A DNA stretch of 41,290 nt from a virus. The notes below the pieces were generated by a model. It searched no databases. It was not told the DNA's origin and saw nothing but the letters and a program-made list of their open reading frames with translations. The stretch is from positions 1 to 41,290 of IMG/VR virus record IMGVR_UViG_3300042876_000178. One strand, 5' to 3'. The translations under genes and the position numbers were made by a program. This document shows positions 1 to 41,290 of this stretch, piece by piece. The first letter of the stretch is position 1. Every line of letters begins with the position of its first letter.

Positions 1-127
1 TTACGCTTCACGGCTTCGAGGCACACCGCTTCGGTCTGATCCTTCACGTATCGCAGCGCGTAGCCGTCATTCTTCACGGCTTCGAGGCACACCGCTTCGG
101 TCTGATCCTTCACGTATCGCAGCGCGT
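1..127. repeat. Exact copy of 41164-41290 (circular-assembly overlap)
   Basis: Read base by base, positions 1-127 equal positions 41164-41290. Both lie within the 66-bp coding repeats, but the match also follows the unit variants in the same order. An exact 127-bp overlap is what a de Bruijn assembler run with k=127 leaves on a circular contig, so I infer an assembly overlap rather than a biological terminal repeat. Confidence 0.85.
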
Positions 128-418
128 AGCCGTCATTCTTCACGGCTTCGAGGCACACCGCTTCGGTCTGATCCTTCACGTATCGCAGCGCGTCGCCGTC
201 ATTCTTCACGGCTTCGAGGCACACCGCTTCGGTCTGATCCTTCACGTATTGCAGCGCGTCGCCGTCATTCTTCACGGCTTCGAGGCACACCGCTTCGGTC
301 TGATCCTTCACGTATTGCAGCGCGTAGCCGTTACGCTTCACGGCTTCGAGGCACACCGCTTCGGTCTGATCCTTCACGTATCGCAGCGCGTCGCCGTCAT
401 TCTTCACGGCTTCGAGGG
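1..418 (-). repeat. 66-bp tandem coding repeats
   Basis: About six head-to-tail units of 66 bp, each encoding 22 residues. Units differ only at a few codons (Arg/Gln before YV, Asp/Tyr after Gly, Arg-Asn/Asn-Asp before Gly). The array continues to about 41144 on the other side of the junction. Confidence 0.9.
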
Positions 419-452
419 CTTTGCTTTCTTCCGTAATTCCGCAGTAGTCCAT
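1..452 (-). CDS. DUF4116-type tandem-repeat protein, N-terminal part (continues at the right end of the window)
   Basis: The gene starts at ATG 452, preceded by the ribosome site GAAAGG, and runs off the left end. After a short unique head (MDYCGITEESKAL) it consists of 22-residue units that begin KDQTEAVCLEAVK and end in (RN or ND)G(Y or D)AL(R or Q)YV. This pattern matches the DUF4116 family, known from giant viruses, protists and scattered bacteria and phages; no biochemical role is established. Joined to 41094-41163 after removing the 127-bp end duplication, the protein is 173 residues: a head, six full units and a 15-residue hydrophobic/charged tail. It is the first gene of the right minus-strand operon and is divergent from the helicase gene. 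The units are almost identical in DNA, which suggests recent amplification. A short-read assembly may have miscounted them. Confidence 0.75.
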   Translation of the reverse strand, partial: MDYCGITEESKALEAVKNDGDALRYVKDQTEAVCLEAVKRNGYALQYVKDQTEAVCLEAVKNDGDALQYVKDQTEAVCLEAVKNDGDALRYVKDQTEAVCLEAVKNDGYALRYVKDQTEAVCLEAVKNDGYALRYVKDQTEAVCLEAVKR

Positions 453-473
453 TTGAGTACCTTTCGTTAAGAG

Positions 474-502
474 TTGCGAATAGTCGCGAAACGAAGTATA
501 GT
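474..502 (+). promoter_or_regulatory. Sigma70-type promoter for the helicase-primase operon
   Basis: -35 TTGCGA (474-479), 17-nt spacer, -10 TATAGT (497-502). It would drive the genes from 544. The -35 is weaker than that of the opposing promoter, and the two -10 boxes overlap at 497-500. Confidence 0.5.
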
Positions 503-522
503 CGTCTTGTCTTTCTTGTCAA
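495..522 (-). promoter_or_regulatory. Sigma70-type promoter for the DUF4116 gene and right operon
   Basis: Read on the minus strand: -35 TTGACA (522-517), 16-nt spacer, -10 TATACT (500-495). The transcript would start near 488 and enter the gene at 452. Its -10 shares four bases with the -10 of the opposing plus-strand promoter. Confidence 0.65.
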
Positions 523-543
523 GTGATACGAAATTAAATTTTT

Positions 544-2274
544 ATGAGTCGCCTTCGCCCGTTTCAGCAAACCATTAAAGCCTCGGTCTTTCAGCATTGG
601 CAAGAGGGCCGCCGTAACGTACTGATTAAGTCGCCCACGGGGTCGGGTAAAACCGTGATCCTCGCCGACGTAGTGCGTACCGTCGATCGCGCGGCCGCCG
701 TGATCGCGCATCGTTCCGAATTGGTATCGCAAATTTCCCTCGCGCTGGCCCGCGAAGACGTACGGCACCGCATCGTCGGGCCGGATTCCTTACGGCGTAA
801 TTGCGTGGCCCTGCACATGGATAGACTCGGCCGATCGTTCTATGATCCGGGCGGGCGTGTGGGCGTTTGCGGCGTCGATACCCTCGTAAATCGGAACACC
901 TCGGCCGACTCTTGGTTTCGTCAAGTGGGGCTTTGGGTGCAGGACGAGGCGCACCACGTTTTGCGGGAAAACAAATGGGGCGCGGCCGCGGCCATGTTTC
1001 CGAACGCCTACGGGATGGGCGTAACGGCCACGCCGGCGCGGGCTGACGGTAAGGGGCTGGGCCGGGATGCCGATGGGCTTTTCGACGGGATCGTGCAGGG
1101 CCCCGAAATGCGCGAGCTTATCGACGCGGGGTACTTGACCGATTACCGCATTTTCGCGCCGCCGTCCGACGTGGACTATTCCGAAGTCACGATTACCGCT
1201 TCGGGCGATTACTCCCCCGCCAAGTTGCGCGCGGCGGTTCACGCTTCCGATAAGATCGTCGGCGACGTGGTGAAACACTATCTCAAGATTGCCCGCGGCA
1301 AACTCGGCGTAACGTTTGCCGTCGACGTGGAAAGCGCGAAAGAAATTTGCCAAGCCTTCCGCGACGCCGGGGTGCCGGCCGAAATCGTGAGCGCAAAGAC
1401 GCCCGACCTGTTACGCGCGCAAATCTTGCGCCGCTTTGAACGGCGCGAGGTCTTGCAATTGGTCAACGTCGATTTGTTCGGCGAGGGCTTCGACCTCCCC
1501 GCGATCGAAGTCGTAAGCATGGTTCGCAAAACCGAATCTTGGCCCCTGTTCGTGCAGCAATTCGGCCGCGCCTTGCGCCTCATGCTCGACGCCGCTTTGC
1601 TGGCCCGCTGGGGCACTTTGACCAACGAAGAACGCCTCGCGCATATTGCCGCAAGCGGCAAGCCCGTCGCGCTGATTATCGACCACGTGGGCAACGTCAT
1701 ACGCCACGGGTTGCCCGATGCGCCCCGTAACGATACGCTCGACCGCCGCAACCGGAGAAGCTCGGGGCCTTCCGACGCGATCCCGTTGCGCGCGTGCGCG
1801 AACGAAAACGCCGACGGCATGGGTACGCCTTGCGCCTCGGTGTATCCGCGCTATAACAAAACGTGCCCGTATTGCGGGTTCTACCCCGAGCCGCCCGAGC
1901 GCACCGCGCCCGAGTTTGTCGACGGCGACCTCTACGAACTCGACCCCGAGACACTCGCGGCCATGCGCGGCAAAGTTGCCTTGATCGACGGGGCCCCGCG
2001 CATCCCGCAACACCTCGACGCGATCGCCGCGGCGGGGGTACGTAAACAGCATCAAGCGCGCGTCAACGCTCAATTTTTCCTGCGCGAACAGATCGCACTT
2101 TGGGCGGGCTGGCAAAACGCGCAAGGCTTCGACGACTCGCAAAGTTACCGGCGTTTTTTCCACGCTTTCGGCCTCGACGTATTGAGCGCGCAAGCCTTGG
2201 GCCGACCCGAGGCCGAAGCCCTCGCCCTCAAAATTAAAACCGTACTTGACAAACAAGGGGTAATCGCGCAATGA
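544..2274 (+). CDS. DEAD/DEAH-box superfamily 2 helicase
   Basis: ATP-dependent nucleic-acid helicase, probably used for phage replication or recombination. Visible motifs are: Walker A SPTGSGKT at residues 30-37, DEAH at 134-137, motif III-like TAT at 161-163, and motif VI (QQFGRALR) in the second RecA domain. A CPYC knuckle followed by GFYPEPPER lies near residue 440 and could bind zinc with further ligands. The length of 576 aa fits phage SSL2/UvsW-like helicases. It is the first gene of a left operon, and its stop overlaps the ATG of the VRR-NUC nuclease by 4 nt, a pairing common in phages. The ATG at 544 has only a weak ribosome site, so initiation may be modest. Confidence 0.93.
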   Translation: MSRLRPFQQTIKASVFQHWQEGRRNVLIKSPTGSGKTVILADVVRTVDRAAAVIAHRSELVSQISLALAREDVRHRIVGPDSLRRNCVALHMDRLGRSFYDPGGRVGVCGVDTLVNRNTSADSWFRQVGLWVQDEAHHVLRENKWGAAAAMFPNAYGMGVTATPARADGKGLGRDADGLFDGIVQGPEMRELIDAGYLTDYRIFAPPSDVDYSEVTITASGDYSPAKLRAAVHASDKIVGDVVKHYLKIARGKLGVTFAVDVESAKEICQAFRDAGVPAEIVSAKTPDLLRAQILRRFERREVLQLVNVDLFGEGFDLPAIEVVSMVRKTESWPLFVQQFGRALRLMLDAALLARWGTLTNEERLAHIAASGKPVALIIDHVGNVIRHGLPDAPRNDTLDRRNRRSSGPSDAIPLRACANENADGMGTPCASVYPRYNKTCPYCGFYPEPPERTAPEFVDGDLYELDPETLAAMRGKVALIDGAPRIPQHLDAIAAAGVRKQHQARVNAQFFLREQIALWAGWQNAQGFDDSQSYRRFFHAFGLDVLSAQALGRPEAEALALKIKTVLDKQGVIAQ

Positions 2275-2756
2275 ATAACCTTCACGAATGGGCGCGGCGT
2301 TGGAATGTTCCGCTCGAAGTATTTCGCGACCTGCAAACAACCCTCGGCCTCTATACGCCGCCGCTCGATCCGGCAAGCGAAGCCGCGGGTAAGTCGGAAG
2401 CGTGGGCGCAAAGCGTCGTGCGACTTGAGGCCAGCGAAAAGGGCGTGAAACTATTCCGAAACAATGTCGGCGCGTTGAAAGACGAGAAGGGCCGCCTTGT
2501 GCGCTACGGGCTCGGCAATGACTCGGCCGCACTTAACGAAGTCATGAAGTCGGCCGACCTCGTAGGTATCCGGCCGGTCGTGATCTTGCCGCACCACGTC
2601 GGCCACACTTTCGGACAATTTGTAAGCCGCGAGATCAAGGCTCCCGGCTGGCAATATACCGGGGCGGGGCGGGAGCCCGCGCAATTAGCATGGTCGAACC
2701 TCGTCAACGCTTGCGGGGGCGATGCGGCCTTCGCAACGGGGCGCGGTTCTTTGTAA
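2271..2756 (+). CDS. VRR-NUC domain nuclease
   Basis: A compact 161-aa PD-(D/E)XK enzyme of the VRR-NUC family, which in phages is a Holliday-junction or structure-specific nuclease. Likely active-site residues are Asp97 (SADLVGI), Glu121 and Lys123 (REIKAPG), followed by the family's Gln138 in AQLAW and the GGDAAF segment. An Arg-Asn pair at 63-64 (KLFRNN) is also typical. Its ATG overlaps the helicase stop, so the two are probably translationally coupled and may process the same branched DNA. I see no other domain. Confidence 0.9.
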   Translation: MNNLHEWARRWNVPLEVFRDLQTTLGLYTPPLDPASEAAGKSEAWAQSVVRLEASEKGVKLFRNNVGALKDEKGRLVRYGLGNDSAALNEVMKSADLVGIRPVVILPHHVGHTFGQFVSREIKAPGWQYTGAGREPAQLAWSNLVNACGGDAAFATGRGSL

Positions 2757-2794
2757 CTTGACACTTTCGACAACTTGGATAAACTGACGGAACT

Positions 2795-3106
2795 ATGAAA
2801 AAACAAATAAAACTAGAGGCTCGGGAGCGTATCGCGCAAATCTTGCGTGCTGCCCTCGAAATCGCCCCAAAAAAGGGATATAACCGCATGACTCGCGACG
2901 ACATAGCCCACAAGGCAAACATTCCGCCGACGCTGATTACCTACCATTGCGGCACGATGCCCGACCTTCGCCGAGATATTATGCGCGAAGCGATCCGCGT
3001 CGAGTGCCTGCCGGTGATCGCGCAAGGTTTGGCCGTCCGTGATCGTCATGCACTCAAGGCCCCCGAAGAATTGCGCCGCCGCGCTTTACAATCTCTCGCA
3101 GAATAG
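2795..3106 (+). CDS. Short TetR-like HTH protein
   Basis: The 103-aa product begins with a classic TetR-family DNA-binding helix bundle (about residues 10-60: RERIAQILRAALEIA, then RMTRDDIAHKANIPP and TLITYHCG). A normal TetR protein has about 200 residues and a ligand-binding, dimerising C-terminal domain; here only about 40 residues follow. It sits in the early operon between nuclease and primase. It may be a phage transcription regulator acting on palindromic sites such as those at 9755-9885, but that is inference only. Confidence 0.7.
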   Translation: MKKQIKLEARERIAQILRAALEIAPKKGYNRMTRDDIAHKANIPPTLITYHCGTMPDLRRDIMREAIRVECLPVIAQGLAVRDRHALKAPEELRRRALQSLAE

Positions 3107-3118
3107 AAGGGCCGAATA

Positions 3119-5473
3119 ATGCAAACCTTGCCGTCGGCCCTTGCGCCTCTCGCAGCGTATAAACAATTCCTTTGCTATGCCCTCGTACCCAGCCAAACGA
3201 AGCCGGGGAAATTCGATAAGTTGCCAGTAAGCCCCCACACGGGGCAAGTTGTCACGGCGCACGATCCGCAGCATTGGACGACCGCCGATCACGCTTGCGC
3301 CGTCGCGAGCGGTTGGGGCGCAGGGTACGGCGTGGCCTTTACGTTTACCGAGGTCGACCCGTTCTTTTTCCTCGATCTCGACAACTGTTTCGACGGCGCG
3401 AATTGGTCGCCGTTGGCCCTCAAGATCGCCGCCATGTTCCCCGGCGCGGCGATGGAGATAAGCCAATCCGGTAAAGGGATGCACATATTCGGCACGGGTC
3501 GCGCGCCGGCGCACGGCAAGAAAAATGCCGCCCTCGGGATGGAGTTCTATACCGAGTTGCGCTTCGTCGCCCTTACCGGCGTCGGGGCGGTAGGTAACGC
3601 CGCGACCGATTGCACCGCCGCGCTTCATGCCGTGGCCGCCGAATACTTCCCGCCCGGGGTGACCGCCGACGGCGACTTTTCTTTGAGCGACGCGCCCGTA
3701 CCGGAATGGCGCGGCCCCGAAGACGACGACGACTTGATCCGGCGGGCCCTCATGAGTCGCAGCGCGGCGGCGGCGTTCGGCGGCCGCGCGTCCTTCGCTG
3801 ACTTGTGGGAAGGCAACGCCGACGTATTGGCCGCGGCATACCCCGATGCGGGGGGCCGCACCTATGACGCGAGCCAAGCCGACGCCGCGCTCGTGTCGCA
3901 TTTGGCCTTTTGGACGGGCCGCCACGGTGAGCGGATTAAACGCCTCGTGCTGCGCTCGGGCCTCGTGCGCGACAAATGGCAACGCGAGGATTATTTGCCT
4001 CGCACTATCGCCGAGATTCTGGCCCGTCCGGGCGAGGTATTGACCGACAAGCTACCCGAGCCCTCGGCACTCCCCCAAGCGGCCGCGGAGGCCCCCATGC
4101 AAGCCGCCGTGACCGGGCAAACATTCCTCGGCCCCGACGCGCAAAAGACGCTCTTTGCCGGTTGTGTTTACGTGCAGGATCGGCACCGCGTTTTAACCCC
4201 GGGCGGGGTCTTGCTCAAGCCCGACCAATTCCGCGTCGCGTTCGGCGGCTACGTCTTCGCAATGGATGCCGTCAACGAGCGCACCACGCGCAACGCTTGG
4301 GAGGCTTTCACCGAGTCGCAAGTGCTGCGCGCCCCGCGGGCAGATACGATTTGTTTCAAGCCGAACCAACCGCCCGGGGCGATCATCAACGATTCGGGCC
4401 GCTTGCGCGTGAATACGTGGTGGCCGGCCGACGTGCGCCGCGTGCAGGGCGACGCCTCGCCGTTCTTTATGCACCTCGCGAAAGTGCTACCCAACGAGCG
4501 CGACCGCGTTATTTTGCTTTCCTATATGGCCGCGTGCGTGCAGCACAAGGGTATTAAATTCCCGTGGGCCCCCGTACTGCAAGGCGTGGAGGGCAACGGT
4601 AAAACGCTGTTCTCGGCTTGCGTGGCCGAGGCCGTCGGGCAGCACTATACGCACTGGCCGCACGCCGAGGATTTGGATAGCCCCTTTAATGGCTGGATCG
4701 CCGATAAAGTCTTTATCGCCCTCGAAGAATTGTTTTCGCAGGAACACCACGCCGAGATCGTCGAGAAGCTGAAAACCTTGATTACCGGCGGTATGGGTAT
4801 CCAGATTCAATATAAGGGCGTCGATCAAGCGAGCATGAGTATTTGCGCGAATTTCATGGTTACGACGAACTACCGCAACGCGATCCGCAAGACCCCCGAC
4901 AACGCCCGCCGCTTCGCGCTGTTCTTCACCGCGCAGCAATCCATGCAAGACATACGCCGCGACGGCATGGACGGCGATTATTTCCCCCGCCTGTATCATT
5001 GGCTTAAACATCAAGACGGGTTCGCGGTCGTTTCTGAATTCCTCCATACCTACCAAATCCCGGCGGAATTCAACCCCGCAGGTTCGATGCACCGCGCGCC
5101 CGACACTTCCACGACGGCCGACGCGATCATCGAAAGCCGCGGCGGCGTCGAGCAACAAATCGCCGAAGTGATCGCGCAGGATACGCCCGGATTTATGGGC
5201 GGGTGGGTGTCGTCGATTATGCTCGACCGGCTTATTACCGATACGCTCAAGATGGGTAACCGCTTGAGCCATACGAAGCGGCGCGAGCTTATGCACGGCA
5301 TGGGCTATATATTGCACCCGGGCTTGCCCGAGGGGCGCGTAAATAACCCCGTGCAACCCGACGGCCGCAAACCCCAGCTTTATATTTTGGCCGATCACCC
5401 CTCGCGGTATCTCACGGGGGCCGGCGAGATCGCCAAAGCGTACACCGCGGCCCAGCAAGTCAAGCCGCATTAA
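3119..5473 (+). CDS. Bifunctional PrimPol (AEP primase) and superfamily 3 helicase
   Basis: Replicative primase-helicase of 784 aa. The N-terminal primase-polymerase domain (about 1-180) has the metal-binding DLD (about residues 86-88, FFFLDLDNCFD), the SGKGMH motif (about 116-121) and the third-motif stretch GMEFYTELRFVALTG. The C-terminal half is a DUF5906/D5-like helicase with Walker A GVEGNGKT (about 490-497), an acidic Walker B (VFIALEELFS) and a sensor Asn in MVTTNYRNA. It lies 12 nt after the TetR-like gene, closes the left operon and is followed directly by a terminator. It makes primers and unwinds the fork for the PolA encoded at 35217-37592. Confidence 0.92.
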   Translation: MQTLPSALAPLAAYKQFLCYALVPSQTKPGKFDKLPVSPHTGQVVTAHDPQHWTTADHACAVASGWGAGYGVAFTFTEVDPFFFLDLDNCFDGANWSPLALKIAAMFPGAAMEISQSGKGMHIFGTGRAPAHGKKNAALGMEFYTELRFVALTGVGAVGNAATDCTAALHAVAAEYFPPGVTADGDFSLSDAPVPEWRGPEDDDDLIRRALMSRSAAAAFGGRASFADLWEGNADVLAAAYPDAGGRTYDASQADAALVSHLAFWTGRHGERIKRLVLRSGLVRDKWQREDYLPRTIAEILARPGEVLTDKLPEPSALPQAAAEAPMQAAVTGQTFLGPDAQKTLFAGCVYVQDRHRVLTPGGVLLKPDQFRVAFGGYVFAMDAVNERTTRNAWEAFTESQVLRAPRADTICFKPNQPPGAIINDSGRLRVNTWWPADVRRVQGDASPFFMHLAKVLPNERDRVILLSYMAACVQHKGIKFPWAPVLQGVEGNGKTLFSACVAEAVGQHYTHWPHAEDLDSPFNGWIADKVFIALEELFSQEHHAEIVEKLKTLITGGMGIQIQYKGVDQASMSICANFMVTTNYRNAIRKTPDNARRFALFFTAQQSMQDIRRDGMDGDYFPRLYHWLKHQDGFAVVSEFLHTYQIPAEFNPAGSMHRAPDTSTTADAIIESRGGVEQQIAEVIAQDTPGFMGGWVSSIMLDRLITDTLKMGNRLSHTKRRELMHGMGYILHPGLPEGRVNNPVQPDGRKPQLYILADHPSRYLTGAGEIAKAYTAAQQVKPH

Positions 5474-5503
5474 AAAAGGCCCCTTCGGGGGCCTTCGGTT
5501 TTA
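5471..5503. terminator. Bidirectional intrinsic terminator
   Basis: Eight-base-pair stem AAGGCCCC (5476-5483) / GGGGCCTT (5488-5495) with a TTCG tetraloop. On the minus strand it is followed by six T's (5477-5472); on the plus strand by CGGTTTTA. It separates the convergent left operon and the accessory block. Confidence 0.9.
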
Positions 5504-5716
5504 CTTCGCCCGGATGATCGGGGCCATACTGTACGACCCCCAAGGCTTGATAAATTCCGCGCCGTCATACTCGGCAACGCGGGAGGTCTTAGATTCGCCG
5601 CGAACCGTGGCGGTTACCGTCTTTGCCGTGCGCTTTTCGATAGTGACCGAGATTACGCAATCGTGATCGCACGCGCTGCGCGTTGTGTAGGTCTTGCCGA
5701 TTTCGAATTGTTGCAT
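5501..5716 (-). CDS. Small conserved hypothetical protein
   Basis: The 71-aa product belongs to a widespread small phage/plasmid family of unknown function, recognisable by FEIGKTYTTRSACDHDC near the start, the RTAKTVTATV stretch, and Tyr-Asp-Gly with PWGSYSM near the end. Two cysteines (CDHDC) could bind a metal or be incidental. It has its own promoter (5748-5776) and ends inside a bidirectional terminator, so it is a single-gene transcription unit. Confidence 0.8.
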   Translation of the reverse strand: MQQFEIGKTYTTRSACDHDCVISVTIEKRTAKTVTATVRGESKTSRVAEYDGAEFIKPWGSYSMAPIIRAK

Positions 5717-5747
5717 GGTTCGTTCTCCCCTGTTGTTGACGGTTTGA

Positions 5748-5776
5748 ATTATGCAATACGAAATTTAATTTTGCAA
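5748..5776 (-). promoter_or_regulatory. Class A promoter (copy 1)
   Basis: Minus strand: -35 TTGCAA (5776-5771), 17-nt spacer, -10 CATAAT (5753-5748). The spacer and flanks are nearly identical to copies at 8231, 9058 and 35179, followed by a leader with GGAG before the gene. Confidence 0.75.
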
Positions 5777-5792
5777 CACTTATTTTTCGCGC

Positions 5793-6284
5793 CTATCGAA
5801 CATTGACCAAAACGCGAAGGTGCAAACATTGGATATTGTGACCGCCCGCGCGGATCGTGCGGATTATTACCCGCTTAATCCCCGCGTCGGTTTTAACCGC
5901 GAAAACCCCGTCGAACCCGTCGCGCGTATGGGTAAACTCTTCGCTTAGGACTTCGGTTACCCCCGCTTTTTCTAATTTCGCTGCGATCTTGGCGTTACGT
6001 TGGCGAACGGTCGCCGCGCAATTCTTCTCGACGATAGCCTCGATCATCGCGTCGTTGCGGCCGTCGAAAACGTCGTACCAAGTTTTCCCGCCGGCGATCG
6101 CGTACAGGCGGCGGTAATAGCGGCCTTGATCGCGGCGCATTTCTTTGGCTTCGTCGGAGTCCTTGAACTCGCGCAAGGCTTGTTTGCGGCCCTTCGCCCA
6201 CACTTGGGAGGCGGCCAAAACTTCGGCGTCCATGGGGGAGAAAACTTCGTTCAATTTGGCGAGGATGGTTTGGGCGATTTGCAT
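5793..6284 (-). CDS. Hypothetical protein with MQIAQTIL leader
   Basis: A 163-aa product, not recognised beyond its first eight residues, MQIAQTIL, which it shares with the gene starting at 9023. Together with the common promoter-leader this suggests the 5' ends spread as a cassette. The middle is basic and helical (KGRKQALREF, RRDQGRYYRRLYAI); the C-terminal third is rich in beta-forming residues. No catalytic motif or membrane segment is visible. Confidence 0.72.
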   Translation of the reverse strand: MQIAQTILAKLNEVFSPMDAEVLAASQVWAKGRKQALREFKDSDEAKEMRRDQGRYYRRLYAIAGGKTWYDVFDGRNDAMIEAIVEKNCAATVRQRNAKIAAKLEKAGVTEVLSEEFTHTRDGFDGVFAVKTDAGIKRVIIRTIRAGGHNIQCLHLRVLVNVR

Positions 6285-6318
6285 TTCGTTCTCCGTCGTT
6301 GGGTTGTTGACGGTTTGA

Positions 6319-6348
6319 ATTATGCAATACGAAATTACCGCATGTCAA
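6319..6348 (-). promoter_or_regulatory. Class A variant promoter (copy 2)
   Basis: Minus strand: perfect -35 TTGACA (6348-6343), 18-nt spacer, -10 CATAAT (6324-6319). The -10 and leader match the other class A copies, but the upstream half differs. It drives 5793-6284 and begins just after the terminator at 6352-6377. Confidence 0.75.
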
Positions 6349-6351
6349 GCG

Positions 6352-6377
6352 AAAAAAAAGCCCCTCAAGCGAGGGGC
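6352..6377 (-). terminator. Intrinsic terminator of the 6416-7697 gene chain
   Basis: On the minus strand a 7-bp stem GCCCCTC/GAGGGGC with loop GCTT is followed by eight T's (6359-6352). It is placed 39 nt after the stop of the 29-residue membrane peptide gene. Confidence 0.93.
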
Positions 6378-6415
6378 CAAAAACGCGCGTTCCGGGGAGG
6401 AATAGTTCGCGCGTA

Positions 6416-6505
6416 TTATCCGCCGAAGGCGTAGATAATTCCGATTACGGCCAAGGCGAGACAGATCGCGCCGATCAAACAGTCGATAAAAATTTGGGCT
6501 TTCAT
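6416..6505 (-). CDS. 29-residue single-span membrane peptide
   Basis: A small gene whose ATG (6505) overlaps the stop of the preceding membrane-protein gene as ATGA. The product MKAQIFIDCLIG... is one hydrophobic segment (about residues 6-26) ending YAFGG. A perfect terminator follows. Being the last gene of a translationally coupled chain makes it more than a chance ORF. Possible roles are host-membrane interference or an exclusion/lysis accessory; nothing in the sequence decides between them. Confidence 0.65.
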   Translation of the reverse strand: MKAQIFIDCLIGAICLALAVIGIIYAFGG

Positions 6506-6762
6506 TTAGGGGCCGCGATCTTGGCGAGTACGATATCGCCCGTTTTCGGGGCCCCGAAGGTTACCGCCCACAAGTGCAGCCCTGCGACCGTGCGCGCTTC
6601 GTTTTGTGCCTCGATTTTGCCGATCTCCATTTGCAAGGCGGCGTGCCATAGGTGCAGCATGAGTGAGAGGGCCGCCGCAATGCCGAGCAAGGCAAGGGCG
6701 CGGCGGTGATTCTTAACGAATATGCCCCAGTTGTACCGGCGGCGGAAATGGAGGGTTTTCAT
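6502..6762 (-). CDS. Small membrane-anchored protein
   Basis: The 86-aa product starts at ATG 6762, which overlaps the previous stop as ATGA; a longer upstream reading frame is not needed. A basic head (MKTLHFRRRYNW) is followed by one membrane span (about residues 21-41) and a C-terminal region expected outside the cytoplasm by the positive-inside rule. Function is unknown. It is coupled to the 29-residue membrane peptide that follows, so the two may act together. Confidence 0.7.
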   Translation of the reverse strand: MKTLHFRRRYNWGIFVKNHRRALALLGIAAALSLMLHLWHAALQMEIGKIEAQNEARTVAGLHLWAVTFGAPKTGDIVLAKIAAPK

Positions 6763-7022
6763 TTTTCCCTCGAAAACGAAATCAGGGCCACGTCGGCAAG
6801 GCGTAGGCAAAGGCCCCCCGTGTCCCACCAATCGCCGCCCTCGCCCGTCGTGGCGTCTTCGATAAAGCGGCGCGCGTGGCGTATTGATTCCTCGCCTATC
6901 TGCAAAAAGGATAGGGGCGTCGGATCGCCGCGAAGCCATATTTTCAACCGCCATTTTTCCGGGCGGCAAATGATCTCTTTCGGTATTGCTTTTCCGCGCA
7001 ATCGTCTAATTAGGTTTCGCAC
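6759..7022 (-). CDS. Hypothetical protein
   Basis: The 87-aa product starts at GTG 7022 with a good ribosome site (AAAGGA) upstream, inside the end of the previous gene (17-nt overlap). It is basic at the N-terminus (RNLIRRLRGKAIPK) and has a Trp-Asp-Thr-Gly-Gly stretch (DWWDTGGLCLRLADVAL) that resembles a compact folded domain. I do not recognise the family. Confidence 0.65.
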   Translation of the reverse strand: MRNLIRRLRGKAIPKEIICRPEKWRLKIWLRGDPTPLSFLQIGEESIRHARRFIEDATTGEGGDWWDTGGLCLRLADVALISFSREK

Positions 7023-7167
7023 TTTTTTTAGTCCTTTCTTTTTTCGGTTTCACTTTGCGACATGCGGGCGGCTCGGGGTCGTTTACGTCCCATGCAAGCC
7101 CGCAACGACCGCAGCACATTTGATCAAGCTGCCGCCGCGCGCGGCAATCCTTGCGGGCGTTAGTCAC
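7006..7167 (-). CDS. Small Cys-rich (zinc-ribbon-like) basic protein
   Basis: The 53-aa product uses GTG 7167, which overlaps the end of the upstream gene (GTGACTAA); longer readings through the GC-rich antisense look spurious. CCGRC with later cysteines could form a metal site, and the C-terminus is strongly basic (KVKPKKERTKK), consistent with nucleic-acid binding. No family is recognised. Confidence 0.6.
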   Translation of the reverse strand: MTNARKDCRARRQLDQMCCGRCGLAWDVNDPEPPACRKVKPKKERTKKSAKPN

Positions 7168-7504
7168 GGGCGGGCCCCTCGTTCGCCATGCGGCGGAGTT
7201 CTGCGCGTTGACGTTCGGACAGGTGCAAGCCGGGGGCGGAGTCAATCTTACGCATGAAGGCCCCCAGCGTCCTCGCCTCGACCACTCGCAGCGCGTCGGA
7301 TGGGGCGGCGGAAAGTGCGGCGAGCCTCTTCGTTTCGGCAGCGTGGCCCAGCATGGAGCCGGAGAGCGGTATAAACGCAAGCGCGTCGCGCATCGCCTCG
7401 ACCGACGCGGCGAGTTCTGAAATTCGCGCTTCGTACTTGTCGCACACTTGGCCCCCGCGGCAATCCGGGTGATTGCATTCGCAAAAACGTTTTAGGTTAC
7501 TCAT
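7160..7504 (-). CDS. Hypothetical protein with Cys-rich N-terminus
   Basis: A 114-aa product. The first 25 residues contain CECNHPDC and a fourth cysteine (QVCDKYE), a possible small zinc knuckle, followed by a helical Ala-rich region likely to be a coiled coil (KYEARISELAASVEAMRDAL). The ATG at 7504 overlaps the upstream gene by 8 nt. Function unknown. Confidence 0.7.
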   Translation of the reverse strand: MSNLKRFCECNHPDCRGGQVCDKYEARISELAASVEAMRDALAFIPLSGSMLGHAAETKRLAALSAAPSDALRVVEARTLGAFMRKIDSAPGLHLSERQRAELRRMANEGPARD

Positions 7505-7697
7505 GATTTTCCTTCCGCGGTTCGTGTTTCAAAGTTGCGCGACCCTCGCGGATCACACTACGCGCCCCGCATCGGCACGTGTGGGTCGTCGGCTCGTACC
7601 AATGGGCAAAGAGCCACGCGGAAAACTCAGAGAAGCGGCCGCAATGGGCGCACGAGTAGCCGCGGGGGGTCAGGTTGGGGTTTTTGGCGGTAGTCAT
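7497..7697 (-). CDS. Small zinc-ribbon-like protein
   Basis: The 66-aa product has CAHC near residue 16 and CRC near residue 42 (YSCAHCGRF and HTCRCGAR), a plausible four-cysteine metal site. It is the first gene after the class B promoter at 7706-7733 and begins a coupled chain of six small genes ending at the terminator 6352-6377. Confidence 0.7.
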   Translation of the reverse strand: MTTAKNPNLTPRGYSCAHCGRFSEFSAWLFAHWYEPTTHTCRCGARSVIREGRATLKHEPRKENHE

Positions 7698-7705
7698 AGG
7701 GGGTT

Positions 7706-7733
7706 ATTATGTATTACTTGTCGGCGTTGTCAA
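7706..7733 (-). promoter_or_regulatory. Class B promoter (copy 1)
   Basis: Minus strand: -35 TTGACA (7733-7728), 16-nt spacer, -10 CATAAT (7711-7706). It shares an 18-bp block covering the spacer end and -10 with the promoter at 39043-39070. It lies across the last codons of the upstream gene (stop at 7714). Confidence 0.75.
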
Positions 7734-7983
7734 GAGCCGCGCGGGCGACGACCCGGCCCCCGGTAACAATCGGGAGCGTTCCCAAATTGAACCCTTGAAC
7801 GAAGTCGGTAATAACTTGTTTCGGGTCTTCGTAGGTTACCGCGTCCGGGCAGCTTTCGCGGATACGCCTATGCGCGGGGCTCAAACTCTTGGTACGGTAG
7901 GCGCACCCGACGGTTTCGGTTTTCCCCGCGTTCCACCCTTTGCGGCGTTTGATCGTGCGCGTGTAGACAGTAACGAAAGCCAT
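7714..7983 (-). CDS. Hypothetical protein
   Basis: An 89-aa basic product with a run of lysines and arginines (RTIKRRKGWNAGKTE) near the N-terminus and no recognised motif. ATG 7983 follows a ribosome site (AAAGGG) located in the last codons of the upstream gene, 3 nt away, so the two form an operon under the promoter at 8231-8259. Its 3' end contains the class B promoter for the next unit. Confidence 0.7.
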   Translation of the reverse strand: MAFVTVYTRTIKRRKGWNAGKTETVGCAYRTKSLSPAHRRIRESCPDAVTYEDPKQVITDFVQGFNLGTLPIVTGGRVVARAALDNADK

Positions 7984-7986
7984 GAT

Positions 7987-8199
7987 TTACCCTTTCAGTT
8001 CGACGCAAAAATAAAATTGTTTCCGGTTCTCGCTGTAGCCTTGGCGGCAATTCGGCATTTTACGGAACAGGCGCAGCGTTGCGATCTCCGAACCGAAGGC
8101 GTAGATTGCGCCGGCAATTTGTTGGAGGGCTACGGGCTCCCCCGCGATACGAGAGTAATCGGCTTCGGTGCGGGCGAGTTGGGCGGCGGTAGCTTGCAT
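7987..8199 (-). CDS. Small conserved hypothetical protein
   Basis: The 70-aa product resembles a small family seen in phages and plasmids of high-GC proteobacteria, with the pattern ...IAGAIYAFGSEIATLRLFRK followed by a Tyr/Phe-rich end (GYSENRKQFYFCVEL). Function unknown. It has its own class A promoter and the leader with GGAG before ATG 8199. Confidence 0.75.
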   Translation of the reverse strand: MQATAAQLARTEADYSRIAGEPVALQQIAGAIYAFGSEIATLRLFRKMPNCRQGYSENRKQFYFCVELKG

Positions 8200-8230
8200 T
8201 TCGTTTTCTCCGTTGCGTTAAGGTGTCGTC

Positions 8231-8259
8231 ATTATGCAATACGAAATTTAATTTTGCAA
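8231..8259 (-). promoter_or_regulatory. Class A promoter (copy 3)
   Basis: Minus strand: -35 TTGCAA (8259-8254), 17-nt spacer, -10 CATAAT (8236-8231). The downstream leader matches that of the copy at 35179 rather than that of 5748 or 9058. Confidence 0.75.
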
Positions 8260-8267
8260 CACTTATT

Positions 8268-8495
8268 TTACATTTCGGCCCGAATCCGTTCGCCGAGGTC
8301 TTCTATCCACGAAGCGAGGCTCAAGTGACAGAGGGCGAAAACATAAATCCCTGAGGTAACGAAAGGCTCGCCGCTACGGAAACGACCGGCCGCATAGAAG
8401 TACCCCTCGCGGGCGCGGATCAATTCGAATTCGGTAAGCTCGGGAATTTCGCGCTTGAGTGCGGCTTCGATATTTTTGCGGGTTGCGGTCGTCAT
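8268..8495 (-). CDS. Small conserved hypothetical protein
   Basis: The 75-aa product starts at ATG 8495, preceded by AGAGGG at good spacing. Its opening MTTATRKNIEAALK and the EGYFYAAGRF stretch mark a small phage/plasmid family I have seen as a separate protein. In this window the frame is artificially open further upstream (to 9023), so automatic calling gives a 251-aa fusion. I split it because of the internal start and the frameshift described for 8507-9023. Confidence 0.7.
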   Translation of the reverse strand: MTTATRKNIEAALKREIPELTEFELIRAREGYFYAAGRFRSGEPFVTSGIYVFALCHLSLASWIEDLGERIRAEM

Positions 8496-8506
8496 GACGG
8501 GGCCCT

Positions 8507-9023
8507 CTAGGCGAATTGGACGGAAAGATAAAGCCCCGAGCATTCCGGCCCGAGGGCGGGGTGCGCGGCCACGTAGGCGGCGGCTTCCGTGCGGGTAAAA
8601 CGTTTGGCTTCGGCCTTGCGCTCGACCAACTCGCCGTCGTCCCCGATATAGTACGTTCCGTCCTCGCACCCCGCGCGCTTGCTCAACGAGAGAGGCGAGC
8701 ATCCCGGGCCCGATCTCGCCCGCGGCAGGGTTGAGGCGGGCGACGCGCTCGGCGTACACGCCGCGGATCACCTCGCCGCACGCCTTGCAGTTGACGCCGC
8801 GCAGGTTGAAGAAATACACCCGGTAAGTGTCGTTCTCGCTCAATTTAACGCAAACTTTATTTGCCTTGTTCTTTGCGCCGCGGCCAATACGAAACATGAG
8901 GCCGCCGAGATACGCCCCGTCGCTATCGTGACCCTCGCCAAGCGAAACAAAGTCTTTCGCGCCGGTCATGGTGATAAAGCGATTACCGCCGAGTTGTTCG
9001 AGGATGGTTTGGGCGATTTGCAT
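8507..9023 (-). pseudogene. Frameshifted hypothetical gene (171 aa if one base is removed)
   Basis: The first part (MQIAQTILEQLGGNRF..., to LVEQARG) is clearly coding. From the run GGGG at 8672-8669 the protein-like sequence moves to another frame: CEDGTYYIGDDGELVERK..., ending YLSVQFA and TAG at 8509-8507. Removing one G makes a continuous 171-aa protein. In the frame as written, about 60 residues are Arg-rich nonsense (RGRRRVGRAQGRSQ) before the frame runs into the next gene. It may be an inactivating indel, a homopolymer sequencing error, or two genes whose boundary I cannot place. Confidence 0.65.
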
Positions 9024-9057
9024 TTTGCTCTCCGTCGTTGGGTTGTTGACGGTTTGA

Positions 9058-9086
9058 ATTATGCAATACGAAATTTAATTTTGCAA
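9058..9086 (-). promoter_or_regulatory. Class A promoter (copy 4)
   Basis: Minus strand: -35 TTGCAA (9086-9081), 17-nt spacer, -10 CATAAT (9063-9058). It precedes the frameshifted gene at 9023. Leader and promoter are nearly identical to those at 5748 and 6319. Confidence 0.75.
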
Positions 9087-9089
9087 CAC

Positions 9090-9287
9090 TTATTTTTCGT
9101 GCAGCCGGTAGGCAACAATATCGCCCCCGCTCGGCGGTTGCGCGTGACCCCAACGCAACTCGTCGGCGACGCTCCCTTGGGGGCGCATTACGGTGATCCC
9201 GCAGCGCAAGCGGTAGTCGACCAACGCCAGCACGGGCACGGGTCGCTCGCCGCCGTTCCATTCGATCCATTCGTGGCCGTCGGTCAT
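9090..9287 (-). CDS. Small conserved hypothetical protein
   Basis: The 65-aa product shows the pattern WIEWNGGERPVP near the N-terminus, then LVDYRLRCG and DIVAYRL near the C-terminus. This is a common small phage-protein family of unknown function in proteobacterial phages and prophages. ATG 9287 lies 2 nt after the upstream stop, so it is co-transcribed with 9290-9694. Confidence 0.8.
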   Translation of the reverse strand: MTDGHEWIEWNGGERPVPVLALVDYRLRCGITVMRPQGSVADELRWGHAQPPSGGDIVAYRLHEK

Positions 9288-9289
9288 GG

Positions 9290-9694
9290 TTAGGGCCTCG
9301 GCAGGTAGGGAGGGGCCGGCGGGGGCGTATGGGAGGCCGCGAGGGTTTGGCGGTGCCGTTCAATGTCGGCAGGCAACGCGGGCGGCTCGGCATGGCGGGG
9401 GGCCGGAGCCCCGGCGATCGCCTTCGGTACGTGCGGGGCGCGGCCACGTTGCAGGTCGAGGGCTTGGGCGTAGGCCAAGAGGGCCGCGTGGTCGTCGGGG
9501 TGTAACGGATAGGTAAAGACGCTCGCGGCGACCGCCCGGGCAAAGAGCTTTGATCGGGCCGCGTTGCAAGCCATGCAACCCCCGGTCGAAGTAAAACGGG
9601 CCGAGTCGTGACCGTACCGGCAAGGCTTGCCCGAGTAAAAATGCTTACGGCCTTGCGCGAATGCGTCGGCCCTTGAAATTATTTCGTGTTTCAT
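9290..9694 (-). CDS. Cys-rich phage protein (endonuclease-VII-associated zinc-finger type)
   Basis: A 134-aa product. Residues 1-50 carry a small Cys pattern: YSGKPCRYGHDSARF followed by GGCMACNAARS, as in zinc-binding heads found in many phage proteins, some fused to or next to HNH/endonuclease VII domains. The remainder is Pro/Ala-rich and probably disordered, ending PPPAPPYLPRP, so no nuclease domain remains here. It is the first gene of the accessory block, read from the promoter at 9722-9750 out of the AT-rich region. Confidence 0.65.
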   Translation of the reverse strand: MKHEIISRADAFAQGRKHFYSGKPCRYGHDSARFTSTGGCMACNAARSKLFARAVAASVFTYPLHPDDHAALLAYAQALDLQRGRAPHVPKAIAGAPAPRHAEPPALPADIERHRQTLAASHTPPPAPPYLPRP

Positions 9695-9721
9695 GCTCGC
9701 CCCTTTGCGTGAGTTGTTCGC

Positions 9722-9750
9722 ATTGTATAGCGATCAATACCATAAGACAA
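9722..9750 (-). promoter_or_regulatory. Promoter of the 9694-9090 operon
   Basis: Minus strand: -35 TTGTCT (9750-9745), 17-nt spacer, -10 TACAAT (9727-9722), 28 nt before ATG 9694. Confidence 0.55.
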
Positions 9751-9754
9751 GGGC

Positions 9755-9960
9755 CTCTCGTACGTATAAGATTTTTCGCATACGTATATAACCGCGTACC
9801 TACCCGAGAGCCTGTTTTCCCCTATTCCCGTCATGAAAAGTAAGAATTATATATACTATGCGTCTTATACGTATCTTATGCGTATATATTCTATTATTAA
9901 ATTAAATAAATTAGAGTTAAGAGATAGAAAGAGGTAGAAAAGATATATAAATCAAGGGCC
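9755..9960. other. AT-rich non-coding region with short repeats; candidate origin or control region
   Basis: No coding frame is credible between 9695 and 10043. The palindrome ATACGTAT occurs at 9780-9787 and 9867-9874, with a related TACGTAT at 9761. At 9864-9885 two 11-bp units, CTTATACGTAT and CTTATGCGTAT, are head to tail, preceded by a partial unit (ACTATGCGT). From about 9886 to 9960 the DNA is nearly pure A/T/G on the top strand. Iterons beside an AT-rich tract resemble replication origins; binding sites for a regulator would look the same. Confidence 0.5.
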
Positions 9961-9987
9961 AAGAATTAACCGAAGGCTAGAGGTAAG

Positions 9988-10005
9988 TACCCGGAATTCC
10001 GGGTA
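9988..10005. promoter_or_regulatory. Perfect 18-bp palindrome upstream of the late operon
   Basis: TACCCGGAATTCCGGGTA reads the same on both strands and is followed by AAGGCTTTTTG. It may be an operator, or as RNA a 7-bp stem with an AATT loop acting as a terminator or attenuator 39 nt before the terminase small subunit. Confidence 0.55.
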
Positions 10006-10043
10006 AGGCTTTTTGTTGCTCGTGGTTGCTTATAGTGTGTAAG

Positions 10044-10814
10044 ATGCGGGCCATGAATGCACAAGACCCTATCCGTTCCAAGCGCGTCCCTCGGTTCGTG
10101 GAGGAATACGTAAAGGATCGCAACGGAACACAAGCCGCCATAAGGGCGGGATACTCGTCGAACGTGGAAACGGCGGGCGTTACCGCTGCGCGATTGCTCG
10201 GCGATGCTAGAGTGCAAGTGTTGATCGAGGAACAAATGGCCCTCGTGAGCAAAGAGGCAACCGTCGAGGCCGCCGATATCCTGCGCGAGTATCTCGCCCT
10301 CGCGACGGCCGACGCTTCCAAGATCATGCACGTGCGCCGCGTAAACTGCCGGTACTGTCACGGCGCGGGGCATTCGTTCCAATGGAACGCCCGCGAGTAT
10401 GCCGAGGCGTGCGACGCGGAAATGAAAGCCGCGGCCCGGGAGAAGCGCGAGCCGGTATTGCCCGATTGCGGCGGCGGCTTCGGTTGGCGGCACAATGGCG
10501 AGCCGAACCCCGCTTGCCCCGATTGCGGCGGGGAAGGTCACGAGGATATTTTTTTCAAGGATACGGAAGGGCTCACCGGCCCCGAGCGCAAATTGATCGC
10601 AGGGATCAAGCGCACGAAAGACGGCCTCGAAGTGAAGTTGCGCGACCAAGACGGCGCATTAAAAATTCTCGCGCAGTACGCGGGCCTCTTGATCGAGCGT
10701 AAGGAACTTACGGGCAAGGACGGGCGGCCGCTACTCCCGACCGCGCCCCCGGTAGACTTGCCGAACGATCCGCAGCAACTCGGCGCGCTCTATTCGCAGA
10801 TCGTGGGGGGCTAG
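10044..10814 (+). CDS. Terminase small subunit
   Basis: DNA-recognition subunit of the packaging motor. The N-terminal HTH domain has the terminase_2 signature FVEEYVKDRNGTQAAIRAGYS and RLLGDARVQVLIEEQ. A long middle insert carries two CxxCxGxG units (CRYCHGAG and CPDCGGEG), probably binding zinc as in the DnaJ central domain; this is familiar from related phage small subunits. The frame is open from TTG 10026, but I chose ATG 10044 (ATG 10053 is also possible) because no convincing ribosome site marks the longer form. The large subunit begins 2 nt after its stop. Confidence 0.88.
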   Translation: MRAMNAQDPIRSKRVPRFVEEYVKDRNGTQAAIRAGYSSNVETAGVTAARLLGDARVQVLIEEQMALVSKEATVEAADILREYLALATADASKIMHVRRVNCRYCHGAGHSFQWNAREYAEACDAEMKAAAREKREPVLPDCGGGFGWRHNGEPNPACPDCGGEGHEDIFFKDTEGLTGPERKLIAGIKRTKDGLEVKLRDQDGALKILAQYAGLLIERKELTGKDGRPLLPTAPPVDLPNDPQQLGALYSQIVGG

Positions 10815-10816
10815 GC

Positions 10817-12436
10817 GTGGAAGGCTTCGACTTTCTAAACCCCGATTATGCGGCGGTCTATCAACGCCGCTTGCGTATCCTCGGCAAGCTGCGCGCCGAC
10901 CCCTCGTTGCTCCCAGTAATGCGCGCGTACTACAAGGCGAACCCGTGGCAATTCGTCGAAGATTGGGGCATGACCTACGACCCGCGGAATATCGAGCGCA
11001 AATTGCCGGCGACGATCCCGTTTATCCCGTTCCCCCGACAAGTCGAGCTTATGCAATGGGTCGTCGGGCACTGGCACGGGAGCAAAGACGGCCTTGTCCC
11101 CAAGAGCCGCGACACGGGCGCGAGTTGGGTCGCCGTCGCCTTGAGTTGCACGCTATGCCTGTTCTACGAGGGCATGGCGATCGGCTTCGGGTCACGAAAA
11201 GAGGAATACGTCGACCGGCTGGATTCCCCGAAATCGCTTTTCTACAAGGCCCGCGTATTCCTCGCGAATCTCCCCGTTGAATTCCGCGGCGGTTGGACGC
11301 GCGAGAGGCACGGGGCCTTTATGCGCCTCACGTTCCCCGATACGGGGTCGGTTATCACGGGCGAGGCGGGCGACAATATCGGCCGCGGCGATCGTACCGC
11401 GATCTATTTCGTCGACGAATCCGCGCACCTCGAACGGCCCCAGCTTGCCGAAGAATCGTTGAGCGCGACCACTAATTGCCGGATCGACATGTCTTCGGTT
11501 AAGGGGAGCGCGACGCCTTTCTCGGTCAAGCGCAGATCGTGGCCGGCCGAGGACGTTTTCGAGTTCCATTGGCGCAGCGATCCCCGCAAGTCGGAAGCGT
11601 GGTACGAAAATCTCCGGTTGACGAAAGACCCGACGGTTATCGCGCAAGAGTACGATATCGACGAAAACGCCAGCGTCGCGGGGGTAGTGATCCCGGCCGA
11701 ATGGATACAAGCGGCGGTCGACGCGCACGTGAAACTCGGCCTCGTTGTAAGCGGCAAACGCCAAGGCGGGCTCGACGTTGCCGACGAGGGCAGCGACCTA
11801 AACGCTTTCGCCGGCCGCTACGGCATCCTGCTCGAATACTGCGAGGCATGGAGCGGCAAGGGGGCCGACATTTACGCGACGGTCGAGCGCGCCTTCGAGA
11901 TTTGCGAGGCCGAGAAGTACAGCGAATTCGCGTATGACGGCGACGGGCTGGGCGCGGGTACCAAGGGCGACGCGCGCAAGATCAACGAAGCGCGCAAGGC
12001 CGCGGGCCTCTTCGAGATCGAGGTTTGCAAGTTCCAAGGCTCAGCCGCGGTCGTCGACCCCGACGGCAAAATCCCCCAACTCGACGGCGACACCTCGCGC
12101 GACAAGGACGAGCGCACGAACAAGGATTATTTTGCGAACGCCAAGGCCCAAGCGTGGTGGTCGTTGCGTATGCGGTTCCTTCGCACTTACCGCGCCGTCG
12201 TGCAGGGGCACCCGATTACCGACCCCGACGCGCTGATCTCGATATCGTCGAGGCTTCCGTCGTTGACGAAACTTACGCTCGAACTATCGCAACCGACTTT
12301 CTCAGAGAATGGCGCGGGGAAATTGCTTATAGACAAACAACCGGACGGGGCCAAGTCGCCGAACCTTGCCGATTCGGTTATGATAGCCTACGCACCGACC
12401 GAGCCGAAGCGGCGCGGTTTCTTCGACTTGCCATAA
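10817..12436 (+). CDS. Terminase large subunit
   Basis: ATPase and nuclease that translocates and cuts DNA at the portal. At 539 aa it is full length. A deviant Walker A lies at 95-103 (PKSRDTGAS), Walker B at about 195-201 (AIYFVDE, with Asp200-Glu201), and the nuclease domain opens with Asp320 in [10 protein letters not shown]. It starts at GTG 10817 after a G-rich ribosome site. Neighbours are the small subunit and the portal. Confidence 0.93.
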
Positions 12437-12446
12437 GAGGTTCGCC

Positions 12447-14006
12447 ATGCTCGCACGTTTCTGGAATTGGTTGTTCACCACGCCGGCCCCCGAGGTCGAG
12501 GAAAAAACCGAAGTCGATCGCGTCGAGCGGGATTCGTTCTTTTCGACCGAAATCAACCTCGACGACACCATTACCAAAGCGGAACGCCTGCAACGGTTGA
12601 ACGAGCGCGCCTTCCCGCGAACCGTGGGCGATACGCTCGTGATGAATCCGAACAATAGCGGCCAACTCGCCACGTTCGCGCAAGACTCCAACGACGCGGC
12701 GAATTCGCTTAAAGCGGTTTTCGCTTTGAACCAAGTCGGTATCCCCGAGGTTCAAGCCCTATGGTATGGCTCGCAAGGTTTCATCGGGTACCAGCTTTGC
12801 GCGCTGTTGGCGCAGAATTGGCTGATCAACAAGGCTTGCCTTATCCCGGCGCGCGACGCGATCCGCAAGGGCTACAAGTTCACCGTAAACGACGGGAGCG
12901 CGGTAGGCCCTGAGATACTCGACGCGATCAACAAGGCGAACAAGCGGTACCGCCTGAATCGTAATCTCGTCGAATACGTGAAAATGGGCCGCGTCTTCGG
13001 CGTACGCATCGCGCTTTGCGTTATCGAGAGCGACGACCCCGAGTATTACGTAAAGCCCTTCAACCCGGATTCGATCAAGCCCGGGAGCTATCGCGGCATT
13101 ACCCAAATCGACCCGTATTGGTGCGTCCCTGAATTGACGACCGCAAGCGCGAGCAACCCGGCTTCGCTCGACTTCTACGAGCCGACCTATTGGATCGTAA
13201 ATAATCAGAGGTACCATAAATCGCACCTCGTAATCATGCGCGGCCCCGAGGTCGCCGACATTCTCAAACCGTCCTACCTCTACGGCGGTTTGAGCGTGCC
13301 CCAAATGATTTACGAGCGCGTTTACGCTGCCGAACGCACCGCGAACGAAGCCCCGCAACTCGCCCTCACCAAACGCGCGATGGTTTTCTATACCGACGTG
13401 GCGAAGGCCCTCGCGAACCAAGCGCAATTCGAAACGCGCTTGCAAACTTGGGCGGCGTTCCGCGACAACTACGGCGTAAAAATCGCCGATACCGAGGCCG
13501 ACAAGATCGAGCAACACGATACGAGCTTGGGCGATCTCGACGCGGTGATCATGACCCAATACCAAATCGTCGCAGCCGCGGCCAATATCCCCGCGACGAA
13601 ATTGCTCGGCACCACGCCGAAAGGTTTCAACGCTTCGGGCGACTACGAGGCCGAGAGTTATCACGAGGAACTCGAAACTATCCAGACGAGCGACATGGAG
13701 CCCCTCATAGACAGGCATACGGTTTGCCTGATCCGTTCGGACATTGCCCCGCGCTTCGGCGTGCAGCCGTTCGCCGTCGATTGCACTTGGGAGCCTCTCG
13801 ATAGTTTGTCGAGCGCGGAAGTCGCGACCATCAACAAGACGAAGGCCGAAACGGCGAAAATTCTCGCGGTTGATATCGGCGCGATCGACGGCCAAGAAGT
13901 GCGCGCGGCATTGACCGCCGACGAGCAAAGCGGATACAACGGATTGCCAACCCTCGAAGACCAAGACGATGCCCCCGAAGAAAATCCAGCTAACCCGGAA
14001 GCGTGA
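12447..14006 (+). CDS. Portal protein (DUF1073 family)
   Basis: Dodecameric portal at the capsid vertex, 519 aa. The DUF1073 family is recognised from the segments [34 protein letters not shown] and the stem-like [21 protein letters not shown]. The variable N-terminus is acidic. It follows the terminase by 10 nt and its last 38 nt overlap the MuF gene. I see no fused Acb1 phosphodiesterase domain, which some DUF1073 proteins carry. Confidence 0.92.
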
Positions 14007-14835
14007 AGCGTGGGCGGCCTCCCGAAAAGAGGCCCCCGTACTCAAGGGCGAACAGCTTTCGCACAACGCCGCGTCGGCCGTGCGCTACGTGGGCGCGTTG
14101 TCGGCCCTTACGGCGCAAATGACGGCGCAAGTAAAACGCGACGTGCTTAAACTGTTCAAGACCGACGCCGCCGCCTCGCACTTCGGGCAGGATGCAACAA
14201 TCGCGAGCCAATCGCGTATCTTGCTGGCCGATCTCGGTAACCGCTTCAACGCCCTGTTTGCCAAAAAAGCGAAAGCACTCGCCGAGGGCATGGTGAAGAA
14301 CGCGAGCAAGACGAGTTCCGCGTCGTTGCATTCGAGCCTGCAAAAACTTTCGGGCGGCATGAGTCTGAAAACTTCGGTCGTTAATACGCCCTTGCAGGAA
14401 ATCTATAAAGCGAGCGTGGCCGAGAATGTGGGCCTGATTAAGTCGATCGCGTCGGAGTATTTGCAGAAAGTCGAGGGCGCGGTAATGCGCTCGATCACCA
14501 CGGGTAACGGCCTGCAAGACCTCGTGCCCGCGCTCGAACAGTACGAAGGGCAAACGCACCGGCGCGCGAAGAATATCGCGCTCGACCAAACGCGCAAGGC
14601 TTACAACTCGATCAACCGCGGCCGCATGGAGGCTCTAGGCGTGAAGAAATTTACGTGGCACCATAGCGGGGGAGGGGCGCACCCGCGCGAGGATCATATC
14701 GAACTCGACGGCCAAGTTTTCCGCTTTGACGCGCTGCCCGTGATCGACAAACGGACGGGCGAACGCGGAATTCCCGGGCAGGCCCCGAATTGCCGTTGTA
14801 CTATGTCGCCCGTATTTGATTTTTCGGAGAACTGA
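13969..14835 (+). CDS. MuF-like head morphogenesis protein
   Basis: Minor head protein of the Mu gpF family, 288 aa. The C-terminal MuF motif is visible: [18 protein letters not shown], then [10 protein letters not shown] and [14 protein letters not shown]. The N-terminal two-thirds are helical. No toxin domain is fused. It starts inside the end of the portal gene in another frame and stops 2 nt before the protease gene. Confidence 0.9.
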
Positions 14836-14837
14836 AA

Positions 14838-16448
14838 ATGCCGCTCGTAAAAGGCTCAAGCCAAGAAACTATCTCGGCCAATATCGCCGAGTTGATTCGC
14901 TCGGGCCACGAACCCGCGCAAGCCGCCGCGATTGCCTACAAGGTAGCGCGCGGCGAAGACTCGGCCGCCGGTATCTGCTATCGCGCGGGCGACTCGGTAT
15001 TGCTCTTGCTGCGCTCGGCTACCGCGGGCGACTACCCGCATACGTGGGGCTTCCCCGGCGGCGGCATCGAATACGGCGAGACTCCCGAGCAAGCCGCGAT
15101 CCGCGAGAGCCAAGAGGAAATCGCCTACGCCCCCGCCGAGCCTTTCGTCGTGCTGGATTGGGAGAACGGCTTTACAACCTTCGGCATCAACGTATCCGCG
15201 CCCTTTACCCCTGCGCTCAACGGGGAACACGTCGGGTTCGTGTGGGCACCACTGGCCGCCCTTCCCCAGCCTTTGCACCCCGGCGTCGCGGCCACGCTCG
15301 CGCGCTTGCCCGTGCAGGGCTTCGGCATGGACGCCTCGCGCACCGTCGACGGTAACGGATGGTTCGAGGTCAAGGCGAACCCTATCAGCAAGGCGGGAAT
15401 TTTCCCGTACTCGGGCCGCCAATTGGGCCTCGTCGGTGCCGACGCCGACCGCATCTTTCAAGTGCTGCGCCCGCCCGAAGAATTGAGCGACCCCGATTGC
15501 ATCGAATCTTTTAAGCTGATCCCGTGGATCGACGAACACGTGATGCTCGGGCCCAACGCCCAAGAGGCTACCGATCGGGCCATGCCGGCCGAGAAAAAAG
15601 GCGTACACGGGGTAATCGGCGAGGACGTATTTTTCAAGGACGGAATTTTATTTGCCAACATCAAGGCTTTTTCGTCTACACTATCCGCACTAATACAGGC
15701 GGGAAAGCGCGAGCTTTCCGCCGGTTATCGTTGTATTTACGACATGACCGCAGGCATTTGGAACGGCCAACGTTATGACGCGGTGCAACGCAAAATCCGG
15801 GGCAATCATCTTGCCTTGGTCAACGAGGGGCGCATGGGGCCGGACGTGGCCGTTATGGATCGCCTTACTTTTACTTTTGACGCAATGGAGGTTCAAATGC
15901 CTGACGAAACCAAAGATCAAGGCGGCGCGGCTAGTGGTGCGGGGGCAATGACCCTTGAGCAACTGGTTTCCGTCGTTTCCGAACTCGCGCCGCAAGTCGC
16001 GAAACTGACCGCCGCAATGGGTACCATGCTGGGCGGGGCTGAAAAAGCCGAAGCGCAAGCGAGCGGCGCAGCCGAACCGGCCCCCGCGACCGACCAAGTA
16101 CCGCCCGTCAAGAAAGAGGACGGCGAAGGCGGCGAAGGCACCCCCGCCGGCGCGGGTATGGACGAGGCCGCTTTCGTGCGCCGCATCGCCCAACGCGACG
16201 CCCTCGCCAAACAAATTTCGGCACACGTCGGCACCTTCGACCATGCCGAAATGACCCTCGACGGCGTGGTGCGATATGGCTGCGACAAGCTGGGCATTAA
16301 GGCCGACAAGGGCCACGAGGCCGCCGCGCTTTCCGGTTTCCTGCAAGCCAAACCGGCCGCAACTCCCGCCGCTACGGTTGCGGGCATGGACTCTGCCGCT
16401 TCGAGCGGTAAGGGCAATTTCGTAACCAAGCACCTGAAAGGGGAATAA
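14838..16448 (+). CDS. Nudix hydrolase - DUF2213 prohead protease - scaffold fusion
   Basis: A 536-aa multidomain head-maturation protein. Residues 1-40 form a short helical motif (GSSQETISANIAELI) found elsewhere as a separate small phage protein. About 41-155 is a Nudix domain with G75, E81, R89-E90 and E93-E94 in the canonical spacing; Ser91 and Ala96 replace the usual hydrophobic residue and Gly. About 170-345 is the DUF2213 protease with probable nucleophile Ser294 (ELSAGY) and His324 (GNHLALV). From 354 on it is an Ala/Glu-rich scaffold tail. An internal start (15897) can make the scaffold alone. What a Nudix activity does in a prohead is unknown. Confidence 0.88.
   Translation: MPLVKGSSQETISANIAELIRSGHEPAQAAAIAYKVARGEDSAAGICYRAGDSVLLLLRSATAGDYPHTWGFPGGGIEYGETPEQAAIRESQEEIAYAPAEPFVVLDWENGFTTFGINVSAPFTPALNGEHVGFVWAPLAALPQPLHPGVAATLARLPVQGFGMDASRTVDGNGWFEVKANPISKAGIFPYSGRQLGLVGADADRIFQVLRPPEELSDPDCIESFKLIPWIDEHVMLGPNAQEATDRAMPAEKKGVHGVIGEDVFFKDGILFANIKAFSSTLSALIQAGKRELSAGYRCIYDMTAGIWNGQRYDAVQRKIRGNHLALVNEGRMGPDVAVMDRLTFTFDAMEVQMPDETKDQGGAASGAGAMTLEQLVSVVSELAPQVAKLTAAMGTMLGGAEKAEAQASGAAEPAPATDQVPPVKKEDGEGGEGTPAGAGMDEAAFVRRIAQRDALAKQISAHVGTFDHAEMTLDGVVRYGCDKLGIKADKGHEAAALSGFLQAKPAATPAATVAGMDSAASSGKGNFVTKHLKGE
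15897..16448 (+). CDS. Internal in-frame scaffold protein (nested start)
   Basis: ATG 15897 is codon 354 of the protease gene and is preceded by GGAGG with a 5-nt spacer (GGAGGTTCAAATG), a far better ribosome site than chance would give. The 183-aa product is the charged, Ala-rich scaffold tail without the protease, as with lambda Nu3 inside gpC. It would be made in excess for shell assembly and removed by the protease. Confidence 0.7.
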   Translation: MPDETKDQGGAASGAGAMTLEQLVSVVSELAPQVAKLTAAMGTMLGGAEKAEAQASGAAEPAPATDQVPPVKKEDGEGGEGTPAGAGMDEAAFVRRIAQRDALAKQISAHVGTFDHAEMTLDGVVRYGCDKLGIKADKGHEAAALSGFLQAKPAATPAATVAGMDSAASSGKGNFVTKHLKGE

Positions 16449-16451
16449 GCC

Positions 16452-17165
16452 ATGGGCTTTCAATCTACCGTTGCAATAAATCAAGGCTTCGGCGTACCGG
16501 GCGAGGTCGTTTTCGAAGGCCCGTTGCGCGCGACCCCGGGCGTTATCAAGGGTGCCGATCCGACGTTGAACGTGGTCGGCCGCGCCTTCACCATCGACCC
16601 GGCCGACGGCCAATACGTTGCGGGCGGCCTGTTCCCGTTCGGCGGCGTGCTGTCCAACCCGAAGGCCCTCTCTTCCGTCGGCACTTCCGCGGGCGGCCCG
16701 CTGGCCCCGACCCTGACCGTACCGAATGGCACGATCGGCGAATTCGTCAATATGGGCGAGTTGATAGTCGCGGCGGCAAATGCGGTTGCGCTGCAAGATA
16801 AGGCCATGTTTGCGCAGGCGACCGGCATTATCTCGGCGTTGCCCCCGGCGATCACCTACACGGGCGAGATCGCGGTTACGACGGGTATCCTGACCGTTAC
16901 CGCAGCGAGTACCGGCGCGCACCTTTCCGTCGGTATGCCGGTCTTGGGTACGGGCGTTCCGGCCGGTACGATCATTACCGCGCTGGGCACGGGTACCGGC
17001 GGTAATGGCACCTACCAAACGAACATCGCGACCGCCGTTGCGTCGTTCACCGATGGTCATGCCGACAACGTGGCCCCCGCCGGCTCGACGATCATCGAAG
17101 GCGCGAAGTTCACTCGCTACGCAAACGCCGCGGCAGGGCTGGCCGTCCTGACCCTGACCGCATAA
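16452..17165 (+). CDS. Head decoration / structural cement protein
   Basis: A 237-aa capsid-stabilising protein between protease and major capsid genes. The opening MGFQSTVAINQGFGVPGE and the later GGLFPFGGVLSNPKALSS are typical of the structural cement family. Residues about 136-210 look like an added beta-rich domain with repeated Thr-Gly-Gly turns (VLGTGVPAGTIITALGTG), perhaps displayed on the capsid surface. The end (AAAGLAVLTLTA) returns to the family pattern. Confidence 0.8.
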   Translation: MGFQSTVAINQGFGVPGEVVFEGPLRATPGVIKGADPTLNVVGRAFTIDPADGQYVAGGLFPFGGVLSNPKALSSVGTSAGGPLAPTLTVPNGTIGEFVNMGELIVAAANAVALQDKAMFAQATGIISALPPAITYTGEIAVTTGILTVTAASTGAHLSVGMPVLGTGVPAGTIITALGTGTGGNGTYQTNIATAVASFTDGHADNVAPAGSTIIEGAKFTRYANAAAGLAVLTLTA

Positions 17166-17183
17166 CCCCCGGGAGAAGAAAAC

Positions 17184-18305
17184 ATGAAACGAGCTACTCA
17201 AGTACATAGCCACATTTTCGGCCGCGATATTCGCCCGGTCGAAATGTCGGCTCAAGATTGCGCCGACTTCGGCGCGTTGGCGCAAATCGGCGTGAACTTC
17301 CCGGCCGGTTTCGTTCAAGACCAAATGCGCGACATGCTCGCGGGTATGGCGATGGACGACAACCAAGCGGCGATCACATCGGCGAGCATTTCCAACCCGG
17401 TGCAATTCCTGCAATCGTGGCTCCCGGGCTTCGTGCGCGTGATCACCGCCGCCCGCAAGATCGACACCCTGATCGGCATTACCACGGCGGGCAAATGGGA
17501 CGACGAGGAAGTAATTCAGGGCGTCATGGAGCCGATGGGCGAAGCTGCACCCTACGGCGACTATACAAACGTGCCGTTGTCCTCGTGGAACGTCAATTTC
17601 GAGCGTCGTACCGTGCTGCGCTTCGAAAAGGGGATCAAGGTCGGTTTGCTGGAAGACGCCCGGAGTGCCCGCGTACGCATCAACAACGCCGCCGAGAAGC
17701 GTAGCGCGGCCGCGCTGGCCCTCGATATCACCCGTAACCGTATCGGTTTCTATGGTTACAACGCCGGCGCGAACCGTACTTACGGTTTCCTCAACGACCC
17801 AGCGTTGCCGGCGTATATCAGCGCAGGCGCGACCGGCACGGGTTCCTCGACCTTGTGGAGCTTGAAGACGTTCCTGAACATCACCGCCGACCTGCGCGGC
17901 ATGTTCGCCCGTCTGCAAGCCGCATCGCAAGACGTGATCAACGTCGAAACCACGCCGTCGACGCTGGTACTGTCTACGAACGTCTACCAATACCTCTCGG
18001 TTACCTCCGATTTCGGTATCAGCGTTCGCGATTGGCTGCGCCAGAATTACCCGAAGTGCCGCGTTGAATCCGCTCCCGAGTTGAACTTGGCGAACGGCGG
18101 CGCGAACGTTGCGTACCTGTACGCTGATTCCGTCGACGACGGCGGCAGCGACGGCGGCGCAACATGGGTACAGATCGTTCCGGCGAAGTTCCAAGCCCTC
18201 GGCACCGAGAAACAGGCAAAGGGCTACGTCGAGGACTTCTCGAACGCGACGGCGGGCGTGATGGTGAAACGCCCGTACGCGGTGCAACGCCTGACCGGCA
18301 TCTAA
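17184..18305 (+). CDS. Major capsid protein (DUF2184)
   Basis: HK97-fold shell subunit, 373 aa. The family is recognised by MSAQDCADFGALAQIGV, the LPGFVRVITAARKIDTLIGI segment, GKWDDEEVIQGVMEPMG and the C-terminal MVKRPYAVQRLTGI. It has a strong ribosome site (GGGAGAAG). A terminator immediately follows, probably limiting downstream expression relative to capsid. Confidence 0.92.
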   Translation: MKRATQVHSHIFGRDIRPVEMSAQDCADFGALAQIGVNFPAGFVQDQMRDMLAGMAMDDNQAAITSASISNPVQFLQSWLPGFVRVITAARKIDTLIGITTAGKWDDEEVIQGVMEPMGEAAPYGDYTNVPLSSWNVNFERRTVLRFEKGIKVGLLEDARSARVRINNAAEKRSAAALALDITRNRIGFYGYNAGANRTYGFLNDPALPAYISAGATGTGSSTLWSLKTFLNITADLRGMFARLQAASQDVINVETTPSTLVLSTNVYQYLSVTSDFGISVRDWLRQNYPKCRVESAPELNLANGGANVAYLYADSVDDGGSDGGATWVQIVPAKFQALGTEKQAKGYVEDFSNATAGVMVKRPYAVQRLTGI

Positions 18306-18323
18306 AGCGGTACCGCAGCAACG

Positions 18324-18360
18324 AAAAGCCCCTCGGGAAACCTTGGGGCTTTTTTCTTTT
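18324..18360 (+). terminator. Intrinsic terminator after the major capsid gene
   Basis: Nine-base stem AAAAGCCCC (18324-18332) / GGGGCTTTT (18345-18353) followed by TTCTTTTT. It is probably partial, since tail genes continue on the same strand. Confidence 0.85.
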
Positions 18361-18417
18361 TGTGATATGGTGCGGTTTCGGGCACCCCCCTTTCTCTTTT
18401 TCTTTGGAGTTCATGAC

Positions 18418-18831
18418 ATGAAAAAAATGTACGTTTATTCGACGCTTTCCTCCGACGTGCTGTATCAGAACCACGCGCCCGGCGGGGCCGACTTGCCGAT
18501 CGTGGTTTCCGAAGTGCTGATCAAGGGCGGGGCCGGCGTGGCGAATGACCGCCTGATTACCCCGCGCGGCGTCGCGACGGAAGTTACCGAGCAACAAGCC
18601 GAGGCCCTGCGCGCGAATCCGGTTTTCCAAATGCACGAGAAAAACGGTTTCGTACAAATCAGCGATGCGCGCGTCGACGCCGACGTGGCCGCCGCGGATA
18701 TGGCCGGCCGTGACAACTCCGCGCCGATCGTTCCCGAAGACTTGCCCTCGGATTCGAAGCCGATGGGTTCGGAACAACTGGAAGCCCCCGCGGCCCCTAC
18801 CAAGCCGGCGACGAAACGCGGCAGCAGGTAA
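18418..18831 (+). CDS. Conserved virion-module protein downstream of capsid
   Basis: The 137-aa product starts at ATG 18418 after GGAG; the longer open frame from 18343 runs through the terminator and is not used. Features are the opening MKKMYVYSTLSSDVLYQ, a central VFQMHEKNGFVQISD, and an Ala/Pro/Lys tail. The family occurs between major capsid and DUF4054 genes in related phages. The role is unknown; head structure or completion is likely. Terminators flank it on both sides. Confidence 0.8.
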   Translation: MKKMYVYSTLSSDVLYQNHAPGGADLPIVVSEVLIKGGAGVANDRLITPRGVATEVTEQQAEALRANPVFQMHEKNGFVQISDARVDADVAAADMAGRDNSAPIVPEDLPSDSKPMGSEQLEAPAAPTKPATKRGSR

Positions 18832-18854
18832 GGCCCCCGCGGCTTTGCTAACCG

Positions 18855-18895
18855 AAAGCCGGGAGCCCCTAAAAGCTCTCGGCTTTTTCTCTTTC
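18855..18895 (+). terminator. Intrinsic terminator
   Basis: Twelve-base stem AAAGCCGGGAGC (18855-18866) / GCTCTCGGCTTT (18875-18886), one G-U wobble, followed by TTTCTCTTT. Confidence 0.88.
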
Positions 18896-18906
18896 GAGGT
18901 GATGAA

Positions 18907-19362
18907 ATGACGACCCTTACGCTTGATATCGCGGCCTTCCGCCTTTTGTTCCCGCAGTTCGCGAGCCCTACGACTTTCCCCGACGTAAAGATACAAGCCG
19001 AGTTCGGCATGGCGACCGGCTACGTTTCCCCGGATACCTACGGCGACATGCCCGCGGCCGCGCGTTCCTCCGCGCTGGGGCTTATGACCGCGCACCTTTT
19101 GGCCCTCGGGGTGATCATCGCGCAAAACAATTACTCGGGCCAAGTCGGGATCGTTACGGCGGCCACGATCGACGGCGTTTCGATTACCCTCGCCCCGCCC
19201 CCGCAGCGCGGCCAATGGCGATGGTGGCTCAATACGACCCCGTACGGCGCGCAACTTGTCGCCCTGCTCGACGCTCAAGCCGCGGGCGGTTTCTTCATCG
19301 GCGGATTGCCCGAGCGTTCCGCCTTCCGCCGCGTGGGCGGCGGCTTCGGCGGGGTCTACTAA
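18907..19362 (+). CDS. DUF4054 head-completion adaptor
   Basis: A 151-aa helical protein of the DUF4054 family, the head-tail adaptor that docks on the portal. Marks are the opening FRLLFPQFA, the helical ARSSALGLMTAHLLALG and the closing FRRVGGGFGGVY. It lies in the neck cluster ahead of the tail-completion genes. Confidence 0.85.
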   Translation: MTTLTLDIAAFRLLFPQFASPTTFPDVKIQAEFGMATGYVSPDTYGDMPAAARSSALGLMTAHLLALGVIIAQNNYSGQVGIVTAATIDGVSITLAPPPQRGQWRWWLNTTPYGAQLVALLDAQAAGGFFIGGLPERSAFRRVGGGFGGVY

Positions 19363-19854
19363 GTGCGAGTGACCCGCAAAGCGGGCAAGATCAACGCGCT
19401 CAAACACGCGGTAACCGCGCTCGACGGGGCGCAAGGGCGCGTCGGTTGGTTCCCCTCGGCCGTCTATGAGGGCGGCGCACCCGTGGCCGGCGTGGCCTAC
19501 GTGCAAGAGTTCGGCAGCCCTGCGCGCGGCATCCCGCCCCGGCTGGGCCTGCGCTCAACCGCCGAAGAAAAACGGCAGGATTGGGCCGAAACGGCGAAGG
19601 GTGCCGCGCGGGCGGCCGCCCTCGGCAAACTACCCGCGGAAAACATGATGCCCGCGGTATGCCTCGCGGCCGAGGGTGCGGTGCGGGCCCGGATCACGAA
19701 GGTAAACTCGCCGCCCCTAAAACAGTCTACAATTGACGCGCGGAAACGCCGGCTCGCCAACGGGGGCGCGGGCGCGAAAGCCTCTATCGCAAAACCGCTC
19801 GTCGATACCGGCATCCTGTTGAATACCCTTACGTCGGAGACAACGAAAAAATGA
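19363..19854 (+). CDS. Neck / tail-completion protein (HK97 gp10-like position)
   Basis: The 163-aa product starts at GTG 19363 immediately after the previous stop. The GRVGWFPSAVYEGGAPVAGVAYVQEFG segment followed by PPRLGLRST is typical of virion-morphogenesis/gp10-like neck proteins, and VDTGILLNTLTSE near the C-terminus (Asp-Thr-Gly) is also characteristic. The stop overlaps the next ATG by 4 nt. Confidence 0.75.
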   Translation: MRVTRKAGKINALKHAVTALDGAQGRVGWFPSAVYEGGAPVAGVAYVQEFGSPARGIPPRLGLRSTAEEKRQDWAETAKGAARAAALGKLPAENMMPAVCLAAEGAVRARITKVNSPPLKQSTIDARKRRLANGGAGAKASIAKPLVDTGILLNTLTSETTKK

Positions 19855-20228
19855 ATATCCCGGGCGCAAACTTACTCGGCATTGCATCCCGCGTAATTCG
19901 GTTCGAAACGCTCGGGCATCGCGCTTTCGTTTCGCGCGAGCCCAACAGCGCGGGCGATTTCGTTTCGACCTTCGCCGCGAGCGCGGATATTCAGGGCAGT
20001 ATGCAGCCGGTAAACCGAAGGCTCTATCAGGAACTCGGGCTCAACCTTTCCAAGAATTACGCGACGCTCTATACTTCGGCCACGATCAAGGCCACGGATC
20101 GCGACCGCGAGGGCGACTTGATTACCTTCGCGGGCAGAACGTGGCAATGCGAGAGCGACCAAAATTGGGCGGCAATGGACGGTTTTACGAGGATGCTTTG
20201 CGTCGAGGTTCCAGCGTATGCAGGATAA
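19851..20228 (+). CDS. Neck protein
   Basis: A 125-aa product in the neck cluster with a central beta-rich stretch (FAGRTWQCESDQNWAAMDG) suggesting a small stopper-like barrel. Position between the gp10-like and terminator-like genes, with coupled starts (ATGA in front, 11-nt overlap behind), supports a head-tail connector role. I do not recognise the family by name. Confidence 0.65.
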   Translation: MNIPGANLLGIASRVIRFETLGHRAFVSREPNSAGDFVSTFAASADIQGSMQPVNRRLYQELGLNLSKNYATLYTSATIKATDRDREGDLITFAGRTWQCESDQNWAAMDGFTRMLCVEVPAYAG

Positions 20229-20760
20229 AGAAATCAACGCGCTTTTTATGGCGCAATTGCTCCCCGCCATGCAGGCGGCCCCCGGCCTTTACGGCGTGAA
20301 TCTGGCCCGCAGCAATCAGCAAACACAACAAGGCGCGGCGTCCGGCCCGTACGTTTATTTTTCCAAGATCGGGGATCGTCGGTACGGGCACGTCAAACGG
20401 CGCGACGTGTGGAACGCAACCGCGGCGGCCTTCGACCATCAAGAGGAACAACAGTACGAAACGACCTACCAATTTTCCGCGTGGGTTCCTCAAGACTCCA
20501 AAGACGTGACAAGCCTTACCGAATCGGACATACTAAACGCCGTTTCGGGTATCATGCAAAGCGATACGCTCTTGGCCTCCTTCCGGGCGGCGGGAGTTGG
20601 GATTCTTCGGGTAACCGACGTTCGTAACCCGTATATCGTCGACGATCGAGATAGATTCGCAGCCGTACCGAGTTTCGATCTCACGTTGACGCACAAGCGA
20701 TTATCCGTTTCCGCGCTTCCGGCCGTGGTAACGTATGAGTCAACCATAAGCCGGGTTTGA
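20218..20760 (+). CDS. Tail terminator (neck gp12-like / gateway family)
   Basis: The 180-aa product is of the type often annotated as phage neck terminator or LIC_12616-like. Marks are the segments ARSNQQTQQGAASGPYVYFSK and RRYGHVKRRDVW, and the strand-helix pattern ending PSFDLTLTHKRL. It caps the tube and sheath and precedes the sheath gene by 10 nt. Confidence 0.75.
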   Translation: MQDKEINALFMAQLLPAMQAAPGLYGVNLARSNQQTQQGAASGPYVYFSKIGDRRYGHVKRRDVWNATAAAFDHQEEQQYETTYQFSAWVPQDSKDVTSLTESDILNAVSGIMQSDTLLASFRAAGVGILRVTDVRNPYIVDDRDRFAAVPSFDLTLTHKRLSVSALPAVVTYESTISRV

Positions 20761-20770
20761 GGGGTCTAAA

Positions 20771-22276
20771 ATGGCAATTTCTTTTAAGCGGTACGTCGAT
20801 ATTGTTTCGGGCGTTGGCGGTGGTGCAGGGGTTCGCCTGCGCGACCTGATCTTGCGCCTCTTCTCGTCCTCTACGCTCGTTCCCGAGCATACCGTGATCG
20901 AAATGGAAAGCGCGGCCGAGGTCGGTGCGTATTTCGGTACGAGTTCCTCCGAATACCTGCGCGCCGTCTTTTACTTCGGGTTCGTTTCGAAGTTGATCAC
21001 CGCCCCGAAAAAAATCAGTTTCTCGCGATGGGCCGACGTGGCCGCCGCTGCCCGCATTTACGGGGCGACGAAGACTTTCGCGGTTTCCCAATTTACGGGG
21101 ATCACGACCGGCTCGTTTAAGCTGACCCTCGGCGCATACACGGCCGACGTGACCAGCATAAACTTCTCCACGGCGACAACCCTCTCGCAAGTCGCGTCGA
21201 TCCTGCAAGCCGCAATTCAAGCGGTCGTCGCGGGCGGCGCGGATTGGACGGCGGCAACGGTCACGTACAACGCAACCGCGAATCGCTTCGAACTCGTCGG
21301 CGGCGTGGTAGGCCCCGAGCCGGTAGCAACTGCCGCCGCAGCCTCGGGCGTCGATACCCGCTCGGCGTTGGGCTGGGACGCTACCGGCGTATTTTCCCCG
21401 GGCGTGGCCGCGGAAGAACCGCTCGCCGCTTTCATCGCGAGCGTGCAGGTTTCCGACAACTTCGGCTCGTTCGCCTTCGTGCCGACGATCTCGCAAGCGC
21501 AAGCCCTCGCCGTAGCCGCACAAAACGACACTTATAACGTGAAGTTCCTCTTTACCGTGCCGATCGCGGCCGCCGATGCGGCCAGCTATTACGCCGCACT
21601 CTCGGGGCTTTCCGGCGTTGCGACGACCCTCTCGCCGATCGCAACCGAATACCCCGAATTGCTGCCCTCGGCGATCCTCGCGGCAACCGATTACGCGCGG
21701 CGCAATTCGGTACAGAACTACATGTTCCAACAAGCGACGCTCACCCCGAGCGTTACGACCGACGCGGTTGCCGACGCGATGGACGCCTCCCGCGTGAACT
21801 ACTACGGCCGCACGCAAACCGCGGGCCAGTTCCTCGACTTCTATCAACGCGGGATCATGATGGGCCTCGCGGTCGACCCGGTTGATATGAATACCTACGC
21901 GAACGAAATGTGGCTCAAGGATGCGGCCGGCGCGGCGATCATGTCGCTGTTGCTCTCTATGGCGCGCGTATCCGCGAACTCTACCGGCCGCGGCCAGTTG
22001 CTCGCGATCCTGCAAAGCGTGATCGAGCAAGCGACTTTCAACGGTACGATTTCCGTCGGCAAGCCGTTGAACACGACGCAAAAGCTGTATATCGGCAACC
22101 TGACCGGCGACCCGGAAGCGTGGCAACAAGTCTACCGCCTCGGCTACTGGATCGACTGCGTGCTGCAAAGCTACACCACGCAAGATAGCCGCACGGAATG
22201 GAAAGCGGTCTATACCCTGATCTATTCCAAAGACGACGCGATCCGCAAGGTCGAAGGCTCTCACGTCTTGATCTAA
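20771..22276 (+). CDS. Tail sheath protein (DUF3383)
   Basis: Contractile sheath subunit of 501 aa, which makes this phage a myovirus. Typical parts are SFKRYVDIVSGVGGG at the start, FGTSSSEYLRAVFYFGFVSK, and the C-terminal insertion arm around VYRLGYWIDCVLQSY and YTLIYSKDDAIRKVEG. The paired tube gene follows. Confidence 0.93.
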   Translation: MAISFKRYVDIVSGVGGGAGVRLRDLILRLFSSSTLVPEHTVIEMESAAEVGAYFGTSSSEYLRAVFYFGFVSKLITAPKKISFSRWADVAAAARIYGATKTFAVSQFTGITTGSFKLTLGAYTADVTSINFSTATTLSQVASILQAAIQAVVAGGADWTAATVTYNATANRFELVGGVVGPEPVATAAAASGVDTRSALGWDATGVFSPGVAAEEPLAAFIASVQVSDNFGSFAFVPTISQAQALAVAAQNDTYNVKFLFTVPIAAADAASYYAALSGLSGVATTLSPIATEYPELLPSAILAATDYARRNSVQNYMFQQATLTPSVTTDAVADAMDASRVNYYGRTQTAGQFLDFYQRGIMMGLAVDPVDMNTYANEMWLKDAAGAAIMSLLLSMARVSANSTGRGQLLAILQSVIEQATFNGTISVGKPLNTTQKLYIGNLTGDPEAWQQVYRLGYWIDCVLQSYTTQDSRTEWKAVYTLIYSKDDAIRKVEGSHVLI

Positions 22277-22304
22277 CCCGTAACCCAAACCGGAGAATGA
22301 AACC

Positions 22305-22748
22305 ATGAACGACATAAGCGCATTTGGCTTGCGGGTACTGCTCACCGCTTCCGAGACTTTCCCCGCAGGCATCAGCCTGACCCAATTCGCCGACGACGCC
22401 GACCCGTTCGATACGCCGTCGATGCAGATTCGCGATAAGGCGATGGGCGTCAACGGCGATTTGATCACGTGGAGCAAGGCAAACCCGATCCCGGTCACGT
22501 TGAACCTGATCGCCAACTCCGACGACGACAAGAATCTCGGCGTACTGTTCGAGTCGAACCGCGTCGGCAAGGGTAAGCAAGGGGCCCGCGACGTTGTGGG
22601 GATCACCGTCGTTTATCCCGACGGCCGTACCGCCTCCTTCACGCAAGGCGCGATTACCGACGGTATGCCCGCGAATAGCGCGGCAAGCTCGGGCCGCCTG
22701 AAATCGAAAGCCTACGTTTTCGCTTTCGAGAACGTCAACCGCACCTAA
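22305..22748 (+). CDS. Tail tube protein (DUF3277)
   Basis: A 147-aa tube subunit that stacks inside the sheath. The DUF3277 family is recognised by [35 protein letters not shown] and [16 protein letters not shown]. It has a good ribosome site (GGAGAATGAAACC before ATG). Confidence 0.92.
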
Positions 22749-22760
22749 AGGCCCCCGAAA

Positions 22761-23198
22761 ATGATCGAACCCAAAGAGATCACCATCGAGACACAGCGCG
22801 GCGAAAGCCGCGTGTATGTCTTGTCAAAATTCCCGGCCGTACAGGGCCGCGAGATCATCGCGAAATATCCGCTTTCGGCCATGCCCAAGCTCGGCGACTA
22901 TGCGGTAAACGAGGAAACCATGCTCAAGTTAATGGCCTTCGTTTCCGTACCGCGCGCCGAGGGCGAACCGATGCCGCTCTCGACCCGGGCCCTCGTGGAT
23001 AACCATGTGCCCGATTGGGAAACGCTCGCTCGTATCGAAATGGCGATGATGGAGTACAACGTAAGTTTTTTCGCGAACGGGAAAGGCTCGACTTTCTTAG
23101 AGGCTATCGCAGCGAAAGCCCAAGCGTTCCTTTCCAAAACGTTGACGGATTTATCGGCGCAATCGTCGCCGAAGGGAAAGCCACGCTTCACGAGTTGA
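22761..23198 (+). CDS. Tail assembly chaperone, zero-frame product
   Basis: A 145-aa chaperone that coats the tape measure during tail assembly (analogue of lambda gpG). Recognisable stretches are YVLSKFPAVQGREIIAKYPLS, LKLMAFVSVPR and DNHVPDWETLARIEMAMMEYN. A slippery heptamer follows MMEYNVSFF (23066-23072). Ribosomes that do not shift make this short form. Confidence 0.85.
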   Translation: MIEPKEITIETQRGESRVYVLSKFPAVQGREIIAKYPLSAMPKLGDYAVNEETMLKLMAFVSVPRAEGEPMPLSTRALVDNHVPDWETLARIEMAMMEYNVSFFANGKGSTFLEAIAAKAQAFLSKTLTDLSAQSSPKGKPRFTS

Positions 23199-23302
23199 AA
23201 ACTATTTACAGCGTCGAAGACGCTTTTAATCTTTGGGAGGTGATCATGGTAACCCGATGGAACGAACACCTCGCCATTGAACACGCGAAGAAAAGCAAAT
23301 GA
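22761..23302 (+). CDS. Tail assembly chaperone, -1 frameshift fusion (join 22761-23072, 23072-23302)
   Basis: Shifting -1 at T TTT TTC gives 104 shared residues plus 76 from the overlapping frame, 180 aa in all. The new part (RERERLDFLRG..., then VDGFIGAIVAEGKATLHELK, EDAFNLWEVIMVTRWNEHL) is a conserved helical tail-chaperone domain with no good start of its own. It plays the gpGT role of bringing tape measure and tube together. The stop overlaps the tape-measure ATG by 4 nt. Confidence 0.85.
23066..23072 (+). promoter_or_regulatory. -1 ribosomal frameshift site T TTT TTC
   Basis: Zero-frame codons here are AGT TTT TTC GCG, so the heptamer fits X XXY YYZ exactly. After slipping, both Phe tRNAs re-pair on TTT. 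Confidence 0.85.
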
Positions 23303-24936
23303 GCATCCTCGACACTTTTTACATTCTGTTCGAATCGGACGCGAGCAAGCTCGACAAGGGCCTCGCCGATTCCGAAAAGAAAGCCGAAGGGCTAACGAAA
23401 GTAATCGCAGGGACGGACGCGGCCGCCGGCAAGCTGGGCAACTCCCTACTGTCGAGCCTTGCCGAGTTGGGCGGGGCCGTCGCGGCGGCGTTTGCCCTCA
23501 AGGCCATGGCCTCGGCCATGTTCGACGCGGCAGATCAAGCCGACGCGCTATCGAAGGCGGCGCAAGCCGCAAACGCCAGCATCGAAGAGTTCGCCGCGTG
23601 GTCGGACATTATTAAAAAGAACGGCGGCAGCGTGGACGGCTTCGCGGCCAGCCTCGGGGGGCTTAACGCGCAACTCGTACAGCTTGACGTAACCGGGAAA
23701 AGCCGCGCCGCGCCATTCCTGAAAGAGTTGGGCATCAACCTCGACGACGCGGCCAACAAGGGCAAAACGGCAATGGATTTTCTGCCGCAATTGGCCGACG
23801 CTTTCGAGGGCATGGATACCGCAAAGGCTATCGGTATTGGGAAACGCTTGGGGTTGGATCAAGCCACGATCATGACCCTACAGGCGGGCCGTCGCGAGAT
23901 CGACGCAATGATCGCTCGCGAAAAAGAACTCGGCACGGTAACTCAGCGTCAAGCCGAGATTTCGGAAAAATTTAACGACACCATCGACGACACAAGCCAC
24001 GCTTTCCGGTCTATTTGGCTCGGGGTTGCCGAGTACGTTTTGCCGCCGCTTACTTGGATGATGGAGAAGTTTCAAACGGTCGCGATCTTCATGCGTAAGC
24101 ACTCCGATTTCGTCGTCGGCCTCATGATCGCGATAGGCGCGGCGATCGCTTTCTATGCGCTGCCCCCGCTGTTTTCTATGGCCGCCGCCGTCGTCGCGGC
24201 CTTCGCGCCCTTCATTTTGGCGGGCGTATTGGTCGCGGCCTTGGCAACCGCTTTCGCCCTGCTCTACGACGACATAATGAATTTCGTAAACGGCGGGGAT
24301 TCCATGCTCGGCCAAATCGTCGGGCGTTGGCCTATCATCGGCGAAATTCTGAAAGCCCTCGTCGCGCAATTCGTTTTCTTTTGGGATATCGCGAAAGCGG
24401 TCGGCAGTTTCCTCGTCAACATGTTCGACGATCCCGCCGCGGCCTTCGACAAATTCAAGACTGACGTTTCCGCGGGGCTCGATCGGCTTATCGAATCTTT
24501 CCCCGGGCTGAAAGAGGTTATCGGCCTTGTCACTGACGCTTTTACCGCGGCGGGCGATACCATCATGGGGGTATGGGATGCGATCGTGGCCGCCATTAAA
24601 GCGGCGATTTCCGTCGTTATGGGCGGCATCAATTCCGCGGTTTCAGCGTTCAATGCGGCAAAATCTTTCCTCGGGCTGGGCAACGACACCCGCGCGGCGG
24701 TCGCGCAAGGGCAAGCGCAACTCGGGGCCGCGAGCCGTTCGCCGATGGTATCGCAGACTTCGAACAGTATCAGCAACTCGACAAGGGGCGGCAAAAGCAC
24801 TTCGGTACAGGTCGGCAAAGTCGAAGTGCATACCCAAGCGACGGACGCCGCAGGTATCAGCAAGGCGATCGGCGGCACCATGCAAACGCAAATGCGGCAA
24901 GCGGTGAACAACTACGACGACGGGGTATTGGCGTGA
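23299..24936 (+). CDS. Tape measure protein
   Basis: Sets tail length and forms the channel for DNA entry; 545 aa. The N-terminal part is helical and heptad-like (DASKLDKGLADSEKKAEGL). Central hydrophobic stretches lie at about 275-320 (VVGLMIAIGAAIAFYALPPL and AGVLVAALATAFALLY). The C-terminus is Ser/Thr/Gln-rich. At about 1.5 angstroms per residue the tail would be near 80 nm. The gene lies directly after the chaperones and before the baseplate genes. Confidence 0.92.
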   Translation: MSILDTFYILFESDASKLDKGLADSEKKAEGLTKVIAGTDAAAGKLGNSLLSSLAELGGAVAAAFALKAMASAMFDAADQADALSKAAQAANASIEEFAAWSDIIKKNGGSVDGFAASLGGLNAQLVQLDVTGKSRAAPFLKELGINLDDAANKGKTAMDFLPQLADAFEGMDTAKAIGIGKRLGLDQATIMTLQAGRREIDAMIAREKELGTVTQRQAEISEKFNDTIDDTSHAFRSIWLGVAEYVLPPLTWMMEKFQTVAIFMRKHSDFVVGLMIAIGAAIAFYALPPLFSMAAAVVAAFAPFILAGVLVAALATAFALLYDDIMNFVNGGDSMLGQIVGRWPIIGEILKALVAQFVFFWDIAKAVGSFLVNMFDDPAAAFDKFKTDVSAGLDRLIESFPGLKEVIGLVTDAFTAAGDTIMGVWDAIVAAIKAAISVVMGGINSAVSAFNAAKSFLGLGNDTRAAVAQGQAQLGAASRSPMVSQTSNSISNSTRGGKSTSVQVGKVEVHTQATDAAGISKAIGGTMQTQMRQAVNNYDDGVLA

Positions 24937-25451
24937 GCTTCGTACCTACAGGCGCGCAGGACGTTGTAGCCGTATTGGCCGCGGATTTCGTACAGGTCTT
25001 CGAGAAGGCGCGGGCGATAAAAGCGTCGATCAAGCGCGAATCGAAAGCGATGGAACACCCCTTGGAAACAGGGGCCACGGTTACCGATCACCGTATTATC
25101 ATGCCCGTAGGCATCGAGCTTTCGTTGTTGCTCACGAGCGCAGATTACCGCGCGGTATATCAGCAAGTGCGCGAACTGTTCACGCGGGGCGAATTGCTCA
25201 CTGTGCAAACGAGGGTCGATTCGTTCCCCTCTATGCTGATCGAGAAAATGCCGCACGAGGAAAGCCCCGACATTTTCGACGGCGTGGCCTTGGCCCTCTC
25301 ACTCAAAGAGGCCCAATTCGTGCAACCGCAATTCTCTGTCCTCAAGGTTGAAAAACCGAAGGACACCAACACCGTGCAAAAAGGCCAACAACAACCGACG
25401 GAAACGCCCCCCGCGCGTAAGTCGTCCATTCTCTCGGGGGTCTTCAAATGA
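24933..25451 (+). CDS. Dit-like baseplate protein
   Basis: A 172-aa distal-tail-like protein of small contractile tails. The GATVTDHRIIMPVGIELSLLL and LFTRGELLTVQTRVDSF stretches are typical of the Dit-like N-terminal family. The C-terminal 40 residues are Pro/Gln/Lys-rich and probably flexible. It starts at GTG 24933 (GTGA overlap with the tape measure). Confidence 0.82.
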   Translation: MSFVPTGAQDVVAVLAADFVQVFEKARAIKASIKRESKAMEHPLETGATVTDHRIIMPVGIELSLLLTSADYRAVYQQVRELFTRGELLTVQTRVDSFPSMLIEKMPHEESPDIFDGVALALSLKEAQFVQPQFSVLKVEKPKDTNTVQKGQQQPTETPPARKSSILSGVFK

Positions 25452-25759
25452 TCGACGTAGCGATCGCCGCCGTGCCGAATCAAGAACTGACGATACAGCT
25501 TGAAGGCATTATTTACGATATCGCCTTGCGCGAGGCGAACGGGATCATGACGGCCAGCATTACCCGCGACGGTACCCCCGTGGCGAGAAACACGCTCGCG
25601 GTTGCCGGTACGCCCTTGCTGCCATATCGGCATCAAGAGGCGGGCAATTTCCTGTTTACGACCGAGGACGAGGCCTTGCCCTATTACGATCAATTCGGCC
25701 TTACGCAATTCCTCGTTTACGTAACTGCCGACGAACTCGCGGCATACCGGGCGGCTTGA
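25448..25759 (+). CDS. Baseplate plug protein (Pam3 gp18-like)
   Basis: A 103-aa beta-rich protein matching the cyanophage Pam3 plug family: ELTIQLEGIIYDIALREAN, a Gly-Thr-Pro turn, and FLFTTEDEALPYYDQFG. It closes the tube lumen before infection. Its ATG overlaps the preceding stop. Confidence 0.82.
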   Translation: MIDVAIAAVPNQELTIQLEGIIYDIALREANGIMTASITRDGTPVARNTLAVAGTPLLPYRHQEAGNFLFTTEDEALPYYDQFGLTQFLVYVTADELAAYRAA

Positions 25760-25761
25760 CC

Positions 25762-26598
25762 ATGGCGGCGACCGAACTCGACCCCCGCTTGCTTCGGATC
25801 GGCGTCGAAGTCGGCGGCCGGCTAAAGCTATACGAGGGCCTCGCCATGACGGCCTCGGGTACCAAGTTCGCAAACGCGAATCAAAACGAGTGCGAGGTGA
25901 AAATTACCAACCTCGACGAAGCCACGCGAAACTATTTGCTCACCGAAACCTCGCCTTTCAACAAGAGCAAGAAACGCAAACGCTTGACCGTGGAAGCGGG
26001 CCGCAAAAGTACCGGCTACGCGCTCGTATTCGCGGGCGATATTACGAACGTCGTCGGCGCGCAGCCGCCCGACATTACCTTGACCATCAAGGCCGCGACG
26101 GGAGATTTCGCAAAGGGGCAAATTATCGCGAGTTCGCAACCGGGCGTCGCGCCCTTGCAGAATATCGCGGGTCGGGTCGCGCAGGATTTGGGGCTTTCGC
26201 TCACCTTCGAGGCCAAGCCGAAACAAATATCGAACTACACCTTTACGGGAAGCGCGATAAAACAAGTCGAACAACTCGCGGCGATGGGGCGCGTAAATGC
26301 GTACGTCGACGACCTCGCTTTGGTCGTCAAGGATTTTAACGCCCCGCTCGCGAGGCGCGTACGCGAATTGAATCTCGACACGGGTATGATCGGCATACCG
26401 GAATTCACCGAGCAAGGCATCAAAGTGAAAATGCTTTTCGATAATCAAACCGTCCTCGGCGGCGGCATCAACGTGACGAGCAAACTCAACCCGGCGGCGA
26501 ACGGGCTTTATACGGTCTTTAAGCTCGGGTTCGAATTGGCGAGCCGGGATACCCCGTTTTATTACGTCGCGGAATGCACCCGCGCCTCGGGGGCTTGA
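25762..26598 (+). CDS. Baseplate hub protein
   Basis: Central hub of 278 aa between plug and spike genes. Beta-rich, with the pattern KFANANQNECEVKITNLDE, TETSPFNKSKKRK, and GVAPLQNIAGRVAQDLGLSL seen in hub proteins of this tail type. ATG 25762 is chosen over TTG 25756, which overlaps the previous stop. It supports the spike trimer. Confidence 0.8.
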   Translation: MAATELDPRLLRIGVEVGGRLKLYEGLAMTASGTKFANANQNECEVKITNLDEATRNYLLTETSPFNKSKKRKRLTVEAGRKSTGYALVFAGDITNVVGAQPPDITLTIKAATGDFAKGQIIASSQPGVAPLQNIAGRVAQDLGLSLTFEAKPKQISNYTFTGSAIKQVEQLAAMGRVNAYVDDLALVVKDFNAPLARRVRELNLDTGMIGIPEFTEQGIKVKMLFDNQTVLGGGINVTSKLNPAANGLYTVFKLGFELASRDTPFYYVAECTRASGA

Positions 26599-26600
26599 TC

Positions 26601-27308
26601 ATGGTCGACCCTCACGCCTACCCTTCGCGCGACCCCGCCAACGACGATTCGTTGCTCGGCATGGCGCGGCAAGTCCTCGACAAGTTCTTGCAGCAAGTCG
26701 ACGACTGTTTGCCGGCCCGCGTGGTTTCCTACGACCGCACCGCAAACCGCGCAACCGTCGTACCTTTGGTCAAGCTCTTAACGACCGACGGGCGGCAGGT
26801 TGGCCGCGCGCAAATCGCGTCCGTCCCCGTGATGCAATTCGGCGGAAACGGGGCGGTATTGAGCTTCGATCTCAAGGCGGGCGATCTCGGTTGGATCAAA
26901 GCGAACGATCGGGATATATCCCTGATCATGCAGGCATATAAAGACGCCGCCCCGAATACGTTACGAAAACACTCCTTCCAAGATGCCGTTTTTATCCCCG
27001 ACGTGATGCACGGGCGCGCGATTGCGGGGGAAGACGCGCACAACGCGGTATTACAAACGCTCGACGGCTCGGTGCGTATCGCACTATGGCCGGATCGGGT
27101 AAAAATTACCGTAGGGGCGAAAGTCGTCGAGATCGGCCCCGCAAATATCACTTTGACCAACGGGGCCGCCGCCCTTACCATGACGCCCACGGGGTCGACC
27201 TTTGCCGGCCACGTGGCTTTCCCCGACGGGGCGAGCATTGGCGGGATTGAATTCGGGGCCCACGTGCATTCCGACCCGCAAGGCGGCACAACAGGGGGCC
27301 CGCAATAA
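26601..27308 (+). CDS. Baseplate spike (Gp138-like, central needle)
   Basis: A 235-aa cell-puncturing spike. The N-terminal OB-like Gp138 domain (LPARVVSYDRTANRATVVPLV, DLGWIKANDRDISL) is followed by a beta-helical stem and an apex with HVHSDPQGG, whose His-x-His is typical of metal-binding spike tips. ATG 26601 fits the upstream stop better than ATG 26574. Confidence 0.88.
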   Translation: MVDPHAYPSRDPANDDSLLGMARQVLDKFLQQVDDCLPARVVSYDRTANRATVVPLVKLLTTDGRQVGRAQIASVPVMQFGGNGAVLSFDLKAGDLGWIKANDRDISLIMQAYKDAAPNTLRKHSFQDAVFIPDVMHGRAIAGEDAHNAVLQTLDGSVRIALWPDRVKITVGAKVVEIGPANITLTNGAAALTMTPTGSTFAGHVAFPDGASIGGIEFGAHVHSDPQGGTTGGPQ

Positions 27309-27655
27309 TGAGTCGAATAATCGCAGTAGACGCAAACAACGATCTTTATATCGGGCCCGACGGATCGCTCGCGCTGGCCTATAACCTGCAAGCGGTAATG
27401 CAGGCGGCCCAACACGCCGCGCAAACGCAACTCGGCGAAATGCTTTACGCCGTCGACCAAGGCTTGCCGAATTTCGCGACGGTATGGAACGGGGCGACAA
27501 ATATCTCCCAGTTCGAAGCGTACTTGCGGCGAGTCCTTCTCGCAGTAAATCACGTAACAGGGGTTCGCGATTTGTCTATCGTTGCCGTCGGCAATACGCT
27601 ATCCTATAGGGCAACCATCGAAACGGAATACGGCCCGGGGGTACTAAATGGCTGA
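27308..27655 (+). CDS. Baseplate wedge protein (gp25/W-like position)
   Basis: A 115-aa product. The pattern LYIGPDGSLALAYNLQAV and GEMLYAVDQGLPNFATVW matches small wedge proteins next to J-like genes. It has a 1-nt TAATG overlap with the spike stop and an 8-nt overlap with the J gene. Confidence 0.8.
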   Translation: MSRIIAVDANNDLYIGPDGSLALAYNLQAVMQAAQHAAQTQLGEMLYAVDQGLPNFATVWNGATNISQFEAYLRRVLLAVNHVTGVRDLSIVAVGNTLSYRATIETEYGPGVLNG

Positions 27656-28844
27656 CTATCAATACATCGACGCGACCGGGCTTATAGTGCCCGATACCGC
27701 GGCCGTTCAAGCCGAAGTCGAGGCCGAATATAAGGCCGTCTTCGGGCAAGATTTGGTCGTGACGCCTAACACCCCGCAAGGGGTTTTGATCGCGGCCGAA
27801 GTGACCGCCCGCGCAAATATCTTGCGGAATAACGCCGCGGTCGCGAATCAGATAAACCCGAACCTCGCCGGCGGGGTTTTCCTCGACGCAATTTGGGCCC
27901 TTACCGGCGGCCAGCGTATCGCCGCATCGTATTCGGTCATTCCGGGCGTACACCTGATCGGCCTATCGGGTACCGTCGTTCCCGCAGGGTCGCAAGCCTC
28001 CCTCGTCGACGGTACCCTCTTTGCCAGCGTATCGGCGGTCACGCTCGACGGGAGCGGTAACGGGTACGTCGATTTTCAAGCCGTAGATACAGGGCCGATC
28101 GCGGCCAACGTCGGGGCCCTTACCCAAATCGTTACCGCCGTACTGGGCTGGGATCAAGTCACGAACCCAACCGCGGCCACGATGGGGCGTAATGTCGAAA
28201 GCGATCTCGCCGGCCGGATGCGGCGTAAAAATACCTTGAGCCTGCAAAACGTCGCACTCTCGGCCGCGATTACCTCGGCCCTGTATGATGTTCCGAATGT
28301 GCGCTCGTTGACCTTCCGCGAGAATTACACCAACGCGACGGCCACGATCGACGGTATTTCCCTGCTCGCGAATTCCGTTTGGGCGTGCGTTGACGGGGGC
28401 ACCGATGCGGCAATCGCCGCCGCGCTGCTCTCGCATAAAAGCCTCGGGGCGAATTGGAACGGGGCGACAACCGTAAACGTCGTCGATGCCGCGAGCGGGC
28501 AAACCTACCCCGTTAAATTCGACCGGCCGGCCGACGTACCCGTGAAAGCGCGCGTGACCGTACGCAACGTCGGGGCCTTGGTCGACGTGCCTTCGGCCGT
28601 TCGCCTCGCGATCACCAATTACGCCGCGGGCCTGCAAGACGGCGAGGCGGGTTTCGTGGTCGGCGCGAGCGTTTCGTCGTTTGAACTGGCCGCCGCGGTC
28701 AACCGCGAAAACCCCGGGATTTACGTACAGAATTGCGAAATCTCCCTCGTTACGCCGACCTCTTGGGTTGTGGGCCAAATCGCAATCGCCCTTGACGAAA
28801 TCGCCTCGATCACCGACGGCAATATCGAGGTGATCGTGGTATGA
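27648..28844 (+). CDS. Baseplate J-like protein
   Basis: Wedge protein of the gpJ/gp6 family, 398 aa, forming the baseplate periphery. Typical parts are QAEVEAEYKAVFGQDLVVTP, TPQGVLIAAEVTARANI, VVPAGSQASLVDGTLF and the C-terminal AAAVNRENPGIYVQNCEI. It is coupled to the preceding and following genes by short overlaps. Confidence 0.92.
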   Translation: MADYQYIDATGLIVPDTAAVQAEVEAEYKAVFGQDLVVTPNTPQGVLIAAEVTARANILRNNAAVANQINPNLAGGVFLDAIWALTGGQRIAASYSVIPGVHLIGLSGTVVPAGSQASLVDGTLFASVSAVTLDGSGNGYVDFQAVDTGPIAANVGALTQIVTAVLGWDQVTNPTAATMGRNVESDLAGRMRRKNTLSLQNVALSAAITSALYDVPNVRSLTFRENYTNATATIDGISLLANSVWACVDGGTDAAIAAALLSHKSLGANWNGATTVNVVDAASGQTYPVKFDRPADVPVKARVTVRNVGALVDVPSAVRLAITNYAAGLQDGEAGFVVGASVSSFELAAAVNRENPGIYVQNCEISLVTPTSWVVGQIAIALDEIASITDGNIEVIVV

Positions 28845-29497
28845 GTCAAATTCAAGCCTTCGATTTCTCCCTCGACCTAATGCGGGCCTTGTTGTGGCAA
28901 TACAATGACGCCGCGCGCCTTGAGTCCTTGATTCGCCAAAAGCAAGATTGGTATAACGCGAATCATTCCGCCTTTTGGACGAATTGGGTTACGGACGTTT
29001 TCGACTTGCGTACCGCGAACGACTTCGGCCTCGACGTGTGGGCGGTAATCCTGAATATCCCCGTCGTCGTTTCGGCCGGGGAAGACCCCGCAGATAAGCC
29101 GATATGGGGCTTTGACCAATACCGCGAGAACTTCAACAACGGCAATTTTGCGAACCTCTCGGCCTCGCGGCTTACCGAGGAACAAAAACGCCTCTTGCTG
29201 CGCTTGCGCTACTTCCAATTGACGACCGACGGGGCGGTACCCGAGGTCAATGCCTTTTTTGCCTATTTGTTCGCGCCGCTCGGGGCCGCTTACGTAGTCG
29301 ACGGCCTCGCCATGAATGCGCGGTACGTATTCAATTTCCCCCTATCGTCGGAGTTTCAACAAGTCTTAGACGCATTCGACTTGCTCCCGCGGCCCGCAGG
29401 GGTTAAAGTTGACTACGTGATCATCGGCGAGGCCGACGGTTGGGGTTTTGGCCGATACCACGAAACTTTTACGAACGGGAATTTCTACCATGCTTAA
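28841..29497 (+). CDS. DUF2612 baseplate protein
   Basis: A 218-aa DUF2612 protein linking wedge and fibre. Marks are the start LLWQYNDAARLESLIRQKQ, FDLRTANDFGLDVWAVIL and the C-terminal GWGFGRYHETFTNGNF. The motif FNNGNF/FTNGNF appears twice. Its last codons overlap the fibre start. Confidence 0.88.
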   Translation: MSQIQAFDFSLDLMRALLWQYNDAARLESLIRQKQDWYNANHSAFWTNWVTDVFDLRTANDFGLDVWAVILNIPVVVSAGEDPADKPIWGFDQYRENFNNGNFANLSASRLTEEQKRLLLRLRYFQLTTDGAVPEVNAFFAYLFAPLGAAYVVDGLAMNARYVFNFPLSSEFQQVLDAFDLLPRPAGVKVDYVIIGEADGWGFGRYHETFTNGNFYHA

Positions 29498-30563
29498 ATT
29501 CTTCCGCCTTCCCTTCGCCACTTCCGGCGATAAAACCGCCGTACCCGATGCCGTAGACACGAACGGCAATGTAAGCTATACCCAAGGCTACGGCTTCGAC
29601 TATCAACGCCAAAAGACCGACCCCGCCGCGAAGAATATCGAACGCGACAAGATGAACCAAATCATGTTCGATATCACGACGGCGATTGCGGAAATCCAAG
29701 CGCAGGGCGTGCCCGACTTCATCACGAGCGCGCTTAATGGCGGCGCGGCCTACAGTTACGCAATAAATACCCTCGTCCGATGGACGGACGGCGAAGTTTA
29801 TATTTCCCTCGTTGCTGCGAATACCGCCCTCCCGACCGACCCGGCAAGTTGGGCTCCTTTCTCGTCGGTCTTGAAAGGGCTGGGGGTTACGCCCGCACAA
29901 TTCGACAACGATACTTCGCTCGCGACAACGGCATTTGTGCAACGCGCGCTCGGTAGCCTGAGCGGGTTTTCGACGGTTAACGCAAATACCACGCTCACCG
30001 CCGCCCACGCGGGGCGGGGGGTGTATCTCAGCGCGGCGGCGGTGGCGACATTGCCCCTAGCGAATACGGTACCGGCCGGAACGCTGATTTACTTCTCGTC
30101 GCTTACAAGCGGTGCGCCTTCGGTAGCGCGGCAGAGTACGGACACTATCGCGGCGGCATCCGGTAGTAGCGCGCTGACCTCAATGGCACTACTCGACGGC
30201 GAGGACTTGATTCTGGAGAGCAATGGCAACAATCAATGGGTTGCGATAGGCGGTTCGGCGCGGCTCAAGTACGCGGGGGGATTCGGCGCGTCCCTCGGCG
30301 ATAGCGGCTACCAAAAGCTACCGAGCGGCTTAATTATTCAGTGGGGGACCGGTACCACGAACGCATCGGGTTTGGCGACTGTTACGTGGCCAATTGCATT
30401 CCCTACCGCAGTCTTATTTGCAGGGGCATATCTGAATAACGCAAACAACTCGACTGTGCAGGCAAATACCCCAACAACTACCGGATGTAATGTCACATCA
30501 TATATTGCTAACACTGGAGCCGGTCAGGCCAATAACTTCAGACATTTGTCGATCGGCCACTAA
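29490..30563 (+). CDS. Tail fibre with gp53-like C-terminal tip
   Basis: A 357-aa fibre starting at ATG 29490. The N-terminus (MLKFFRLPFATSGDKTAVPD, then SYTQGYGFDYQRQ) is the baseplate-attachment region. The C-terminal part (about 280-357) matches the gp53-like receptor-binding fold (SGYQKLPSGLIIQWGTG). The last 60 codons are clearly poorer in GC (55 of 120 bases at 30421-30540) and use codons such as ACA, CTA and TCA that neighbours avoid, so the tip was probably acquired separately. A fibre-assembly gene follows. Confidence 0.85.
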   Translation: MLKFFRLPFATSGDKTAVPDAVDTNGNVSYTQGYGFDYQRQKTDPAAKNIERDKMNQIMFDITTAIAEIQAQGVPDFITSALNGGAAYSYAINTLVRWTDGEVYISLVAANTALPTDPASWAPFSSVLKGLGVTPAQFDNDTSLATTAFVQRALGSLSGFSTVNANTTLTAAHAGRGVYLSAAAVATLPLANTVPAGTLIYFSSLTSGAPSVARQSTDTIAAASGSSALTSMALLDGEDLILESNGNNQWVAIGGSARLKYAGGFGASLGDSGYQKLPSGLIIQWGTGTTNASGLATVTWPIAFPTAVLFAGAYLNNANNSTVQANTPTTTGCNVTSYIANTGAGQANNFRHLSIGH

Positions 30564-30572
30564 GGAGAAGCT

Positions 30573-31034
30573 ATGTTCTACTCAAAATCAACAGGCGGTT
30601 TTTACGCCCCCGAAATACATGGTACCAGAATTCCGGCCGATGCCGTCGAGATCACCGCGGCCGAGCACGCCGCCTTACTGGAAGCGCAATCGTCCGGTAA
30701 GACCATCCAGCCGGATGCGAACGGATACCCGGTCGCGGTTAATCCGCCGCCGCCAACCGCTGCCGAAGTAATCGCAGGCCACGCCGCCGAAATTCAAAAG
30801 CGGCTCGACGATTTCGCCCGGACGCGCGGCTACGACGGCATTCTCTCGGCCGCGACCTTTGCGGCGAGCGCGGTACCGAAGTTCGCCGCCGAGGGTCAAT
30901 ACGCGGTCGCGGCGAGGGACGCGACTTGGGCCAAGGGATACGAGATACTCGCGGCCGTTGAGGCGGGCACCCGTCCAATGCCGACCGTGGCCGAAGTCGC
31001 CGCCGAACTGCCCGTATTGGTGTGGCCGGTGTAG
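30573..31034 (+). CDS. Tail fibre assembly protein
   Basis: A 153-aa product of the Tfa/DUF4376-like type: N-terminal FYSKSTGGFYAPEIHG with PADAVEITAAEHAALL, a Pro linker, then a helical chaperone region (EIQKRLDDFARTRGYDGILS, EAGTRPMPTVAEVAAELP). It probably folds or trimerises the upstream fibre. Ribosome site GGAGAAG before ATG 30573. Confidence 0.85.
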   Translation: MFYSKSTGGFYAPEIHGTRIPADAVEITAAEHAALLEAQSSGKTIQPDANGYPVAVNPPPPTAAEVIAGHAAEIQKRLDDFARTRGYDGILSAATFAASAVPKFAAEGQYAVAARDATWAKGYEILAAVEAGTRPMPTVAEVAAELPVLVWPV

Positions 31035-31036
31035 TA

Positions 31037-31354
31037 ATGAAAGCCCTCCCCGACTTCAAGCGCGGCGATACTTTCGCGCTCGCCTGCACCTACAAGATCG
31101 ACGGCGCGCCCGCGTCGATTACGGGCCTCGCGATCGCAAGCCAAATTCGTACGGTTGCGGGCGACCTCGTGGCGGCCCTGACGGTTACCGCGAGTGACCA
31201 AGTCGCAACCCCGGGGCAATTTACGTTATCCGCGGCCTCGACGACCGCGTGGCCGATTGCCGGCTTGCGCTGCGATATCCAGATTACCGACGGGGCGGTG
31301 ATCATTTCGAGCGATACTTTCCTCGTTCCCGTCGTGCAGGATATAACCCAATGA
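31037..31354 (+). CDS. BppU-like structural protein
   Basis: A 105-aa beta-rich protein (DFKRGDTFALACTYKIDG..., ADIQITDGAVIISSDTF-like end) resembling the N-terminal domain of BppU-type adaptors. It may join the next protein to the baseplate. ATG 31037 begins 2 nt after the upstream stop codon and overlaps nothing; the next gene overlaps its stop by 4 nt. Confidence 0.65.
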   Translation: MKALPDFKRGDTFALACTYKIDGAPASITGLAIASQIRTVAGDLVAALTVTASDQVATPGQFTLSAASTTAWPIAGLRCDIQITDGAVIISSDTFLVPVVQDITQ

Positions 31355-32514
31355 GCCGCGCAACGATCGAAATTCTCTTGACGACGGCCGCGAGTTCTAT
31401 CGAGGTTGCCTTCGTTGCGCCGCCCCCCTCGGGTACCGGCCATTTGCCCGCCGGCGGCGCAGTAAACGCCCTGCTCGCGAAGACCGGCGCGGGCGACTAT
31501 GCCGCGGGGTGGACGAACGAGCCCATAGTACGCGGCTTGCGCTTCGATACGGCGAACTCCGTCGCCTCTCTTGCCGTGGGGGAAAGCCGTTGGAACGCGG
31601 TAGATAAGACCATCGAAACGAATCTCGACGGCGTGACCCTGCAACACGGCCTCGAACTCTACGTTCGCGCCGCCAACTTTACGGGGGTCACGATCCCAAA
31701 CGGCAAGGTCGTCGCCTTCTCGGGGGTTGATACCCCGAACGAGGTGCCCAAGATCGCCCCCATGCTCGCCGACGGCAGTATCCCGCCGCTCTATGTGATC
31801 GGGGTAACAACCGAAGACATACCCGACGCGGGCACGATCGGCCGCGTAACGACTTTCGGTGAGGCGCACTCCCTCGACACGACCGGCACGCCCTACGGCG
31901 AAGTATGGGCCGCGGGCGATTTGCTGTACGCCTCCCCGACTATTCCCGGCGGTTTCACCCATACGGAACCGCCGCCGCCCGCCGTGGCCGTGATTATCGC
32001 CGCGGTAGTTAAGGTCGATGCGGTCAACGGGGTATTACTCGTTCGGCCGTCGCTGTTCCCCCGCTTGCAGTATGGTACGTTTTCCTCTTCCGTTACCCAA
32101 ACCCAAACGGCGGCCTTGACGCCGAAGGCGGTTACCTTCAATACCGTGGAACTCGCAAGCGGCGTCACGGTAGGCGCGGGCGGCTCTGCGCTCACGGCCT
32201 CGGCCTCGGGCCTGTATGAAATCGAAGCGACCTTGCAGATCGAGAAAGGCTCGTCGAGTCTCGGCATGATTTGGACTTGGCTACGCAAAAACGGCGTCGA
32301 CGTGCCGAGAACATCGACGCACGCCTCGATTTCGGGCAACGGGGTCGCGGCTGTTCTTTCCCGTCTTTTCGCCATATCATTGAACCCGGGCGAATTCGTC
32401 GAACTCATGTGGGCCGTTGATACCACGACGATATATTTACACGCCGATGCCGCTCCCGCTTTCGGCCCGAGCGCACCATCGGCTACAATTGCCGTCGTGA
32501 AAGTCAACCAATAA
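31351..32514 (+). CDS. Second adsorption protein with C1q/TNF-like tip
   Basis: A 387-aa product starting at ATG 31351 (ATGA overlap). Residues 1-240 have a shaft-like beta region with LPAGGAVNALLAKTGAGDY and a domain found in virion proteins (NGKVVAFSGVDT...). The last 145 residues have the jelly-roll pattern of C1q/TNF-like receptor-binding heads: TPKAVTFNTVELASG, SASGLYEIEATLQIEKG, LNPGEFVELMW. It probably recognises a different surface ligand from the first fibre. Confidence 0.72.
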   Translation: MSRATIEILLTTAASSIEVAFVAPPPSGTGHLPAGGAVNALLAKTGAGDYAAGWTNEPIVRGLRFDTANSVASLAVGESRWNAVDKTIETNLDGVTLQHGLELYVRAANFTGVTIPNGKVVAFSGVDTPNEVPKIAPMLADGSIPPLYVIGVTTEDIPDAGTIGRVTTFGEAHSLDTTGTPYGEVWAAGDLLYASPTIPGGFTHTEPPPPAVAVIIAAVVKVDAVNGVLLVRPSLFPRLQYGTFSSSVTQTQTAALTPKAVTFNTVELASGVTVGAGGSALTASASGLYEIEATLQIEKGSSSLGMIWTWLRKNGVDVPRTSTHASISGNGVAAVLSRLFAISLNPGEFVELMWAVDTTTIYLHADAAPAFGPSAPSATIAVVKVNQ

Positions 32515-32518
32515 GAAA

Positions 32519-32914
32519 ATGGAACACCGGCGAATGTCTGATCCGAACAGAATCGAAGAAATGATCGCGGCGGAACCTGACTCAAAAAACCGCGCGTTTC
32601 TGTTGATCCTCAATAACATAAATAAAGCCCTCGTCGAGAACACCGAGGCGACGCGCGAAACGCGGGCGGAACTGGCCGCACACGTGCAAAGGTTCGAAGC
32701 CCATACGGAGCAAAGCCGCTCCCTCGTAGACAAGGGCCGCGGCGCGTGGAAGGTTGCCGCGTGGGCTTTCGGCATCCTGCAAGTCGTCGGCCTCGGCATG
32801 TGGTCGGATTCGCAGAAAGAGCAAAAAGAAATCCGCGCCGCCGTGCAGCAAGACCAAATCGCCCACGCCCGTTTCGATCAACGTATCGAAATCTTGGAGC
32901 GCAAGAAACCGTGA
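32519..32914 (+). CDS. Membrane-anchored coiled-coil protein of the lysis cassette
   Basis: A 131-aa product with a helical, charged N-terminal half, one membrane span (about 77-95, WKVAAWAFGILQVVGLGMW) and a short helical end. It precedes the endolysin, holin and spanins, so a role in lysis timing is possible. ATG 32519 or ATG 32534 could be used; neither ribosome site is decisive. The stop overlaps GTG 32911. Confidence 0.65.
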   Translation: MEHRRMSDPNRIEEMIAAEPDSKNRAFLLILNNINKALVENTEATRETRAELAAHVQRFEAHTEQSRSLVDKGRGAWKVAAWAFGILQVVGLGMWSDSQKEQKEIRAAVQQDQIAHARFDQRIEILERKKP

Positions 32915-33489
32915 CCCCTCGACAACTCGCCGCCTGTACCGGATGCCTGCGCCTCGCGCTGGCCGAATCATGGCTCGCGCCTATCGAGGCCGCAATGGCC
33001 GCCTATGGGATCAACACGCCCGCGCGGCAAGCGGCGTTCCTCGCGCAGATCGGCCACGAGTCCGGGGGGTTGCGATACGCGCGGGAGCTTTGGGGCCCAA
33101 CGTCCGTTCAATTGCGATATGAAGGCCGCGCCGACCTCGGCAACACCCAACCCGGCGACGGCTCGAAATTCCGCGGGCATGGCTTGATCCAGATTACCGG
33201 CCGAGCCAATCATGCCCGCGTGCGCGACCGCTTGCGCGCGAAGTTCCCCGGGCGAGGCGTGCCTGACTTCGAAGGGGTGCCCGAGGCTCTCGCGATGCCG
33301 GAATGGGCCGCTTTGAGTGCGGCGGATTTTTGGGATGATCACGGTTTGAACAAATGGGCCGACGCTGGCGATTTTGACGGCGTAAGCGATATAATCAACC
33401 GCGGCCGCAAGACGGCCAAAATAGGCGATGCGATCGGTTACGCGATGCGCCTCGCGTTATACGAGAAAGCGAAAGGGGTATTACTGTGA
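32911..33489 (+). CDS. Endolysin (GH19 chitinase-like lysozyme)
   Basis: Peptidoglycan hydrolase of 192 aa. The glycoside hydrolase 19 signature is clear: FLAQIGHESGGLRYARELWG with likely catalytic Glu50 and Glu59, and GDGSKFRGHGLIQITGRANH. There is no signal peptide, so release depends on the holin. GTG 32911 overlaps the previous stop (GTGA). Confidence 0.9.
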   Translation: MTPRQLAACTGCLRLALAESWLAPIEAAMAAYGINTPARQAAFLAQIGHESGGLRYARELWGPTSVQLRYEGRADLGNTQPGDGSKFRGHGLIQITGRANHARVRDRLRAKFPGRGVPDFEGVPEALAMPEWAALSAADFWDDHGLNKWADAGDFDGVSDIINRGRKTAKIGDAIGYAMRLALYEKAKGVLL

Positions 33490-33680
33490 TACAAAAAGCA
33501 TTGAAATCGAAAACTATCCTTTTTGCGCTGGCCTTGGAACTTGCGGGGGTGGTGCAGGTAAACGCCGAGGAATTGCGCGCCGCGATCCCGCCCGAATACT
33601 ACGGGTATTTTCTAATTACGGTCGGGTTTGCGGTCAAAGCGTTGCGCTTTGTGACCGACAAGGCCCTCGCCGACAAATGA
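33486..33680 (+). CDS. Holin
   Basis: A 64-aa protein with two hydrophobic segments (about residues 10-25 and 39-55) separated by an acidic loop (VNAEELRAAIPPEYYG) and a charged end, as in small class II-like holins. Starts at GTG 33486 overlapping the endolysin stop. Confidence 0.8.
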   Translation: MIQKALKSKTILFALALELAGVVQVNAEELRAAIPPEYYGYFLITVGFAVKALRFVTDKALADK

Positions 33681-34141
33681 CTCGCGCGGCCCTTATCTTT
33701 ATCGCGCACGTGGCGACCTTTGCGGTGGGCTACACGGTCGCCGATTGGCGTTTGACGGGGCAACATACCGCCGAGAAGCTCGAAGCCGCCCGAGGGGCCG
33801 CAAAAGCTCTCGCCGACATGACCGCCGCCCGCGATCAACTTTCGGCCGCCTTGACCGCCGCAAACGATCTCCATACCTCCGAACTCCGAAAGGCCCAAAA
33901 TGAAACGAATTCTCTTCGTGACCGCTTGCGCGCTGGCAATCTCCGCTTGCGCGTCGCCGCCGTGTGCCCCGACTCAACCGCCCAAACCGCAGGCGGTACC
34001 CGCGTGGATTCTGGAACCGGGGCCGAACTTGACGAACCTGCTCGACGCGCTTATTTCGCCCTCCGCGACGGAATCGACCGAGCAACCGCCCAGCTTGCCG
34101 CCTGCCAAGACGAATTGAAACTCAGGGTCGGGGCGCATTGA
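33677..34141 (+). CDS. Rz-like inner-membrane spanin
   Basis: A 154-aa i-spanin. One N-terminal membrane anchor (about 4-24, AALIFIAHVATFAVGYTVADW) is followed by a long periplasmic coiled coil (AEKLEAARGAAKALADMTAA...). ATG 33677 overlaps the holin stop. The outer-membrane partner is encoded entirely inside it in another frame. Confidence 0.85.
   Translation: MTRAALIFIAHVATFAVGYTVADWRLTGQHTAEKLEAARGAAKALADMTAARDQLSAALTAANDLHTSELRKAQNETNSLRDRLRAGNLRLRVAAVCPDSTAQTAGGTRVDSGTGAELDEPARRAYFALRDGIDRATAQLAACQDELKLRVGAH
33900..34118 (+). CDS. Rz1-like outer-membrane spanin lipoprotein (nested in Rz)
   Basis: A 72-aa prolipoprotein with a basic-hydrophobic signal (MKRILFVTACALAISAC) and lipobox ISAC with lipidated Cys17. 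The mature part is Pro-rich (SPPCAPTQPPKPQAVP), typical of Rz1. It has its own ribosome site (AAAGG) inside the Rz gene. Confidence 0.88.
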   Translation: MKRILFVTACALAISACASPPCAPTQPPKPQAVPAWILEPGPNLTNLLDALISPSATESTEQPPSLPPAKTN

Positions 34142-34409
34142 GCGCGTCGAAGTGTTTCGCCCTGATATAAATTTTCTGATCTCCGGGCACGGTTCGATAT
34201 CCGCCGTTGACGAAATCCACGTCGTATGCCCCGCCGACCAACCGGCGATCGACCCCCTCAATTAGCCGCCACGGGTCGAGGCCCATTTCCGCCAACTCGG
34301 GATCGTGCCAGTAGGCGTATTCGTCGATAAGCTCGTCGGGCCGGTCGGCCCATTCGGCCACGGTCGCCACGCGGCGGCCGGTATCGGGGCAGGGGTCGGG
34401 ATATTTCAT
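34122..34409 (-). CDS. Hypothetical protein
   Basis: A 95-aa acidic product (PDTGRRVATVAEWADRPDELIDEY...) with many Trp/Tyr/Asp and no recognised family. Its 3' end overlaps that of the Rz-like gene by 20 nt on the opposite strand, with no terminator between. It is the last gene of the 35207-34122 minus-strand unit, coupled to the 43-residue gene before it. Confidence 0.65.
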   Translation of the reverse strand: MKYPDPCPDTGRRVATVAEWADRPDELIDEYAYWHDPELAEMGLDPWRLIEGVDRRLVGGAYDVDFVNGGYRTVPGDQKIYIRAKHFDALNAPRP

Positions 34410-34537
34410 TTTGTGGCCCTCACGGAAACCCGACGCGCGCCGGGGAAGCGTTGAAAGGCATCGCGAACCGCGGCGACGCTGTTTGCATATTCGGCCTCGT
34501 ACCGAGCGTTATCTACTTTGATCGAAAATTTACGCAT
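34406..34537 (-). CDS. 43-residue hypothetical protein
   Basis: ATG 34537 has a strong ribosome site (AAGGGGG, 7 nt upstream) and the stop overlaps the next ATG as ATGA. The product (MRKFSIKVDNARYEAEYANS...RRVSVRATK) looks like a compact beta-alpha-beta unit with an amphipathic helix in the middle. No family recognised. Confidence 0.7.
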   Translation of the reverse strand: MRKFSIKVDNARYEAEYANSVAAVRDAFQRFPGARRVSVRATK

Positions 34538-34549
34538 GACTTGCCCCCT

Positions 34550-34747
34550 TTACTTTGCGGTTGCGTACCGTTCCATTTTGGCGACGACCCTTTTCGGATC
34601 GCTGACCGCCCCGACATAGTGGCCGCACCGATAGAAACGATACATAAATTTTTGTTTGCGGCCGTCGTATTCGTACCGGCACGTTAATCCGACCGGCTTG
34701 CCGATCGCGGCCGCGAGCCTTGCCGGCAATTGAGGGTCGAGGGTCAC
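34550..34747 (-). CDS. Small hypothetical protein
   Basis: The 65-aa product starts at GTG 34747, overlapping the previous stop (GTGA); the longer open frame upstream is out of register with the real neighbour. Basic and aromatic (GLTCRYEYDGRKQKFMYRFYRCGHYVG), possibly nucleic-acid binding. Function unknown. Confidence 0.68.
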   Translation of the reverse strand: MTLDPQLPARLAAAIGKPVGLTCRYEYDGRKQKFMYRFYRCGHYVGAVSDPKRVVAKMERYATAK

Positions 34748-34962
34748 TTTACTTTCTCCCAAAAGTAAAACTGTTTGACGAAGGCCCGAACGAGATTCGC
34801 GGTTTTCGGGCCGCTCAAGATTAAACGCCCGCCCGCTTCGAAGCGCAGGCGGTAGCGGATATAAACCGCCCGAACACTCAAGACCCGGCCGCCTTTCACG
34901 ATATGCCCCTCGTCGTTCAAGGTCGCGCCGTATTCGGCGAGGGTATCTTTTACGATTTGCAT
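34744..34962 (-). CDS. Small hypothetical protein
   Basis: The 72-aa product starts at ATG 34962 inside the end of the upstream gene (13-nt overlap). The sequence (MQIVKDTLAEYGATLND..., RLILSGPKTANLVRAFVKQF) suggests a small alpha/beta fold, and the opening MQIVKDTL is reminiscent of the MQIAQTIL leader of two accessory genes. Function unknown. Confidence 0.7.
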   Translation of the reverse strand: MQIVKDTLAEYGATLNDEGHIVKGGRVLSVRAVYIRYRLRFEAGGRLILSGPKTANLVRAFVKQFYFWEKVK

Positions 34963-35147
34963 TTCGTTGTTCGGGCATTTAGCGCGGCTTGCTTTGACGC
35001 GGCGCACTTCGCGCACTTCTGGCCTTCCGGCATGGCTTTGAAGTCTTCCCAATTCGCCGAAAGCGGCGTGCGAAGAATGTTACGACCGCAAGCGGTGCGT
35101 ACTGCCATTCCGTTTCCCGATTTGTTCAAGTGCATTTGGCGACTCAT
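34950..35147 (-). CDS. Small conserved Cys-containing protein
   Basis: A 65-aa member of a small family common in proteobacterial phages: SRQMHLNKSGNG, TACGRN and QKCAKCAASKQ. The four cysteines (C20, C45, C48, and C63 in TTKCKS) could hold a zinc ion. First gene after the class A promoter at 35179-35207. Confidence 0.8.
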   Translation of the reverse strand: MSRQMHLNKSGNGMAVRTACGRNILRTPLSANWEDFKAMPEGQKCAKCAASKQAALNARTTKCKS

Positions 35148-35178
35148 TTCGTTTTCTCCGTTGCGTTAAGGTGCGGCC

Positions 35179-35207
35179 ATTATGCAATACGAAATTTAAT
35201 TTTGCAA
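35179..35207 (-). promoter_or_regulatory. Class A promoter (copy 5)
   Basis: Minus strand: -35 TTGCAA (35207-35202), 17-nt spacer, -10 CATAAT (35184-35179). It is almost identical to the copy at 8231, 27 kb away in the window, including the leader and the AAAAATAAGTG upstream flank. Confidence 0.78.
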
Positions 35208-35216
35208 CACTTATTT

Positions 35217-37592
35217 TTATTCCTTGCGGTACCGTCGGCCGCGCCAGCCGCCCGCCGCCCGGATAGGCCACGGTTTGCCCTTGTAGACGGCCCATTCCGG
35301 CATCGTGCCCATGATGCGCTCGACCTCTTCGATACTGCCGAAACCGTGCGGCACCTCTACCACGTCCTCGTCGTACACGTGCAGCACGACCGGATAGGCC
35401 GCGCGCTCAAGGTTAATAATCGCGCTTCGTTGAATGTCCCGCGCGACGGCTTGTACAACGTTTTCGCACAACTTGCCGCCGTAAGTATCCATTCGCACCC
35501 AGCCGACCGGCCCTTGCATGGGGTTAGTGTTATACCCCTCGAAACTCAACGAGTATTGCCCGCCGAAGCCGCGTTGATTGGCCGACAACCGCGGGGCGTG
35601 GTAGGTAAGCGCGCGGCCCGAGGGAAGCCAACAGTAAAGCGCGTCGCCGTGGCAAATGTAGGATACCCCCGAGTGCGAGCCGTCGAGGCGCATCACGGGG
35701 AACCATTGCCCGGGCGAGAGTACCGCCGCAACCGCCATACCTTCGAGGCCGAACAATTCCGCCCGCCGCTCCCAGCCGTCGCGCCGTTCTTGCCCGCCCC
35801 AAAAATGCGGGATCGCGGGGGATGCATCGCGCCATGCGAGGATCGCTTTTTTAATCTCGTCCTCGGTCATGAAGTCGCCCGCGCCGAAGCGTAACCAAGC
35901 GTTAATCCAGCCCCCGAAGCCCGAGGCCAGTTCGGCGACCTTGCCGAGCGTTTGGCGCAAGGGGTGATGCGGTTTCGTCTTGTCGGCGCGATGTTTCCAC
36001 CATTCGGGCCGCCCCACGTCGTCAAAGCCCGCGTGCGCCATGATCTCGGCGAAGGGTATGCCGGTGATCTTGGAAACGCTCAACTCGTACGCCTTGCCGT
36101 GCGTGGCGAACATTTCGACGCGCCAATCCTCCCCCGCGAGGCAAGCGGTAACGACGCCCTCGATACTGGAAAAATCCGACGCTATGAAGTCGTGCCCGTC
36201 GGCGGCCACGAACAGCCCCCGCAGGCACCCGGAAACGCACAACATCGCGTCGGCGTAGGCGCGTTCGACCAAGGCGAGGTCGCCGGTCTTTATGACCTGC
36301 AAAACGTCTTCCATTGCGTCGGGGCCCCATTCGGCTTTCTTTTTGCCCGGGGGGAACGGCAGGCCGCACCACGCGCACGCGGTCAAATGCGCGCCCGTGT
36401 GGCGACCGCAAGCGCACTTGAATACGCTCGGGCCGGCCTTCGGCAAGTTGGTCGGCTGGGGGCCTTCGCCGGTCGGGCGACCCGTGCGCGCCCCGTGGTA
36501 ATTAAACAGGTCATGCAAGCGGCCCCACGGCGAAAGCTGGTTTCGCATGGCGAAGACCTTTTTAACCGACGCACTCCCGACGGCTTGCCGGATTTCAAGG
36601 GCGCGGCGCGCGAGAGCTTGGTGCGGTTGCAGCGATTCCAAAATACTCGCGATGCCGTCTTCGTCCATTGAGCCGGGGCCGCTGCCGACGTAAACGCCTT
36701 GGCCCGCGAGCCAACCTTTCAGGCGTTCGAGTTGGCTCGCGCGTTCGACGGCCCCGCCGGTTAGCTGGTACAATTCGGCGTCGTATCGTTGCAAACAGAT
36801 TTCGACAAGCCGCGCGCAGGCGAGCAAGTCGTCGCGATCCACGGCCACGCCCCGCCGGTTTATGCGCTGATCCGCGAGCCAAAATTCTAATTCTTCGCCG
36901 GTCAAGTCGGGGCACTTCGCCGACGCTTCGGCCTCGGCCAGAATGTCGCGATCGTTGTATCGGTACAGAGCGTCGAAATCGGCGGGCGCATCGGCAGGGG
37001 TCAAGCGCAACCGCGGGTTGCTTTTGGTCGGATTGCGCGGGATCGACAATTTCGTAAGCAACGCCGCCCCGGCTTTATCCTTGGGCGTCGTGAGCCGCAT
37101 TACCTCGCCGGCTTTGTCGAGTGCGCCGGGATAGCCGCTCGCGCGAGCCTTGCCCATGGCGCACCGGGTTTGTTCGATCGGCAACGGCGGAAAGCCGTAT
37201 TTCGGCAGGCATACATAATTCCAAATCCACCACTCGAACGCGCTGTTCCATGCCTCTATGATGCCGCCTTGCGCGACGTGGGCTATCAGGTCGGCGGGCA
37301 ACTCGCCGCCTGCGCTGGGTACCCAACGGCGCGGCCCGCGGCCGTTTTTCAGGTTGTAGGCGAGCGATAAAACTTCGGTCGTCGGGTGCGTGGCGTAAAT
37401 GGCCGCACCTACGACGCCGAGGCCTTTTTGCCCCTTGCGCGCTCCCGGCGGCCCCGTCCATTTTTGCGCGGCGAAATCGTAGACGCAACCGGCCTCGCTA
37501 TAGGTTTCGAAGTCGATATCGGGGAGCGCAGTTGCAAGGCCAAGCCCCGCGGGTAGCTGGGCGCCTGCGAGAAGGTCGGCGGGGTGAGTCAA
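35217..37592 (-). CDS. DNA polymerase, family A with 3'-5' exonuclease
   Basis: Replicative polymerase, 791 aa. The exonuclease opens with DIDFETYSEAG (Asp27, Glu29). Polymerase motif A is DFSSIEGVVTACLAGEDWR (about residue 470), motif B-like GKVAELASGFGGWINAW (fingers helix with Lys), and motif C VYDEDVVEVP (about 735). A CACGRH...CAWCGLP cluster between exo and pol regions may bind zinc. The start is TTG 37592 with GAGGAA five bases upstream; no ATG fits. It is co-transcribed with SSB and the Cas4-like nuclease upstream. Confidence 0.92.
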   Translation of the reverse strand: MTHPADLLAGAQLPAGLGLATALPDIDFETYSEAGCVYDFAAQKWTGPPGARKGQKGLGVVGAAIYATHPTTEVLSLAYNLKNGRGPRRWVPSAGGELPADLIAHVAQGGIIEAWNSAFEWWIWNYVCLPKYGFPPLPIEQTRCAMGKARASGYPGALDKAGEVMRLTTPKDKAGAALLTKLSIPRNPTKSNPRLRLTPADAPADFDALYRYNDRDILAEAEASAKCPDLTGEELEFWLADQRINRRGVAVDRDDLLACARLVEICLQRYDAELYQLTGGAVERASQLERLKGWLAGQGVYVGSGPGSMDEDGIASILESLQPHQALARRALEIRQAVGSASVKKVFAMRNQLSPWGRLHDLFNYHGARTGRPTGEGPQPTNLPKAGPSVFKCACGRHTGAHLTACAWCGLPFPPGKKKAEWGPDAMEDVLQVIKTGDLALVERAYADAMLCVSGCLRGLFVAADGHDFIASDFSSIEGVVTACLAGEDWRVEMFATHGKAYELSVSKITGIPFAEIMAHAGFDDVGRPEWWKHRADKTKPHHPLRQTLGKVAELASGFGGWINAWLRFGAGDFMTEDEIKKAILAWRDASPAIPHFWGGQERRDGWERRAELFGLEGMAVAAVLSPGQWFPVMRLDGSHSGVSYICHGDALYCWLPSGRALTYHAPRLSANQRGFGGQYSLSFEGYNTNPMQGPVGWVRMDTYGGKLCENVVQAVARDIQRSAIINLERAAYPVVLHVYDEDVVEVPHGFGSIEEVERIMGTMPEWAVYKGKPWPIRAAGGWRGRRYRKE

Positions 37593-37786
37593 TTGGGTTC
37601 CTCAAGACGGGCGATCAAGTCATTTACCGAGGGGCGCACCATTGGGTGCCCGGGCAAAAGAGGGGCCGCGTTTTTTATAAAGTCAATGGCTAGGCGCATG
37701 TTATGTTTGCGCCGTTCAATTTCTGTACGAAGGCGGGTATTTTCCGCCTCGCAAGATCATAACCGGGTTTCCGTGGGGGTTAGCAA
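37589..37786 (-). pseudogene. 65-codon ORF interrupted by an in-frame TGA
   Basis: TTG 37786 has an excellent ribosome site (GAGGTG, six bases upstream). The frame reads LLTPTETRL, then TGA (37759-37757, codon 10), then SCEAENTRLRTEIERRKHNM... and ends EEPN with TGA at 37591-37589 overlapping the polymerase TTG. The part after the stop has coiled-coil heptads and looks coding. A C-to-T change in CGA (Arg) would explain the stop. Readthrough or a sequencing error are alternatives. Confidence 0.55.
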
Positions 37787-37810
37787 TTTTTGCACCTCAA
37801 GAATAAAGCG

Positions 37811-37824
37811 GCCCCCGAAGGGGC
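37811..37824 (-). terminator. Short stem-loop with UUCG tetraloop
   Basis: On the minus strand GCCCC TTCG GGGGC, then CCGCTTTATTC. The stem is very stable but short and the T-tract weak, so it probably attenuates or protects the SSB message rather than fully stopping the polymerase operon. Confidence 0.5.
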
Positions 37825-37835
37825 GCGCGGTTAGT

Positions 37836-38009
37836 TTACTTTGCTGCGTCGATTTTCTTTCGCAGCCATTCCGCCCCGCCGAGGCGTTCGAGCTTCTCCC
37901 ATTGGGCGTTGGTCGTTCGTACCGTGTGGGATTTCATTGCCTCGTCATTCAAGCGGGGCCGCCCCGCCCCACTCTTGGCGGCGGCCTTTCGTTTGGCCCC
38001 GGCGGTCAT
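37836..38009 (-). CDS. 57-residue ribbon-helix-helix-like protein
   Basis: ATG 38009 overlaps the SSB stop as ATGA. The N-terminus is basic (TAGAKRKAAAKSGAGRPR), followed by a strand-helix-helix pattern, SHTVRTTNAQWEKLERLGG and AEWLRKKIDAAK, familiar from small Arc/CopG-like phage and plasmid proteins. It may be a DNA-binding regulator of the right operon. Too short for default gene callers. Confidence 0.7.
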   Translation of the reverse strand: MTAGAKRKAAAKSGAGRPRLNDEAMKSHTVRTTNAQWEKLERLGGAEWLRKKIDAAK

Positions 38010-39007
38010 ACGAGGTACCCTTCGGCGCGCATCATTTCATCCGTCCAATTGTTCCCGCGGAATTGCTCGTACGTCGCGCCTCCCGCCTTTGCGGTCATTT
38101 GCGGAACCGCAGGGCTAGAAGGGGGCACATTCGACACACCAAAAGCCGGGGCCGGTTGAGGCGCAGGCATCCCAGCTACCGGGACGAAGCCCGCACCGCC
38201 AACACCCGGCCCCGCCAAAAAAGCGGGACTCGGCGCGATCGCCACGGGTGCGGGAGCCGCGTTATTGGGGTACGTCGTCGCAGGCAACACACCGGGGGCC
38301 ATTGCGGGGGTCGACGGGTAGCCCGGAACCGCAGCCGCAGGGGCGGGCGGGGTAAAACCCGGCATTGTGGGGGCTGCCGCGGCATTCATGGGCAACGGCT
38401 GCGCGCCGGCGGGGAGTTGCGGGGCTGCGCTACCGAAGACGGCCGACGCATCCGGGCCGCTGGAAATGATCGGGCCGACGCCGGCGAGTTCGACCATGCT
38501 CAAATTGACATACAGGCCCGGCTTTTGCGGGTTGTCGTTGCCTTCGATGGTGCCCGCGACGCGCACGAAGTAGCCGCGTTGGATCGCCTTCGGGTCTTGA
38601 ATCTGCTCGTGCGGCTGATAGTGCCCCGCGTGGAAACAACGCGGCGCGAAGCTGCTCGAAAACTTCACGACCCAATGGCCGGCGAAACCCTCTTTCGTCG
38701 CGTTGCTCTTGCCGTTGTCGTCCACGCCGTCGCCGTCGGCCAGCTTGAACGAGAAACGCGGGTGCGTGCATTGGCCTTGCGCGTTGAACAGGGTCGGGAA
38801 CGAAGCGCGAGCGACCTCGACGAGCTTTTGGTAAAACGCTGGGAAGTTCGGATCGGTCTTGGGGAACGCGACCGCGATAAAATAGCGTTGCGTCGGCTGG
38901 CCCGATTGCGTCATGAGGGGCTGCCCCTGCATGTTCTTGGTTTGCGCTTCGAACGGGTCGCCTTGTACGAGGCGGCCGACGGGAGTAAGAAAATCAGTTT
39001 TTGCCAT
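38006..39007 (-). CDS. Single-stranded-DNA-binding protein (phage type, DUF2815-like)
   Basis: A 333-aa product. The first 180 residues form the DNA-binding domain (LTPVGRLVQGDPFEAQTKN, FAGHWVVKFSSSFAPRCF, GYFVRVAGTIEGNDN). About 120 residues of Ala/Pro/Gly linker follow, ending in a conserved tip (YEQFRGNNWTDEMMRAEGYLV). The tip may recruit replication partners, as SSB tails do. It has its own class B promoter inside the end of the upstream nuclease gene. ATG 39007 follows GAAAGG. Confidence 0.82.
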   Translation of the reverse strand: MAKTDFLTPVGRLVQGDPFEAQTKNMQGQPLMTQSGQPTQRYFIAVAFPKTDPNFPAFYQKLVEVARASFPTLFNAQGQCTHPRFSFKLADGDGVDDNGKSNATKEGFAGHWVVKFSSSFAPRCFHAGHYQPHEQIQDPKAIQRGYFVRVAGTIEGNDNPQKPGLYVNLSMVELAGVGPIISSGPDASAVFGSAAPQLPAGAQPLPMNAAAAPTMPGFTPPAPAAAVPGYPSTPAMAPGVLPATTYPNNAAPAPVAIAPSPAFLAGPGVGGAGFVPVAGMPAPQPAPAFGVSNVPPSSPAVPQMTAKAGGATYEQFRGNNWTDEMMRAEGYLV

Positions 39008-39042
39008 GATGGTACCTTTCGTTTGTTATGGTAGGGGCTCGA

Positions 39043-39070
39043 ATTATGTATTACTTGTCGAAAAAGTCAA
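39043..39070 (-). promoter_or_regulatory. Class B promoter (copy 2) for the SSB gene
   Basis: Minus strand: -35 TTGACT (39070-39065), 16-nt spacer, -10 CATAAT (39048-39043). The last 18 bases equal those of the promoter at 7706-7733. It lies in the final codons of the Cas4-like gene. Confidence 0.75.
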
Positions 39071-40204
39071 GCGGGCTTTTTCGCCATTGTCGAAAGTGAG
39101 CTTTGCGGTACCGGCGGGCCGCGATGCGAAGGCGTCGAAAATCTCGCCTTGTATCTTGGCCGCCTTCGCCGCCGCCTTGGCTTGCGTGGGCGTGATTACC
39201 TCTTGCGGTTTGGCGAGATCGAGGCCGAGCATTTGACCGAGGGCCAAAATTTCCGCCGCGGATTTTTGCCACGCTAAACGCCCCGGGGTCGATTCGAGCA
39301 TCCAGAACGGTACCAACTCGCCGCGTTTGATCTTGGCAATCGCTTCGGCTTCCAACCCCGAAACGCGCGCCTCGATCAAGGCTTGCGCCCGTTTGAGCGA
39401 ACGCAATTCGAGGCCCAAAGCGTGCGGAGGTAAGTCGAGGGCCCCGTAGTGCGCGCCCCGATCGGCCGCCGCGTACGCCGCGCGCTGTAACGCCTCGCAG
39501 GCGTGGCGACCTTGGCAATTCTCGCAACCCTCGGGCGTCGGTACCGCTTCCGGGTCGGCCGCGAGGGCCTTACGCGCTTGGTTCGAAAGTTGGTTAAAGT
39601 GCGCGCGCAAATCGGAAGCGGTCACGCGCCAACGTCGCACGGGGCCCTCGCGGTGAAATGCCCGGGGTTGGATCACGCACATGTCGACGACGGTTTCTTG
39701 ATCTTGCAAACCGTCGATGCCCGCCTCGCCCAAAAGCCCCGCCGCGTAGTCGATAAGCTGCCAATTCTCGAACGCTTCGACGATGCCGTGCCCGTACTTG
39801 AAATCCCATACGTGCAGGCAAAGGCGGCCATTGTTGAGCCGCGACCACGCGCGATAATCCGGCGTGCCCCAATTGTGCGTCGGGTGTATGCGCGGGATTT
39901 GCACCCGGCGTTCGACGACAAGGTACTGCGCCCAATCCGGCCCGAGCGTTGCGAGTATGTCGTCGCGCACCATTTCGGCGGCTTCGAGCATGTCTTGGGT
40001 TACGGCGATCCCGTTCGGGGCCTGCATATCGAGCGCGACCGGCGTACCCTGCAAGAGCATTTGCACCGCCCAATGCGCGGCCGTCCCTTCGAGGCTTGAC
40101 GGGCTGGCCTCGATTTCCGGGTAAGCCGCCTCAAGGCTTGCCGAGAGGGCGCAGCGCACCCAACGGAAAGCCGAGGACGGCGCGAGGAAAGCGTGCGCGC
40201 TCAT
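39044..40204 (-). CDS. Cas4/RecB-like PD-(D/E)XK nuclease (DUF2800)
   Basis: A 386-aa recombination nuclease of the DUF2800 family. ATG 40204 overlaps the upstream stop (ATGA); the earlier open frame is not used. Likely active-site residues are His44 (GTAAHW), Asp116 (GTPDY), Asp134 and Lys136 (WDFKYG) and Gln149. Cys18, Cys227, Cys230 and Cys236 (CENCQGRHAC) have the spacing of the iron-sulfur cluster of Cas4/AddB. It probably resects ends for SSB-assisted annealing. Confidence 0.88.
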   Translation of the reverse strand: MSAHAFLAPSSAFRWVRCALSASLEAAYPEIEASPSSLEGTAAHWAVQMLLQGTPVALDMQAPNGIAVTQDMLEAAEMVRDDILATLGPDWAQYLVVERRVQIPRIHPTHNWGTPDYRAWSRLNNGRLCLHVWDFKYGHGIVEAFENWQLIDYAAGLLGEAGIDGLQDQETVVDMCVIQPRAFHREGPVRRWRVTASDLRAHFNQLSNQARKALAADPEAVPTPEGCENCQGRHACEALQRAAYAAADRGAHYGALDLPPHALGLELRSLKRAQALIEARVSGLEAEAIAKIKRGELVPFWMLESTPGRLAWQKSAAEILALGQMLGLDLAKPQEVITPTQAKAAAKAAKIQGEIFDAFASRPAGTAKLTFDNGEKARLTFSTSNT

Positions 40205-41076
40205 GCAAGGCTCGGGTATTGCTGTTTGAGCGAGGCCCACACGTGCGGCACGTATTGCGGGCTCGTCTGCAACGATACGACGGAAGGCAACCCGACCGCA
40301 GCGCACGCCGCCCCGATAGCCGTAGGCGGCAGGATTCCGCCGGTAACCGCGGCCGTGATGCGCGGCATAAGCTGTTCAAACGTCGTCGGGTCGGCAGCTA
40401 CCGAAGGCACAACCGGCGCGGCAGGCGGTAAGGTTGCAGCCGGCGGAACGAAAGGGGCGGCCGGATTGGCGGGCACCCCCGGGGCCGCGGCATCGCCAGC
40501 AAAGGGCCAACCGGCGGGAGCGGCCGTTGCCGCCATTTGCGCGCGCAACTCGGCTTCGACGGATACGACCAAGGCGGGGTCGATCTCTTTTTTCGCCCTC
40601 CAAGAGCCGTCCTTTACCTTGGCCTTGCTGCCCGCATGAATGCGCGCATCCCACGGGAGGCCCTTCGAATCGAGTTCAACGGCGGGCGCAGGGGTCGAAG
40701 GGGCCGCAGGTGCCGAAGGGGCAGCCGCCGCGCTCGCGGTCGTCGGTGCAGGCGGAACGGGGGCGGGCGTCGCGGCGGAAGTAGTCGCCGTCGGAACCTC
40801 GGGGGCAATCGGCAACGGAGCGGCACCCGCAGTAAAGGGGGCACCGCCCGGGGGCAAAGGGAGGCCGGTACCCGTGAACACGTCGGCCGCAGATTTGCCC
40901 GCCATGAGATCGACTAAGCCCGCGGCTTGCGTGGCCGAGAAATCGGCGGCATGTTCGGGCGAACCGTGCGAGCATTGGCCGCCGCAAGTCTTCGGCGTGG
41001 CATCGAGGATCGTTTGCAGCAAGGGCACCGCGGCGGCGATTTCCTCGCGATCGTTGAGGTTAATTCTGAGTTCCAT
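40201..41076 (-). CDS. Ala/Pro-rich protein of the recombination module
   Basis: A 291-aa product. A short N-terminal domain with CGGQCSHGS is followed by low-complexity Ala/Pro linkers (about 75-135 and 190-235) flanking a conserved island, LDSKGLPWDARIHAGSKAK and KDGSWRAKKEID. This island is found in phage proteins beside DUF2800 nucleases. Function unknown; a DNA-binding or scaffolding partner is plausible. First full gene after the DUF4116 gene. Confidence 0.75.
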   Translation of the reverse strand: MELRINLNDREEIAAAVPLLQTILDATPKTCGGQCSHGSPEHAADFSATQAAGLVDLMAGKSAADVFTGTGLPLPPGGAPFTAGAAPLPIAPEVPTATTSAATPAPVPPAPTTASAAAAPSAPAAPSTPAPAVELDSKGLPWDARIHAGSKAKVKDGSWRAKKEIDPALVVSVEAELRAQMAATAAPAGWPFAGDAAAPGVPANPAAPFVPPAATLPPAAPVVPSVAADPTTFEQLMPRITAAVTGGILPPTAIGAACAAVGLPSVVSLQTSPQYVPHVWASLKQQYPSLA

Positions 41077-41093
41077 TTGAGTACCTTTCGAGA

Positions 41094-41290
41094 TTAGAGA
41101 TTAAACAGCTTTGCGAGCTTTTCGAAAATTTCGAAAAGCAACACGTATCGCAGCGCGTCGCCGTTACGCTTCACGGCTTCGAGGCACACCGCTTCGGTCT
41201 GATCCTTCACGTATCGCAGCGCGTAGCCGTCATTCTTCACGGCTTCGAGGCACACCGCTTCGGTCTGATCCTTCACGTATCGCAGCGCGT
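41094..41290 (-). CDS. DUF4116-type tandem-repeat protein, C-terminal part
   Basis: This is the end of the repeat gene that begins at 452 on the other side of the circular junction. After the last repeat unit (ending NGDALRYV) the protein closes with LLFEIFEKLAKLFNL and TAA at 41096-41094. Bases 41164-41290 duplicate 1-127, so only 41094-41163 is unique here. Those 70 bases plus the 452 on the left give 522 nt, exactly 174 codons. The stop lies 17 nt upstream of the next gene (40201-41076), and both genes carry the same leader, GAAAGGTACTCAA, before ATG. Confidence 0.72.
   Translation of the reverse strand, partial: ALRYVKDQTEAVCLEAVKNDGYALRYVKDQTEAVCLEAVKRNGDALRYVLLFEIFEKLAKLFNL
41164..41290. 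repeat. Exact copy of 1-127 (circular-assembly overlap)
   Basis: This is the second copy of the end duplication. Removing it leaves a 41,163-bp circle and keeps the repeat gene in frame across the junction, whereas joining 41290 directly to 1 would break the frame and drop five bases of a unit. Confidence 0.85.

Follow-up and report, generated by a model that had tools for sequence, protein, structure and literature searches.

Small accessory genes in the viral genome studied here (IMG/VR record IMGVR_UViG_3300042876_000178, positions 1 to 41,290; this whole stretch of 41,290 nt is called the window below) stand behind a repeated promoter-leader unit, named class A, and comparison with relatives revealed that this promoter family shows concerted evolution, its copies agreeing within each genome but diverging across genomes. 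This is the more interesting fact and it is invisible from one genome. Our main reading, to which we assign a probability of roughly 0.7, is that class A units are self-contained early promoters at few slots, that genes are exchanged behind them and that the copies are homogenised within the genome.

The window is a myovirus-like genome of ~41 kb, bearing genes for tail sheath, baseplate, terminase, polA, an SF2 helicase and a DUF5906 helicase, and the two ends of the record overlap by 127 bp. Relatives of its polA include Shewanella SppYZU01, Stenotrophomonas B2 and Vibrio VP16T. The regions 1-497 and 41142-41290 carry 66-nt tandem repeats, which encode on the minus strand a 22-aa repeat protein (NDGYALRYVKDQTEAVCLEAVK); we take this repeat to recall DUF4116. 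There were no prophage signs, and no integrase was present among the proteins scanned (part of the ORFs). Bacterial genomes searched via polA and via the unit pattern returned no host, and megablast of 7 kb of the window against phages gave no match. Close relatives, with identity up to about 90%, were obtained from IMG/VR by polA and DUF5906 searches. The exact 29-nt window unit had no match in viral contigs, because every phage has its own version; degenerate unit patterns then worked and, scanned over 2.9 million viral contigs, mostly returned the records already found with polA and DUF5906. The records named below are G001 (IMGVR_UViG_3300034191_000017), G002 (3300025030_000028), G006 (3300045051_000603), G008 (3300008448_000206), G010 (3300009576_000001), G011 (3300022744_000048), G021 (3300042876_000236), G022 (3300032024_000049), G023 (3300022468_000903), G024 (3300028006_000001) and L030 (3300034078_000008).

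Across the whole window, ATTATGCAATACGAAAT occurs exactly at 5748, 6319, 8231, 9058 and 35179 (minus-strand reading of the promoter: ATTTCGTATTGCATAAT). Only 0.05 copies are expected by chance, none of 100 shuffles reached five, and allowing up to three mismatches added no further match. Four copies read TTGCAA-17-CATAAT on the minus strand (5776-5748, 8259-8231, 9086-9058 and 35207-35179), in agreement with the near-identical promoters reported in the initial annotation; the variant it placed at 6319 is TTGACA-18-CATAAT, with a terminator-like hairpin directly before it. Matches to the sigma70 hexamers amount to 9/12 for the former, TTGCAA agreeing with the -35 consensus at only 4/6 positions, and to 11/12 for the latter, with spacing within 16-18 nt. 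The A-tract AAAATAAG lies just upstream of the -35 in the four TTGCAA units, and in each of the five units a sigma70-like promoter is followed by a leader of ~30 nt, with a ribosome-binding site, up to the ATG. Judged from their sequence, class A units are likely to be active promoters. All five face the minus strand, that of the early/accessory genes, and the late genes on the plus strand have none; they are established in the accessory stretch at 5.5-9.8 kb and just after polA. A stem-loop is not part of each unit: in the window a hairpin lies directly upstream only at the 6319 unit, and visual inspection showed hairpins at individual units of G002, G008, G006, G022 and G023. A near-palindrome in the window unit (CAAAAT-TAA-ATTTCG) was considered and rejected, as it did not exceed chance. 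The units and their genes are:

5501..5716, minus strand: 71-aa accessory gene (g71), with orthologues behind a unit in G008, G002 and G023
5717..5786, minus strand: class A unit with A-tract, TTGCAA-17-CATAAT and leader type 1, before the 71-aa gene
5793..6284, minus strand: 163-aa accessory gene starting with MQIAQTIL; the start of the G011 orthologue differs (MQTIINQLNEVF)
6285..6348, minus strand: variant of the class A unit with TTGACA-18-CATAAT and a type 1 leader, matching the 9058 unit in the -10 half, the leader and the first 8 codons
6359..6378, minus strand: terminator-like hairpin immediately upstream of this variant, an arrangement also present in G008 and G002
7987..8199, minus strand: 70-aa accessory gene (phrog_26253)
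8200..8269, minus strand: class A unit, leader type 2, before the 70-aa gene
8268..9023, minus strand: ORF beginning with gene X (LGGNRF..MTGAK family; phrog_9437, with a phrog_9154 match at the 3' end)
9024..9096, minus strand: class A unit, leader type 1, before gene X
34950..35147, minus strand: 65-aa accessory gene in the hypervariable post-polymerase slot
35148..35217, minus strand: class A unit, leader type 2, immediately at the stop codon of polA, before the 65-aa gene

As previously noted, the leaders are of two types, type 1 sharing TCAAACCGTCAACAAC among 5748, 6319 and 9058 and type 2 sharing a CACCTTAACGCAACGGAGAAAACGAA end between 8231 and 35179. Positions 6260-6336 and 8999-9075 form a repeat pair (77 nt, 97%), and so do 8197-8269 and 35145-35217 (73 nt, 96%). 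The likeness of 5748 and 9058 spans the A-tract to mid-leader and that of 8231 and 35179 the A-tract to the ATG, while 6319 and 9058 have the -10 half, the leader and eight codons in common and differ in the -35 half. Three different copy boundaries in the window indicate recombination, by which the unit copies would have been made. MQIAQTIL, also known to be common to two genes, is the start of both the 5793-6284 and the 8268-9023 ORFs. Homology of these genes was rejected, given that X and the 163-aa protein align over the first 11 residues only, and the common start is a copied tract. It was probably copied from gene X into the 163-aa gene of the window, because the G011 orthologue starts differently. 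Separately, in the 8268-9023 ORF a deletion appears to have joined gene X to the middle part of the adjacent GEIGPGM gene; G008 and G010 have GEIGPGM as a gene of its own.

Nearly every relative bears its own unit flavour before small accessory genes, usually in 3-6 copies, with one flavour common to G002 and G008; the search of relatives for the unit before unrelated genes, suggested in the initial annotation, was thus positive. Examples are GTGTTGCAAAATTAAATTTCGTATTGCATAAT in the window, GTATTGCGTAATTCGATTTCGTGTTGCATAAT in G001, GTATTGCATAACTCTGTTTTGTGTTGCATAAT in G010, GTATTGCGTTATTTGATTTCGTGTTGCATAAT in G011, CTTGACATTCCGTATTTCGTATTACATAAT in G002/G008 and GGTTGACAACGGGTAATTTCGTAATACATAAT in G006. 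Over 48 aligned positions, mean unit identity is 0.857 within a genome; between genomes it is 0.606 before orthologous genes or in the same slot vs 0.607 for unrelated pairs. None of 10,000 label shuffles reached the within-genome value, in a permutation of genome labels that ignores phylogeny and in which G002 and G008 share a flavour. The comparison by region covered nine genomes with several units, sister genomes being left out of the between-genome set, and gave within/between identities of 0.91/0.66 for the -35, 0.91/0.46-0.47 for the spacer, 0.93/0.80 for the -10, 0.75/0.50 for the leader and 0.57/0.52 for the A-tract. Similarity is absent further upstream (0.27/0.26), which makes the 5' boundary of the unit sharp. 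As far as roughly the stop codon, the 3' end of the window polA is 89% identical to that of G001 and 86% to that of G008, whereas identity drops to 62% and 52%, respectively, in the unit that follows immediately.

A unit precedes the gene in every family member examined for gene X (8/8), the 71-aa gene (4/4), the 163-aa gene (2/2) and, in relatives, the NNQRR gene (5/5); relatives carrying X, the 71-aa or the 163-aa gene without the unit, the outcome contrary to the initial annotation, were not seen. One relative has a unit before its GEIGPGM gene; in two others this gene is located downstream of X and lacks a unit. Since the gene-unit association is stable in most orthologues, the term "mobile cassette" may exaggerate the frequency of gene movement, and unit turnover in place explains much. 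Genes do occur at different loci: preceded by a unit of the local flavour, NNQRR lies on the accessory region's terminase side in L030 and G002, on its DUF5906 side in G006 and in the post-SSB/polymerase region in G011 and G022, and the positions of X, NNQRR and the "KILGT.DAV" gene vary from phage to phage. The first gene in the post-polymerase slot differs in nearly every phage. The region upstream of X is repeated elsewhere in the locus in 15 of 42 X loci, drawn from this family and other phages, vs 29 of 314 control ORFs (p=2e-5, an optimistic value because the loci include close relatives and are not all independent), and X homologues tend to lie behind repeated upstream units in other phages, e.g., L165, L169 and L186. 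Other isolated distant relatives checked for a class A-type repeat gave a mixed outcome. Acinetobacter phage Scuro (L081 11662-23130) bears its own repeated promoter sites of the TTGACA-N4-TGTCA type, with TGACA..TGTCA symmetry. In G010 and G011 (L065 1653-4404; L066 11600-14280), the interval from the SSB gene to the next unit yielded no polA homologue, and a different polymerase may stand in its place.

The order in G008 and G002 is terminator-promoter-leader-g71, unlike the window, where the 163-aa gene and a further unit stand between the terminator/promoter and g71. This supports insertion of the 163-aa gene with its unit in the window, loss in G008/G002 being the alternative polarity. 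The earlier suggestion that accessory genes are inserted with their 5' unit is supported by this gene; however, the unit is homogenised within each genome and therefore does not simply travel unchanged. A moron is an autonomous gene with its own promoter and terminator, located between conserved phage genes and expressed in the prophage. The genes described here, although likened to moron cassettes before, are probably not morons in the usual sense: they show no prophage sign, lie on the operon's strand and mostly lack a terminator of their own. Co-regulation by one factor and insertion or duplication may both act, and the earlier reading, right in outline, is partly supported.

A second promoter class, class B, is characterized by the palindrome CTTGAC-N6-GTCAAG, found in the window (up to two mismatches) at four places:

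506..523, no strand assigned: class B palindrome between the SF2 helicase gene and the divergent 22-aa-repeat gene
2757..2774, no strand assigned: class B palindrome at the promoter of the TetR-like gene
2795..3106, plus strand: TetR-like DNA-binding protein, 103 aa, candidate class B regulator (TetR_N E=5e-5, just below the Pfam cut-off; phrog_8723 E=1e-27)
7706..7734, minus strand: class B promoter/palindrome before the 66-aa gene
39043..39071, minus strand: class B promoter/palindrome before the ssDNA-binding/annealing protein gene

One more site, at 9607, probably arose by chance, with 0.7 sites expected per genome. The TetR-like protein is little more than a DNA-binding part. Class B is probably the regulon of this protein, which would act as an autoregulating repressor, because the palindrome also stands at the promoter of its own gene. 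Extending that regulon to the class A units could draw on the presence of the TetR-like gene across the family and on a CTTGAC half-site kept in some class A copies. The full palindrome, however, is restricted to class B sites, the promoter of the TetR-like gene included, and is missing from class A units; its places recur in relatives and, unlike the changing class A, it is conserved throughout the family. We consider such an extension very improbable. Almost equally improbable are ordinary repeated sigma70 early promoters, alike by common ancestry only, without homogenisation or gene exchange. All copies fit the host promoter type, and X, g71 and NNQRR are each stably associated with a unit, as this explanation would have it, but it also predicts that orthologous units are most alike across genomes. 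The identity data contradict this, as do the polA 3' ends, 86-89% identical to G008/G001 next to such divergent units.

A stronger competitor, to which we would give somewhat less than even odds, is operator-driven co-evolution: the spacer would bind a fast-evolving phage (or host) regulator, selection for one regulon and not copying would keep the copies alike, and the flavours would correspond to groups of regulatory specificity like those of heteroimmune phages. Although constraint on sigma70 spacers is normally low, the within-genome spacer identity here equals that of the hexamers and falls to 0.47 between genomes. Palindromes (e.g., TAGATAAATAATTTATCTA) are present in the class A spacers of four distant relatives, G022, G023, G021 and G024 (shuffle p 0.001-0.02, best copy each); they mostly differ per lineage, G022 and G023 sharing one type. 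In the four TTGC flavours tested near the window, the -10 region recurs instead over the -35 as a 20-bp direct repeat (p 0.0004-0.023). On the other hand, the spacer palindrome of the window flavour is not beyond chance (p=0.35), the one TTGAC close-relative flavour tested has no such direct repeat (p=0.38), and a scan of 90 early proteins for a helix-turn-helix regulator common to early regions, which could miss one, gave only weak scattered hits. Leaders and first codons are copied too, which a regulator reading the spacer does not need. The case for an operator thus comes mainly from phages other than the window; an operator in class A spacers is plausible, weakly so in the window, and a regulator may read it. 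We find it doubtful that the whole is a dispersed, concerted promoter-operator family of lytic-looking phages, with specificity changing between close relatives, a putative regulator, a private regulon per lineage and accessory genes plugging in by recombination at the units.

Our preferred reading of self-contained early promoters, homogenised within each genome, starts from what was observed directly, i.e., the units, their placement before unrelated genes, their homogenisation, the mosaic copy boundaries, one insertion and the same genes at different loci. Each unit would comprise an UP-element-like A-tract, the -35, a sequence-specific spacer, the CATAAT -10, a short CAA-rich leader and a ribosome-binding site, and would serve as an early promoter for the host RNA polymerase. 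Such units would occupy a few slots in early modules, behind which small accessory genes would be gained, lost and moved, either by recombination between repeated units or with the unit attached. Recombination or copying, probably together with selection for shared regulation, would keep the copies alike within a genome, and each phage lineage would therefore have its own flavour. New genes may use the unit as a socket to plug into.

Class A units resemble several known systems, and the defining features of none of them are all present. T4-type phages reportedly carry "mobile regulatory cassettes", repeated early promoter cassettes with a stem-loop before small accessory genes, proposed to serve module shuffling. 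The likeness lies in a repeated early promoter unit before unrelated small accessory genes, also in related phages; the differences are another phage group and sequence, a homogenised flavour per lineage, the lack of a hairpin in most copies and the presence of a second, palindrome-bearing promoter class. The SAS/ESAS of Cluster K mycobacteriophages is a dispersed conserved element just upstream of the start codons of many unrelated genes, the ESAS consensus, with inverted repeats, being derived genome by genome (PMC3203893). Class A shares the dispersed element near the start of unrelated genes and a consensus per genome; SAS, however, is a 13-bp element adjoining the start codon (PMC3203893), whereas class A is a whole promoter with leader. 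The stoperators/operators of Cluster A mycobacteriophages are likewise dispersed sites with genome-specific motifs varying together with the phage (PMC6550527), but most stoperators are not associated with promoters, and their repressor is known (PMC6550527), whereas no class A regulator turned up among the 90 early proteins scanned and nothing points to lysogeny.

These data offer a concrete and testable view of how early control stays correct for accessory genes that a phage has newly acquired, with promoters evolving like a multigene family, alike inside a genome and unlike between genomes. The units also provide a search handle, the gene after each repeated unit in this family being a candidate accessory gene with a possible anti-defence or host-takeover role.
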